From: Bolinopsis microptera
Lineage: Eukaryota; Ctenophora; Tentaculata; Lobata; Bolinopsidae
NCBI RefSeq assembly: GCF_026151205.1
Contig: NC_087081.1
Location: 16,108,837-16,172,836 of the forward strand
DNA length: 64,000 nt
Direction of reading: 5' to 3'
Shown: positions 1 through 64,000 of the stretch, in pieces
Numbering within the stretch: the stretch's first letter is position 1
How the letters are laid out: each line of letters begins with the position of its first letter
Program-made: the position numbers and the translations under genes
Notes under the pieces: generated by a model
What the model saw: the letters and a program-made list of their open reading frames with translations, nothing else
What the model was told of the DNA's origin: nothing
Database searches by the model: none

Positions 1-3000
1 TGGTCTCTGATGTTTTGACTCACTGGCGGTTGTCCTGTCTGGTTGCTGGTACAGGTACATTCTCTTTGTGGTTTTTTGCTGTTCTTCTTGTTCGATGTAG
101 TGAACGTCTCGAGCCTCCATTCTCAACGATCTTGGACCACAGGATACCCTGTTCGCTTCCCTGTTCGTATCATCGACAGAGGCCGTGTGTCACGCCGGGC
201 GGGCTTGTGGTTCGCCGGAGGCTGTGGTGAACTGGCGAGGGCCTGCGTCAGACTCTCATGGTTTACTTCAAGTGCCTCGATTCGGGTCCTATTTGAGGAA
301 CTTACAGTTTCAAATGACTGAAAGGCTAGATTGAGCTCACCATTTAGCTCTTCAGCTGTGGCTTGTGACTGGTTCTTAGCAGTGTTTGCCACACTCTTGA
401 CTGCTTTCTTCAGATTGTCTTGGCCTAGCTCAAGTGTTTCGAACTGCCTTCTATTAGCGATATTCGTTGCTTCCAACTTGTCGAAGCAGTTAGCAAGCTC
501 AGCTCTTAAGTCTGGAGAGGACTGAGTCCTCGTGTTGGGCCACTAGGTCAGAGTATTGTTCTGTTCATCTACTGCCTCTCTAAGTAGGTTGAGGTCAGCT
601 CTTTGTTGGTTCACTTTGTCTTCAATCGGACTGAGCTTTTTCGCGACTAAGACTTCCAGCTTTTTGTCTGAGGCAGTAGGTGACGAGATGATCAGGTCAG
701 AGATTGCCTTTTGTTGCAGTATCTCTTCTTTAAGCGTAATAATACTGTCTTGTAGCACTGTCTCCGCCGCCTTTAACTCAGAGCATTGACTGCATTCGGT
801 ACTTATTAGGTGACCCTTGAGGGGCATATCGCCCGCAGTTTCCATGTCGTCGTTAATTTCAGTGGTTGGCCCGTTAGCGGATAAAAGGCTCCCGGTATCA
901 GGTGCGACTAAAGAATCTGATGAGGACCAAGGGGGACGCGAGGGGAGGTGTTGTTGCTACCCTTTTTTTTCCTTTTTCTTTCTGTGCGACTTTCCCTTTT
1001 TTTCTTCTTCGCACTTTTGGTGCAAGATTGATCCTTGGGGGTACCAAATTGAAATTTGGTATCAGTGTTACCAGACAGAGGTCCATCAGGGGTTACGTAG
1101 TCGCCCGAATCGTGTGGGCTCGGTTGGTCACGGAGAGACGGTGTGTTGTGCAACTGTAAGATGTTGCGGGTTGAATTACTCTGATCATCCTCACCTGGAT
1201 TTTCGAAAACTAGTCTAATCGCGTTACTGTTGCCACTACACTGATTACTACAAAACGAGATCAGAGCCTTTTTTCTTTCTTGGGCTGAAAGGCTCAAGGG
1301 AAGATAATTGGCAAGGAGTTCCATTCTGATCACTGTTTCTTCGAGTTTATTGATGAGATGAGTGAGTAATTTCACCGTGTTCTTGCTTCCTGTAGACTCA
1401 CAAGTTTCGAGTAGGTCACAGAGTTTCTTTTTGTTGAGAGAGACATTGTTGCTACCCTTGAGTCCGAGAGATGTCATCAAAGTGGACAGTGAAGACTTCT
1501 TGTTAGAATTGGCTGCTCTCTTCAGGAGATCAAGGGTGATGTATTTCAGAGTGATTGAGGAGCCCTTGTCGAGACTGGGATCAGTGTGGTCCACTTCTTC
1601 ATCGGCGAAGGACTCCTTGTGGCTGGTGTCGTCCGGGGTTGCTTTAGTTGTCTGTTTCTGCGTATCTTCGCTTTTCTGACTGCAGCTTGATATTCTTAGG
1701 GGCAGTGATTCGGCAGCAGTATTGTCTATCTCGTGTAGCGGAATCACCGGTTGGTCGAGTTGCACATCCAACGGCTTCATATCTGGCGATTCAGATAGCG
1801 GTGACTTGAGCTTGGTGGTGCTAGGCTCGGCAGTGGTGACTTCCTTCGTAGCAAGGTAGTCCTCCTCTATCCCCAGGGATTCAACCTTCGCTAGTGAGAT
1901 TTCTACTTTCGTTGTAACAATATCCTCGATTGAGGCTGGTGCAGCTGGGTTGCTGTGCTGCATGATCTGAGTCGGTAATTCGGCTGAGGTCTGCATGTCG
2001 ACATTCTTTTCGATGAAGGGCACTATCAGGACTTGCTCGTCCTTGCGACTGAGGGAGTTCATCTCGGGGGAAAAGAACAAGTGTAGATTTTGACTCGCCT
2101 CGGGGAACACAGTGATTAAACTGTAGTTACCGAGGCTGACATCACATACTTCAGTGACCTCGACAGCTGGGTTGAACCTCAGTGGGGTGATGCTGAGGTC
2201 TCTTGGTTTACCGATGTGTAGGATAACGAAGGGAAGGTTATCATTCTTGTGTCTATTCTTAAGTGGTATTCTAGAGGTTCTGTCGAATGAGTAGATTAGT
2301 TGAAGGCCATTGAACATTACCTCTTGCTTTGTGATGGCCCTGACATGATGGTTGATGCTTACCAACAAGTTTTCCATAGAGCCACCGTTCTCGGCTGCTG
2401 CAGTGAGAGGGGAACTTGTGGTTGTTGGTGACTGGGAAATTTTATTGTCATTGGTAAGCTTGTTGATGACATCGGGGCACCAGAATAGTTCAGTGGAGAC
2501 AGCTTTGGCATGACCGGGTGAGACATATGGTGATGCTTTGCGGAGGGTAGCTTTTATTTCGGCTTGCAGAGATTCCCGAGAGATTTCAGGTCCTCTGCCC
2601 AGAAATGAACAGTTACTTAGTTCAAAGAGATTTCCATCACATTCGTGAGGGCCAAGATCCCTGATCAGATACCGCTTGTACTGAAGACACCCGACATTGG
2701 CGTGTTTTGCTGAAATAGACGTGGCATCACCTTCGGACACGTGACGGGTTCTATCTGAAGTGACAACTAACTGTCCAGCCTTCGGTGTCGCTTCTGTGAT
2801 CCTATTTGTGAAGGAATGCCGCCTGTGCCGTTCCTGGATAATCTGGCGTGGGGAGAGTGACGGCGTGTGTAGAAAATTTTTCAGTGTTTGCTTCACGTTC
2901 CTCGATCTGATGCGTGGCACTGGAGTGATTTCGGGGTCACCATGTCCAGTGTAGAAAGCATCTTTATAAGGTTCAGAGACCATTGGAGTCGAGGGAGTAC

Positions 3001-4108
3001 CAGGGTCTTTCTTCGTGGTACTGTTGTCCTCCTCCAATGTGTGAATTAGTATAACTGGTATACTAGGACTAGGAGAAACTGCTGTCGGAGGGGCGTAATC
3101 GGCAATTGGCGAAGGAAATGATTGATGATCGGGCTCTTGATAGGACAGTGAATGAGTTTCACTGCTTTCGACAATCGTGTCATTATTGGTTCCAGCAATC
3201 CAACTTTTAGCATATCCCAAGATTTTGAAGAATGATGTTTCAGACATCATGCTAGTGTTCGGCTTGCTGTTGATATCTTCCGATGCGTCAGGAGAGTCAT
3301 CAGTCAGAAGTCTACCGGGAAGGCTGGTGCGTTTCTTTTTAGCCTTCTCCACCAACTCTGTGTCATCCTGCTCACAGCGAGTTGGTATCTTGTGACTACC
3401 TCTGCCTGATCCATCTTTGTCGTCGTCATCGTCATCGTCATCACCAGGTTTTTTAGATAACCTGTAGGGATGATGGCGGTTAGCAAGTGGTTTTCTACCA
3501 GTTATTTTCGATCTCTGCGAGCCAGTAGAACTGGTAGAGTCCGAGGATCGCTGTCTGCTTGTGGTGTTCTCACCGTCACATGGCTGGTGGGTGTAGGTGT
3601 AGCCCCGGGGCATTGATCGACGTGACGTGCTGGTATCGGTGTTGATTTGCATGTCACGTGACATACTGGTTGTATCGCGCTCAGAAGTTGGGTTCAAGTT
3701 TCTGATGATGGGGAGATAGCGTGCCGCTGTACCGACAGGCAGCACACTTCTCACATAGCATGTATATCCAATATTATACATAGTGTGTAATGTATAAGGC
3801 TGCTGCTGCTGAGCAGCATCTGCTCTCCCGGAAATAGCGGTTAATTTAGCAGGGTAAGTATTGCTAAATTCCCCACATGTTGAGAGGTGGTTAGCACAGG
3901 CTACCATCTCGGAGCCCAGGGTGCGAGAGGCTAGCTGTTCTGGCCTGCGCTGCGGAACTTTTTTACCATTGTCAGAGCTTACTTTAATATTTGCTTCTTC
4001 TAAGCAGTAAGCTAGACACGTCATGATGTTGGTAATTTTGTTAGCAGCACATATTATGTAAATAGCAAAATAGAACGTGTACACACAGGCGGATAACTCA
4101 GTGTACAA
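1..4108 (-). CDS. Unrecognised long intronless reading frame with coiled-coil 3' part, probably a mobile-element ORF (possibly broken)
   Basis: The frame is open from 4108 to 908 on the minus strand (1,066 codons). The first ATG inside it is at 4024. It is Ser/Thr/Pro-rich, has a run of eight Asp, a basic tail rich in KKKK/RKRKKK, and a more ordered middle near residues 600-730. A short helical LxxL-rich stretch follows near residue 900. After the stop at about 908, another frame (-1 relative) runs 845-543 and, across one in-frame TAG, 476-123. Both of these are heptad-like and probably coiled coil. The homopolymer-rich A/G stretch at 958-1015 could host a frameshift or an assembly error. I recognise no family. 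A frame this long without introns, next to SINE repeats and in a region whose known gene has 19 exons, fits a retroelement ORF1 or gag-like protein better than a host gene. It may continue beyond the left edge. Confidence 0.4.
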
Positions 4109-4430
4109 TATTACACATATGTGTATGATTAGTGATGTGATCCATCAGTAGAATTTTATTGACCTAGAAATGGGCTAGATACAGAGTAGAGTTCACATGT
4201 CAACTCTGTTCACATAATATTATTAGTTAAATTGTGTTAATACTTTACCATACTACACGTAATGAAACAAATAAACCCTGTTTACAATGCGATAACATCA
4301 CATGATCGAATCACGTGTTTTGATTACAAAACTAGAGACTAAGGGGTATGGAGCACACTGCTTTTCATGTGTTTTATAGACTGACCATTAGTTCTTTTAC
4401 ACAAATTGTACTACTAGTCTTAACTATAAT
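4109..4430. other. Non-coding stretch upstream of the long minus-strand frame
   Basis: AT-rich sequence with no convincing exon, RNA gene or repeat. It is the upstream flank of the minus-strand frame ending at 4108, but I see no clear promoter element. Confidence 0.4.
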
Positions 4431-5144
4431 TATTATTATCACTTCGAGATGGCCAGGCCTACTCTCATGCTGTCTATATGTGATGATTAACTCTGAAAAA
4501 CTAGGGACAACTGGGGAATGATCCCAGAACCTCGAGATTTCGCGTCTCTTGCTCTACCAATTGAGCTACTGACCCTGATTCTCAGAGCGAAATCACCACT
4601 CATATACAGCACAATTTCATGCTTTGTGTGGAATATCATTTATCAGTTATTTAGAATATATATTCGCATGTATCCACACTATATTTACATTACACGTTCA
4701 ACGTGATATCGTTATCAGTGCAGTGTGTACAACACCAACTACACCGATCAATTGCCAATCTGCGAAACATTTAATTATTATTATCACTTCGAGATGGCCA
4801 GGCCTACTCTCATGCTGTCTATATGTGATGATTAACTCTGAAAAACTAGGGACAACTGGGGAATGATCCCAGAACCTCGAGATTTCGCGTCTCTTGCTCT
4901 ACCAATTGAGCTACTGACCCTGATTCTCAGAGCGAAATCACCACTCATATACAGCACAATTTCATGCTTTGTGTGGAATATCATTTATCAGTTATTTAGA
5001 ATATATATTCGCATGTATCCACACTATATTTACATTACACGTTCAACGTGATATCGTTATCAGTGCAGTGTGTACAACACCAACTACACCGATCAATTGC
5101 CAATCTGCGAAACATTTAATTATTATTATCACTTCGAGATGGCC
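4431..5144 (-). repeat. Tandem 345-bp duplication containing a tRNA-like SINE head, plus a partial third copy
   Basis: Two nearly identical 345-bp units start near 4431 and 4776, and a third starts near 5121 but stops after about 24 bp. Read on the minus strand, each unit carries a tRNA-like head at about 4575-4515 and 4920-4860. The A box (TAGCTCAATTGG), the D-stem GCTC/GAGC, a 4-bp anticodon stem with a 7-nt loop, and a CTGGG/CCCAG T-stem are all visible. The acceptor pairs GGGTCAG with TTGTCCC with one mismatch. The B box is imperfect, U33 is missing, and the unit ends in an ATAATAATAATT tail. This is typical of a tRNA-derived SINE and not of a functional tRNA gene. Confidence 0.65.
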
Positions 5145-5204
5145 GTTGAACGTGTAATGTAAATATAGTGTGGATACATGCGAATATATATTCTAAATAA
5201 CTGA
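5144..5204. repeat. Inverted 61-bp copy of the SINE-unit downstream segment
   Basis: This segment is the reverse complement of the stretch at about 4985-5047 (also present at about 4640-4702). It directly abuts the truncated third SINE copy. The arms could form a long hairpin. It explains why the tandem array ends abruptly at GATGGCC. Confidence 0.65.
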
Positions 5205-5887
5205 TTAACTATAATTCTAAAGGTTATCTTTTGTGGGGACCGAGGGCTCGTCGTCCGTGTATAAAGCTGACACTCCTGATCACTACGTTCATAGAAATAT
5301 TTCCTTTACCCTCATGAGATGTTGTCTTTATATATTGTCTTAACAATTGATCAATGTTCTCATTGTTCCAAATCTCATGGTTCAATTTCACTTAACAAAT
5401 TAACTCCTAACTAACCTTATGCCTAACTTACCTTATGCCTAACACGCATTACACATTATTTTATTTCCTCATCTTTGCCTTTGTTGATTGTTCATCTTCT
5501 CGCACAATTCCTTAAGTGGGTGAGTCATCGTCATGTGAATGTTTGCATAATGATCATTATGATCATTATGAGCCTAACATATTTTTTTCCGGTTTACTTG
5601 CTAAACGTTGCGATCAAAAGGGTGTGTCAAAGATTTACTTTACTGAAGCCCGTACCTTTTAGTAGTACCTACCTCTCGATATACGATTTTGGACTCGAAG
5701 CTTCCCCCTTGTAATGCGATCTCGGAATGCTGAAGTCCGTAAATACATTCGGAAGGCTGTGGATGTGATTGGTTCCATATACTTAGATTTATAAAGAACG
5801 TGATATTTGGCCTGCAGATTTAAAGGAGAATGCACGAATTTGTCGCGTAGAACTAAAATGATCGCAATCTTTGGCGAGGATCTGAGA
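5205..5887. other. Non-coding spacer before the zinc-finger duplication
   Basis: AT-rich sequence with short simple repeats (for example TTATGCCTAAC at 5415-5450 and TGATCATTATGATCATTATGA at 5550-5572). No convincing coding exon or RNA gene is seen. Confidence 0.4.
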
Positions 5888-8884
5888 ACTACACACGCAG
5901 TCGGTTACTATGACCCTGCTTTCACATCACGTGTTACTGTTAACAAGTGTTACCTTGGTAACAGGTGCTACCTTGGTATTGACATACGTTGCATAACACT
6001 TTTCGCGCCATAATATCTCTGATGTTCGTGATAAGTGACATGTATAAACCTTGGTAACAGGTGCTACCTTGGTAACATGAGCTGCCATTATTTAAAACCT
6101 ATTATATATGGTGCGAAGCTCAAACTAACAGTTAATATACTGAAGCTTTAGTTTAGAGATCACTTCTAGTAAATATTTAGAACATTAAGTTTCGTAGTTT
6201 AATAGATTTACGTGGCTTTATAAGAATCAGCATTATCCGAATACCTTATCAACCTTAAGTTGAACCTGTTTCAAATTTGGTAACCACATTCGCTTGTTTT
6301 TTATTTTCTGGGTTACTACCATCACTTTTTATAAGCTTGTTTCTGCCTGATGTCAGATGTAAACAAAACGAAAAGCTCCTCAAATAAACACTGAGATTTA
6401 GTTTTGTACAGTCCTTGACTTGTTAGTAAAATAGTAAAATGGAGCAGCAAAATGTTCCAGACTTTAAAGATGAGATGAAGATAGAAAAAGAAAGTGTTTC
6501 GCCGGAATTGATCAAGACAGAGATTAAGAAGGAGGAAGAGAATTTTCTTATTAAATCAGAATTAGTGTATTCGAATGCAGTTTCTCAGTTGGATTGTCCC
6601 AACCAGGACTCAGCATTGCTTCGCTACCAGTGGGTTCATCCCAATGAAAATGCTTACATTCGCTCTGAATGTTCCTACAATGCAAAAACAGCTTTAGTTT
6701 CACATCAACGGACTCATACCGAAGAAAAACCCTATATATGCTCTGAATGTTCCTACAGTTCAAGTCAAAAATCAACACTGGTTTGGCATCAGATGACTCA
6801 TACCGGTGAAAAACCGTATAAATGCTCCGAATGTTCCTACAGTTCAAGCCGAAAATCAACTCTAGTTAACCATCAGATGACTCATACCGGTGAAAAACCG
6901 TATAAATGCTCTGAATGTTTCTACAGTTCAAGCCGAAAATCATTTCTAGTTAACCATCAGATAATTCATAACGGTGAAAAACCGTATAAATGCTCTGAAT
7001 GTTCCTACAGTGCAAACGTAAAACAAAACTTAGTTCGCCATCAGATGACTCATACTGGTGAAAAACCGTATAAATGCTCCGAATGTTCCTTCAGTTCAAG
7101 CCGAAAATCAACTATAGTTAACCATCAGATGACTCATACCGGTGAAAAACCGTATAAATGCTCTGAATGTTCCTACAGTGCAAGCCGAAAAGCACAGCTA
7201 GTTAAACATCAGATGACTCATACCAGTGAAAAACCGTATAAATGCTCCGAATGTTGCTACAGTGCAAACGTAAAACAAAACTTAGTTCGCCATCAGATGA
7301 CTCATACTGGTGAAAAACCGTATAAATGCTCTGAATGTTCCTACAGTGCACACATAAAACAAAACTTAGTTCGCCATCAGATGATTCATACCGGTGAAAA
7401 ACCGTATACATGCTCTGAGTGTTCCTACAGTGCAAACCAAAAATCATCTTTGGTTTGTCATCAGATGACTCATACCGGTGAAAAACTGTATAAATGCTCC
7501 GAATGTTCCTACAGTTCAAGCCGAAAATCAACACTGGTTTGCCATCAGCGGACTCATACCGGTGAAAAACCGTATAAATGCTCTGAATGTTCCTACAGTG
7601 CAAGCGTAAAACAAAACTTAGTTCGACATCAGAGGACTCATACCGGTGAAAAACCGTATAAATGTTCTGAAAGTTCCTACAGTTCAATCCAAAGTTCGAC
7701 TTCCTTTCAAAAAGGTAGTGTTGGAGGACCCATTTTTGTTAAGCCTCTACCTTTCGTGAAGCCTCTCACATTTGTAAAGCCTTTGAACTTCGATGACCCC
7801 TTTCTTTCCAGTTCCAGCTTACCTCCCAGTTCCTTCTCCAGTAACCAACCAGAATCTCACAAGCCTCACCCTGCAGATCCTCTCACCTTCTCACCTGGTG
7901 GATCTGTTTTCAATCCTGCTCCCACTGTCACACCTACCTTATACTCTACATCATTTCCTTCCACCTTTCATATTTCCTGCCAGTTCAGCGACCATGGGGC
8001 GTAAACCAAAATTTATGTAATATGTTATGATGGGAAGAGGACGACGTTTCTGGTTCACATCAAATATCAATTAGCACAATGCTGACTTAAAGGGTCTAAT
8101 AAATCTTAGTAGTTTTACTATTAGTATTACAATGTATATTGGGGGGATATAACATGTGACAACGGATAAATTAAATTGTCTGGTTCTATAAAGTTAAGTA
8201 TATTATATTTATAATCAATAATCAGGGAATATTACAAAATCTATATTAATGTTATTAGAAGTTAGTGTAAATATAATACTTTATACCTTAATATTTTTGT
8301 TTTATTAAGTTTTCGAGCAACTACAAGGTGATTTACCTAACCTTGTTTTTATTTTTATTTCAATTTCATAGTCATACACTATTAATAATGTTTCATTTGA
8401 ATGTAGTAGTGGTTTAGAGATTAAACTTGCCGGTCCAGGATCAGATAACTGGAAGTTTAGGCAAGGTGTTTGGATATAGGACACACATAACTACCGTACC
8501 AGCCCTGTCTTATATAGTGGCGTAACGTTATAAATCAAGAGGCTTGCATATAATGAACATATTGACACGGATGCAGAGTTGAGTCTGTACGGAACCTAGT
8601 AGTTTCAGATCCTTGTTTAACTTGCCGTACAGCAAGGTCATCCACTACTTTAGCCCGGCGAGGCACATAACTCCCTCTACAACTCCATGACAAATGTTTC
8701 ATATATACTAGCCGAGTTCACAAGAATATATCCTTTATATAGGGTTCCGTTCAGGCCCTTCACACTTTGTTTCTCTCTGGTTCTGATTTAACGTTACAAT
8801 AAAGAATTTAATATATGTTGCCCGAGCCACTCCACGCTGGGTGGCTACTAAACGTTTAAAGAAAAATGCAAGGTATAACCAGCT
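5888..8884. repeat. Left copy of a segmental duplication carrying a zinc-finger gene
   Basis: The region from ACACACGCAGTCGGTTAC (near 5888) to GCAAGGTATAACCAG (near 8884) recurs at about 11510-14390. The similarity covers the 5' flank, the whole zinc-finger ORF and the 3' flank. The left copy holds extra 3' sequence at about 8105-8330 and 8500-8790 that is absent or shortened in the right copy. The 5' flank contains repeated TTACCTTGGTAACAGGTGCTACC motifs. Confidence 0.8.
6439..8004 (+). CDS. C2H2 zinc-finger protein, 11 complete fingers (paralogue A)
   Basis: 521 residues from an ATG in one uninterrupted exon. Residues 1-45 are acidic and contain four psi-K-x-E motifs (MKIE, IKTE, IKKE, IKSE), candidate SUMO sites. 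A degenerate finger follows (RSEC replaces CSEC), then 11 full fingers of the form CxxC-x12-HxxxH joined by HTGEKPYK linkers. A twelfth finger has decayed (CSES, no histidines). The C-terminal 95 residues are Pro/Ser/Phe-rich with FVKPL repeats. The fingers are very alike (core CSECSYS), differing mainly in the helix residues that normally contact DNA. A sequence-specific nuclear DNA-binding role is expected from the family; the target is unknown. No KRAB, BTB or SCAN domain is visible. The paralogue at 12096 shares both ends. Confidence 0.85.
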   Translation: MEQQNVPDFKDEMKIEKESVSPELIKTEIKKEEENFLIKSELVYSNAVSQLDCPNQDSALLRYQWVHPNENAYIRSECSYNAKTALVSHQRTHTEEKPYICSECSYSSSQKSTLVWHQMTHTGEKPYKCSECSYSSSRKSTLVNHQMTHTGEKPYKCSECFYSSSRKSFLVNHQIIHNGEKPYKCSECSYSANVKQNLVRHQMTHTGEKPYKCSECSFSSSRKSTIVNHQMTHTGEKPYKCSECSYSASRKAQLVKHQMTHTSEKPYKCSECCYSANVKQNLVRHQMTHTGEKPYKCSECSYSAHIKQNLVRHQMIHTGEKPYTCSECSYSANQKSSLVCHQMTHTGEKLYKCSECSYSSSRKSTLVCHQRTHTGEKPYKCSECSYSASVKQNLVRHQRTHTGEKPYKCSESSYSSIQSSTSFQKGSVGGPIFVKPLPFVKPLTFVKPLNFDDPFLSSSSLPPSSFSSNQPESHKPHPADPLTFSPGGSVFNPAPTVTPTLYSTSFPSTFHISCQFSDHGA

Positions 8885-9077
8885 AATAACGTTTCTTGAG
8901 AAAGCTGGCAGTACCCATGCCTTGAATATGACTTATGGACTATTGCCTAATTGATTGAGATTCTGAATTCAGTCTTCCGAGAGTGTAAAATTTGGGAAAA
9001 TTGAGAAAATTGGAAAAAATGTTTGTAAATTAGGATTAATATATAATTAAATTACCATTCTTACCTAGATCAGATAA
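8005..9077. other. 3' flank of zinc-finger gene A and non-coding spacer
   Basis: AT-rich. The part up to about 8884 is shared with the 3' flank of the second zinc-finger gene; AATAAA-like sequences occur around 8096. Nothing coding is seen after 8884. Confidence 0.5.
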
Positions 9078-9240
9078 GGGGTCGTTCACGTATTAAGTAA
9101 TCAATTTTTAAACCCCTCCCCCTCCGTAATCAATTTTACACATAGCTATACATTGTGTAAAAATAACACAAGCGTAATCATTTGGAAAGCAACCTCACTC
9201 CCTCGGCTGACTTAATAATATGTGAAGTGTGAACGATCCC
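9078..9240. mobile_element. Small MITE, GGGGTCGTTCAC family, TAA target duplication
   Basis: The ends are imperfect terminal inverted repeats beginning GGGGTCGTTCACGTATTA and ending TGTGAACGATCCC. The element is flanked by TAA on both sides (9075-9077 and 9241-9243). A larger relative with the same ends and the same TAA flanks lies at 17037-17486. A 3-bp TAA duplication with GGG-type ends suggests the PIF/Harbinger group, by inference. Confidence 0.75.
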
Positions 9241-9645
9241 TAATCGAGTCATAAACTACAGCGATGATGGAATACGGGCCATGAGTGTCGTATTTTGGTT
9301 CTATATATGTCAGGCCTATGTATGAATATTGAATATGAGGCTGCATGCTTTCGATATTACATTCCGATATTACATTTGGCCACATGAACACCCCCATCGC
9401 GTGGGGACACATTTTCGCTAGTAGTTGGCGACGTTACTTTATGGGTATCGAATCTCGCGACTTCAACGAATTCCTGCGGACAAGTTTTCAATATTTCATA
9501 AACTTTTCACCCCCTATCATTTTAAGCATCGTTAGGGCTTTCCCAGAAACTAACTCTCATCATCCTAGGATAATCGTGTGTCGCATGACAGCAATTGTTT
9601 CGGCAGCGAGGCCGAGAGTAGTCGCCAGTACGCCAGAATGACGTC
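9241..9645. other. Non-coding spacer before the TCAGGG array
   Basis: Unique-looking sequence with no convincing exon. The short open frame at 9345-9641 has no recognisable domain and is probably chance. Confidence 0.35.
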
Positions 9646-10745
9646 GGTCAGGGTCAGGGTCAGGGTCAGGGTCAGGGTCAGGGTCAGGGTCAGGGTCAGG
9701 GTCAGGGTCAGGGTCAGGGTCAGGGTCAGGGTCAGGGTCAGGGTCAGGGTCAGGGTCAGGGTCAGGGTCAGGGTCAGGGTCAGGGTCAGGGTCAGGGTCA
9801 GGGTCAGGGTCAGGGTCAGGGTCAGGGTCAGGGTCAGGGTCAGGGTCAGGGTCAGGGTCAGGGTCAGGGTCAGGGTCAGGGTCAGGGTCAGGGTCAGGGT
9901 CAGGGTCAGGGTCAGGGTCAGGGTCAGGGTCAGGGTCAGGGTCAGGGTCAGGGTCAGGGTCAGGGTCAGGGTCAGGGTCAGGGTCAGGGTCAGGGTCAGG
10001 GTCAGGGTCAGGGTCAGGGTCAGGGTCAGGGTCAGGGTCAGGGTCAGGGTCAGGGTCAGGGTCAGGGTCAGGGTCAGGGTCAGGGTCAGGGTCAGGGTCA
10101 GGGTCAGGGTCAGGGTCAGGGTCAGGGTCAGGGTCAGGGTCAGGGTCAGGGTCAGGGTCAGGGTCAGGGTCAGGGTCAGGGTCAGGGTCAGGGTCAGGGT
10201 CAGGGTCAGGGTCAGGGTCAGGGTCAGGGTCAGGGTCAGGGTCAGGGTCAGGGTCAGGGTCAGGGTCAGGGTCAGGGTCAGGGTCAGGGTCAGGGTCAGG
10301 GTCAGGGTCAGGGTCAGGGTCAGGGTCAGGGTCAGGGTCAGGGTCAGGGTCAGGGTCAGGGTCAGGGTCAGGGTCAGGGTCAGGGTCAGGGTCAGGGTCA
10401 GGGTCAGGGTCAGGGTCAGGGTCAGGGTCAGGGTCAGGGTCAGGGTCAGGGTCAGGGTCAGGGTCAGGGTCAGGGTCAGGGTCAGGGTCAGGGTCAGGGT
10501 CAGGGTCAGGGTCAGGGTCAGGGTCAGGGTCAGGGTCAGGGTCAGGGTCAGGGTCAGGGTCAGGGTCAGGGTCAGGGTCAGGGTCAGGGTCAGGGTCAGG
10601 GTCAGGGTCAGGGTCAGGGTCAGGGTCAGGGTCAGGGTCAGGGTCAGGGTCAGGGTCAGGGTCAGGGTCAGGGTCAGGGTCAGGGTCAGGGTCATGGTCA
10701 GGGTCAGGGTCAGGGTCAGGGTCAGGGTCAAGGTCAGGGTCAAGG
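9646..10745 (+). repeat. TCAGGG hexamer array, about 1.1 kb, about 183 copies
   Basis: A nearly perfect array of TCAGGG, with point changes only near the right end (10694, about 10730 and 10741). The unit differs by one base from the metazoan telomere repeat TTAGGG, and the GGGTCA permutation equals a nuclear-receptor half-site. The long Leu-Thr and Arg-Val frames through it are artefacts of the hexamer. It sits between the two zinc-finger gene copies. Confidence 0.97.
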
Positions 10746-10767
10746 TTAATTGTATTAAATTATATTT

Positions 10768-10858
10768 TCGGGGGGTCAATTGTCGGGGGTCAATTGTCGG
10801 GGGTCAATTGTCGGGGGGTCAATTGTCGAGGGTCAATTGTCGGGGGGTCAATTGTCGC
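10768..10858 (+). repeat. Short GGGGTCAATTGTCGG tandem repeat, about six copies
   Basis: Six imperfect copies of a 15-17-bp unit, separated by about 20 bp from the TCAGGG array. The first five bases of the unit resemble the array hexamer (GGGTCA). Confidence 0.9.
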
Positions 10859-10919
10859 CCACCCATGAGAGTTTAATCAGAATTGCAGTGTATTTTTGGA
10901 CGCTGATTGCTAATCACCC

Positions 10920-11480
10920 ACATGCATCATGACGTAGGGTAAAACTACTTCCCTGGAGAGTTACGGGCAAAAAAACTGTATTGGTCACGTGACGAATTTT
11001 ATTAATTAGGGCTCGGGTAAGGGTTATATAATATAGAGTTATTATGGTAAGGGTTATGGCATATGGATAGCTTCGGGGTTATCATGGTCACTGTTATATA
11101 TTAGGGTTAGGGTTGGAATAAGGGGTTTTGTATAAAAACCATTTTGTTTGCGGCGACATCTAGCGCCAAATAGGTCCCACTTAGCAACACGTTTAGCAAC
11201 ACGTGATTACAATATTATAACAGTTCCCAGAAAACCTTACTGACCAGGGCCTAACTTCAAAAGGGCCTAACTTCAACAGACTTTCTGTTTTTTGCAACAT
11301 GTTCATCTTATAAAAGTAACATTTACCCCCAGGGGGGGAATTTAAGACAACGTAGATTTTGAGTTATCTTCAAATTTCCAGAAAAGTGTCATTTTGGGCC
11401 GATCAAAAGTTTGCAACTTTAACTTTTCAGATTTCTGTACTCTGATCGGCTGAATTGTGTCACGTGCTAGCTGCTTGAAG
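10920..11480. repeat. Dispersed repeat, copy 1 (second copy near 14993-16330)
   Basis: Blocks here recur in the 15-16.3 kb region in the same order: CATGACGTAGGGTAAAA with GGAGAGTTA and GGTCACGTGAC; a GGGTTGGAATAAGGGG segment; GCGGCGACATCTAG; GATTACAATATTAT; TTTTTTGCAACATGTTCAT; and TTGGGCCGATCAAAAGTTTGCAACT. No coding domain is visible. It is probably a degenerate non-autonomous element. Confidence 0.6.
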
Positions 11481-11509
11481 ATTGGAATTTTGCTGGGTTA
11501 ACTACATAA

Positions 11510-14390
11510 CTACACACGCAGTCGGTTACTTATACTATGACCCTGCTTTCACATCACGTGTTACTGTTAACAAGTGTTACCTTGGTAACAGGTGCTACCT
11601 TGGTATTGACATACGTTGCATACCACTTTTTGCGTCATAATATCTCTGATGTTCGTGATACGTTCAACTTTGCAGATTTCTGTACTCTGATTGGCTGAAT
11701 TGTGTCATGATCCATGTATCAACCTTGGTAACAGGTGCTATCTTGGTAACATGAGCTGCCATTATTTAAAACCTATGGTGCGAAGCTCAAACTAACAGTT
11801 ATACTGAAGCTTTAGTTTAGAGATCACTTCTAGTAAATGTTTAGAACATTAAGTTTCGTAGTTTAATAGATTTACGTGGCTTTATAAGAATCAGCATTAT
11901 CCGAATACCTTATTAACATTAATTTGAACCTGTTTCAAATTTGTTAACCACATTCGCTTGTTTTTTTATTTTCTGGGTTACTACCATCACATTTTATAAG
12001 CTTGTTTCTGCCTGATGTCAGATGTAAACAAAACGAAAAGCTCCTCAAATAAACACTGAGATTTAGTTTTGTACAGTCCTTGACTTGTTAGTGAAATGGA
12101 GCAGCAAAATGTTCCAGACTTTAAAGATGAGATAAAGATAGAAGAAGAAAGTGTTTCGCCGGAATTTATCAAAACAGAGATTAAGAAGGAGGAAGATAGT
12201 TTTCTTATTAAATCAGAAGTGTATTCGAATTCAGTTTCTCAGTCGGATTGTCCCAACCAGGAATCAGCATTGCTTCGCTACCAGTGGGTTCATCCCAATG
12301 AAAATGCTTACATTCGCTCTGAATGTTCCTACAATGCAAAAACAGCTTCAGTTTCACATCAACGGACTCATACTGGTGAAAAATCGTATAAATGCTCTGA
12401 ATGTTCCTACAGTTCAAGCCGAAAATCAAACTTAGTTCGCCATCAGATGAATCATACTGGTGAAAAACCGTATAAATGCTCTGAATGTTCCTACAGTGCA
12501 AACCAAAAATCATCTTTGGTTTGTCATCAGATGACTCATACCGGTGAAAAACCGTATAAATGCTCCGAATGTTGCTACAGTGCAAGCGTAAAACAAAACT
12601 TAGTTCGCCATCAGATGAATCATACTGGTGAAAAACCGTATAAATGCTCTGAATGTTCCTACAGTTCAAGCCGAAAATCAGACCTAGTGAAACATCAAAT
12701 GACTCATACCGGTGAAAAACCGTATAAATGCTCTGAATGTTCCTACAGTGCAAACGTAAAACAAAACTTAGTTTGCCATCAGAGGACTCATACCGGTGAA
12801 AAACCGTATAAATGCTCCGAATGTTCCTACAGTTCAAGCCAAAAATCAAACCTAGTTAAACATCAGATGATTCATACCGGTGAAAAACCATATAAATGCT
12901 CTGAATGTTCATACAGTGCAACCTTAAAACAAAACTTAGTTCACCATCAGATGACTCATACCAGTGAAAAACCGTATAAATGCTCTGAATGTTCCTACAG
13001 TGCAAACCACAAATCATCTTTGGTTTGTCATCAGATGAATCATACCGGCGAAAAACCGTATAAATGCTCTGAATGTTCCTACAGTTCAAGCCGAAAATCA
13101 ACCCTGGTTCGACATCAGATGACTCATACCGGTGAAAAACCGTATAAATGCTCCGAATGTTCCTTCAGTTCAAGCCGAAAATCAGACCTAGTTAAACATC
13201 AGATGATTCATACCGGTGAAAAACCGTATAAATGCTCTGAATGTTCCTACAGTTCAAGCCGAAAATCAGAGCTAGTTAACCATCAGGGAAATCATACCGG
13301 TGAAAAACCGTATAAATGCTCTGAATGTTCCTACAGTGCAAGCCGAAAATCAGAGCTAGTTAACCATCAGAGGACTCATACCGGTGAAAAACCGTATAAA
13401 TGCTCTGAATGTTCTTACAGTGCAAACCGAAAATCATCTTTGGTTTGTCATCAGATGACTCATACCGGTGAAAAACTGTATAAATGCTCCGAATGTTCCT
13501 ACAGTTCAAGCCGAAAATCAGAGCTAGTTAACCATCAGAGGACTCATACCGGTGAAAAACTGTATAAATCCTCTGAAAGTTCTTACAGTTCAATCCAAAA
13601 TTCGACTCCCTTTCAAAAAGGTAGTATTGGAGGACCCATTTTTGTTAAGCCTCTACCTTTCGTGAAGCCTCTCATATTTGTAAAGCCTCTGAACTTCGAT
13701 GACCCCTTTCTTTCCAGTTCCAGCTTACCTCCCAGTTCCTTCTCCAGTAACAAACCAGAATCTCACAAGTCTCACCCTGCAGCTCCTCTCACCTTCTCAC
13801 CTGGTGAATCTGTTTTCACACCTGCTCCCCCTGTCCCACCTACCTTATACTCAACAACATTTCCTTCCTCCTATCATATTTCCTGCCAGTTCAGCGACCA
13901 TGGGGCGTAAATCAAAATGTATGTGATATGTTATGATGGGAAGAGGAAGACATTGCTAGTTCAAATCAAATATCAATTAGCACAATGCTGACTTAAAGGG
14001 TCTAATAAATCCTAGTAGTTTTACTATTACAATGTATATTTATTTCAATATCATAGCGTCATACACTATTAATAATGTTTCATTTGAATGTAGTAGTGGT
14101 TTAGAGAGTAAACTTGCCGGTCCAGGATCAGATAACTGGATGTTTAGGCAAGGTGTTTGGATATAGGACACACATAACTACCGTCCCGGCCCTGTCTTAT
14201 ATTGTGGCGTAACGTTATTATATAGTAACTATATCTATAGTTCCGTTCAGGCCCTTTACACTTTGTTTCTCTCTGGTTCTAATATACCGTTTGCCGTAAC
14301 AATAATAAATTTAACAATGGTGCCCGAGCCACTCCACGCTGGGTGGCTACTAAACGTTTAAAGAAAAATGCAAGGTATAACCAGTAACTG
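11510..14390. repeat. Right copy of the zinc-finger segmental duplication
   Basis: Matches 5888-8884 in the same orientation (offset about 5.6 kb), including 5' flank, ORF and 3' flank. A second short copy of a CAGATTTCTGTACTCTGATTGG segment interrupts the 5' flank near 11674. Confidence 0.8.
12096..13910 (+). CDS. C2H2 zinc-finger protein, 14 complete fingers (paralogue B)
   Basis: 604 residues in one exon, paralogous to the protein at 6439. The acidic N-terminus keeps the candidate SUMO motifs (IKIE, IKTE, IKKE, IKSE). A degenerate first finger with RSEC, 14 complete CxxC-x12-HxxxH fingers, and a decayed last finger (KSSES) follow. The FVKPL-rich Ser/Pro tail is conserved. Compared with paralogue A it has three more fingers, and helix residues differ (for example SRKSELVN, SRKSDLVK, NHKSSLVC), while framework residues are almost unchanged. 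This pattern suggests gain or loss of finger units and divergence of DNA-contact positions after duplication. One finger carries HQGNH in place of HQMTH. A nuclear DNA-binding role is inferred from the family. Confidence 0.85.
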   Translation: MEQQNVPDFKDEIKIEEESVSPEFIKTEIKKEEDSFLIKSEVYSNSVSQSDCPNQESALLRYQWVHPNENAYIRSECSYNAKTASVSHQRTHTGEKSYKCSECSYSSSRKSNLVRHQMNHTGEKPYKCSECSYSANQKSSLVCHQMTHTGEKPYKCSECCYSASVKQNLVRHQMNHTGEKPYKCSECSYSSSRKSDLVKHQMTHTGEKPYKCSECSYSANVKQNLVCHQRTHTGEKPYKCSECSYSSSQKSNLVKHQMIHTGEKPYKCSECSYSATLKQNLVHHQMTHTSEKPYKCSECSYSANHKSSLVCHQMNHTGEKPYKCSECSYSSSRKSTLVRHQMTHTGEKPYKCSECSFSSSRKSDLVKHQMIHTGEKPYKCSECSYSSSRKSELVNHQGNHTGEKPYKCSECSYSASRKSELVNHQRTHTGEKPYKCSECSYSANRKSSLVCHQMTHTGEKLYKCSECSYSSSRKSELVNHQRTHTGEKLYKSSESSYSSIQNSTPFQKGSIGGPIFVKPLPFVKPLIFVKPLNFDDPFLSSSSLPPSSFSSNKPESHKSHPAAPLTFSPGESVFTPAPPVPPTLYSTTFPSSYHISCQFSDHGA

Positions 14391-14705
14391 ATGTTTTGAA
14401 TGGGCTTTTTCGGAGCTGTACTCATGCATAAGAGTGGTCACTGGTACATGCGCCCCATTGTTCATCGGATTCCGGTCACTGCGGCCTTAACAAACACCTC
14501 CACACCATTTGCAAATCAAACACCAGTGCTTGTCATATGTGCGGCGACGGAGAGGAAACTGTCTCACACTTCTTGGACAGTCTCCGGCTATTACCCAAAT
14601 TAGAGGTCAATATTTCCAGGACTACTACCTCTCTGTCAACGACATATTCGACAACCAACACATCACCACAATTGTTAATTTCGCTATAACCGCACCAAAC
14701 GCTTA
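14385..14705 (+). pseudogene. Relic of a retroelement C-terminus with CxxC...H...C-type knuckle
   Basis: The plus strand at about 14485-14705 encodes a CHMCGDGEETVSHFL segment and, after a frameshift near 14575, a stretch ending TIVNFAITAPNA and a stop. The C-x2-C-x4-ET-x2-HFL pattern is typical of the zinc-binding region after RNase H or reverse transcriptase in non-LTR elements. No upstream RT is present, so this is a truncated relic. Confidence 0.5.
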
Positions 14706-14967
14706 AACATGCCGGAAGAGCTGGATCAGACTGGGGTGACTTAGAGTACTAACTCATTTGCTGTCTCGTCTCTGATTACTCTTCCAAACCTAGCTGGCCT
14801 GGCATTTAAGCGTATTACTTTGAACCATGTCACTCTATAGACCATCCTCCACCAGTCACTCTGATTTCACCGGCAACCTCTCACAGGGTTGCCACACCCC
14901 AGAGGTAGGCAGAGCATCTCAATGCTATCCTTTCATGGGCCATCTCGGTCCAGCCTCTCTTTTAAAA
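14706..14967. other. Non-coding spacer ending in a poly-C tract
   Basis: No coding or repeat structure recognised, apart from the 25-base poly-C tract at 14968-14992 next to it. Confidence 0.4.
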
Positions 14968-14992
14968 CCCCCCCCCCCCCCCCCCCCCCCCC
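14968..14992 (+). repeat. Poly-C tract, 25 bases
   Basis: Uninterrupted C run. Similar tracts occur at 50094-50118, 51000-51025, 56286-56303 and 57663-57681. Confidence 0.95.
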
Positions 14993-16330
14993 ATGACGTA
15001 GGGTAAAATTAAAAATGCTTCCCTGCCCTGGAGAGTTATGGGCAAATAACCGTTTTGGTCACGTGACAGGCTAGTAAAACATGAATTTGATTGTTTAGGG
15101 CTCGGGTTATGGTTAGGGTTGTGATTAAGGTTTTTTAGGGATTTAAGGTTACAAAAAAATTTATGTAAAACCGTTTTGTACGGCTGCAAAGCCAAAACCA
15201 TTAAAAATTAAGTCACGTAAAATTTTTTATATTTGGGCGAGCGAATTATAGTAAAGCCTTAGGGTTGTGGTATAGACTTGTATAGTAGTACAGGTTAGGT
15301 GTTAGGGGTAGGGTTGGAATAAGGGGTTTTTTAAAACCGTTTTGTTTGCGGCGACATCTAGCTATAGCACTAGATTGTAAATAGCTCCTACTTAGCAACA
15401 CTTAGCAACACTTATATTAGCATGTAAACACGTGATTACAATATTATATTTATAGCAGTTCCCAAAAAATCTTACTTACCAGGGCCAAACTTCAAAAGTT
15501 CACCTAACCATGTGCTTTCGCGCCACTTCGGGCGCGCGCGCTTGTTTCACAAGTCAAGAAAAGCACATATCCACGAACCCCGATGGGAAGGTTCGTGCGC
15601 GCGTGCGCAGTGCTGACAACAGCGTCTATGTAGCGCAGGTAGTCTTGGCACTTCTCCCTCCAGTATGCAGTAACCACTTTTCAGGTTTCTATATAATAAT
15701 AGTGCATAGTGACAGTGTATAGGGGATAATTAGGTATAAACTACAGTACAGCTGTACTTACACTTACATTCACAAGCATGCAAGCTCACCTGGTCCAATG
15801 AGCGGGAAACGGAGGACAAGTTCTGGTGACATCATAGTCACGTGACCTCATAGGCTCATAATCACGTGACCTCAGACCCAATCAATGATTAATTAGGTTC
15901 GGGCATGGCCAGCCCCCTGTCACCCGATCTTGAGGTGACGTACGACACCTCGTTTACGCAATCAATGTCTGAAAGGCTACACACGTCGCATATGAGGACA
16001 AAAGCGCGGGTAATTTTGGCACCACTGTATAGTAGAGTGGTGCCAAAATCGTTGGGTGGGTTGATGGTTGATGGATAGAGCCCTTTTTACCGCCGTGAGG
16101 CGGGCGCGCGCTACTGCAAGCGCAAGGGCTCTGGATAGAGTAACTTCAAAAGTAAAAGAAATAGCGACATCCGGTTTTTGCAACATGTTCATTTCGTAAG
16201 TAACGTCCCTCAGAAAAATCTCATTTTGGGCCGATCAAAAGTTTGCAACTCTAACTTTGATTAACAATTAACTTTTTGCGACACTTTACGTAACATGTAT
16301 CAACACTTTGCAAATTTCGGTACTCTGATT
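14993..16330. repeat. Dispersed repeat, copy 2, with GC-rich inverted segments
   Basis: Shares blocks with 10920-11480. Between the blocks lie GCGCGC-rich segments arranged as inverted pairs. CGCGCTTGTTTCACAAGT at about 15537 has its reverse complement at about 16428. The CTACTGCAAGCG...GGGCTCTGG segment at about 16107-16137 is inverted at about 16382-16412. Short open frames here have no recognisable domain. Confidence 0.55.
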
Positions 16331-17036
16331 GGCTGTCACGTGCTAGCTGATTGAACATTGAAATGCACCACGCGTTGCTCTAACCAGAGCCCTCTCGCTT
16401 GCAGTAGCGCGCGACCGCCGGAGGCTACTTGTGAAACAAGCGCGTCACGCAGTACGCGTAGGCACATGGCTATGTGAACACCACGCGTGCAAATCATGCT
16501 TAATGTCGCTGCGCGCGAGCTCAACTGCTCAAGCCGTCTGTTTACATTAAACCGCCTCATAGACGGATGTTACTCGTTTAAACTTCTTCGAAGTAGCGCG
16601 CCCGATGGCAAGTGCTACGAAGTAGCGCGCGCCGGGCCTGCAATCATTAACAATGGTCAAGTTTACAACCTACCAGTCCAAGACGCGCGCCGAGTTGGAC
16701 TCGTCGACGGTATATGGAACAGATATTTTACGAGTATCACCCGTTAAGGAAATTTAAGACGACGTAGATTTTGAGTTATCTCAAATCTTTATTATGCTTA
16801 ATATGAACATAATAGTCTGGGGCTCCCAGGTAACTTCTAGTAACACCGCCAGCCAGTAACTTTTGCTGGGGTAGATTGGCCTGAAATGCACCACTGGGCC
16901 TCGCGCGCACAGCCACGGATGATTGACATCGTGAATCAAATCCAGGAAAACTTACTGGCCAGAGCCTACCTTTAAAAGTAAAAGAAATAGCGACTTCCGG
17001 AATTTCGATTTTTTTTGCAAAATATTCTTTTTGTAA
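16331..17036. other. GC-rich repetitive spacer, no gene seen
   Basis: Contains further GAAGTAGCGCGC copies (16588-16635) and inverted-repeat arms paired with the preceding kilobase. The small frames on both strands look like chance consequences of the GCGCGC composition. Confidence 0.4.
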
Positions 17037-17486
17037 GGGGTCGTTCACATATTACGTAATCAGCCGAGGGGAGGGGGGGTTCCAAATGCTTACGGTTGAT
17101 TACGGGGGGGGGGGGGTTTCGGCCGTTGATTACGTAATCAAAATTTTCTTTTTTACCCTCTAGAATAATAACAATTTCACAATATTTTAATTCAAATTCC
17201 ACTCAATTTCACTCTGATAGTGATAAAATTTAGAAATTGATCGAATATCCGGCTATAGTAGTAAGTAGTTAAAAAGGTGATTGGCCAGATATCATAACAA
17301 TAATTTCGGCTCATCATGATAGCATGATCAGGGTAACATGAAACGTAGAGAAGAGTGTTTTCTAGGAAAAAAAAGTCAAGGGGGGGGGGTCAGGCCATGA
17401 TTACGTAATATTTTATTATTGCTGTCAGGAGGGGGGAGGGGGTAAAAATTGCTAAAATATTGATTACGTAATATGTGAACGACCCC
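17037..17486. mobile_element. MITE, GGGGTCGTTCAC family, TAA target duplication
   Basis: The terminal inverted repeats are about 25 bp (GGGGTCGTTCACATATTACG and its complement at the right end). They are flanked by TAA at 17034-17036 and 17487-17489. The interior is G-rich at both ends with GATTACGTAATC motifs. No transposase frame is seen. It is a larger relative of the element at 9078-9240. Confidence 0.85.
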
Positions 17487-17489
17487 TAA

Positions 17490-19155
17490 AAATAACGTTT
17501 CCTCCCCAGGAGGAAAATTAAGGACATTGTAGATTTTGAGTTGTATCAAAATCTCCTGCAGAAAATTCTTATTTTGGGCCGAAAAATGTGATCCTTCAAT
17601 TTTGGTACCAAAAGTTGCACCTGACCAAACTGATTAAATGACAATCCTACAAAAATCATTTCAAAAGGCATTTAACGCGAGAAATTATCAATTTTTTTCA
17701 ATTTTACACATTTGTAATGCACAGGAAGCCCATTTACAACTTTTTTAATCGTGTTGCAAGGTGATTTTGTATTTTCAATTTTAATTATTCACCCTTAATA
17801 TAAGGGCAACTTTTGGTGCTAAATTTATCCAAATTTAAGAAATGCAAAATTATTGATTATGGCGCTTTTTACATGAACTACCTTTATTTTCAACGAGATA
17901 ATTTAAACATAATATGCAAATAATTTAGAATTCCCTCGAATACATTATTAGCTATATGATATCATCACCAGGTGTCTGATTAATCATTATTCAAGCAACC
18001 ACTGAGCTGGACTGCCAAAGCCCTGTTGTGCCAAAGCCCTGTTATGTTGGGCGTTGGCCCATTTAGGTTTTCTTGTTGTTCTCCATCCTCAGCTTTGGTT
18101 AAGTAAATTATACTAAGTTTGTCGACCATGTTTTTAAAATTAATTAATTCATCAATTTCTTGTTTCGAGCATTTGCATTCATAATTATAATTTTGTTCAT
18201 TTTGATCTATTGTAACCAATTACTTAAAAATCACCTCTCATGGAGATTAAAAACTACAGTTTTCATGATTGGACCAACCATTCAACCAGTCGTTTTCTAT
18301 CATTGTATAAAAGAAATCTTGAATTTGTCTGATGTTTGTACTTTACCCTAGTGAAATGAAGTAAGGTGAATGTCTGGACTGTTAAGATCGTCATTTGGCT
18401 TTCATGTAGATGACAACTTTTGCAGATCCAACACTCTTTGATAGAAGGTGTTTGTGACCCTTACTTATGAAGCAGTTTGGACACGCTTTTGAGATTTGCT
18501 CTGGCTTGTATATGGTTAGGTGCAACGACCAGTATAAACTATAGTATGTCTAGAACACATAAAAGCTTATCGTATTTGGGAGCAAATGTTGGAATTCAAT
18601 CCCAGTGAACATAAGATATATAGAATGTACTGCCAAATTTTCACAATGTATAAAATCCTCATTTATGTTGGATGTAGTAAATGGTATCTCATCATATGGA
18701 ATAAACAATAGTTTTGACTATTTCTACACTCCAGCTCTGTGACAACAATAAGATGTTTTGGATTCTTTGATGAGATAGCAGGGTCCCCTGTGTATAAGTG
18801 CATTACTGACCAAACAAAATAAAATTCACAAAATTTGTATTTAAACTTTATTAAAAAAGAAGTATAGAACTGTATGCCTCTCTTACTTTTAACACTACCA
18901 TGACCAACCTGTTGTCATTTTACTCTAAAATGGTTTTATATACATCTCCAAAATTGTTATTCTGTAAATAATTGTACATAATTCTGACGAAATATCAAAG
19001 TGGGTATTGTATATATATATTTATTCCATTTTTGTAATAATTTAATAGTTACCTTCATGCCCACAGTTCAATGTTTTAACCCACCATACCACCTGTTACC
19101 ACTATAGCAGCCTTGCTAGCTCTTCTCTCATTTGTCATTGTTGCTATATCAACAG
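17490..19155. other. Non-coding sequence upstream of CTR9
   Basis: AT-rich. I find no convincing exon; short frames at 17980-18219 and 18160-18351 have no family resemblance. It may contain the CTR9 promoter or a 5' UTR exon, but no core element can be assigned. Confidence 0.35.
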
Positions 19156-19163
19156 CTTAGGTT

Positions 19164-19312
19164 CAGGGACAAAAGGATTTCGCGGCATGTACGAAATCGC
19201 GAAATTTTCCATTCTCCGCGACAAATTTTATGTGTAGTTTAATGTATAGCCTGTTAAATTTCGCGGTACCGCGAAATTTGGCCAAAATAATCGTGAAATC
19301 CTTTTGTCCCTG
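19164..19312. mobile_element. hAT-type MITE, 149 bp, 8-bp target duplication
   Basis: The ends are CAGGGACAAAAGGATTTC and its reverse complement, with GCG-rich interior arms. Flanking 8-bp duplications CTTAGGTT are exact (19156-19163 and 19313-19320). CAGGG ends plus an 8-bp duplication are the hAT signature. Confidence 0.9.
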
Positions 19313-19634
19313 CTTAGGTTTAAGCCTTGAAGACTGAAGTGATTGAAATTGGTTCATCTTGACCAGGCAGCATCTAAACATCCAATTTCAATACTTTTTT
19401 AGTTAACGTTAATTTTATTGTACTACTCCTGATCCTAACTGCACTGTTCAGATAAATCTACTTACATTGCATCTACTCACGTCTTACATTATACTTCCTT
19501 ATGTTGCATACCCTAATTTAGTTATTTCAAATATGGGTTTTAAGTTACAGGTATTATCATGATGTCACCATGCCCAGGAATATCTATAGCTTATTATTTA
19601 ATTAATCATCAACATAATAAATACCTTATTAGGT

Positions 19635-22600
19635 ATGAAGTCAAAGAGCTTAGAGATTCCTTTGCGGGACACGGATGAAGTTATTGAACTTGACTTGGAA
19701 CAATTGCCGGAGGGAGAAGAGATTCTTGGAATCCTGCGGACTGAAAATGTTCCTTTACACATCTGGCTTACTTTAGCAAAGCATTATTATAAGCAGGAAA
19801 AAATGCATGACTTTGTGCTGCTTCTTGAAAACTGTCATAAAGATGCTGCAACTGACTACCGCGAGCAGGAGAAAGATAAAATGCTTGCCTTGGATACTTT
19901 GGCTGCTCATTATGTAAGTCTCGGCAGAAAAGAGAAAAATAAAGAAGCCAGAAAGAAACACTTTGGAAAAGCTACCTCCTTGTACACACAAGCTGATAAG
20001 ATCATTATGTATGACCAAAACCATTTGGTTGGTAGGGCTCACTTTTGCCTTCTTGAGGGTGACAAGACAGATCAGGCAGATGCTCAGTTCAACTTTGTGT
20101 TGGCTAAATCAGAGAAACACATTGCAGCTAATATGGGTAAAGCCTGTATTTTGTTCAATAAGAAAGATTACAAAGGTGCATTGGGACACTTCAAAAAGGC
20201 ACTAAAAGGCAATGACAACTGCCCTGCTTCAGTTCGTTTAGGCATGGGGCTATGCTTTTATAGACTTGGGAACACAGAGAAAGCCCAGATTGCTTTTGAG
20301 CGTGCCTTGGAACTTGATCCAAGGAGCACTGGTTCGTTGATTGGTTTAGCAATACTGCATTTGAATTCTGGTGACAAAGATAAGCTGATCAAAGGAGTAA
20401 AACTTTTGTCACAAGCTTATGGTATAGACTCTGCTAATTCAATGACTTTGAACCACCTTGCCAATCATTTCTTCTTCAAAAAAGACTATCAAAAAGTTCA
20501 GCATTTAGCCCAGCATTCGTTGCAAGGAACTGAGGTTGAGGTGATTCGGGCAGAGAGTTGCTATCAGTTGGCTCGATCATATCACAATCAGCAGAAATAT
20601 GACCAAGCATTTCAGTACTATTATCAGTCCACTCAGTTTGCTTCCCCATCATATGTTTTACCACACTTTGGGTTGGGGCAAATGTACATATTCAGAGAAG
20701 ACTATGCAAATGCTGCACTATGCTTTGAAAAGGTACAGTTTTCTGCATGGTCATGCAGATTTTCTCAATTTACAATTCCAATATCTTTTAGCCATGAAAA
20801 TCGTTTCCTTATCATTGATGGATGGCTTTTAGACTAACAATTTGCTTTTAATCATAAAATATAATTTATTTAATTAAATGTATCCTTCAGGTGTTGAAGA
20901 TTCAGCCTAACAACAACGAAACAATGAAAATATTGGGCAGTCTGTACAGTCAAAGTGACGACAGTGACAAAAGAGATCAAGCAAAGATTCTCCTTCAAAA
21001 GGTTTAAAATAATTTAAATATTTAAACACTTAGTTTCCTGAATTTGGATTTTTTTAGTTTAGTTACTTTTGATGTGATTTAACGTTGGTCAACCAGCAAT
21101 CAGCATGAATTTGATAATTATGCTATAATTATGCTAATTATGATAAAATATAGTAGTAGTAAATCTTTCAAAGTACGAAATATCTCTTTAAAAGAGCATC
21201 CTAGGCACCTTATAGATATCAAAACGCATAAAAAAGAAAACAAAAAACATCAACCATCTTCTAACTTCTTCCACTCCTCCCTATCTAAAGCTAAAAATCT
21301 AAGGTCTTCGAAATCAGTCAAATTCTTAAGTCTAATATCAAGATTTCTACTAGTCAAGTCTTTTCTAATAACATCTAATAAGTTTAAACATGGTCTACCC
21401 CGTCTCCCTTCCATAAAAATATCAGAATTTATAGCAAATAACATAGAGGTGTATGCTGGTGAGTCTTCCTGTCCTCTTAAGATATGTCCTAACATTCTCC
21501 ATCGAAACTTATAGACTCTCACAGACAAGGGAGTGACATAACAACGAGCATAGAGTGCCTCATTAGAAATAACCCCAGTAGGCCATCTGATGTTGAGGAT
21601 TCTTCGGAGGTGTTTGCGATGAGCAATATCAAGTTCATTCAACGAAGCTAGTGGTGCAGCCCAGGAGTTGCAGTTGTAGAGTAGAATAGAGACTACTTGT
21701 GCCTCGTAGATTTTGATCTTCCTTTGGACTGAAATCTTGCTCTTCATCCAAACTTTCTGAAATTTACTAAAGGCAACATTACCAAGGAATATTCGATTCT
21801 TGATATCCTTAACAGTGCACATCAACGATCCTAAAGTTTTGTTAGAGCGCCACTCTTCATCACCTCTATACACTTTTCCAAACAATCACCTTGCGTTTAA
21901 CAGTGGGTTTAGGATCTGCTAAATAAAAATGGACAAATGATAAAATATATTTTTATTTAAATATTTAATAATTTAAAAGTAATAAATCCGTTCCTGATTA
22001 ACGTTGCCTGATTGTCTTTAACGCACATTTCATTCAGGTGACAACTCAATGTCCTGAAGATATTGAGGCATGGATTGAACTTGGCGGTATCCTACAAAAC
22101 AGTGACGTGACAGAAGCATTGAACGCTTACAACACTGCTGCCCAGATCATTAGGGATAACGTCCATGTAGATGTCCCTCCTGAGATACTCAATAATATTG
22201 CTTCTTGTTTGTTTCAGCTGGGAAAATATGAGGTAAGTTACTGTAAGCTTCTAATTAAAGAACTTATTATATAACTTTATTCAAATCAAAAATAGAACAT
22301 GAATGAACATCTTAAAGATCTGATAAGTAGCCAGAAAAAAATAAAAACTGATACACAAGCTATAACAACTTCTTCCATCCCGCTCTATCAGAGGCTAAAA
22401 GTCTTAAATTGTACAAATCGTCTGTATTTACAAATGGAATGTTCCTGCTACCTAAATCAAATTTAATAGTCTTAAGCAAGTTCGACTGGTGTCTACCTAC
22501 TCTACCCTTTTTAGTACTCTGACTCTCTACTGCAAAGTGTAATGCAAGCTGTGCAGGTGAGTTGTTATCACTGCGAAGGACATGTCCGAGCATCCTCCAT

Positions 22601-25600
22601 CGTGCACATATCATGCAACACGCTCACTGAGTGGAACCACTTCACATCTCTTGTAAAGGGTGTCGTTTTTGATTATATTAGGGTAAGTCATTCTGATGAT
22701 TTGCCTCAGATGCTTTCTGTGGCAAATATCCAGTTTACTCAGTAGCTGCTTTGAAGCTGCCCAGCAGCTACAATTATACATTAAGACGGAGACCACCTGG
22801 GCTTCGTAGATCTTAAGTCTGGTCTTAAGAGGTATGCGTTTACCTTGTTCCCAAACTTTCTTGTAGGTTTGGAAAGCAAGATTTGCCAGAATACATCGTC
22901 TTTTTATGTCCTCGTTGCTGCACAATTTGGAACCAAGTGAGATAGATGATCTCCAGGGCTCTCTTCCTCAAAGTGGCTCTCCTTTGTCATCAACTTCGTT
23001 CTTCTCGGCCAGATAGATATGTGTGAACTCTGTTTTTGATTCGTTGACAAAAAGATTCCACTCCTCCAATATCTCCTTGCATATTGGTAACATGGACTCC
23101 AAATTCTTTTTATCCACGTCTGTGAAGTCTGCGTCGTCTGCGTACTCCCACTCAAGAGGTAGCAGGTTTTCAGCAAACGGAGGGTTGGGTCTTAGATAAG
23201 ACATAAAGGCACGAAGGTGGTAAAGTGCGCCAGCCAAATACAGGGTGAAAAGGTTTCCAGACAAACTATCACCTTGGAACGCACCTATCGTGACAATGAA
23301 CTCCCCTGATACGGTAGACCTCACTTTAATCTTCAGTTTGGTACATGAGAGTAGGTACCTTACCAGTCGGATGTCGTCTTCACTACAACCAGCATCAGCA
23401 AGAAGTTCTAGCAAAACTGATCTCTTAATGGTGTCGAATGCAGATGACATATCAATACCCATTTTGTGTAGAGACCAGCGTTTCTCCTTTACAACTGAAA
23501 CTAGGATCCGTTGTGTCCAAACAATATTTGCACAGCTATGGCCAGGCTTGTAGGCATTTTGCCAAGGTCCAGTGTACTGAGAAACTTGTCTTTGAATGCG
23601 TCTAAGGACTATCATGGACAATATCTTCCTGGTGCCGTTTAAAAGACAAAGAGGGCGCAAACTTTTTAAAGGTCCACGTGGCTTACCAGGTTTTTGCAGT
23701 GGGGTAAGGAATCCTTCAGTGAATGAAGGTACATGTTCATGACGTTCAAAAGATTGATTGGTCAGTTGTGCAAATGTAGAATAGAAAATAGGTGGGGAGT
23801 GTTTAAGGAATTCGTTTGGTATACCATCAGGACCAACAGCCTTACCATTTCTTAGCTTTTTGGCAGCTTGTTCCACTTCAAAGGATGTTATGGGATTGTT
23901 TAGTGGCTGAGGACTGCCAACAAACGGCTCAAGTGGAGGTTCACTGTCTGGTCCTGTGTAGGGTTGCTCAAAATAGTTGCGTATAATGTCAGCTTTGTCA
24001 CTCTCATTATCTACCAGTTGATTCTTGTCATTAAAAACAGAGATGGAGTCTGATTTCTTGTTACCTGATAGTTGCCGGACAGCTTCAAACATTTTACGGC
24101 CGTCGTCTGTATTATTGATAGAGTCTGCAAGACTGTTTGCAACTTCTATTCTGAGAGTATTCAGTCGCTTCTTAATGTTATTTGAGAGTTTGTTAATTTT
24201 TGATCTCAAGTCTTTTCTGTCTCTGTATTCATTATTATTCAGAAGTTGTAGCAATCGTTTTCTTTCCTCTGACATTTCAACAACTTCACTATCAGAAGAG
24301 TGGTGTCTCTTTTGCTGTGGCTCGCGTAGACCCACAGTGGAGATGGCAGCAGTCTCAATACTTTTAAATAGTTTTCCGAACTGTTGACAAGTATCATTAG
24401 AAGAATAGTCAGGTTCAGATACAAGTTGGTTGATATTAACAGTAAGTGCAGATTTAAACTGTTGTTGCGCTGCAATGCTACCTACAAGAGTGGTTGTGTT
24501 GAATGCCTTCTGAGTAGTCCTCTTCTTCCTGTAGAAACTATAACGCAGGGAAAAATCTGCTTTTGCAACTACAAGCTTGTGGTCACTGCGGTGCTTAGTT
24601 CCCGCATATGACCTTGCATCAGTCAGTAGTGCTTTGCTCCTGGACTTGCAAAGTATATAGTCTATCTGTGACTACAGTTGGTGTTTAGTGTTTACCAAAA
24701 TATTTAAATTGTTCAACACATTATTGGTAAATAAGTAAAGCTTTACTCAATAAAGTAGAGTTTTGCAAAGTTTTGCTCAAGACAATCACTATCTACCTGT
24801 TTTCAAACAACTAAAAAACATTTCACCCTGGCAGGAGTGTCTGCAACACTACGAAACAGCACTGGATTACTGCAAGAGAGAGCTGCAGAATGACGAGGCT
24901 TACCTGAGCGCTATAACAGTCACTATAACTTACAACTTAGCCAGGCTCTACGAAGCCCTTCACGAGTTCGGAAAGGTTTGACTTTTTATTTAGTTGTTTC
25001 ACGGTGGTATTGTAGACATTTTAAGCGATTTTATATATAATTATATATAATATAATTATATAGGGAAAGCTAGCACTTGAAACTGAAAATATACCAGTCT
25101 TAGTGTAATTTGTTATCGACATCCATGTGGAGTGTGGGGCGTGGGGAACACGTGGGGAACACGTGGGGAGCACGTGGGGAGCACGTGGGGAACACGTGGG
25201 GAACACGTGGGGAGCTCGTGGGGAGCACGTGCTGTATATCTATACCCATCTGGCGGGCTAAATTAAATTAATTATTAAGTTAAATCAACACTATATAACT
25301 TAAACACCACCCCAGGCGGAGGATTTGTACAAGGCAGTGCTTAAAGAGCATCCCAACTACCTTGACTGTTACCTGAGGCTGGGATGTATAGCACGAGATA
25401 GGGAGCAGATATTTGAGGCTAGTAACTGGTTCAAAGATGCCCTTCAGATAAACCAGGTAAGTACTTTAGTAGCAGAGTGTTATACTGTTATAGTGCACAC
25501 TCAACTACACTCTGCTACTCTAGTAAAGGTGGTTATCTACTTTATATATCGTGGGGATGTAAATGAAGGGGACATAAGTTGAATTGTTACTGATAGCGAG

Positions 25601-28600
25601 ATAGAGTTCATAAAAGATCAGTAAATCCAAAGTGTCAAATTTTAAAAAGAGCTCCTGATGCGAATCTCCATTTCCTAGGATAACGCTGATGCTTGGACGT
25701 TGATCGGAAACCTCCACATTTCAAAACAAGAATGGGGCCCAGGCCAGAAGAAGTTTGAAAGGATTATTAAGACGACCAATGATAAAGATTCTTACTCTAT
25801 CCTCGCCATAGGTTAGTCACTTATCTGCAGATAAGTCAAATATGGGTATTTAACAGGGACGCTGATGTTACTTTCGAAGTTAGGTGCTTACTAAATAGTA
25901 AATGAATATTCATTTTACTACTATAGTAGTGTGCAAAAAGGGGGCTGGAATAGTAACTGTTCATGTTGAGTGTTATTGCATTAAGATAATAAGCCCTAAC
26001 CCTGAGGGTATACGTTAGTGTGAACTTGAGTGGTGTACCCAAATTACAATTCTGTGTTGTTCAGGTAATGTGTGGCTGCAGATGCTTTACCAGCCAACCC
26101 GGGACAGGGACAAGGAGCAAAAGTACCAGGAGCGGGCCCTGGCCTTCTTTAAACAGGTCAACTTACACTTTATCTTATAATTAATTAGCTAATTCATTAG
26201 TTAATTAATTTAATAATTCATTGATTAGTTTATTGATTTTATAATTGATTTGTTAATCGGTTTTAAAAGGATGTATGAAGTTTCCTGACATGTGGGCATA
26301 CATTGTAATTTATGTTGCCAAATTCCAAGAACTTTGGTACGTCCTGCAGAAGTTATAAAAAACGTAAAAAGAAATTTAAAAACTGAAACTGGTGCTGATA
26401 ATTACCCTTCTGTACAGGTGCTACGACAGGATCCAAGGAACATGTACGCGGCTAACGGTATTGGCTGTGTGCTTGCTGTCAAGGGACACATTCGGGAGGC
26501 GCGGGACGTCTTTGCACAGGTGCCATATCTCAAGAAATATTACTTTAGAAGCTCAGTAGCTCGGTATCCTAAGTTGACATGAATTGATCATTTTTCAGTC
26601 GGCGCGTTAAACTAAGCATGAAAATACAATTAATTATTATTATTAATTATTTAGGTACGAGAAGCTACAGCGGAAATGCCGGACGTGTGGATTAACCTGG
26701 CCCACATCTACATTGAACAGAAACAATACGTGTCTGCCATACAGGTTCTTATAGTCAATTTTAATGTTTAAGTTATATATAATAAATATAAAAGTCATAT
26801 TAAAGTTTATCTGGTCACGTTATCTCAGTTCTCATAGCGGTTCACTCTTAGCGGTAATAATATGTACAATTCATCTAACTGTTCACTCTCAGCGATAATA
26901 TTATGTAAAATTCATCAAACTGTTCATTCTCAGCGGTAATATGTACAATTCATCGAACTGTTCACTTTCAGCGGTAATAAACAATTCATCTAACTGTTCA
27001 CTTTCGTTTTTACACGATTAAAAGTTTATAAGCCTGAATTTAACAGTTGAATTAAACTACAATTTACAACTGCTTTCCATGTACAAGTAAAGCGCCTTTT
27101 CTCTCGAATCTATCTATTACTGGTGGTTAAGTGCCGGCTAGGTTCTCCGTGATTGTATGAAACCAGGTCACCGAAGAATAGAAAAAGAAGCTCGAAAGGC
27201 CTTAGACGAAGGAAGTGTCGTGGTACTAGTGGATGTGGGAGAAGAAATTCCACTTGAAGCAATAGCAGTGTTAAACAAAGGGCTAGGTTTTGTACCAACC
27301 CCAAAGGTTGACACGGAGGAGGCTCGTTTGGACATGCGCTTAACAATAAACAGAATCGTAACTGCCTCAACAAGAAGCCTCAACAGCTCACCTACAACAT
27401 CATGTGAGGACCTATCAACGCTTGATTTGGAACAGACCGCCCCAACTGGACTACCTCCACAACTATCAAGGAAGTATTACGGTAGAAAGCCCCCAAGTGA
27501 GGACCAATCCATCAATGAGATTACAAACACCATGGCAGCGGACTTAGATCAGCAACTCATTAGAGGACCTAAAACTAATCTACAGCCTAAAAACCTCAAC
27601 AAGATGGAGTCCCGTGGCCTCAAATGGTTAGAAAGAATGATCAAACATGAAAAACTTGCAATAGTTGCAGCTGACAAAGGTGGAGCCGTGTTACTAGTGG
27701 ACCCAGCTATGCTAAAGCGAAGAACACAGGAAAAGCTCGACAACCCCCTATTGTATAAAAAGCTCGCTAAAGACCCTACGCAAGACCTACACCAGGAACT
27801 ATTTGATTTATGGATCGAGGGAAAAAAGAAAAACTTTGTTACACCAAAAGAAGCTAAAGACATCATGGGTATTACCAACAATCTAAACATTGATGGTACA
27901 GTTACTAACAACAAGAGTACTTCTTCCCACTTCAAACCTGGTAAAGCTTATTTCTACCCCACCCTAAAGATCCACAAACTTCAAAAGGAAGACCTTAAAC
28001 CAGGAGTCGAACCCCCCTTCAGGCTCATCACGGCACTCCAGGATGGAATCACAAAACGCAGTGATGTTTTCCTCGCTAGCCAATACCTGAAGGATCTTGA
28101 AAAAGATTTCTGCTCTGACCTTTTGACTGATAGCACTGATGCCCTTCAATGGTTGGATTTCGTGGATAGTGAACATTCCCCAGTACAGAAGAAAGGCTTC
28201 AGATCATTTACCTACGACTTTAAGGCCCTCTATGATTCTCTAACACCACCCCTCGTCATAGAGGCCCTGAATTCCGCTATGTCATCATGCAGAGAAGATT
28301 GGTCTGAAGATTTCTGCAAATGGCTCACCAAATTGGTGGAATTGAGCCTTCGATCCTCTGCTGGGGTGTTCGATCAAAATTGGTTCATACAGCTCATCGG
28401 TATCCCTACGGGTGGATCACTATGTGTCCAAATCGCAAACATAGCAGTCTACTACCTAATGAACAAATGTGTTTATAGTAACCCAGAGCTCATGAATAAG
28501 ATCGTATCAGCCAGGCGTTACATTGACGACGGAGCAGGTTTGTTTGAGGGAACTACAGATGAGTTCAAAATTTGGATTGCAGATGTTAACAAAGCACTCC

Positions 28601-31600
28601 TCTCCCATGGCCTAATCATTGATGAATACCAAATAGAAGATCCTGGTAAATACGTATCTTTCCTTGACATAATGTTCACCTTCGATTCCTTAGGATCCCT
28701 CCAAACGGATTTGTTCATAAAACCAACAGACTCCCGTTCATATCTACATTTTAAAAGCTCCCACCCTAACCATATCTATTCCGGTATCGTGTACTCTCAA
28801 TGCCTTAGACTCAGAAGGATCATCAACTGCCAAGAACGCCTGGAAGGACATCTCAACAACCTCAAAAAAGCCTTCCTTGCCGCATGTTACCCTAGAAAAA
28901 TGATTGAGAACATCAGTAATAAGGTCCTCAACACAGCAAGATCACTGTCACGCAAAGTTCAGGCTCCGGATGACCAGACATCATTACATCTTCCAATCAG
29001 GGTCATATCTACTTATGGTAGTGATGATGATCTGGTGTCTGTGACTAAGAAGTATGAAGAACACCTCTCAAGAACGAGGAGTTTCAGTGAAAGTGACACT
29101 GCTGAAACATCCCAAGAGACCTCCTCAACATCCGCCATGCCTAGGAAGACAATTTTCAGTTACACAAAGAAAACAGGGCCAAGCCTAAAATCTCGCCTCG
29201 TCAAATTGAAAGAACTTGCTTTAGGAGCTCAACATGGCCCAACCAGCAAATGCAATGTGCCAAGATGCAAATGTTGTGAACTTGTCAAAGGCACCCGTGA
29301 ATTCAAAGTGAACGGCAAGAAGGTTAAAGCTTCCCCTGGAAACTGCCAGAGCTCAATGAAACTAATAAATCAATGAAACTAATAAATCAATGTTTTAGCT
29401 CATTTTACAAAGTCAAATATTTAAAACAATTAAAATTGTATAGTGCTCAATTTGTAAATGACTAGTTGATCTTTGCTATTGGAAGTTTGTCAAGGACTGG
29501 CAGCTAGCGGGGCAAGGAATGCACGGGCTTAGGGGCTTTTGTGCACACCAGAACACTAGCTCGGTAGATTTTTGGAAACTAGAAGGACTGAAAACTAAAA
29601 TTGTTTTTGATGGAGGCTGAGGCATGTTTTTGAGAGGGACGGTATAATAGCTTGTGGTAACAACTGGCCTTTACTTTAATAGGATGAAGTTTTAGTTTTA
29701 GGACAGGAAGAAGGCATTAAGAAGATTTGCTCTTTGTTTACAAGGCAGAATATAAGCAATGTTGGTTATAATATGTATCAATATCTAGATCTTCGTTTAT
29801 CAATTTTCACTAAATGGGTTTAAAAATTTTAATAGGGAGGGAAATTCATCAACTTTATTAAGTACCTATCAAAAATAAATCTTATATCAATGTAATATAT
29901 TAAAAATCATAATCCTAAGTCTAATAATAAATCTGTTAAAAACACTTTCTCACTACACTGCGCTCACACACGTTAGTAAGACAAAGGAAAATGCACACCC
30001 AGCTAATTTTCAATTTCAAGATAATCATTTTGGATGTGTGGACCCTAGGGTAGACTTAATGTCAAAATTTAGATTAGAGCATTCGAAATCTTTGTTTGTC
30101 CAATCAAGATCAGCATGGTTATGCTGGTTGACGAGCAGTGATTGCTTCATCCTAGACTTCAGGCAGGCCACACTTAGACAGTAGTCACGTATACCAAGCT
30201 TAGGCACAATTACGTTCCAAGTACGAGTCGTTCTGCTATTGAAGTTGTCAGGGGGGTCTGCTTGGCTTAGTATAAGGGTGGGTTTCCTACTTGAGCAGGT
30301 GAAATTTTCATGGAGGGAAATCGGAGCACGGAATTTCATGATTTTATAGAGCTCAAGGAAACAATGGTAAGTGTACAGGTTTTGGACGGCAAGTATTCCG
30401 TGTTCCTTGAACAAAGGTTTCGTGTGCTCTTTCAAGAAAAATTTTTTGTTCAGATTTTGGTTGCCAAACGGTCGAGCACGAGCACAGGTCTTAAATTTAT
30501 CTAGGTATGCCTCCCTGTCGCCAAACAGTACCCTGAGACAATATTTTTGTGCTTTGAATACAGAACTTATACGAGTTTTGGCTGCCCCACCCCAAACCGT
30601 GATACAATAGGAGAGGTGTGATTCAAATAGAGTGTAATACAACTGGCGGTGTAAGAAATCTGGGAGGGAGCAGCGTAGGCGGCAGAGAGTTGATGTTGCA
30701 TGGCTGAGAGAACGCCTAAGTGATTTTATATGTTCTTCCCAGGTTAGCTTTTCATCGATGACGACTCCCAGAAACTTAGCAGATGCAACTTGTTTTATTG
30801 GAAAGTTATCAATGGTTAGAGTATATTCAGAATTATTGTCAGTCTGGGAGGACGATGCTGGTTTAAAGTGAATGAAACAGCATTTAGACATGTTGACATG
30901 GAGTTTGTTTGCTCGCATGTAGGAATATAAACTAGCTAAAAGAGAATTACCACGCATGTATGCCTCCTTTTTAGATTTCCCAGTCACAAATACATTGGTG
31001 TCATCAGCGAAGGTGACAAATGATCCCAAACTGGAGCTGTTGGCGATATCATTAATATATAGGAGAAATAAGAGAGGTCCAAGAATCGAACCCTGAGGGA
31101 CTCCAAACTGTATTTTCAAGGCGTCAGATTTCTCACCAACAACTTCAGTATATTGTGATCTATTTGTTAAGTAACTTTTTATAAGATCATTTGCCACCCC
31201 ACGTATCCCATAGCCCTGTAATTTGACAAGTAATGTACCATGATCTATTGTATCAAAAGCTTTGCTAAGGTCTATGAATATGCCTAAGACATGATGCTTA
31301 AGTTTTAGAGATTCAGTTATAAGGTTTACTGAGTGATTAACTGCTACAGCATCAACAGCTACAACATCATTTATCTGTTCCAATGTAGTGTCTGTGGAAA
31401 GGCTTACGTCGGTCGCACAACTCGATCTCTACGGGTTAGGACTGGAGAACATAGGGTCAAATATTATAAACTTTTAAATGGTGATAAGGTAGATGAAACA
31501 AGTGATGAATATAGTTTGGGTTTACATTTGTTGGATCATGGTTTTAGACAAAGGGAAGATTTTAACAAAATTTTTAATGTGTCAATTATTGATAATTCTA

Positions 31601-34600
31601 GTCCTAAAACTTTGGATGTCCGTGAACATAAATATATTCAACTACTCAAGACTTTAAAACCTTTGGGAATTAACACTATAAATCCTTTTGGCCTTCCATT
31701 ACTCCTAACATCTTAATTTTAACTTTATAACCGTTTTAAGAGTGTTCAGATTTTTAAAGGAATTTTGGGTTTTACTAACTTTTTACAATTTCTAGGGCTT
31801 ATGTCACTGAAGATGACGCCTTGCAACATGTTTGACGATAGCCTGTAGATTGATAGTTTGATCTCAGTATTTACAACAATTCATCTAGTTTGATTGATTC
31901 AAAGGGAAACAAATTCCTCTGAAACCAGGTCACATGATGTGATGCTGGTTTCTGAGGGGCTTTATATAGATCTCACGGGTCAACTATTGTTCCCTGAACA
32001 CTTTGTGCGTGTAAAATGAAAAATATGAGATATGTTGCGAGTGTACTTGATAACTCACAGCTCTCAGGTAAGCAGCTATTGTACGAACATTGATTACTTT
32101 GACAAGCATGTTACTAGTTGATACAGTTAAAATTAGTACATTTTGTGGTGTATTTTTAGTGTCAGTATTCATTGTGAGACTTTGCGTAATGTCAGCTAAA
32201 AGTAGAAGACTTGAAGATATGTACTGTTTTTAGCTGGTAGATTGGAATATTATATAGTCTATATATATTATGAAAGGTGGTTCTTAGAGCTAATTTTACT
32301 AATTTTTAACTAATTTCACAACTAAAATTAAATACATTTATTGAGAATTATGTAATATATGTATGTGAGAAATTGTCATCAGTACAAACGGACTTTGTAA
32401 AGGTTAACAAATCCAATAACTCTATCGCTATTGGTTTTCCTGATTCAGAGGCAAGGCAAAATGCTACTCAGTTGATTGATGAAGATTCTTCAAAGGGATA
32501 TACTTTGCGTGAAGCAAAGAAGATGTATCCAAAGTTAACAATAGAGAACGTCCATAGGGACGATGCCTTCCGCAGACTTACAGCAGACGATGATGATAAA
32601 CTAAGAGATAAGTGCAGATCGCTACTGAAACCGTCCATCTTGGCCAAAAATGACGGAGTACGCAAGCTTGTGGATGCTGGTCACAAAGGGGGGGATGCAA
32701 CGTCAATTAATGTCAGTATTCCATAAAAACCCCAAACTGACATTGACATTAATTGACATTAATTGACATTAATTGACATTAATTGACATTAATTGACATT
32801 AATTGACATTAATTGACATTCATTTGTCTTGAAATTTGAGATTATCATTATTCGATAAATATTCAAGATATTCACGTCTATGTAAGTTAGACCGGTTCAA
32901 AAAAACAAAATGTCCTTGAATAATTATGAGTATGTTCTTATCTGTTGATCCTTAGGTTCAAAGACCACCAACAAAAATTTCAGCTTCAAACTCTTCCATC
33001 TTCGGTCCCCACCGGCCACGCCCATATTTTATTGGTTTCTTATACAGGTAAAATATCTAGAATCGGCTTTTTTAGTATGAAGGAGTAATGCTAGCTGTTT
33101 AAGATTCGTTATTCAAATATAAATGTCATGAAGGCATTTCGTTTAATGTGGGTTTTAAGTTCTGATGATGTTGAGAACTATGCCCTTGGATGGCCACGCC
33201 CATTTAAAGGATGAGGGGACCTTAGAAAAAGTTTTTTTCTCGTGCAAATCCTTTTATTACATTAATCGTATAAACCACTTTAGTGAAATCCGCAAAGTTG
33301 TATTTCATTCGCGCGCCGAGATATCCAGCCAAAACAATTTGAACCTGTGACGTCAATTATGTGAGTTGCTCTGATCCGCGCATATAGAAATACAGGTAAA
33401 ATGAGCGTGCGGGCCGACTAAATTACTAATTAAGAATAAATTAACAATTTACGATACTAACGAGCCTATAACCAATGGAGAGGAGACTTTTTATGACCGG
33501 TTGAAAAAAGAATTATCACCCTACGATAACCATGAGCCGAGATACACCTGGAATAAGATTGAAGTCACACAGAAAGGCATGTAAATTATGTATATTTATA
33601 GCTCCCAACGTAACACCTAGCAACTCCCTGTTTCGTACCACAGTTGATATATCAACATGTCATATCAACACAACACGGTCCTAATAAAAATGGACCGGGT
33701 AGGTATGAAATGCATTTCTTCATTCCAGTTGGACAAGCACCAAGCACCAAGCTTTTAAGTTCTAACTCACTATGTGACACTACTTCTAACGTAAGCAAGA
33801 TTTGCAACTATTACACCAAGCAATATTATACCAAGCATAGCAGACGAACACATCCACATTCGTTACGCTTTACACTCAAGTCACAGCAAACTAAAACGGT
33901 AAATTATAAATGAGTTTACAACTAAAGGCCGGTACACGCGCAGTGTCAAACCGCACGTGCGTACTCAGATAGGACTAGAGGCGCCAAGGGCCAGCTAGTA
34001 AAATGTCTTCTACTACATCATACATTCTTTTTAATTGTGTCCATATCGGGTTTCAAACAAGTCAAAACAAAATAGCAGTTTGTGGTTTAGTTAGCGGATG
34101 CTACTTATCTTAGCTATTTATAAATAGAAATACCTACTACAACTACAAGAAAGCCTTTCTGAGTTACATTTAACTATTATTATTAAAGAGAATTATTCGT
34201 AACTTAGACTAATTCAGTGCAACCAAAGATACCGCTCTCGCAAACGCCAAAGGTAACACGACGTAATTAAAACAGAACAGGACAAAATGTTGACACGAGC
34301 AAAGAGTGCGCGCGCACGTTGGTCTTAACACATAAGTGACGTCACAGCCCAAAATTGCTATCAGCCAATAGGAGCGCGGCGTGATATTGCACGAATTATC
34401 GATTTCACAGTCCGGCGTATTTTTTGATTCTACACACTTTCACAGGACTTAAACGCGAATATTTGGAAGTAAATTCTAAGGTCCCCTCATCCTTTAAGAA
34501 AATTAAATTTCGGAAAACCGTATTATTTTAGCTTTATTGTTTAATGATCTGAATTTTTTCACATTTCACATTTCCATATGTGATAGTAGTGAATAAATTG

Positions 34601-37600
34601 ATGATATAAACGTTCTAAAGTGCTAAAAATATGGTAGAACTACATAATCTCTGGTCGAAAAATATCGTGTCAATTAATGTCAGTATTCCAAAATTTTGCA
34701 AAACTGACATTGACATTAATTGACATTAATTGACATTAATTGACATTAATTCACATTAATTGACATTAATTGACATTAATTGACGTTGCATCCCCCGTCA
34801 CAAATTGGAGGTTGTGTACATGTCACGTTTTACTGAAAATAGCAAGTATTTCACATTTGCACTTAAAGTCTCTCCTGCTATCCGATCTTGCATCATGAAT
34901 GACCAAGGAAGAGCTCTTTATTTTGGAGATACCTGCCATCCTGTGTCCGATCGAGTTCATGTTGTTTCTTGTTACCATTGTCAAGGAATTGGTCACACTT
35001 CTACAAACTGTCCTACCAAGGTTGATGATCCAACTTGCTTCCGCTGCTCAGGAAACCACCTGTCTAAAGATTGCAATAACAAGTCCAAAAGTGAAGCAAA
35101 GTGCTGTGCCAGGTGCAAAAACTCGAAGAATCCCAGTGATAAAGCACAGCACAAGTCCCATAATGCAGCATCAATGAAGTGTCCAACCATTGCCAGAGAG
35201 ATACAGAGGCTAATGATGAATACAGAATATGACTCAAAAAACATGATGTGACACCAGGACACCATCACAGTCCACCCCATGCTCTGAAAATGGCAACCTT
35301 TAATGCAAGATCCATTTGCAACAAAACGGTATCTGTACTAGAGCTACTGAGAGAAGAGAACGTGGATATATGCTTCCTGACAGAGACTTGGCTGAGAGTT
35401 GATGATAAGGCCAAAATCGCTGAGGTGAAAGACCACAAATATGATATTATTAGTGCTCCAAGACGTGGGAGGGCCAGGGGTGGCGGTGTTGCCTTCATCT
35501 ATGACCCAAAGGTTGTCTCCCTGACAAGAAACAGTGTGAAGTTTAGTTCCTTTGAGGTTTTGGAAACTGTCTTCAGAGCAAAATCTCACTTGATCAGATT
35601 TTGTGTCCTTTATCGATCAACTCAAGTTTCTTCTCATAAGAAATATCAAGAAACCCGAAAAAAATTGTTTCTTGAACAGTTTTCTGATTACATGGATACC
35701 TTGATAACTAAATCTGGTATTCCTATATTAGCAGGGGATTTCAACTTTCATGTAGAGGATCCAGACTATTGGGCTAAACAATTCATGGCACTCTGTCATT
35801 CAAAAGGCTTGAAGCAGCATGTTTCCTCACCAACACACATCTCTGGCGGCACACTGGACCTAGTGGCTAGTGCTAACATTGGAATCACCGGCTGACAACT
35901 TAAACATCACAGAGCTTGAAATTGTGGAAGACACGGGCACAACGTCAGATCACTTCCTGGTTAAGTTTAGTGCACCCGAGATTGATGTGTCATCAAAGCA
36001 GCCAAGTAAGGAACAAAAAAACAGTTCGTGAGTTTAGCAAAATTGATATTGATGCTTTCAAAGCTGACATTGTACTCAACATGCCATCTCCATCCCAGCT
36101 AACTAGTTTAGATGACGCAGTCGACAAATACGATTCTGTTATATCCTCAGTTCTTAATAAGCATGCACCAGCTAAGAACATCTATTTTATACCTGGTCGT
36201 AGTGACTGGTGGAATGAAAACTGCAATGATGCCCGTAAAAAGCGCAGAGCTGCTGAAAGACTCTGGAAGAAGCATAAAGGTATGGCTGATGCTCAAGATT
36301 ATAGAGAAATCTACAGGGAAGCTTGTGTAGATACTACCTTAATCATCTCTAGAGAACGAAATCGCTATTATGAGAAACGACTTACAGATGCTAAAGGAGA
36401 TCCAAAAGCTACATACAGAATTATAAATAACCTTCTGGATAAAGATCTTTCTCGGAAGTCCCCTTCTGGGCCTACGCATCAAGCAGTTGCAGAAAGTCTC
36501 AAAAACTACTTTGACGATAAAGTAAAGAAGATTTATGGGTCTATCTCAGAGGAAAACCTGTCCAGTGCTGATAGTCAATCTGAAGACAAACCTTGTGTAA
36601 AAGAGTTAGAGATGCCTAATGATACACATAGTTCTCTACCATGCTCTGCTACAGCTTTCAGATTAGTTACTCGATCAGAGGTTCTTTCCCTGATTACTAA
36701 GACGATGAATAATAAGTCGTGTGAACTCGATCCTCTTCCAACATGGCTCCTCAAGCACTGTCTCGATGAATTGCTCCCTCATATCACCCTCATAGTTAAC
36801 CTATCCCTCCAAGAGGGCTATTTTCCACATGCTCTGAAGTCTGCTATAGTACGACCAGTCCTAAAGAAAGCCTCTCTAGATGCAGACGACTTGAAAAGCT
36901 ATAGACCTGTGAGTAACCTCAGTTTTATTTCCAAGGTTATAGAAAAGTGTGACCACTCACAGTTTTCCGAGTACCTAAATAAGAACAATCTTTTCGCAGC
37001 AAATCAATCAGGTTACCGGAAAAACATGAGCTGTGAAACTGCAGTGCTCAAGGTACATAATGATATTCTCCTCCAAGTTGACAAGAAGAGTCATACTGTT
37101 CTTCTTCTTCTTGACTTGTCAGCTGCATTTGATACCATCAATCACAAAAGACTTTTGAGACGACTCGAACATAGCTATGGATTTAGTGGTATTATTCTTC
37201 AATGGGTTGCAAGCTACCTGTCAAATCGATCCTTTATCGTTGGTGTTAAGGGTGAATATTCCTCTCTCTGTGACCTCGAGATTGGAGTTCCTCAGGGCTC
37301 AATTCTTGGTCCTATATTTTTCATCCTTTACACTAAACAGCTACAAGATATTGCAAGTATGCATGGTCTCCAAATCCATCTATATGCTGATGATACTCAG
37401 ATATACTTCTCATTTGATCCTAAAAAAGACATGGCCATTGAATCTATGAAGAGCAAATTGAAAGAATGTTTCGAGCACATCAAATCATGGATGAGTGAGA
37501 ACTACCTGAAACTCAACGACAATAAAAGTGAGATAATCGAGATCTCTACAAACTCCAAAGCCCCAAAACAAGTTGAATTCAATCTTGACAGCATATGCTC

Positions 37601-40600
37601 CATTAAACCTACCAAGTCAGCAAAGAATCTGGGATTCATTTTTGACAACCATCTCAATTTAGAGGCACAGATCAACAACGTTGTCAGAGTTTGCTATGTA
37701 AATCAGCGAAATCTTGGCAGAATAGGTTCCAAACTGAGTAAGGAGCTCAAAATCCAAATGGTACACGCTTCAATTCATTCCATTCTGGACAATGGAAATG
37801 CTACTTATGGTGCCCTTTCTGAAAGACTTCTCCAGAAACTTCAAAAAGTGCAGAATACTGCTGTGAGATTCATATTCGGACTTCACGGGAAGTTGAGACA
37901 GGAGCCCATCACACCCTATATGATTGAATTACACTTCTTACCTGTAGCAATGCGAATCAAATTCAAGATAGCGTTACTGGTTTTCAAGTGCCTAAACGAT
38001 TGTGCTCCTGATTATCTAAGGACAATGGTCAAAATTAGGGACACTAGTAAACATCATGTCAGAATGGACCATGACTTCTTCCTACTGGAACGCCCTCCTT
38101 TATCAAGGCTGAGGGCTACAGCTGGTGCTTTCTCCCACACTGCTCCTAAAATCTGGAATACACTTCCCTACTCACTACGCTCCATCTCTCGACTAGATGT
38201 TTTCAAGAAGGCTCTCAAGACCCATCTATTTCATCAAGCCTATCCTGTATGTGCGAACAGTATTTTTGGTGATTCAGTAGTCATGGACGCAGGACTTTAA
38301 GATCAATCTACAATTTATAAATTTGAATTTTTGATTAGAAACGGGACTACTAAGGTAAATTTATCTGCACCGCTTTGTTGGCCAGTATCAACTCCATTTT
38401 TTGGACTTTGGTCGCTTATACGGCCTAAGCGGTATACAAATAAAGCGTTATTATTATTATTATTATTATATAACGTGATGGAAATATTTTAAACGGGCAT
38501 ATCCTGTCCAAACCCGGGATGCACTAAATGAAGAATTCGTTGTAACTTTGTTTGAAAAGCATTAATACAGAACCTTCGAGAACTGCACTGGTAGATCTAG
38601 CGGTAAATCTCACTGTAACAAATTATGAAGCTGACTTGTGACAGCATCAAAATGTTTTCTTAACTCTTCTTGTTTGAGAGTTTGAGTTTTTGATATATCT
38701 GAAGTTAAGGTATTTTGAAAGTCTTTACATTGGAAATGTTAACATTGAACTGAACACTAGCTACACTGTGTGAAACGAGAGTACAATAGTTAAAACTGAA
38801 CAGGATTATAATACTCAACGTCTTAAGTACAGAAACATAGAACGTCAAACCACAAAACAATGTTTCTGGTACACTTGCACAAAGCCTAAAGGTTGATGTT
38901 ATAATGTTAGTTGGTTACTTAAAACTCTTGAAGCGTATTTTTATTTCAGAGGAAATCTGAGAGAAAAATGCAATAATGATTAACATAAATTATATAACAT
39001 AAATTATAAATTATAAAACTAACTTGGATCAACACATAGTGGTCGGGATATGTAGCTGTAAGTTATATCTTTATCACAAGTTATAACCTGTAGAAGTGCA
39101 GTGTTAGTTAGCAGGTTTTGCTAATTATTACCTCATTGCCATCATCAATCAAAAAGTCGGTTTCACAAATCTGACAAGTACAAGTTCAGTAAACTTACTC
39201 CTTCATAAATAAAAGACTCGCCTGATTGCCCTTAAGTTGAAGGCCCCCTTTGCAGAACACTGTGACGGGGGTACCGTATTTAACAGGGTATTTTGTGTAG
39301 GTTTCTAAGTCGTCCTCAAGTAGCATGTCAGTACACGTGTCTGAACGTTTTAGTTAATTAATACACTCTCAAATCTGTGAATTTACTACTGAATCTGTGT
39401 TTGACAATCAAATTTTATTTATCTCGATGCAGAATTTTCCAATGACGAAGGTGGCAACGAACTGTTTAAAACTAAAAAGAAGCTTGTATCATCTTGATAA
39501 GAAGCTGAAATCGTACCTATCTCACACGTAGGAGTTTCCTCAATAACAAAGGTTTTATCTTTAATACAAGTAATAACACTGCTGCCCACGAGCCGGTGCC
39601 CTGGAATGCAGCTGATGTCAAGCCTGGTTCCTACCACCACCGGGAATGCTATCTCTGTCCGGATATTCGGAATGTCCGGCATGGACACACATTTGTCTGG
39701 AATGTTGTTGAGCGTTAGAATACATGATCGTGAATTATTTATAAATATTAATAAAAACGTCCTGTTTAAAATAAAATATAGTGATTTAAATACCACTAGT
39801 TATATTTTTACACTGTCAAATGTTTATTAAAGCACTAAAAATATCACGCCAATATTCACTAACCTACAATACACTGCGGGGGGAGGGGGGGGGGCACTAA
39901 TAATATCACGCCAATATTCACTAACCTACAATACACTGCGGTGTTTGGTCATACTGGAATTTAGAACCCTTGACACAAGTCAGCACATTGTCTCCAATGA
40001 GGGTGTATTTTGGGATGCAGTTTATTGTAACTGTATCTCCATAGTTGACAGGAAGAGGAGCACTTGTCTGTATGTCTAGTATATCACTAGGTAGACTTGT
40101 ACAAGTATCTGATGGGTAGAGGATGTTATGTTGTTGTTATGTGGTTGTTATGTGGTTGTGAACACTACTAAAGCCTTCGTGTTATCAAGGCCTCTTCCAT
40201 GGTTGTGGTATTGCATGTCGCTCTCTCTAAAGTGATGATAAAAATCGAACTGTCGAAACAATCACTTATCTTGAATCAATGCTCGAGCAGGGAGCAATTG
40301 TACAGTTGATAGATTGATACATTTATTGATTAATACCTAGTTAAAATTAATCTTTTCTATGAACTCATTTTAAAGATCCTGAGAAAAAGTTCTCACCTAT
40401 AGTACAGACAGGTTCACTTTTATTAGTGAACTTGTTAAAAGTAACACAAGTCAACATTAAGCTTTAAGTTCTCACCTACAGCACAGACAGGTTCACTTTT
40501 ATTAGTGAACTTGTTAAAAGTAACACAAGTCAACATTAAGCTTTAAGTTCTCACCTACAGCACAGACAGGTTCACTTTTATTAGTGAACTTGTTAAAAGT

Positions 40601-43600
40601 AAGACAAGTCAACATTAAGCTTTAAGTTCTCACCTACTGTACAGACAGGTTCACTTTCATTAGTGAACTTGTTAAAAGTAAGACAAGTCAACATTAAGCT
40701 TTAAGTTCTCACCTACTGTACAGACAGGTTCACTTTCATTAGTGAACTTGTTAAAAGTAAGACAAGTCAACATTAAGCTCTAAGTTCTCACCTACAGTAC
40801 AGACAGGTTCACTTTCATTAGTAAACTTGTTAAAAGTAACACAAGTCAACATTAAGCTTTAAGTTCTCACCTATAGTACAGACAGGTTCACTTTTATTAA
40901 TGAACTTGTTAAAAGTAAGACAAGTCAACATTAAGCTTCCTGAAGTGAGAGTGTGACCAGGTTTACAGTTCACGTATACTTCACCCCCTCTTCTAACCGG
41001 GAACTCAGTGTCAGTCCACAGGTTCTTGTCAGCTGGGATATCCGTACAAGTATCTGTGTGAGGAGGTGTTATGTGGTTGTTATGTGGTTGTTATGTGGTT
41101 GTTATGTGGTTGTTATGCGGTTGTTATGTGGTTGTTATGTTGTTGTTATGTGGTTGTTATGTGGTTGTTATGTGGTTGTTATGTGGTTGTTATGTGGTTG
41201 TTATCTGGTTGTTATCTGGTTGTTATCTGGTTGTTATGTGGTTGTTATGTGGTTGTTATGTGGTTGTTATGTGGTTGTTATGTGGTTGTTATGTGGTTGT
41301 TATGTGGTTGTCAGCTGGGATACCCGTACAAGTATCTGGGTGAAAAGGTGATTTAACTGCTCTGTCAAGAAGGTATACAATTTCTAAAAGTTATCATTTC
41401 CCCAAAAAATCTTTTATGTTTATGTTAATAATCCTTAATCAATGATGAATTATTATCTCCCACCCAAAACTCTATCTTCATGGTCATCCGATCACTGTTA
41501 ACATTCCAGAAGGCAGGGAACTTAAAGAGTAAAACACACAAGGGTACATAAAGCTTAAAACCACAAATTGTAGTTCCAACCTGGTTCGAAACAAAGTGGT
41601 TTCTCCTCGAAAGTGTACGAAACATCCCTTTGACACGTGATCATATCGCTGCCCTTCTGTTCAACAATAGAATCAGGATGATGACAAGTAACAGTGACCA
41701 CGTCACCGTGAGTTACAGGGAATTGTTGGCTTGTCTTGAGGAATGTTATGTCTGGAGGTAATCCCGTACACTTGTCTGTGATGTTAAAAAGAGTTGTACT
41801 GGTCCTTAATTGTATTAAATCAAGGATTAATTGTATTAAATCAAGGATTAATTGTATTAAATCAAGGATTAATTGTATTAAATCAAGGATTTAAAGCAAT
41901 GCGGTGGTGATTAAGTAAATATCCACAACTATACAGTTTGTAAGTAATCAATGATGATGATATTGAAAAACCTTCCTTGATAATATTAATTCGATGGTAA
42001 TCTGTAAATCTGCCTTACAAATCATTTCACTAAGGGCACAACCTGCACTTGTCCAACTGTAGCAATGCAATTAACATAACGTGACTATCTTATAAAGAAG
42101 TATTGTTATTCCTGCCACTTAAAACTGAAAAGTCTACTCACGTTCAAGGCATTTAGGCTGTGTGTTATACTCTGTTCCCTTTATACACGTGATCACTTCA
42201 TCTCCCTCGACATAGTGCGCGTCTCCACAGGTCACTGTGACCACTTTACCATACTCTACAGGGAACTTAGTCGAGGTGGACAGGACTTCAATATCAGGAA
42301 GTGAAGTGCATGTTTCTGGGGGGGAATATTTAAATTAATTGCTAAGTATTAATTACTTTATTATCTAATTAGTTAATCGATTGGTGTTAACTGTTCGTTT
42401 ATGGCTGGGCAGTGGAACTTAGGCGGAATGCACTGAAGCTTTGTTAAGGCACACTAACGTAGTGTTATTATCACAACATATCAGAACATCGTTTGCAACA
42501 TTTTCCCTGCTATTTTCAATTACATACACTATCAAGTGGCCAGAAGAAGTTTACATCTGCAAAAAAACTGCATTTTAATGAAATAAATGAAAATCGCTCT
42601 TTAACCTAAGTTACATACCTGGCACACAAGCAGATTGCAGTTCATTTGGTTTGTTACCAGGTGAACATATTGAACATTCCGTCATATTATCACTACGGTA
42701 TGTCCCTACTCCGCAAGGATCTTAAGGAATTTGTTAATGCTATTTTTATTATTATGGTAATGCGTAGGTATACATTATGCAACATATTAATAATGTTGTC
42801 TTGCTCTAAATTTTAAGTGTCATCTCATTCGACTGAGTGATTGTAATTAGCATCAAACAACTTTTTCATTTCTTCTAAAATTCAAGAAAGTATTACATAC
42901 CACAGCCTGATTTATCTTTGTTGGAAACAGTGCCAGCTTTGCATTCAGAACATACCACAGCTGCACTACTTTTAGTAACGTAGGTGTTTACAGAACATGG
43001 AGTGCATTTACCATCGTCAGTTTTATAATATCCTCCGCTGCAAACCACTGAACAGGATTGTTCGGTTACGATACGAATAAAAATCATGAGTTTTAATGAA
43101 ATGTAAAATCCAGATTGGAATATTATTTATGATTCGCATATCTAAAATGTTTTCTTTTACTGAAATTGCAGTAAAATAAAAATTTAAGCGTAATGTAACA
43201 GTAATCGTTACTGTTGGATAAATTTATAAGTCAAATATAACATACTGAAAAATGGTTTGAATACAATAAATACAACATTGTAACTTGAGTTGATGTTGTT
43301 CATTGCGTCTAACCTACCAGGTTTTACTCTGTAGAAACCAGATAAGGTATCTGATTCAGCCACACTCAGTTTGGTTGCTTCCCCATTACTGACCCAGTAT
43401 TTCTCCCACTCGTTAGAGGTGCAGCTTTCATCAGAAAACACATAGTTCAGGATTTCAAGGTTCATGCATTGTATCAATACTCCTGCTTCAGTTCGAGTAA
43501 AGGTGCAGATATCGCTTTCACTTTTGGTGCCATCGAATGGTAGATTCTCCACTTTGTCACTATGACAATATTTCAGTTGGTAATCTACCTCCGTGGAGTA

Positions 43601-46600
43601 AAGACCTTCCAATCTGAGGTGTCCGGTCAACTCGTTCTTATCATTGCTGAAATGTAATTCCAGGATTGTCTTTACTTCATCAGCAACATTATTGAGTCTT
43701 ATTTGTAAAGGGGTCTGAGTCCAGGTTAGGTCTTGGAGGTTTGTGCGTCGAACAGGTATCCAACCTATAGGAGATTAATTGTGTGTTAATTGTTAAACAG
43801 TAAAACAAGTCAAGTAAACCCTTTTCAATACCACAGAATCTGGTTCAAAATTATTGTATAATTAGTATAATTAGTATAATTAGTATAATTAGTACAGGGT
43901 GGGCCAAAAGTCAGTACCCATACGTTGGCCTTAATAGCTCCGCCGTGTTTTATATTTGAGAGCTGTTGTTTTGCAGATGGCATACTGTACTTACTGGTTC
44001 GAGGATTCCGTCGTCAAAATTTGAAAATTCGAATATTTTAGACCACGCCCATTCAATATTAAAACCCCTATATTGTTTTCTCTGAACATGCTGAACGCCT
44101 AATTTTTTCAGAAACGGTAGATTATCAAATGTTGCATATGATCTGAAAACATGAGGCAAAACGGATTAGAAATGACGAAGTTATCAAGCATTTTCTGTAT
44201 CTCGTTAACAATATTGACTGGGTGATTATGTGACACCGTGACACGACACCTTAATTAGGCACCCTTAACAATTCCCATAATGTTTAACAGGGTAGTTAAG
44301 GGGGGGCACCTTATCACGTGATTAGGTAAACCAATCACCTGATCACACGTAATGAATAAACTCGTTATGCTTCATATCTCGGTCATCTGAGAAGCTACAG
44401 TTCTAATTCTTTCAGGACAAACGTAATTCGAATGGCCAAACACAATTCAATATCATTTAGCTTGATCCGACTATCCAAACTATCAAATAAATGTGAAAAT
44501 GAACCTCCATTTGAAAAAAATGAACGCGAATATTTTTCGAGTTGACAAATTCCTCGAACCAGTGGTGGTACTAAGTCATACCAGAAAGAAGTATTTAAAT
44601 TGGGCACTCGGTGACTGAGCTATAAAGGCCAACGTATGGGTACTGACTTTTGGCCCACCCTGTATAATTAGTATAATTAGTATAATTAGTAATACCAAAA
44701 GCGCAAGTTTGAAAACGCACAACATTGACAACATACCAGATTTTGGACGAAAGTAATCGGAGGTATCCAACGAATAACGCGCTATAATAGCCACTATGTT
44801 TCCTTCCCATAAAGACCTCCCATTTTTCCATGTGGAGTTCCACAAGGGGCACTCAGATATATCGTAATCTAAAACTTCCAACCCGTTGCACTCATATTTC
44901 ACCCCTTTTTCTGTTCGTGTGATTGTCCATATTTTCTCTTGCTCTGTAGGAAGCTCAACTGGAAATATTGTTGCATCTCCACAAGAACCTATCAAGTATT
45001 TAATCGGATTTGAGAAGAGCACTCGAACACTCCGTTGAGCTCCGTCCTCATTTTGCAGGAACACGGCGAGCCATTTGTTACTTCCTTTAGCAATGTTCGT
45101 TTTTATTTGCAGAGGTGTTGCTTCCAAATCAAAATTATAAGTTGTTCCTTTCTTGATTTCTAACCAATCTAATGAAATTAACAATGGTATTAATTAAATG
45201 ATTGTTTAACATCTTTATCTCTTGTCTTAAAAGGATTTAACAGCAACCACTTGGTAAACTAATAACAATTTTTGTTTCGCAATCTGGGCACATGTTTTTA
45301 AGCCAGCTAAGTGTCAAAATAATCGGTCTACAATATTGAAGTGAGAAGAAATATAAGAACCATCTTACCGCAGAAAGTGTTATCTTCGTTAACTGATGTT
45401 CCTTCAGCACATGGTATACATGAAGATGCTCCTTCATAACTGTAACTGTTATCAGGGCAAGGTGTACATTGTGACATTTCACCAGTCATGTATGTTCCAG
45501 CTTCACATGGTTCTGTTAATAAATACAGTTAGCTAAATCTTCAACCGAACATCAATTGTTACGATAATATAATAAAGAAAGGTTTTTCTGAAAATATATC
45601 CTTATTTTACAATTATACAAAAATTGTAAAATTTATTTATCAAATATAACAAACTAGAAACCCGCTAGTCGAAAGCTACAACTACAAATCCAAAGGGTAT
45701 AGAATCCTCTAAATCAAATAAAAATAGCATAGTACTCACTGACAAAGAAACAGGACCTGAAAGCGGTATACCAGCCACCATGCTCCGTGACACTAACAGT
45801 GTTCACCATGTAACATTTTCTAGTGGACATGTTAGCAGGACCAGTCACTACTGCCTGGCAATTCTGTTCTTTCTCACACCACGCAATACAGTCATCATCA
45901 TTGATTCTTGGTTTCTCAGCTATTATCGAAGATTCTGGAACCTTACCTAGATCAGGCTGCCAACAATCTGGAACGATTTAGTCGGTTTAAATGAAATATC
46001 ATGTTACAGAAATCTTTTAGAAGTATGATTATAATGATATATAATATAATCCATTTATAAACAAATTTATCGTTTAAACCAAGATCAAAACATCACACAA
46101 TATTATAAATTAAGAAGCCTATGTACCTTTGGCTGTAACGACAACCACTTCAGATACCGAGATAACTCCCTTAGCCTTCGTCAACATCACAACATCTCCA
46201 AACATATTGCAGACAATAGTGTAGATCTGATCTGTCTGCCTCAGTTTATAGCTGAGCTTTAGCAGTCCGCACAGTGTGACACTATCCTCTATCCCAACTG
46301 ACACATCCACATTGTTATGAGGATCCACACAGTCTTCTCTGAACTGTTCCTCGCTCTGTCCACAGTTTGAAGGAAACCAGTCCTTGTAGAACTGATAGTA
46401 GATAACCACCTGAGGAATTTGTTTCCTTTTGAATCAATCAAACTAGATGAATTGTTGTAAATACTGAGATCAAACTATCAATCTACAGGCTATCGTCAAA
46501 CATGTTGCAAGGCGTCATCTTCAGTGACATAAGCCCTCAAATTATTTGTTATATAGAAGTGTTGAAAGTATTAAAAGATAGATAACCACCTTGTTGATGA

Positions 46601-49600
46601 AGACTGGTGTATCAAATTCCAGTTTTAGCCAGCCTGCTCCATCGTTAGTTTCAGTGGCAGACATTGTGGCGATGTTCTGATCAGTAGCATAGCTACCCTC
46701 CTTATCATCCAGAGTTCTGCCTTGAGTTACTTTGGAGGGTACAACTTCTCCAGGTAATATCGCTCTAACTGAGGGGTTTCTGGTGTTATTCTCCAGGTAA
46801 TATCGCTCTAACTGAGGGTTTTGTAGTGTTATTCCCTAGCTCATGTGTTAGAAACCTTACACAGTTACTATGTCTCTATCATTATATTATGCTATATTGT
46901 CACGTGGTTTTGGAGAAACTATATTGTTTATATGGCATTTGGTTATTGGTAACATGATGCCTTTCAAAATCCTAGACAGCTCTTTTTCATAGAATAAATT
47001 CGTATTCACTACTCACTACTCACTACTCACTACTCACTACTCACTACTCACTACTCACTACTCACTACTCACTACTCACTACTCACTACTCACAACTCAC
47101 TACTCACTACTCACTACTCACTACTCACTACTCACTACTCACTACTCACTACTCACTAACCTAAATCAGAGTTAACACAGTTGTATCCTCCAATTGGGCA
47201 TCTAGTAAAAGCATTGTCTTTACAGTTGCGACTTTCGAACATTATCGGTCTGCACCCTGTTTCACATCCTGTGTTCTGCTTATTCGTTTTGCAGCAGTAT
47301 TCTCCACTTCTATAGACAAATGGGTAGTTGTCGGGGCAAGCTGAAATCAAAGTGTTTCCTAGTCTTTTTTAGTGTTATTTCATAATTTTGAAATTATCTC
47401 CCCATATATTTTAAAAATAATTAAAATCAATTTGAAACCAAAAATATTGAACTGTTATTATATTTTCTTGATTTCTGCTGTTAATGCACCAAATATTTCA
47501 AAGCTTTACCTCCAAACCCAAAGATCTCTATCTCGGCTATGGAGGGCGCATGTTGTCCCACCCCAGTCTTAGCTTGACCAGTCACCATCACCTGATCACC
47601 CACCACACCATCACAATCCAGTGTATATGTCTGAGCTGCTTCAGTGACTTCCGCTGCTACCTTTATCACGCCGCACTCTGTCACTTTCCCGGTTGCTGTC
47701 CTGACAACAGTTACCTGCGCGTTATCTAGCTGGGCTTGACATTCGGGACACTCATCTAAACGGTTTACTACCACTATCTTCGAGATAGCGTGAAGTTTGC
47801 CCAAGTTAAATTTTATCCAGGTTTCAACCCCTTCATTTGAGCTTTGTGGAACGTATACGGTAGTGATGTCGTTATCGTACGCACGCTCAGCTGTATAGTG
47901 CTTATTGTAAGGGGTAGTTGAGTCTGAGGACTGTATGTTGATTGTCTGACCTGAAATAAGATATGATGAGAAATGAGAAACCTATGATTAAAGGGATCAA
48001 ATTTTGGTTATTTCTGATATATCCTATATTCTAATTCAACCCCCATTACTTCAATAATAGTATCTACAATAAAGTGAATCCTCCTTCCTACAAAATATCA
48101 AATAAAAATCTGAGTTTTGATGGTTAAAAGTATATATTATTCTATTTAGTAAGTAAAACACGGCTAGAATTCGGAGATTTTCTTGATTTAGTCCTGTTTT
48201 TACTGATAACAATTGGAAATATAGTATTTAACTGAAATTACACCCCAGATGTACGAAAACTGTCTAAAGAAGTTCTACAGCTACCAGAACGTGGAGATCC
48301 TGTTGTACCTGGCTCGTGCTCACTTTGTGTGTGGCAAGTTGGAGGAGACTCGGCGCATTCTTCTTCAAGCCCGCCATATGGCTCCTCAGGTTTGACAACT
48401 CTTATTTTTGTATTTTAATATTTTATTTAACATTTTTTAGAAATTTATTTATTTATTTTTATTAAAAATTGAAAATATTTGTAATAACAAATAAAAAATG
48501 TAATCTGCCAGGTTGGAAAACTAGATTTTTGGGATGTTATTTTATAAGGAAAATAAAGGAGGATATTTTTATCGTGGGCTGCCACTTTTTATCATACATA
48601 GCCTGGATATGATTTTGACACGTGACACATGATTCAGATTAATTAATCAGACTACATGAACCTTCATACAATCCTTATCATATATATCATTATCTTCTCA
48701 TATCATTACAACATTACACTACACAGTACACCTGTACAACTTCCCCAGGATAATTTAATACTGTTCAACTTGTCGTACGTGTTACGTCATCTCGCTACAA
48801 ATACACTTCGTGACGAAAAGAGCGGGCTGGAGGATGTAGTGAGTGCCGTGAGGAATTTGGAGCTTGCGCAGCGCTTCTTCACTATGCTCAGGTAAATGGG
48901 GAACACGTGGGGAACACGTGGGGAGCACGTGGGGAACACGTGGGGAGCATGTGTGAGGCGTGGGGCCTACGTGCTCCCCACGTGTTTGGAGCTTGCGCAG
49001 CGCTTCTTCACCATGCTCAGGTAATTGGGAACTTTAGGTACTTTAATTGGGGGACTTTTAGCATACTTCTTGGGAAACATTGTCATAAAGTTGAGATGTT
49101 TTTTCGTTTTGCATATAGAACGATAAGGACCTCTATATTCAACAAGTACTACAGTAAAAACCCGATTTACCGCAAACACCGATTTACCGTAAACCCCGAT
49201 TCACCGCAAATCCCGTTTTACCGCGGCTTTTTCCTTTCTCCCAAACTCCGCGGTAAATCGCGGTATTACTGTACTACCCAAACAAAATACCAGATCTTTG
49301 CTTTAAAAATCATTTTAATTATAGTAAAGCAACAGAAAGACAGAAGTACGACATGAACCATGCCGGGGCGGAAGCGCGGCAGTGTACTGATCTGCTGTCC
49401 CAGGCGCAGTACCACGTGGCACGTGCACGTAAACTTGACGACGAACAGCGAGCTATCAGGTAATATCATATAATTAAATAGCTTAATGTCAAATAGTTTT
49501 TTGTACAAATTACCAGTATCATATAATTACTTGAACACTAGTACAAATCTATTACATTTATTGAGGATGATACAGAAGGAATGTATTTAATGTAGTTATT

Positions 49601-52600
49601 GAGGAGTCCTAAATCTCCTCATATCCTTAAATGGAGTTTTCTTTCTACCATATTATATGATTAAATAGCTTAATGTCAAATCTGTTTTGTTAATAGTGTC
49701 TCGGATTAAGTTTATTTATTTACGTCACATTACTAGCTATAAAAGGGTGTCCCAATTAATAACGATGTGATCACAATTGCAGAATGCAACAGGACAAGGC
49801 AAAGCAGGAGAGCGAGAACAAGAAAAGAGAAGTGCGGGAACGCCTGGAAAAAGAAAAAGAGGATAAGCACAAAGCAATGTTGGTACAGCGTGAAGAATTC
49901 CGTGAAAAAGCCAAGAACATTCTTATGTTTGCTGACGAACCTGAACCACCACGAGCTCCTAAAGGTAAATATTAATCCTTTTTTATGCTACGATTGCACG
50001 TGTTACTGTATTGGGTGTATTAGCTTTAAATATTGTTGCATTTTCCCAATTTTTGAACACCACGTTTCCGTAGAACGTCCAAATGTTCAGGAACCCCCCC
50101 CCCCCCCCCCCCCCCCCCTTGAAAATTTCAGAATATACACGTATTATGTAGCCAGAAATCGGAAGTATGCAGCAATAAATGTTGTCGTTATATAATACAT
50201 TGTAACGGTGTCTTATATCTCAGGACGAAGGAAGAAGGATGATGAACCACTATACAGCAGCGGAGAAGCTTCTTCAGATCCAGATAAGGATGGTTAGTCT
50301 ATCACCTGTTATAGTTAATAGTTTATCACGCGATCTTTTGAGAAATGTACAGTAAAACCCCGATTTACTGCGCCCCGATTTACTGTACATCTCGATTTAC
50401 TGCGGTTGTTTTTTTCCACTAAGTTTGAGTTTTACTGTACTAGCCAGAGACGTGGAATATTACATTCATTTCATTGATAATTTAATTTTGGGATGATCCT
50501 CTCCGAAATCAACCTCTTGGTAGTTGCCATTTTAAATTTAATTACAAAAAGAGCGCAGCCGTGCATTGTCGAATACTTTTTTGTTGATTCAGCGTTGTTA
50601 TATTCACTGGTTTGTAATTTGTAATGACTAATGGTATTAGTATTTAGAATAAACTGAATAATTTACCTTAGATGGGCTGAATGAGGAAGAGAAAGAAAAG
50701 AAAAAGAAAGATAAGGCAGAGAAAAAAGAGAAGAAGAAGCAGGCTCGAGCAGATAAGAAGAAAGCTAGAAAGGAGAGGGAACGAAAGAGAGTGAGTACAT
50801 AATATATCTTATATGAATTCATAACCTCAGCTAATCAGATATTATCAAAAACGTTATAATTTGATCAAATTCCTAAATTCATCATCTCTTTACCCCATCT
50901 GCATCATCCTTAACTGAATGCAATTAACTCTGATACTACAAACATACGTACCACTTATAAATTATAATATGTTTCAAGAACCCCCACCCCACCCTCCCAC
51001 CCCCCCCCCCCCCCCCCCCCCCCCCAAGTTGGAACTGATAATTACTTAATTATATAACACGGATGATCACGATATTGCAATAATACTTCAGCAACAACAC
51101 GAGAAAGAAGAAAAGTCCGGTAAATACACGAGCAAGGCGTTTATCTCCTCAGATTCTGACGGAGGTGAGGATGGTGACGATGCAGAACCGGTTGCTGTGG
51201 AGAACCAGTCACCGGTCAAGGCAGCTCCAATCAGCACGGGACTACTGGACAGTGATAGTAGCGATTTAGACGAGAGCCCTAGGAAGTGAGTTGATATTTA
51301 AGGAAAAAAAAACGTGATGATTATGTGAGGAAATAATCTTCATTTCAAGGGAAAAAAGTATTGATTTCCTTATTCAATCAGGATTGTTTGAACCTTTATT
51401 TTCAAGTTGTGAGTAAAAATTGCATTGACGTCTACAAAGATTTGATGAGTAACGTTTGACAACCAGGAAAGCAGCAAAGACCCGTAAACGCAAGCGCTTC
51501 TCTGATTCGGAAGATGACTCAGATGTACGTGACGAGATTGGAAAGGATGAGGAAGAGGAGGAGAAGAAGGAGACGAGCTTGACTAAGATTAGTGATATCA
51601 GTGAAGATGACGCTCCTCCTGCGGAAACTACCGTTGTAAAAGGTATTTTTGTTTGTTTGTTGCTTAGTGTTGTTAAATTCATAGTGAGGTCAATACAAAT
51701 GCATATAAACTAATAAATCATGCAAAACAAGTTGTGTTTCCAGTAAGTTAGTTAAAATCATTTACATATCTCTTTTTGATACCTGCCAAGCGGATAAGAC
51801 AAACCAAATAAATAAAATAATTCTCACTTTTTCCTCAGCTGTGAATAAGAACCCAATTATTGATGATTCAGACAGCGAAAATGATAAAGGTTAGAATGTT
51901 CACTTATTTCAATTATCCAGAATAAACTTTGTATATTATAGTTTTAGTAATTAGTATATTAAAAGTAAGTTAACTTTTAACCGCTCAACATACGTAGCAG
52001 TCAAAACGTTGAAAGCAAACTTCTAACTAAAAACACCAAATAAGAAAGCAAGTTGTAAGTCAGATCAAATGAATTATTCGACATAATCAAATTGTTGGCC
52101 TTATCTCAACATATAATAATACGTTATAGTACGTTTTATCTGATATCTGAGCTGTATTTCTGCAGATTTAGGAGGCGAAGGTCTGGAAACAGAAACAATG
52201 GAAAGCCAAGGTTTAGAAACAGAAACAATGGAAAGTCAAGGTTTAGAAACAGAAACAATGGAAAGTCAAGGTTTGGAAACAGAAACAATGGAAAGTCAAC
52301 CAGCGGAAGAAGAAACCAACATGCCAGTTTCTGAAACTGTATTCGAAGAAAAGCCGTCTGATGATGAAGAGGAGGAAGATGAGAAAAGTTCGGAGAAGAA
52401 GAAAGTTTCTTCCGACGACTCAGATAATCCGGGGCGGAAATCAAAGTCAGAAAAACGAAGAAAAGGCGACGAAAAGAAGAAATCAGACTCAAAGAAGAAG
52501 AAAAAGTTTGATTCTTCAGATTTAAGCTCTAATTCGGATGATGAAGCGTTGGTAGAGAAACGAAAATCGAAAAAGAAAAGCAAAACTTCGGAAGATAAGA

Positions 52601-52866
52601 AATCAAAGAAAAAATCTTCAAAAATGTCTGATAGTGAGAGTGATGCTCGATCGAAGGCCCGAAAGAAGAAAAGAAAAGACTCTTCCTCAGCACTCAGCTT
52701 AAGTAGTGACAGCGACTCCGAGGATGCAAAGAAGAAACATAGATCAAAGAAGAAGAAGTCCGACAAAAACAAAAAATCTGACAAAAGCAAGTCATCGAAA
52801 TCCAAGAAAGATAAGAAACGCTCTAAGAAAGTTGTTGATAGCCTCTCCTCGGATTCTAGTTCATAG
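19635..52866 (+). CDS. CTR9: RNA polymerase-associated protein CTR9 (Paf1 complex TPR subunit), 19 coding exons
   Basis: The N-terminus ([14 protein letters not shown], then QLPEGEEIL) and successive TPR segments match the animal CTR9 family closely. CTR9 is the TPR scaffold of the nuclear Paf1 complex, which travels with RNA polymerase II and supports elongation and histone marks. Coding exons: 19635-20732, 20891-21001, 22038-22232, 24835-24975, 25316-25456, 25679-25811, 26065-26156, 26418-26519, 26655-26744, 48249-48389, 48749-48891, 49325-49459, 49783-49964, 50224-50292, 50672-50790, 51092-51285, 51467-51642, 51839-51889, 52166-52866. All junctions are GT..AG and phase-consistent, giving 1,337 residues (human protein about 1,170). 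Exon 1 is unusually long, with 366 codons. The charged Lys/Glu/Ser tail from exon 13 on matches the family tail and contains four copies of a [10 protein letters not shown] decapeptide. The ATG choice follows the family alignment. A TTAG before it could be an acceptor from a 5' UTR exon. Confidence 0.96.
21250..21885 (-). mobile_element. 5'-truncated non-LTR retroelement, RT C-terminal part, in CTR9 intron 2
   Basis: A 211-codon frame on the minus strand contains [25 protein letters not shown] and [11 protein letters not shown], the post-catalytic region of a non-LTR reverse transcriptase. No catalytic YADD is present, so the copy is 5'-truncated. It belongs to the same family as the copy in intron 3 (22360-24676). 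Confidence 0.8.
22275..24676 (-). mobile_element. Non-LTR retroelement with partial endonuclease and RT, in CTR9 intron 3
   Basis: Reading on the minus strand from about 24676, the end of an APE-type endonuclease is seen (IDYIL, then HRSDHKLVV). It is followed by a 455-codon RT (24335-22968) with [34 protein letters not shown] and YADDADF catalytic motifs. The post-RT part continues in other frames at 22925-22611 and 22614-22360 (MLGHVLRSD). At least two frameshifts separate the parts, so it is inactive. The 5' end is truncated in the endonuclease. The QGDS motif and MLGHVLR tail resemble RTE/Proto2-like elements; the clade is not certain. Confidence 0.85.
25134..25230 (+). repeat. CACGTGGGGAACA minisatellite in CTR9 intron 4
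   Basis: About seven copies of a 13-bp unit each containing the E-box palindrome CACGTG. The same unit recurs in CTR9 intron 11 at 48900-48980. Confidence 0.9.
26837..27004 (+). repeat. About 43-bp minisatellite at the start of CTR9 intron 9
   Basis: About four imperfect copies of GTTCACTCTCAGCGGTAATA plus an AATTCATCTAACT segment. Confidence 0.8.
27157..29353 (+). pseudogene. Penelope-like reverse transcriptase frame (interrupted)
   Basis: About 730 codons open. The N-terminal part contains [12 protein letters not shown], characteristic of the Penelope N-terminal region. The RT core is intact (Asp in [12 protein letters not shown]). The frame ends soon after the CxxxxCxCC motif, where the LINE insertion begins. 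A continuous RT-endonuclease protein can therefore not be made from this copy. Confidence 0.85.
29354..31354 (-). mobile_element. 5'-truncated LINE inserted in the Penelope-like element
   Basis: Minus-strand frame 31383-30025 encodes an RT from just before motif A ([15 protein letters not shown]) through [11 protein letters not shown] and FADDTNVF to a C-terminal thumb with [10 protein letters not shown]. The start codon used by the open frame lies in the Penelope sequence, so the LINE is 5'-truncated just before motif A. A non-coding 3' part runs 30024-29390 and ends in a repeated 17-bp AATGAAACTAATAAATC tail (29355-29388). It interrupts the host element between the zinc linker and GIY-YIG. 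The group is CR1/Jockey-like by motif style. Confidence 0.85.
31354..31716 (+). pseudogene. GIY-YIG endonuclease part of the Penelope-like element
   Basis: About 120 codons with the [17 protein letters not shown] core, a C-x2-C pair, HLLDHGF and [12 protein letters not shown], ending with a stop at 31714-31716. These are the catalytic and zinc features of Penelope GIY-YIG domains. It has lost its upstream RT because of the LINE insertion. Confidence 0.85.
32688..34796. mobile_element. Foldback-type TIR element, 8-bp target duplication, inserted in LINE ORF1
   Basis: The ends are inverted: GGGGGATGCAACGTCAATTA at the left and its complement at the right. The exact 8-bp duplication GTCACAAA flanks it (32680-32687 and 34797-34804). 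Removing it rejoins LINE ORF1. Each end is itself a hairpin: GTCAATTAATGTCAGTATTCC faces a run of GACATTAATT decamers (32743-32822 and 34707-34783). No transposase frame is present. The superfamily is unclear; an 8-bp duplication fits hAT, P or Merlin. Confidence 0.9.
33208..34493. mobile_element. TTAA-flanked element nested inside the foldback element
   Basis: A 20-bp inverted repeat, AGGATGAGGGGACCTTAGAA, and its complement bound a 1,286-bp segment. It is flanked by TTAA at 33204-33207 and 34494-34497. TTAA duplications are typical of piggyBac and Kolobok elements. No transposase frame is seen. This is the fourth nesting level in CTR9 intron 9. Confidence 0.85.
38471..39018. other. Intronic spacer and probable 3' UTR of the antisense lectin gene
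   Basis: AT-rich. An AATAAA on the minus strand at about 38945-38940 could be the polyadenylation signal of the antisense gene whose stop is at 39021-39019. Confidence 0.4.
39019..47950 (-). CDS. 3' part of the lectin gene: discoidin, PAN, Cys-rich, methyltransferase-like and sushi exons inside CTR9 intron 9
   Basis: Exons: 47950-47510 (discoidin), 47340-47161 (Cys-rich, [16 protein letters not shown]), 46768-46590 and 46409-46127 (second discoidin, split by a young intron), 45967-45740 (PAN/apple-like), 45512-45369 (ephrin-receptor-like), 45168-44737 and 43764-43318 (methyltransferase-like), 43047-42901 and 42720-42619 (Cys-rich), and sushi exons 42315-42142, 41775-41581, 41053-40871, 40108-39926, 39696-39517, then 39340-39222 with 39087-39019. 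Nearly all junctions are phase 1, typical of shuffled extracellular modules. The last intron uses a GC donor. The final residues are LCVDPS then TAG. Sushi modules keep four Cys but lack the usual late Trp. Confidence 0.85.
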
Positions 52867-55800
52867 AATCATGTGACATATTACATGTGACATATTACAT
52901 GTGACATATTACATGTGACATATCACATGTGACATATTACATGTGACATATTACATGTGACATATTACATGTGACATATCACATGTGACATATTACATGT
53001 GACATATTACATGTGACATATTACATGTGACATATCACATGTGACATATTACATGTGACATATTACATGTGACATTTTACATGTGACATATTACCTGTGA
53101 CATATTACATGTGACATATTACATGTGACATATTACATGTGAAATATTACATGTGACATATTACATGTGACATATTACATGTGACATATTACATGTGACA
53201 TATTACATGTGACATATTACATGTGACATATCACATGTGACATATTACATGTGACATATTACATGTGACATATTACATGTGACATATTACCTGTGACATA
53301 TTACATGTGACATATTAACATTTTATAACGATTTAATATGGACATTTTTGAAGCATGATGACAAATGGTTTATAATGTTTGTGGCAAATTTATAAGAATA
53401 ACTGTTGATGTTTTTTTAATCATAATCACTAGTAATATTATCTTATTGACCGACCTTCAGCTTTTGCCACAAATCAAACATGTTTAACTGAAAATTATAT
53501 CTTATTTTAAATCAAATTAATTCCCATTTACTGACTTAGTGTTCCACTGTTACCAAAAATTGTTTCGGCTTTCTTACATTTTGCCAGCTAAGTTAAAAAG
53601 ATGGTCATTCATATTTCATTTTCATTTTCTTCGTTGCAATTTTTGGGTTTTAAAAAAATGTCTGGCTAATCTTTCGGAGCATAACAATAACGTTATTTTA
53701 AACACGATCACCATAAATGATTACATTGCAGTAGGGCTATGCAATTCCTGTGTGGTAAGTGGTAACTGCTTTATTTGTTCTACATCGCATCTGTAGATCT
53801 GATTGCTTAGATTCATAGAATTACGGTTGCCAAGGCTCACAAAAGCCAAGAAGTGCTGATAGTTCAGCCGGTCGCTTCTAAAAGGTTGTGTTATTGTGGC
53901 GCGCCATGTATTTATTTTGATAAAATTTGAAATTCAAAATCCGTTTCGCGCGTCTCTCTGTATGTTCAGCTATTAAAAAGTACGTAAGTACGTGCGTGCT
54001 TGTGGCTTTAGCTGGTACTGACATCTTGTATAGGCCTGTTTTCAAAACGAATTCACTGGCCACAAAAATCTTCCCTCACTACACAGCCTCCATTGTACTA
54101 GCGACAAGAGAAACGCCATTGTCGGACGTGAGTCGAGTGAGGACTCCTCAAACTACATTTAATATATATTCCTTCTGTAACATCCTCAATAAATATATTT
54201 AATTGTAGTTGTGGAAGTAGTTGAAAACGAACACTTCCTTTGATTGCCAGCTGATGTCACATGGGAAGTATTGGCAATACTCTAATAAACTGTATCTTAG
54301 AATTTCTCAAAATTACAGAAAAGATTTATAGCCCTAACCTGGATTGCAGATCGGTTTTTCGTCATATTCAAAGTCCTCAAAAAGATAAGTATTACAGGTG
54401 ACCCTGGTGTCTCCCTGTTGTTTGTAGCCTGGTGGACACGAGACTTCAAGTTCAGTGCCGTGGCTAACAGGCAGCGGCGTATCTGTCGTTACCCCGGGCC
54501 AGGTTACTGGGATTCGGGCACACTCTGAAATGATACAAATTATTATAAAGGAGCAGTTGCTTAAAACACTCTGGGAGAGATTGTGGTTAAATTTCCACGG
54601 TAAAATCACCGTTTGGTCAAATAAGGTTTGATGTGTTGCTTCCCATATTCTAGGAATTTTTTCTGAAATGGCACGATATTGTTTTTACCTATGCTCGATG
54701 AAGTTGCACAATTATTGTAACCTCACCTGTTGGCCTGTGTCTGAAAAGATCTGACGCATCATCTTGTTTATATTCTCCGTCATCATCTGACTTGAAAACT
54801 ATATGTGTAACTTCTCCAGCCCATCTGGCACATCTATCGCTACTGGAGTCTGAGTAGGTGAAATCCACGACACTTTCACCGTTGCACTTGATGGAGAATG
54901 CTGTTGAATAAAACTCGAAGGTCCAAACTCTAAGATTATTGGGGGCTGCTGGTAACGTGAATGTTGTTATATCATCGAAGCAATATGAATCTTTGAACCT
55001 AGGCCCTAGGAAATAGATACGAATTTTACTCTGAAATCCAGTAAATTTGAAGCGAACGTGAACAGTACTGTCCGTTCCGATTTCAGTGTCAGTTTTGATC
55101 TGCAGAGAAGTATCCGTGTTGAACTTGAAGGGTATATCAACATTCAAATTCTCTCTCGTTGCGGTCCAACCTGCGGGTTTTGGATGGTTCATTAATATGT
55201 GAGAAAGCAAGAGGTTAAATGCGGTTATGATAGGAGATCAAACTTACAAAGCCTAGAATAGTCAATGATTTTTCGAGCAGGGAATTTAAAGCCGGATTGT
55301 TGAATGTGTTTGTTGTTTGTTCCAAGAATAATATTAGAATTATCTTAATAATTTTACCGCGATGTTACCACTTTTTTCGAAAGTTAACAATTTTTCCTCA
55401 CAGAATGTATGTGATTTTGCTTCATCGAGACTCGGGTCATTATTACTCAGTATAATGTTACACTTGAATAGTAGTTGAAACCCGAATTCTAACCACACTA
55501 TTTGTTACAACGCACAATTAGTGTAACAATACATTACCCTAATTCTAATTCTAATTACCCGGACAGCATGTATCTGCTATGACGTCATCAAGACTTGCCA
55601 CACAGCAAATACCTGCCACAGTGGGCGGGGTCCGGTTCATATGGCGTGATGAAACTAATACCCTCGAGCAGATAGGGTGAGATATTGTTGAGAAAGTTAG
55701 AGATATTGTTGAGAAAATTAGAGATATTGTTGAGAAAATTAGAGATATTGTTGAGAAAATTAGAGATATCGTTGAGAAAATTAGAGATATTGTTGAGAAA

Positions 55801-58686
55801 ATTAGAGATATTGTTGAGAAGATTAGAGATATTGTTGAGAAAATTAGAGATATTTGATTCTTATATCGTGATCTTTTTTAATGTTAATTGCTTTTCATAA
55901 TTCTTTAAGTTATAGTTGGCAATGCAGTATCATTAATGCCTTTGGTTGCATAGTGCATTACTAAGTCGTATTCATAAGAAGTTGAAACAATTTGGTATTC
56001 ATGAATACAATACTTAAATTTAACTAGCTTGCGTCTTTCTACTGGATATCTTTTGATAAAGTTTAATTTTCAGGGGTTCCAATGTTTCCTTTACAGAGGG
56101 TGTGGGTTCAAGACAGCAGAGACGACAACGAGCCCCCGATAAGAGGAGAGATCGAGAGAGGTTAGTTTTTATAGAGTATATTTGAGAGTTACTTGGAGAG
56201 TAGTCTGCTACTATAATAGCAGAGTTTCTGTGCTGTTTGAGGCGGGGGGGGCGGGAGGGAGGTTATTAATACTCTTGACTCCCTGCCCCCCCCCCCCCCC
56301 CCCTGTTTGAGGTTATGTTGTCTGCTTATTAATAGTTAAAGACTTTACCTAAGCTATTGCACTTAAACGTACTTTGTAGGGGGAATTAAAGACATTGATA
56401 TGCAATCTCTATTCGGTAAAATCACTGATCTGTGGTAGTTTTCACATGAACAGCATTTGACTTAATATCGTTTGTCCCAAGTAATAACTAGTAGGAAATA
56501 TTATTATTAACACCGGGCCAGCTGAGTAGTAATTATTTGGATACACTAAATTCAAAACTATGCTCAACTGCAAAGAACTGGCAGCTAAAAGCTCAAAAGT
56601 ACGACAGAAGAACTCTTATAACGTGGAAATACCTTATTCGTTAAAAACTTCCTTTTAATGAGGATTAATTTGCAAGAAGGAAAGTATAAACTAACCGTAA
56701 AGACACTTGGTGTGAAGAGAATTGGAGTACTGTCCTTCCGGACAAGTAGTGCACCCTGCAGCGCCCATATCCCGGATGGTGTTTTCAGAGCACTTCTCAC
56801 ACGTGGTGTCGGACTTTATCCAACCAGCTGGGCACGCTTATGATGGAGGTGGTGGTTCAAAATTTAATGAAATACTTTTCAAATTTTACAGAGAAACTTA
56901 AATATTGCAGCGAACTCTTGCACAACCTTGGTATGAACCTTGGTAAGGACCAATCTACCAAAACACAGTGTTTACTTTAGTTACTTTTATACCGTAGGAT
57001 CTAGCTGCTAACCACTAATTAATAGTAAATAGTAAACATTAAATTAATGATGATAACATGAGCGAAATGGCTCGGGAAAAAATGTTTCTACTCACTTTCT
57101 GTAGCCACATCATAGCCTTCGTCATTTACACGAATAGACTTTGCATCTTCAATAGCAAAGTCATTTCGGTAGGGGAATCTTGATCCTAGTGCCTGAAAAA
57201 GAGAATTAAAAATTGCTATATAACTTTTTTTCCTCGGCTAATATTTGTCTCCTCAGCTAATATTTGGTTAAGATTTGTAAAATGGAGAGGCTCGTGATAC
57301 TAGCGGGGAGGTGACCCACGTTTGGATAATCGTAAAAAAGTATATTAAATACTCACAATGCCATCAACCATGATCTCAAACTCGCCCTCCCGGCATTTAA
57401 TTTCCACTTTGAAAAGCTTTCCTTCCTCAAAAGCAGGAAGATCGGTGATAATCTCCTCTTTATATTCGCCCTGCTCTTTGGAGTTCATAACAACCTGTGT
57501 GGAGATATTTATAATTATGTGAACATCTCCATACTAAGCAAGTTACTACAAACCGTTTTTAAATTCGGGTTTTCCCTTTACTCATACTGTAAAACGGGAA
57601 AACCCCGATTTACCGTGGAGTTTGGAAGGTTTCCAATGCTCATATAATGTATAGTGAGTTTGCCCCCCCCCCCCCCCCCCCAAACTTTGGGGGAAGAAAG
57701 TTGCGGCGATAAATTGCAGTTTGCAGTAGATCGGGGCAATCCAATTTGGGTGTTTTACCATGTACATTTGTACAACTTGTTAGCTTGTGTAACTTCTAAA
57801 CTGTACAATGTACATATGTTATGGATGAAAAGTCGCTCGTTATTTGTTAATCTCCAACACTTAAATTGGTTAGTAGCTATCGTTAATTGTTCAAAGCCAA
57901 AAGTTACGTTACTTCATCTGTGAAGCTTATTTCAGCCATGATTTCGTTCTGGAGTTCCATCTGCAGTTTGATGATGATAGGAGTTGCGGTCGTATAGGTA
58001 CCTTTCACTGAAATATTATAACTAATTAAAGTTGTATTATTTTGCCTTGTAGTAGATCAGTTCATCATTCTGAAAATCTAACGCCTATTTTTATTATATT
58101 TTCATTCATATTACCAGTGATTACTCTCATCGGCCTTAATGGCAAAAAAGCAAACTATTAAGAAAAGTATAACTCTTTAAAAAAATAAGCGATGAACACT
58201 TTATTCTTGTTAATTAAATAATTTTGATTGTACTGACCAACGATGACGTCTCCGAGTGCTAAAGGGCTTTCAATATTGTAGTCAGCCTGGACTCCTACAA
58301 AGAAAATAATGTTTTCATTAACTTACTTTAATTGAGAGATATAAATAGAATAAAAAATGGGACTCTAAATTTACCGAGATTATATTTAAGCGATAAATGA
58401 TCGTTTGAAGGTGCTGTTTTGGGTATCCGTTTTGATTGCTATATATCTGAATACTGGTGGAGACTTGCGCCATATTTGGGTCGACACGTGACATAAATAA
58501 TAGATTCTATGTTTTGACACGTGACATTAATAATAAATTCTATGTTTTGACACGTGACATAAATTCTAGGTTTTGACACGTGACATTAATAATAAATTCT
58601 ACGTTTTGACACGTGACATAACACGTGACAGAGATACCAGGCATCTTACCTATGAGAATGAGCAGCATGCTGAGCAGCAGTTTCAT
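39019..58686 (-). CDS. Secreted multidomain lectin-like protein, 25 exons, interleaved with CTR9 on the opposite strand
   Basis: The model joins the 5' part (58686-54339) and the 3' part (47950-39019). The 5' part ends in phase 1 after a sushi exon with no downstream stop-bearing exon. The 3' part starts in matching phase with no signal peptide of its own. Summed exons give 4,881 nt, or 1,626 codons plus TAG. Order: signal peptide, galectin-fold, ephrin-receptor-like Cys-rich, farnesoic-acid-methyltransferase-like, sushi, discoidin, Cys-rich, discoidin, PAN-like, Cys-rich, two methyltransferase-like, two Cys-rich, six sushi. No transmembrane segment is seen. Such proteins are expected outside the cell in binding or recognition; that is inference. 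The join across CTR9 exons 10-19 is the uncertain step; two separate genes are the alternative. Confidence 0.6.
39841..39941 (-). repeat. Duplicated sushi-exon 3' end with its splice donor
   Basis: A 39-bp segment occurs at 39841-39879 and 39903-39941, separated by a G-rich spacer. It includes the last bases of the exon ending at 39926 and its donor. Confidence 0.9.
40387..40939 (-). repeat. 79-bp repeat, seven copies, each carrying a sushi-exon 3' end and splice donor
   Basis: Units start at 40387, 40466, 40545, 40624, 40703, 40782 and 40861. The last one is contiguous with the exon ending at 40871. Read on the minus strand each unit has the coding tail (about 65 bp) and a TAG|GTGAGAA donor. 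The period is exactly 79, not a multiple of three. Confidence 0.95.
41065..41309 (+). repeat. TTATGTGGTTG 11-bp microsatellite, about 22 copies
   Basis: It lies in the intron just upstream (minus strand) of the sushi exon starting at 41053. It is bracketed by two copies of that exon's 5' end and acceptor (41028-41056 and 41310-41338). The long Cys/Val-rich frames through it are artefacts. Confidence 0.95.
41806..41890 (+). repeat. 21-bp repeat TTAATTGTATTAAATCAAGGA, four copies
   Basis: Tandem repeat in the intron between two sushi exons, close to the acceptor of the exon starting at 41775. Confidence 0.9.
43895..44662. mobile_element. Mariner-like non-autonomous element, TA target duplication
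   Basis: About 46-bp inverted repeats start CAGGGTGGGCCAAAAGTCAG at the left and end with the complement at the right. They are flanked by TA and, further out, by ATTAGTATA repeats. The length is 768 bp with no transposase frame. It lies in the intron between the two adjacent methyltransferase-like exons of the lectin gene. Confidence 0.9.
46412..46578 (-). mobile_element. Penelope-like element 3' fragment forming an intron of the lectin gene
   Basis: Read on the minus strand, its last 126 bases (46537-46412) match 31794-31919 of the Penelope-like element with one mismatch, and both end at exactly the same base (CAAATTCCTC). An exact 13-bp duplication AGGTGGTTATCTA flanks it (46591-46579 and 46411-46399). 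The intron 46589-46410 begins with GT in the first duplicate copy and ends with AG in the second. Confidence 0.93.
46748..46832 (-). repeat. 43-bp duplication of an exon 5' end with its splice acceptor
   Basis: CTCCAGGTAATATCGCTCTA plus ACTGAGG occurs at 46748 and 46791. Each copy contains, on the minus strand, a CCCTCAG acceptor and the first bases of the discoidin exon starting at 46768. Confidence 0.85.
47006..47157 (-). repeat. GTGAGTA heptamer array next to a splice donor
   Basis: About 21 copies of the 7-bp unit (ACTCACT on the plus strand). Read on the minus strand it follows the donor of the Cys-rich exon (exon end 47161, then GTTAGTGAGTAGTGAGTA). Each unit contains the donor consensus GTGAGT. 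Confidence 0.95.
48856..49022 (+). repeat. Duplicated 3' end of CTR9 exon 11 with its donor, around a CACGTGGGGA repeat
   Basis: The 36-nt exon tail starting TTTGGAGCTTGCGCAGCG (48856-48891) recurs at 48985-49020 with one T-to-C change. Both are followed by GTAA. The interval contains GTGGGGAACAC units like those in intron 4. Confidence 0.93.
49150..49276. mobile_element. MITE of an ACAGTAAAACCCCGATTTACCG family (copies also at 50349-50442 and 57587-57735)
   Basis: The left end carries ACAGTAAAAACCCGATTTAC with internal CCGATTTACCGCAAA repeats, and the right end carries GGTATTACTGTA. Similar but shorter or partial copies lie in CTR9 intron 14 and in a lectin-gene intron near 57590. TA-flanked TACAGTAAAACC ends suggest a Tc1/mariner/pogo-type MITE. 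Confidence 0.65.
50094..50118 (+). repeat. Poly-C tract in CTR9 intron 13
   Basis: Uninterrupted 25-base C run, about 130 bp into the intron after exon 13. Confidence 0.95.
51000..51025 (+). repeat. Poly-C tract in CTR9 intron 15
   Basis: C run of about 26 bases, preceded by CCCCACCC variants, about 65 bp before exon 16. Confidence 0.95.
52868..53318 (+). repeat. 14-bp repeat ACATGTGACATATT, about 32 copies, directly after the CTR9 stop
   Basis: The array starts two bases after TAG (52864-52866), so it forms the proximal CTR9 3' UTR or flank. It shows only point variants (TATC, ACCTG, GAAAT). Each unit holds the palindrome ACATGT. Confidence 0.95.
53319..54338. other. CTR9 3' flank, intronic to the antisense gene
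   Basis: No convincing exon. Small frames at 53539-53796 and 53878-54202 show no domain. It could contain the start of the plus-strand gene whose first seen exon is at 56074. Confidence 0.35.
54339..58686 (-). CDS. 5' part of the lectin gene: signal peptide, galectin-fold, Cys-rich, methyltransferase-like, sushi exons
   Basis: Exons: 58686-58650, 58294-58238, 58007-57913, 57494-57357, 57192-57096, 56836-56696, 55170-54727, 54524-54339. The ATG at 58686 begins [13 protein letters not shown], a signal peptide core. An upstream in-frame start at 58722 would add 12 charged residues and is less likely. Exons 2-5 fold as a galectin ([46 protein letters not shown]). The usual HxNxR and Trp of the sugar site are not preserved. 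Exon 6 has a TCPAGW...CEKC...[10 protein letters not shown] pattern of ephrin-receptor-like repeats. Exon 7 resembles the farnesoic acid O-methyltransferase domain. Exon 8 is a sushi module with four Cys. All internal phases agree. Confidence 0.85.
55680..55853 (+). repeat. 21-bp repeat TTGAGAAAATTAGAGATATTG, eight copies
   Basis: The period is divisible by three, so the array is open in one frame (LRKLEIL repeated), but there is no evidence it is translated. It lies in an intron of both overlapping genes. Confidence 0.9.
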
Positions 58687-61600
58687 CTTGTCAAACCTGC
58701 TTCTCTCCTCGCAAACCTTCAACTTTTATAACATGATATTTGTACTGAACATAATAAATCATCATAACATAAGATATTATTTAAAATTAGATGTGAATTC
58801 TAGATGTTAATGATACTATTTGATCAAAAATGTAAAATAAATAAAAAATAGCCAGATACTCTAACACAGAGAAGCAGCTCAACAAAACATTCCCATAAAT
58901 CTGAGCTACTCCCGAAATAGTAAACGGCCCGCTATCTCGTACTGGTCACCAGCCACACGCTAAGGACCTTCTAGTGGTCCTAATGTTACTATTACTACTA
59001 ATGTCATAGGTAATAGTGTTGTTTGCGGTGGTCAGGCGGTGCTCCCTGCCCCTCCGAGCCTGCTCTCGTTTCTCTCCCTGGTGTGAGCACTGAGCCAGTT
59101 TTGTGAGGTTAACGTTATCAGACATCCCACATTATTGTACATGCAAACTCTGAGCTGTATGTTCCAGGAAGATCACTAGGATTTAATCGATCTCCTCGCG
59201 CTCTCTCGTTGCACGTGCGGTACTTCAATCTTACACGTGCCATGCTGGTCAGGTGCTGGTATGGTATAGCTTAAAACTTGTATTTATTCAAAAAGATCCT
59301 AAAAGCTAGGGTACTGAATACTGAAAAAAAACCCCACCATTTAATTTTTAATACTTTTATACAATAAGGAAGGACGGTGGACTAGGAAAGAGGATGCCAA
59401 CTCTTACTATCTGCACTATAAGCATTAAGCAAGAGGACTAGCGGCTAAGCGGTGGCTTATCTCTGGATAAGTAGACCACCTCAGCTCAGATCATGAGCTT
59501 GACGTCTAAATACGAACTCATACTGGATGGTTTTAGTGTCATTGCTCCATATTCCTTAGTCGCGCCCTCTTACTTATGCTAGACATATGACAATGTCACT
59601 AGGTCACTAGACATGACAGATGACCTAGTGAAAACTGAGCTAGAGATTGTTGTACATGCCAAAGGAAAGGCTTTATAAAAACAATTCAGCTTAAACTGAG
59701 CTAAAGATTGTGGTCCTAACACTTCGTAAGTAAAGACTGATGGGAAAATAATAGGAAAAAAGAAGATTTTCAGAAGATAATTTGGTTAAGTGTAATTTAA
59801 GGTGTACAAAAATTAGTAAAATTTAATGTAAAAAAGTGTAATTTAGTATACATTTTTTCCTACACCATACACCAAAAAAGGCAAAAGTGTAGTGTAGAAA
59901 AGTGTAAAAAAATGTAAAAAAGTGTTGTGAACCCCCCAGGTCCATACAAAAAATAAGGTGTATATGGATGAAAACAAAATATGTACTATCAAGGTATCAT
60001 AACTAACAATGTAGGATAAACCTATAATAACCTATAAATGGAGTGTTATAAAGCTATATCTGTATTTCAAACATCTTTCTTATAATTAATGTTCAAAAAA
60101 AATGTAAAAAAGTGTTCAAGGGAACAATATATGTTAGTATTAACATGGGTACAGTAAAGATAATGTTAGTATTATTATGGGTACAGTAATGATAATGTTT
60201 AATTAATTAATTAATTAAGTGATTAAGTAATTAACATGGGTACAGTAAAGATAATGTTAGTATTAACATGGGTACAGTAAAGATAATGTTAGTATTATTA
60301 TGGGTACAGTAATGATAATGTTTAATTAATTAATTGATTAAGTGATTAAGTAATTAAAATGGGTACAGTAAAGATAATGTTAGTATTAACATGGGTACAG
60401 TATATGTCCCACCAGGTTGACGCAGTTTCCAGTGGGCGGGAACGTGCTGGGCTCCAACACTAACAGCTTCAGAGACAGTTACTCTAACCTCCCTAAATAC
60501 ATTACCATGCAGGATGTTAAAGGTGAGCAATGTTAACAATGCATGATGTTAAAGGTGAGCAATGTTAACAATGCAGGATGTTAAAGGTGAGCAATGTTAA
60601 CAATGCAGGATGTTAAAGGTGAGCAATGTTAACAATGCAGGATGTTAAAGGTGAGCAATGTTAACAATGCAGGATGTTAAAGGTGAGCTATGTTAACAAT
60701 GCAGGATGTTAAAGGTGAGCAATGTTAACAATGCAGGATGTTAAAGGTGAGCAATGTTAACAATGCAGGATGTTAAAGGTGAGCAATGTTTACAGTGCAC
60801 GTCTAAATCACACGGTTCATTTGTATTCACACGTGTGCTTTGCTGAGAACGGTAAACTTTGGCTTAAGATGCCGCCAACTGTAGCCTTGCCTATTAGATG
60901 CAGCCAACTGCAGCCTTGCCTATTAGATGCAGCCAACTGTAGCCTTACCTATAAGATGCAGCCAACTGCAGCCTTGCCTATTAGATGCAGCCAACTGCAG
61001 CCTCGCCTATTAGATGCAGCCAACTGCAGCCTCGCCTATTAGATGCAGCCAACTGCAGCCTCGCCTTTTAGATGCAGCCGACTGCAGCCTCGCCTATTAG
61101 ATGCAGCCAACTGCAGCCTTACCTATTAGATGCAGCCAACTGTAGCCGTGCCTATTAGATGCAGCCAACTGTAGCCGTGCCTATTAGATGCAGCCAACTG
61201 TAGCCTTGCCTATTAGATGCAGCCAACTGCAGCCTTGCCTATTAGATGCAGCCAACTGCAGCCTTGCCTATTAGATGCAGCCAACTGTAGCCGTGCCTAT
61301 TAGATGCAGCCAACTGTAGCCGTGCCTATTAGATGCAGCCAACTGCAGCCTTGCCTATTAGATGCAGCCAACTGCAGCCTCGCCTATTAGATGCAGCCAA
61401 CTGTAGCCGTGCCTATTAGATGCAGCCAACTGTAGCCTTGCCTATTAGATGCAGCCAACTGTAGCCGTGCCTATTAGATGCAGCCAACTGTAGCCGTGCC
61501 TATTAGATGCAGCCAACTGCAGCCTTGCCTATTAGATGCAGCCAACTGCAGCCTTGCCTATTAGATGCAGCCAACTGCAGCCGTGCCTATTAGATGCAGC

Positions 61601-62936
61601 CAACTGTAGCCTTGCCTATTAGATGCAGCCAACTGTAGCCGTGCCTATTAGATGCAGCCAACTGTAGCCGTGCCTATTAGATGCAGCCAACTGCAGCCTC
61701 GCCTATTAGATGCAGCCAACTGTAGCCTTGCCTATTAGATGCAGCCAACTGCAGCCTTGCCTATTAGATGCAGCCAACTGCAGCCTTGCCTATTAGATGC
61801 AGCCAACTGCAGCCTCGCCTATTAGATGCAGCCAACTGCAGCCTTGCCTATTAGATGCAGCCAACTGCAGCCTCGTCTATTAGATGCAGCCAACTGCAGC
61901 CTTGTCTATTAGATGGAGCCAACTGCAGCCTCGCCTATTAGATGCAGCCAACTGCAGCCTCGCCTATTAGATGCAGCCAACTGCAGCCTCGCCTATTAGA
62001 TGCAGCCAACTGCAGCCTTACCTATTAGATGCAGCCAACTGCAGCCTTGCCTATTAGATGCAGCCAACTGCAGCCTCGCCTATTAGATGCAGCCAACTGC
62101 AGCCTCGCCTATTAGATGCAGCCAACTGCAGCCTTACCTATTAGATGCAGCCAACTGCAGCCTCGTCTATTAGATGCAGCCAACTGCAGCCTTGCCTATT
62201 AGATGCAGCCAACTGCAGCCTCGCCTATTAGATGCAGCCAACTGCAGCCTTGCCTATTAGATGCAGCCAACTGCAGCCTCGTCTATTAGATGCAGCCAAC
62301 TGCAGCCTCGTCTATTAGATGCAGCCAACTGCAGCCTTGCTGTCACGGCAGTTAGCCGGTTGGCTGTTTCAATCTGCACGCTGCAGTTGAGCACTTGCAA
62401 CTTAACAATTATCCTAGTCCATTTTTTTTGCTCCATTTTCGAAAGGATAACCCTACATGATGGGTTAAAAATCGTTCTTCGTTCGAACAGCTGGATTAAT
62501 ACGTTAAGATTGATCTTAAATGTGTATTCGTAACTTTACAGTTTGCATGTTTTGTTAGATGAAAACAAGTCTGCATTATACATTTTTCATTTTCAGCGGT
62601 TGCTATCTCTAGATTGAGTACGGAGGGAGGGTCAAGTGACGATCTTTATGAGTAAGACACATCGATTTCAAACATCTTTCTTATAATGAATGTTACGGTT
62701 TTGAATTTAAATTATTCGATATTTATTTTAACGTAAGACATGCAAGCAAAATCTATTTTCAAGGTTTGATCACGACTAATGCCACTAATCGGGCTCTCAT
62801 CCTATCTCAATAAAATTATAAATTGTAGTATTTGTTTCAGTTCCCCGCTAGTAGACGAGATGATTGCATGTACTCTTAAGTTCTTCAATTGTTATTTCAA
62901 GATGGAAGAGAACAACAAGCCCCGCCCTATGATGGC
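56074..62936 (+). CDS. Unrecognised plus-strand gene, four phase-consistent exons, incomplete at both ends
   Basis: Exons: 56074-56160 (alternative acceptor at 56097), 60416-60522, 62597-62651 and 62841-62936. Each is bounded by AG and GT, and the phases agree through all three joins. The protein runs from an Arg-rich segment ([14 protein letters not shown]) through LTQFPVGGNVLGSNTNSFR, NLPKYITMQDVK and STEGGSSDDLYD to SPLVDEMIACTLKFFNCYF. I do not recognise the family. The first exon lies inside an intron of the antisense lectin gene, so the two overlap head to head. The gene continues past the right edge. The upstream start was not found. Confidence 0.6.
56286..56303 (+). repeat. Poly-C tract
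   Basis: 18-base C run shortly downstream of the exon ending at 56160, preceded by a GGGGGGGCGGGAGGGAGG segment that could pair with it. Confidence 0.9.
57663..57681 (+). repeat. Poly-C tract inside a MITE-like segment
   Basis: 19-base C run in a lectin-gene intron, embedded in a partial copy of the ACAGTAAAACC family. Confidence 0.9.
58482..58632 (+). repeat. TTTTGACACGTGACAT repeat next to the signal-peptide exon
   Basis: Five or six imperfect copies of a unit containing ACACGTGACAT, separated by AATAATAAATTCTA. The array lies in intron 1 of the lectin gene, right after the donor of the signal-peptide exon (minus strand). Each copy holds a CACGTG palindrome. Confidence 0.85.
58730..60100. 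other. Upstream flank of the lectin gene, intronic to the plus-strand gene
   Basis: No exon recognised. AAAAGTGTAAAAAAATGT-like runs occur at 59790-59935. It may contain the antisense gene's promoter, but no core element can be assigned. Confidence 0.35.
60120..60408 (+). repeat. GGGTACAGTAAAGATAATGTTAG repeat before an exon
   Basis: Several copies of GGGTACAGTAAAGATAATG alternate with TTAGTATTAACATG and TTAATTAATTAATTAAG segments. The array runs almost to the acceptor of the exon at 60416. Confidence 0.85.
60510..60790 (+). repeat. 32-bp repeat, nine copies, each carrying an exon 3' end and splice donor
   Basis: GATGTTAAAG|GTGAGCAATG starts at 60513, 60545, 60577, 60609, 60641, 60673, 60705, 60737 and 60769. 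The first copy is the true end of the exon ending at 60522. The others repeat the last exon bases, the GTGAGC donor and the following intron bases. Confidence 0.95.
60870..62337 (+). repeat. 29-bp minisatellite GATGCAGCCAACTGCAGCC..., about 50 copies
   Basis: A near-perfect 1.47-kb array in the intron between the exons at 60416 and 62597. Variants are limited to a few positions: CTGCAG or CTGTAG, and CCTTGCC, CCTCGCC, CCGTGCC or CCTTACC. The variants are interspersed in blocks, suggesting repeated local duplication. Confidence 0.97.
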
Positions 62937-63129
62937 GTAAGTAATTTAGAATAATTACTCTAATTACCTGAGTACGGGGTTGGTAGCGGACCTGAAAACC
63001 TTTAAAAAACCTTAAAAATCGTGAAATTGCCAAAAAACCTTAAAAAGAGCGGTTTCAGCTCAAAAAACCTTAAAAAAGGAGAACAAAACCTTTAAAAGTT
63101 TTTGAGAACCTTAAAAAAGCGTTCAAAAA

Positions 63130-63260
63130 ACCGGGATTGGCATCTTCTCAAATTATACCTAGCAAGGTGTATCTCGGATTGAATTTGAAATTATACCTAG
63201 CAACTTAGCAAGGTGTATCTCGGATTGAATTTGAAATTATACCTAGTAAGGTGTACCTTG
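63130..63260 (+). repeat. AAATTATACCTAGCAAGGTG repeat, about three copies
   Basis: Three imperfect copies of a roughly 45-bp unit with AAGGTGTATCTCGGATTG, preceded by CCTTAAAAA-rich sequence and followed by T-rich tracts. It is intronic in the plus-strand gene. Confidence 0.75.
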
Positions 63261-63405
63261 GTTGGGCAAAAAAACCTGTGACCTTTTTTTCTTTTTTTTC
63301 TTTTTTTTGGTCTTCACAAATAAACTGTAGTTTATGTGTCAACTTTCTTTTTTTCTTTTTTTTTGCGATACGGAAAGAAAACTTGCAAAAAACAACCTTA
63401 AAAAC

Positions 63406-64000
63406 AAGCAAGTCACGTGGTGTAGGACACGTGGTAACTAATGGTAACTTGTAGGTCACGTGGTAACTAATGGTAACTTGTAGGTCACGTGGTAACTAAT
63501 GGTAACTTGTAGGTCACGTGGTAACTAATGGTAACTTGTAGGTCACATGGTAACTAATGGTAACTTGTAGTCACGTGGTAACTAATGGTAACTTGTAGGT
63601 CACGTGGTAACTAATGGTAACTTGTAGGACACGTGGTAACTAATGGTAACTTGTAGGACACGTGGTAACTAATGGTAACTTGTAGGACACGTGGTAACTA
63701 ATGGTAACTTGTAGGACACGTGGTAACTAATGGTAACTTGTAGGTCACGTGGTAACTAATGGTAACTTGTAGGTCACGTGGTAACTAATGGTAACTTGTA
63801 GGTCACGTGGTAACTAATGGTAACTTGTAGGTCACGTGGTAACTAATGGTAACTTGTAGGTCACGTGGTAACTAATGGTAACTTGTAGGTCACGTGGTAA
63901 CTAATGGTAACTTGTAGGTCACGTGGTAACTAATGGTAACTTGTAGGTCACGTGGTAACTAATGGTAACTTGTAGGTCACGTGGTAACTAATGGTAACTT
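63406..64000 (+). repeat. 29-bp minisatellite GTCACGTGGTAACTAATGG..., over 20 copies, runs off the edge
   Basis: About 20.5 copies in the window. The unit holds a CACGTG E-box palindrome and GGTAACTAATGGTAACTTG. Variants GGACACG, GGTCACA and a one-base deletion occur. The array continues beyond 64000. Confidence 0.97.

Follow-up and report, generated by a model that had tools for sequence, protein, structure and literature searches.

The window, a 64,000-nucleotide stretch of Bolinopsis microptera DNA, carries on its minus strand a multi-domain discoidin-like gene. One domain of this gene matched the Pfam family PF22633 above its cut-off and the F5/8 type C family below it, while a second, related-looking domain matched no Pfam family when searched by itself. 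The 957-amino-acid gene model returned a single match in a protein search, in Mnemiopsis (37% identical over 24%). The exon that encodes the second domain is interrupted at 46590/46409 by a 167-bp insert (46578-46412, by sequence reading and recomputed by script) plus one copy of a 13-bp duplication. Over the presumed start of the interrupted exon lies an ~45-bp tandem duplication (46735-46835, minus strand; CCCTCAGTTAGAGCGATATTACCTGGAGAA occurs twice), and a 7-bp tandem array of the ACTCACT type (47007-47160) directly follows the donor of the preceding exon. The discoidin-like exons are adjoined, on the opposite strand, by exons of the C-terminal part of CTR9 (48225-49975, plus strand; approximately residues 699 to 900 of human CTR9). 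At 48858-49032 (plus strand), the end of a CTR9 exon occurs twice with its donor, as ...TTCACTATGCTCAG/GTAA and ...TTCACCATGCTCAG/GTAA (here and below, a slash marks a splice border or a junction).

A copy of a Penelope-like element lies on the plus strand (Table 1). Its two ORFs match both parts of P0069, in which a reverse transcriptase (RT) and a GIY-YIG endonuclease are joined within a single 948-amino-acid ORF; in the window copy, the RT part and the GIY-YIG end are ~2 kb apart, and the minus-strand ORF between them is presumably a LINE reverse transcriptase. The GIY-YIG part scored just below the Pfam cut-off. Searched by itself, the RT ORF matched no Pfam model, and it had no relative among solved structures; no Rfam family reached its gathering score between 25000 and 33000. 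A fragment of the Penelope tail is also found flanked by a fixed repeat, TCTTATCTATTATG, and carried inside another dispersed repeat (L010, L012-L015, L021, L023, L024, L027, L028, L031, L032, and L037).

Table 1. Positions in the window of the Penelope-like copy, the interrupted exon, and the parts of the insert
Feature	Position	Strand	Remark
RT ORF of the Penelope-like copy	27157..29376	+	67% identical to P0069 over 98%
GIY-YIG end of the Penelope-like ORF	31333..31716	+	66% identical to the P0069 C terminus
Branch-site-like TACTAAC, pyrimidine tract, and TTTCTAG acceptor	31773..31795	+	In the Penelope-like copy
Penelope-like tail recurring in the insert	31796..31919	+	1 mismatch to the last 124 bp of the insert
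Interrupted exon, downstream part	46125..46409	-	Genome match C10:16154961-16155254
Target duplication copy 2, AGGTGGTTATCTA	46399..46411	-	Acceptor CAG/ from here
Presumed new intron, 180 bp, GTGGTT...CCTCAG	46410..46589	-	In-frame stops if retained; splicing presumed
Penelope-like 3' tail, 124 nt	46412..46535	-	First base directly follows the parent element's 3' splice site
Spliced leader, 41 nt	46536..46576	-	Differs at 1 base from the SL-RNA array leader
Two extra bases, TC, at the duplication/leader border	46577..46578	-	0-5 other bases in other copies
Target duplication copy 1, AGGTGGTTATCTA	46579..46591	-	Donor AAG/GT from here; direct reading and script
Interrupted exon, upstream part (second discoidin-like domain)	46590..46745	-	Genome match C10:16155408-16155581

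Recomputation left unchanged the coordinates that had originally been given for the insert and the presumed intron, as well as the exact 13-bp duplication around the insert. The AGGT of the duplication lies at both splice borders, with the donor AAG/GT coming from copy 1 and the acceptor CAG/ from copy 2. As the original prediction had it, removal of the 180 bp yields a continuous 11-residue stretch in frame; reading through the segment adds 15 residues and then a stop. The insert had also been described as a Penelope 3' fragment whose last 126 bp match 31794-31919. This holds for the last 124 bp, which match 31796-31919 with one mismatch, but the two further bases (AG) agree because AG terminates both the leader and the splice site in the Penelope copy, and the first 41 bp are a spliced leader.

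We searched the insert against the genome (264.65 Mb in 232 contigs, with C1 to C11 and C13 spanning 16.3 to 26.2 Mb). The Penelope match is beyond chance (best nonself E = 3.2e-78 among 40 scored of 908 candidates). With the window's own matches excluded, 15 of the scored matches cover nearly the full insert at 89 to 99% identity, and many others end where the Penelope part ends. Since near-full-length matches recur, the non-Penelope bases are part of a repeated unit; full units mostly share the same start base and have differing flanking repeats. The possibility that the head is the Penelope copy's own 5' end was ruled out, as the head matches once in the window, namely, at the insert itself. 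Around the insert, Rfam gave two weak matches alone, both far below their cut-offs, and there was no match in phage records.

Its sequence identifies the 41-base head as a spliced leader of ctenophore type, and tandem arrays of SL-RNA genes encode it. The 44-nt leader printed for Hormiphora californensis (PMC8527503) agrees with GAG plus the insert head at 35 of 44 bases. The strict Sm pattern ATTTTTG gave no matches in our search for SL-RNA genes, which were located via the GTAAG continuation of the leader (158 matches within 3 mismatches, the first 100 of which were used for the array layout). The leader followed by GTAAGATTAAGTTCC recurs in tandem with a period of 591 bp on C3 and ~858 bp on C5, and, among the matches listed, an array on C1 has a variant leader end. 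All four array units examined contain the exact 41-nt leader, from which the insert's leader differs by one base. Such units combine the features of SL-RNA genes: tandem copies, a leader/GTAAG border, an Sm-like run (ATCTTTTGG), and a strong 3' hairpin, recognized by eye and by folding. The fold of one unit was better than that of shuffled sequences (z = -2.82; 3 of 200 shuffles were equally good). An array on C5, with at least 21 units mostly 428 bp apart, encodes a second leader. Heads of this second type also lie in the window at 32326-32345 (plus strand) and 54185-54204 (minus strand), with 0 and 1 mismatches, respectively, each followed by other sequence. The leader end CTATATAACAAATAATTTGAG has 1179 exact occurrences in the genome, SL-RNA genes included. 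Its continuations, among the matches listed, are recurring but mutually unrelated, and the leader head likewise tops quite different, unrelated bodies.

The border between leader and tail coincides with a putative splice site. The sequence TACTAAC-TTTTTACAATTTCTAG/GG leads into the tail of the Penelope-like copy, and the TACTAAC...TTTCTAG motif had 18 matches among the fetched loci. For tail subfamily 1, the GAG of the leader abuts the tail exactly after that AG, so that TTTCTAG/GGCTTATG becomes TTTGAG/GGCTTATG; the junction thus coincides to the base with a 3' splice site in the RNA body. Genome-wide, we found 16 exact leader/tail junctions, the window's included, 7 with one tail subfamily and 9 with another. 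At L088, it is the second leader, identical over 43 of 43 nt to its SL-RNA array leader, that is joined at the same base, to a 124-nt tail identical to that of the window's Penelope copy. That one splice site is shared by three leader-tail pairings suggests trans-splicing. Flanking repeats could be measured in 15 of 18 given leader-tail copies (the 3' end was not found in two, and one was not parsed): they are exact and 10 to 16 bp long in 12 copies and shorter in 3. Target duplications of varying sequence are what a retroposed trans-spliced RNA would leave, and the insert looks like a DNA copy of such an RNA.

A search with the joined domain yielded 80 genome matches, of which 2 are the window halves and 7 stop short of the junction. 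The other 71, all paralogous, cross the junction in one frame (3 have a stop somewhere). Among 20 fetched paralogues, the codons continue across the junction in all, and AG/GT is present at the junction in 16. The original prediction had called for a comparison of the exon in relatives; in two close relatives from other assemblies, P0001 (75%) and P0002 (72%), it is uninterrupted at this site. With paralogues and both relatives reading through, the intron appears to have been gained, not lost. The gain also seems to be young, as had been proposed: the insert differs at 2 of 165 positions from the family consensus, which four copies (L002-L005) match exactly. Near identity to 31794-31919 is, however, common to many copies, and that copy need not be the source. 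The broader idea of intron creation at a proto-splice site stands with respect to the insertion at AGGT, its duplication, and the uninterrupted paralogues and relatives, but the source seems to have been a leader-plus-tail RNA rather than a plain element fragment.

AGGT is not a preferred target of the element. It occurs in 1 of 41 distinct 3' flanks among the fetched loci and after one exact terminus genome-wide, which rules out an introner family with an AGGT preference. A search for other copies of the 126-bp terminus that coincide with introns had been suggested; we did not encounter sequence-similar introns in many genes. For an element without this preference, chance alone would place one of its many insertions at AGGT. 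We surveyed the genome for AGGT located 6 to 15 bases before a leader, and the 24 matches represent 23 distinct sites, window included. All 22 other sites were fetched and scanned by script for a duplication within ~1.2 kb, and 9 were read by eye. A coding exon split with an exact AGGT-led duplication was found at 2 of the 23 sites, and the two bodies differ. Exact repeats of at least 10 bp are present at L120 (13 bp, in UTP20), L122 (12 bp), L125 (11 bp), and L124 (10 bp). The L122 repeat lacks AGGT and lies in a long ORF matching no Pfam family, those at L125 and L124 lie at the apparent donor of an existing intron, and the 9-bp repeats at L121, L132, and L135 may be due to chance. The remaining 15 sites had no duplication within ~1.2 kb, a range beyond which longer inserts would have escaped the scan. 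At L116, L124, L125, L130, L134, and L135, leader insertions lie a few bases past the donors of apparently existing introns; such positions are favored because the search pattern itself is AGGT before a leader.

The second split exon belongs to UTP20 (L120; C8:3066334-3066147, minus strand), where a 162-bp leader-headed insert is flanked by an exact 13-bp AGGT-led duplication, AGGTTAAGACACT. The interrupted exon matches human UTP20 with an E value of 5e-32, and the joined exon reads SLSELEVKTLLQYIADD, gap-free at the site against the human protein. If the insert is retained, a stop follows 12 codons past the donor. UTP20 is single copy, as the genome has no UTP20 match other than the two exon halves. 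The leader of the UTP20 insert is three bases short at its end and is followed by a body other than the Penelope tail; its source RNA must therefore differ from that of the window insert, and no clean trans-splice join is evident. As the search required AGGT, this case supports the outcome and not its frequency. Its presence in a single-copy gene nevertheless makes splicing of the window insert more likely.

To gauge the splice sites, we scored them against 15 donors and 10 acceptors hand-picked at domain or CTR9 exon borders, with unclear ones dropped. The donor AAG/GTGGTT is weak: 3 of the 15 local donors score no better, and 8.7% of the GTs in the window reach its score. The acceptor, TTCCTCAG, is fair: it outscores 6 of 10 local acceptors, and a score this high is reached by 4.7% of the AGs in the window. 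A further AG lies 16 nt upstream of it. When leader-tail sites were rejoined with 1.5-kb flanks, the window copy gave 178 open codons, compared to 33 to 62 in all four others. This comparison drew on 10 rejoined copies of the 18, 5 of which provide no control because their flanks are too short to show a long frame. Given an element with no taste for AGGT, we read the motif as a survival filter, such that exonic insertions last if they are removable; the control behind this reading is a thin one, with four other copies.

We consider it likely that a leader-tagged RNA of the Penelope tail was retroposed into the exon and became a new intron, with trans-splicing, the copying machinery, and splicing all as predicted from the anatomy. 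A Penelope-like transcript would have been trans-spliced, placing a host leader on a 3' splice site that lies 124 nt from the end of the element, and the resulting short chimeric RNA would retain a tail that the element's reverse transcriptase can copy. The chimera would then have been inserted, in the sense orientation, into a coding exon of the discoidin-like gene, duplicating 13 bp that start with AGGT. The first AG/GT would serve as the donor and the second AGGT, together with the last C of the insert, as the acceptor CAG/. As removal of the 180 bp restores the old mRNA exactly, the insertion would be tolerated as a new intron.

A real and recent insertion could, however, be spliced inefficiently, in which case it would be a fixed or segregating allele that disrupts the gene and has AGGT at its border by chance. 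The weak donor and the near-chance share of AGGT-led flanks (1 of 41) would fit, and two differences from the consensus would leave little time for the rest of the gene to be lost. Yet the exon frames beside the insert are intact, they differ from P0001 in length by small multiples of three, and the same arrangement occurs in single-copy UTP20, where loss should be lethal, which suggests removal. A heterozygous allele would be compatible with both observations, and we regard the disrupting allele as unlikely overall. It is rather improbable, in our view, that head and tail form one ordinary SINE-like, nonautonomous element with a leader-like head that needs no trans-splicing for each insertion. 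Four mutually identical copies are what a single master would produce, but the leader occurs at the same splice site on two tail subfamilies, one copy has another leader, the same as the one that a different SL-RNA array encodes, and the same head precedes many unrelated bodies. At least three separate joinings would be needed, with which later copying from one joined master is compatible. That the insert landed inside an old, preexisting intron seems very improbable: leader insertions near the donors of apparently existing introns do occur (L116, L130, and L135), but the bases duplicated past the donor code for protein as part of the downstream exon, an element landing in an intron would have left those bases uncopied, and neither the paralogues nor the relatives have an intron at the site.

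SINE and Ds sequences acting as introns are known cases. In its anatomy, the window insert fits an introner, i.e., a mobile-element copy that serves as a spliceosomal intron. Introners create introns with target duplications and leave the mRNA unchanged after splicing; certain families, with Florenciella as a named example, derive both splice sites from the insertion site (PMC9860276; Gozashti et al. 2022), so this device is already known. The likeness lies in the presumed element-made intron, the target duplication, and the splice sites taken from the target. In the available text of PMC9860276, introners are read as mostly DNA transposons that recur in many genes, and neither "Penelope" nor "ctenophor" occurs there; the present insert, in contrast, would be a retroposon with a spliced-leader head, found in one gene with one related case. 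Compared to Penelope-like elements, it shares the 124-nt tail of a parent with RT and GIY-YIG parts like those of P0069 but has no coding part and has a host leader as its 5' end. Dinoflagellate retrogenes carry a trans-spliced leader that was copied back at the 5' end of a retroposed RNA (PMC6050394). The bodies described there are gene mRNAs, whereas here the body is a transposon tail within an exon, as a presumed intron. In Hydra, the host leader is added to RNAs of transposons (~30% of the Iso-Seq reads from TEs [PMC12220107]). This is leader addition at the RNA level, with no insertion or intron described in the text available, while we describe a genomic insert. The literature covered on introners, Penelope, and spliced leaders, including few subscription papers, reports no leader-tagged retroposon as an intron. 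Transposon-made introns with target-derived splice sites are thus known, and a leader-tagged retroposon as their source is apparently new.

It seems to us an evenly balanced question whether trans-splicing in this ctenophore supplies its genome with leader-tagged retroposons, of which those landing at AGGT in exons would serve as introns from the start, both splice sites being provided by the duplication. If true, trans-splicing and retroposition together would keep supplying an animal lineage with new introns. The origin of spliceosomal introns is a long-standing question, and the window case offers the donor, the duplication, and the empty site, and its anatomy points to a trans-spliced transposon tail as the RNA intermediate. 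The process could be tested within one genome, in which the 1179 exact leader ends are available. Hundreds of leader copies have been reported in ctenophore genomes (PMC8527503), part of which may be retroposed RNAs and not leader genes. We also observed oppositely oriented leader copies that share the same body and lie ~75 bp apart (for example, C1:7307491/7307570, C1:16284597/16284675, and C7:15867964/15868038).
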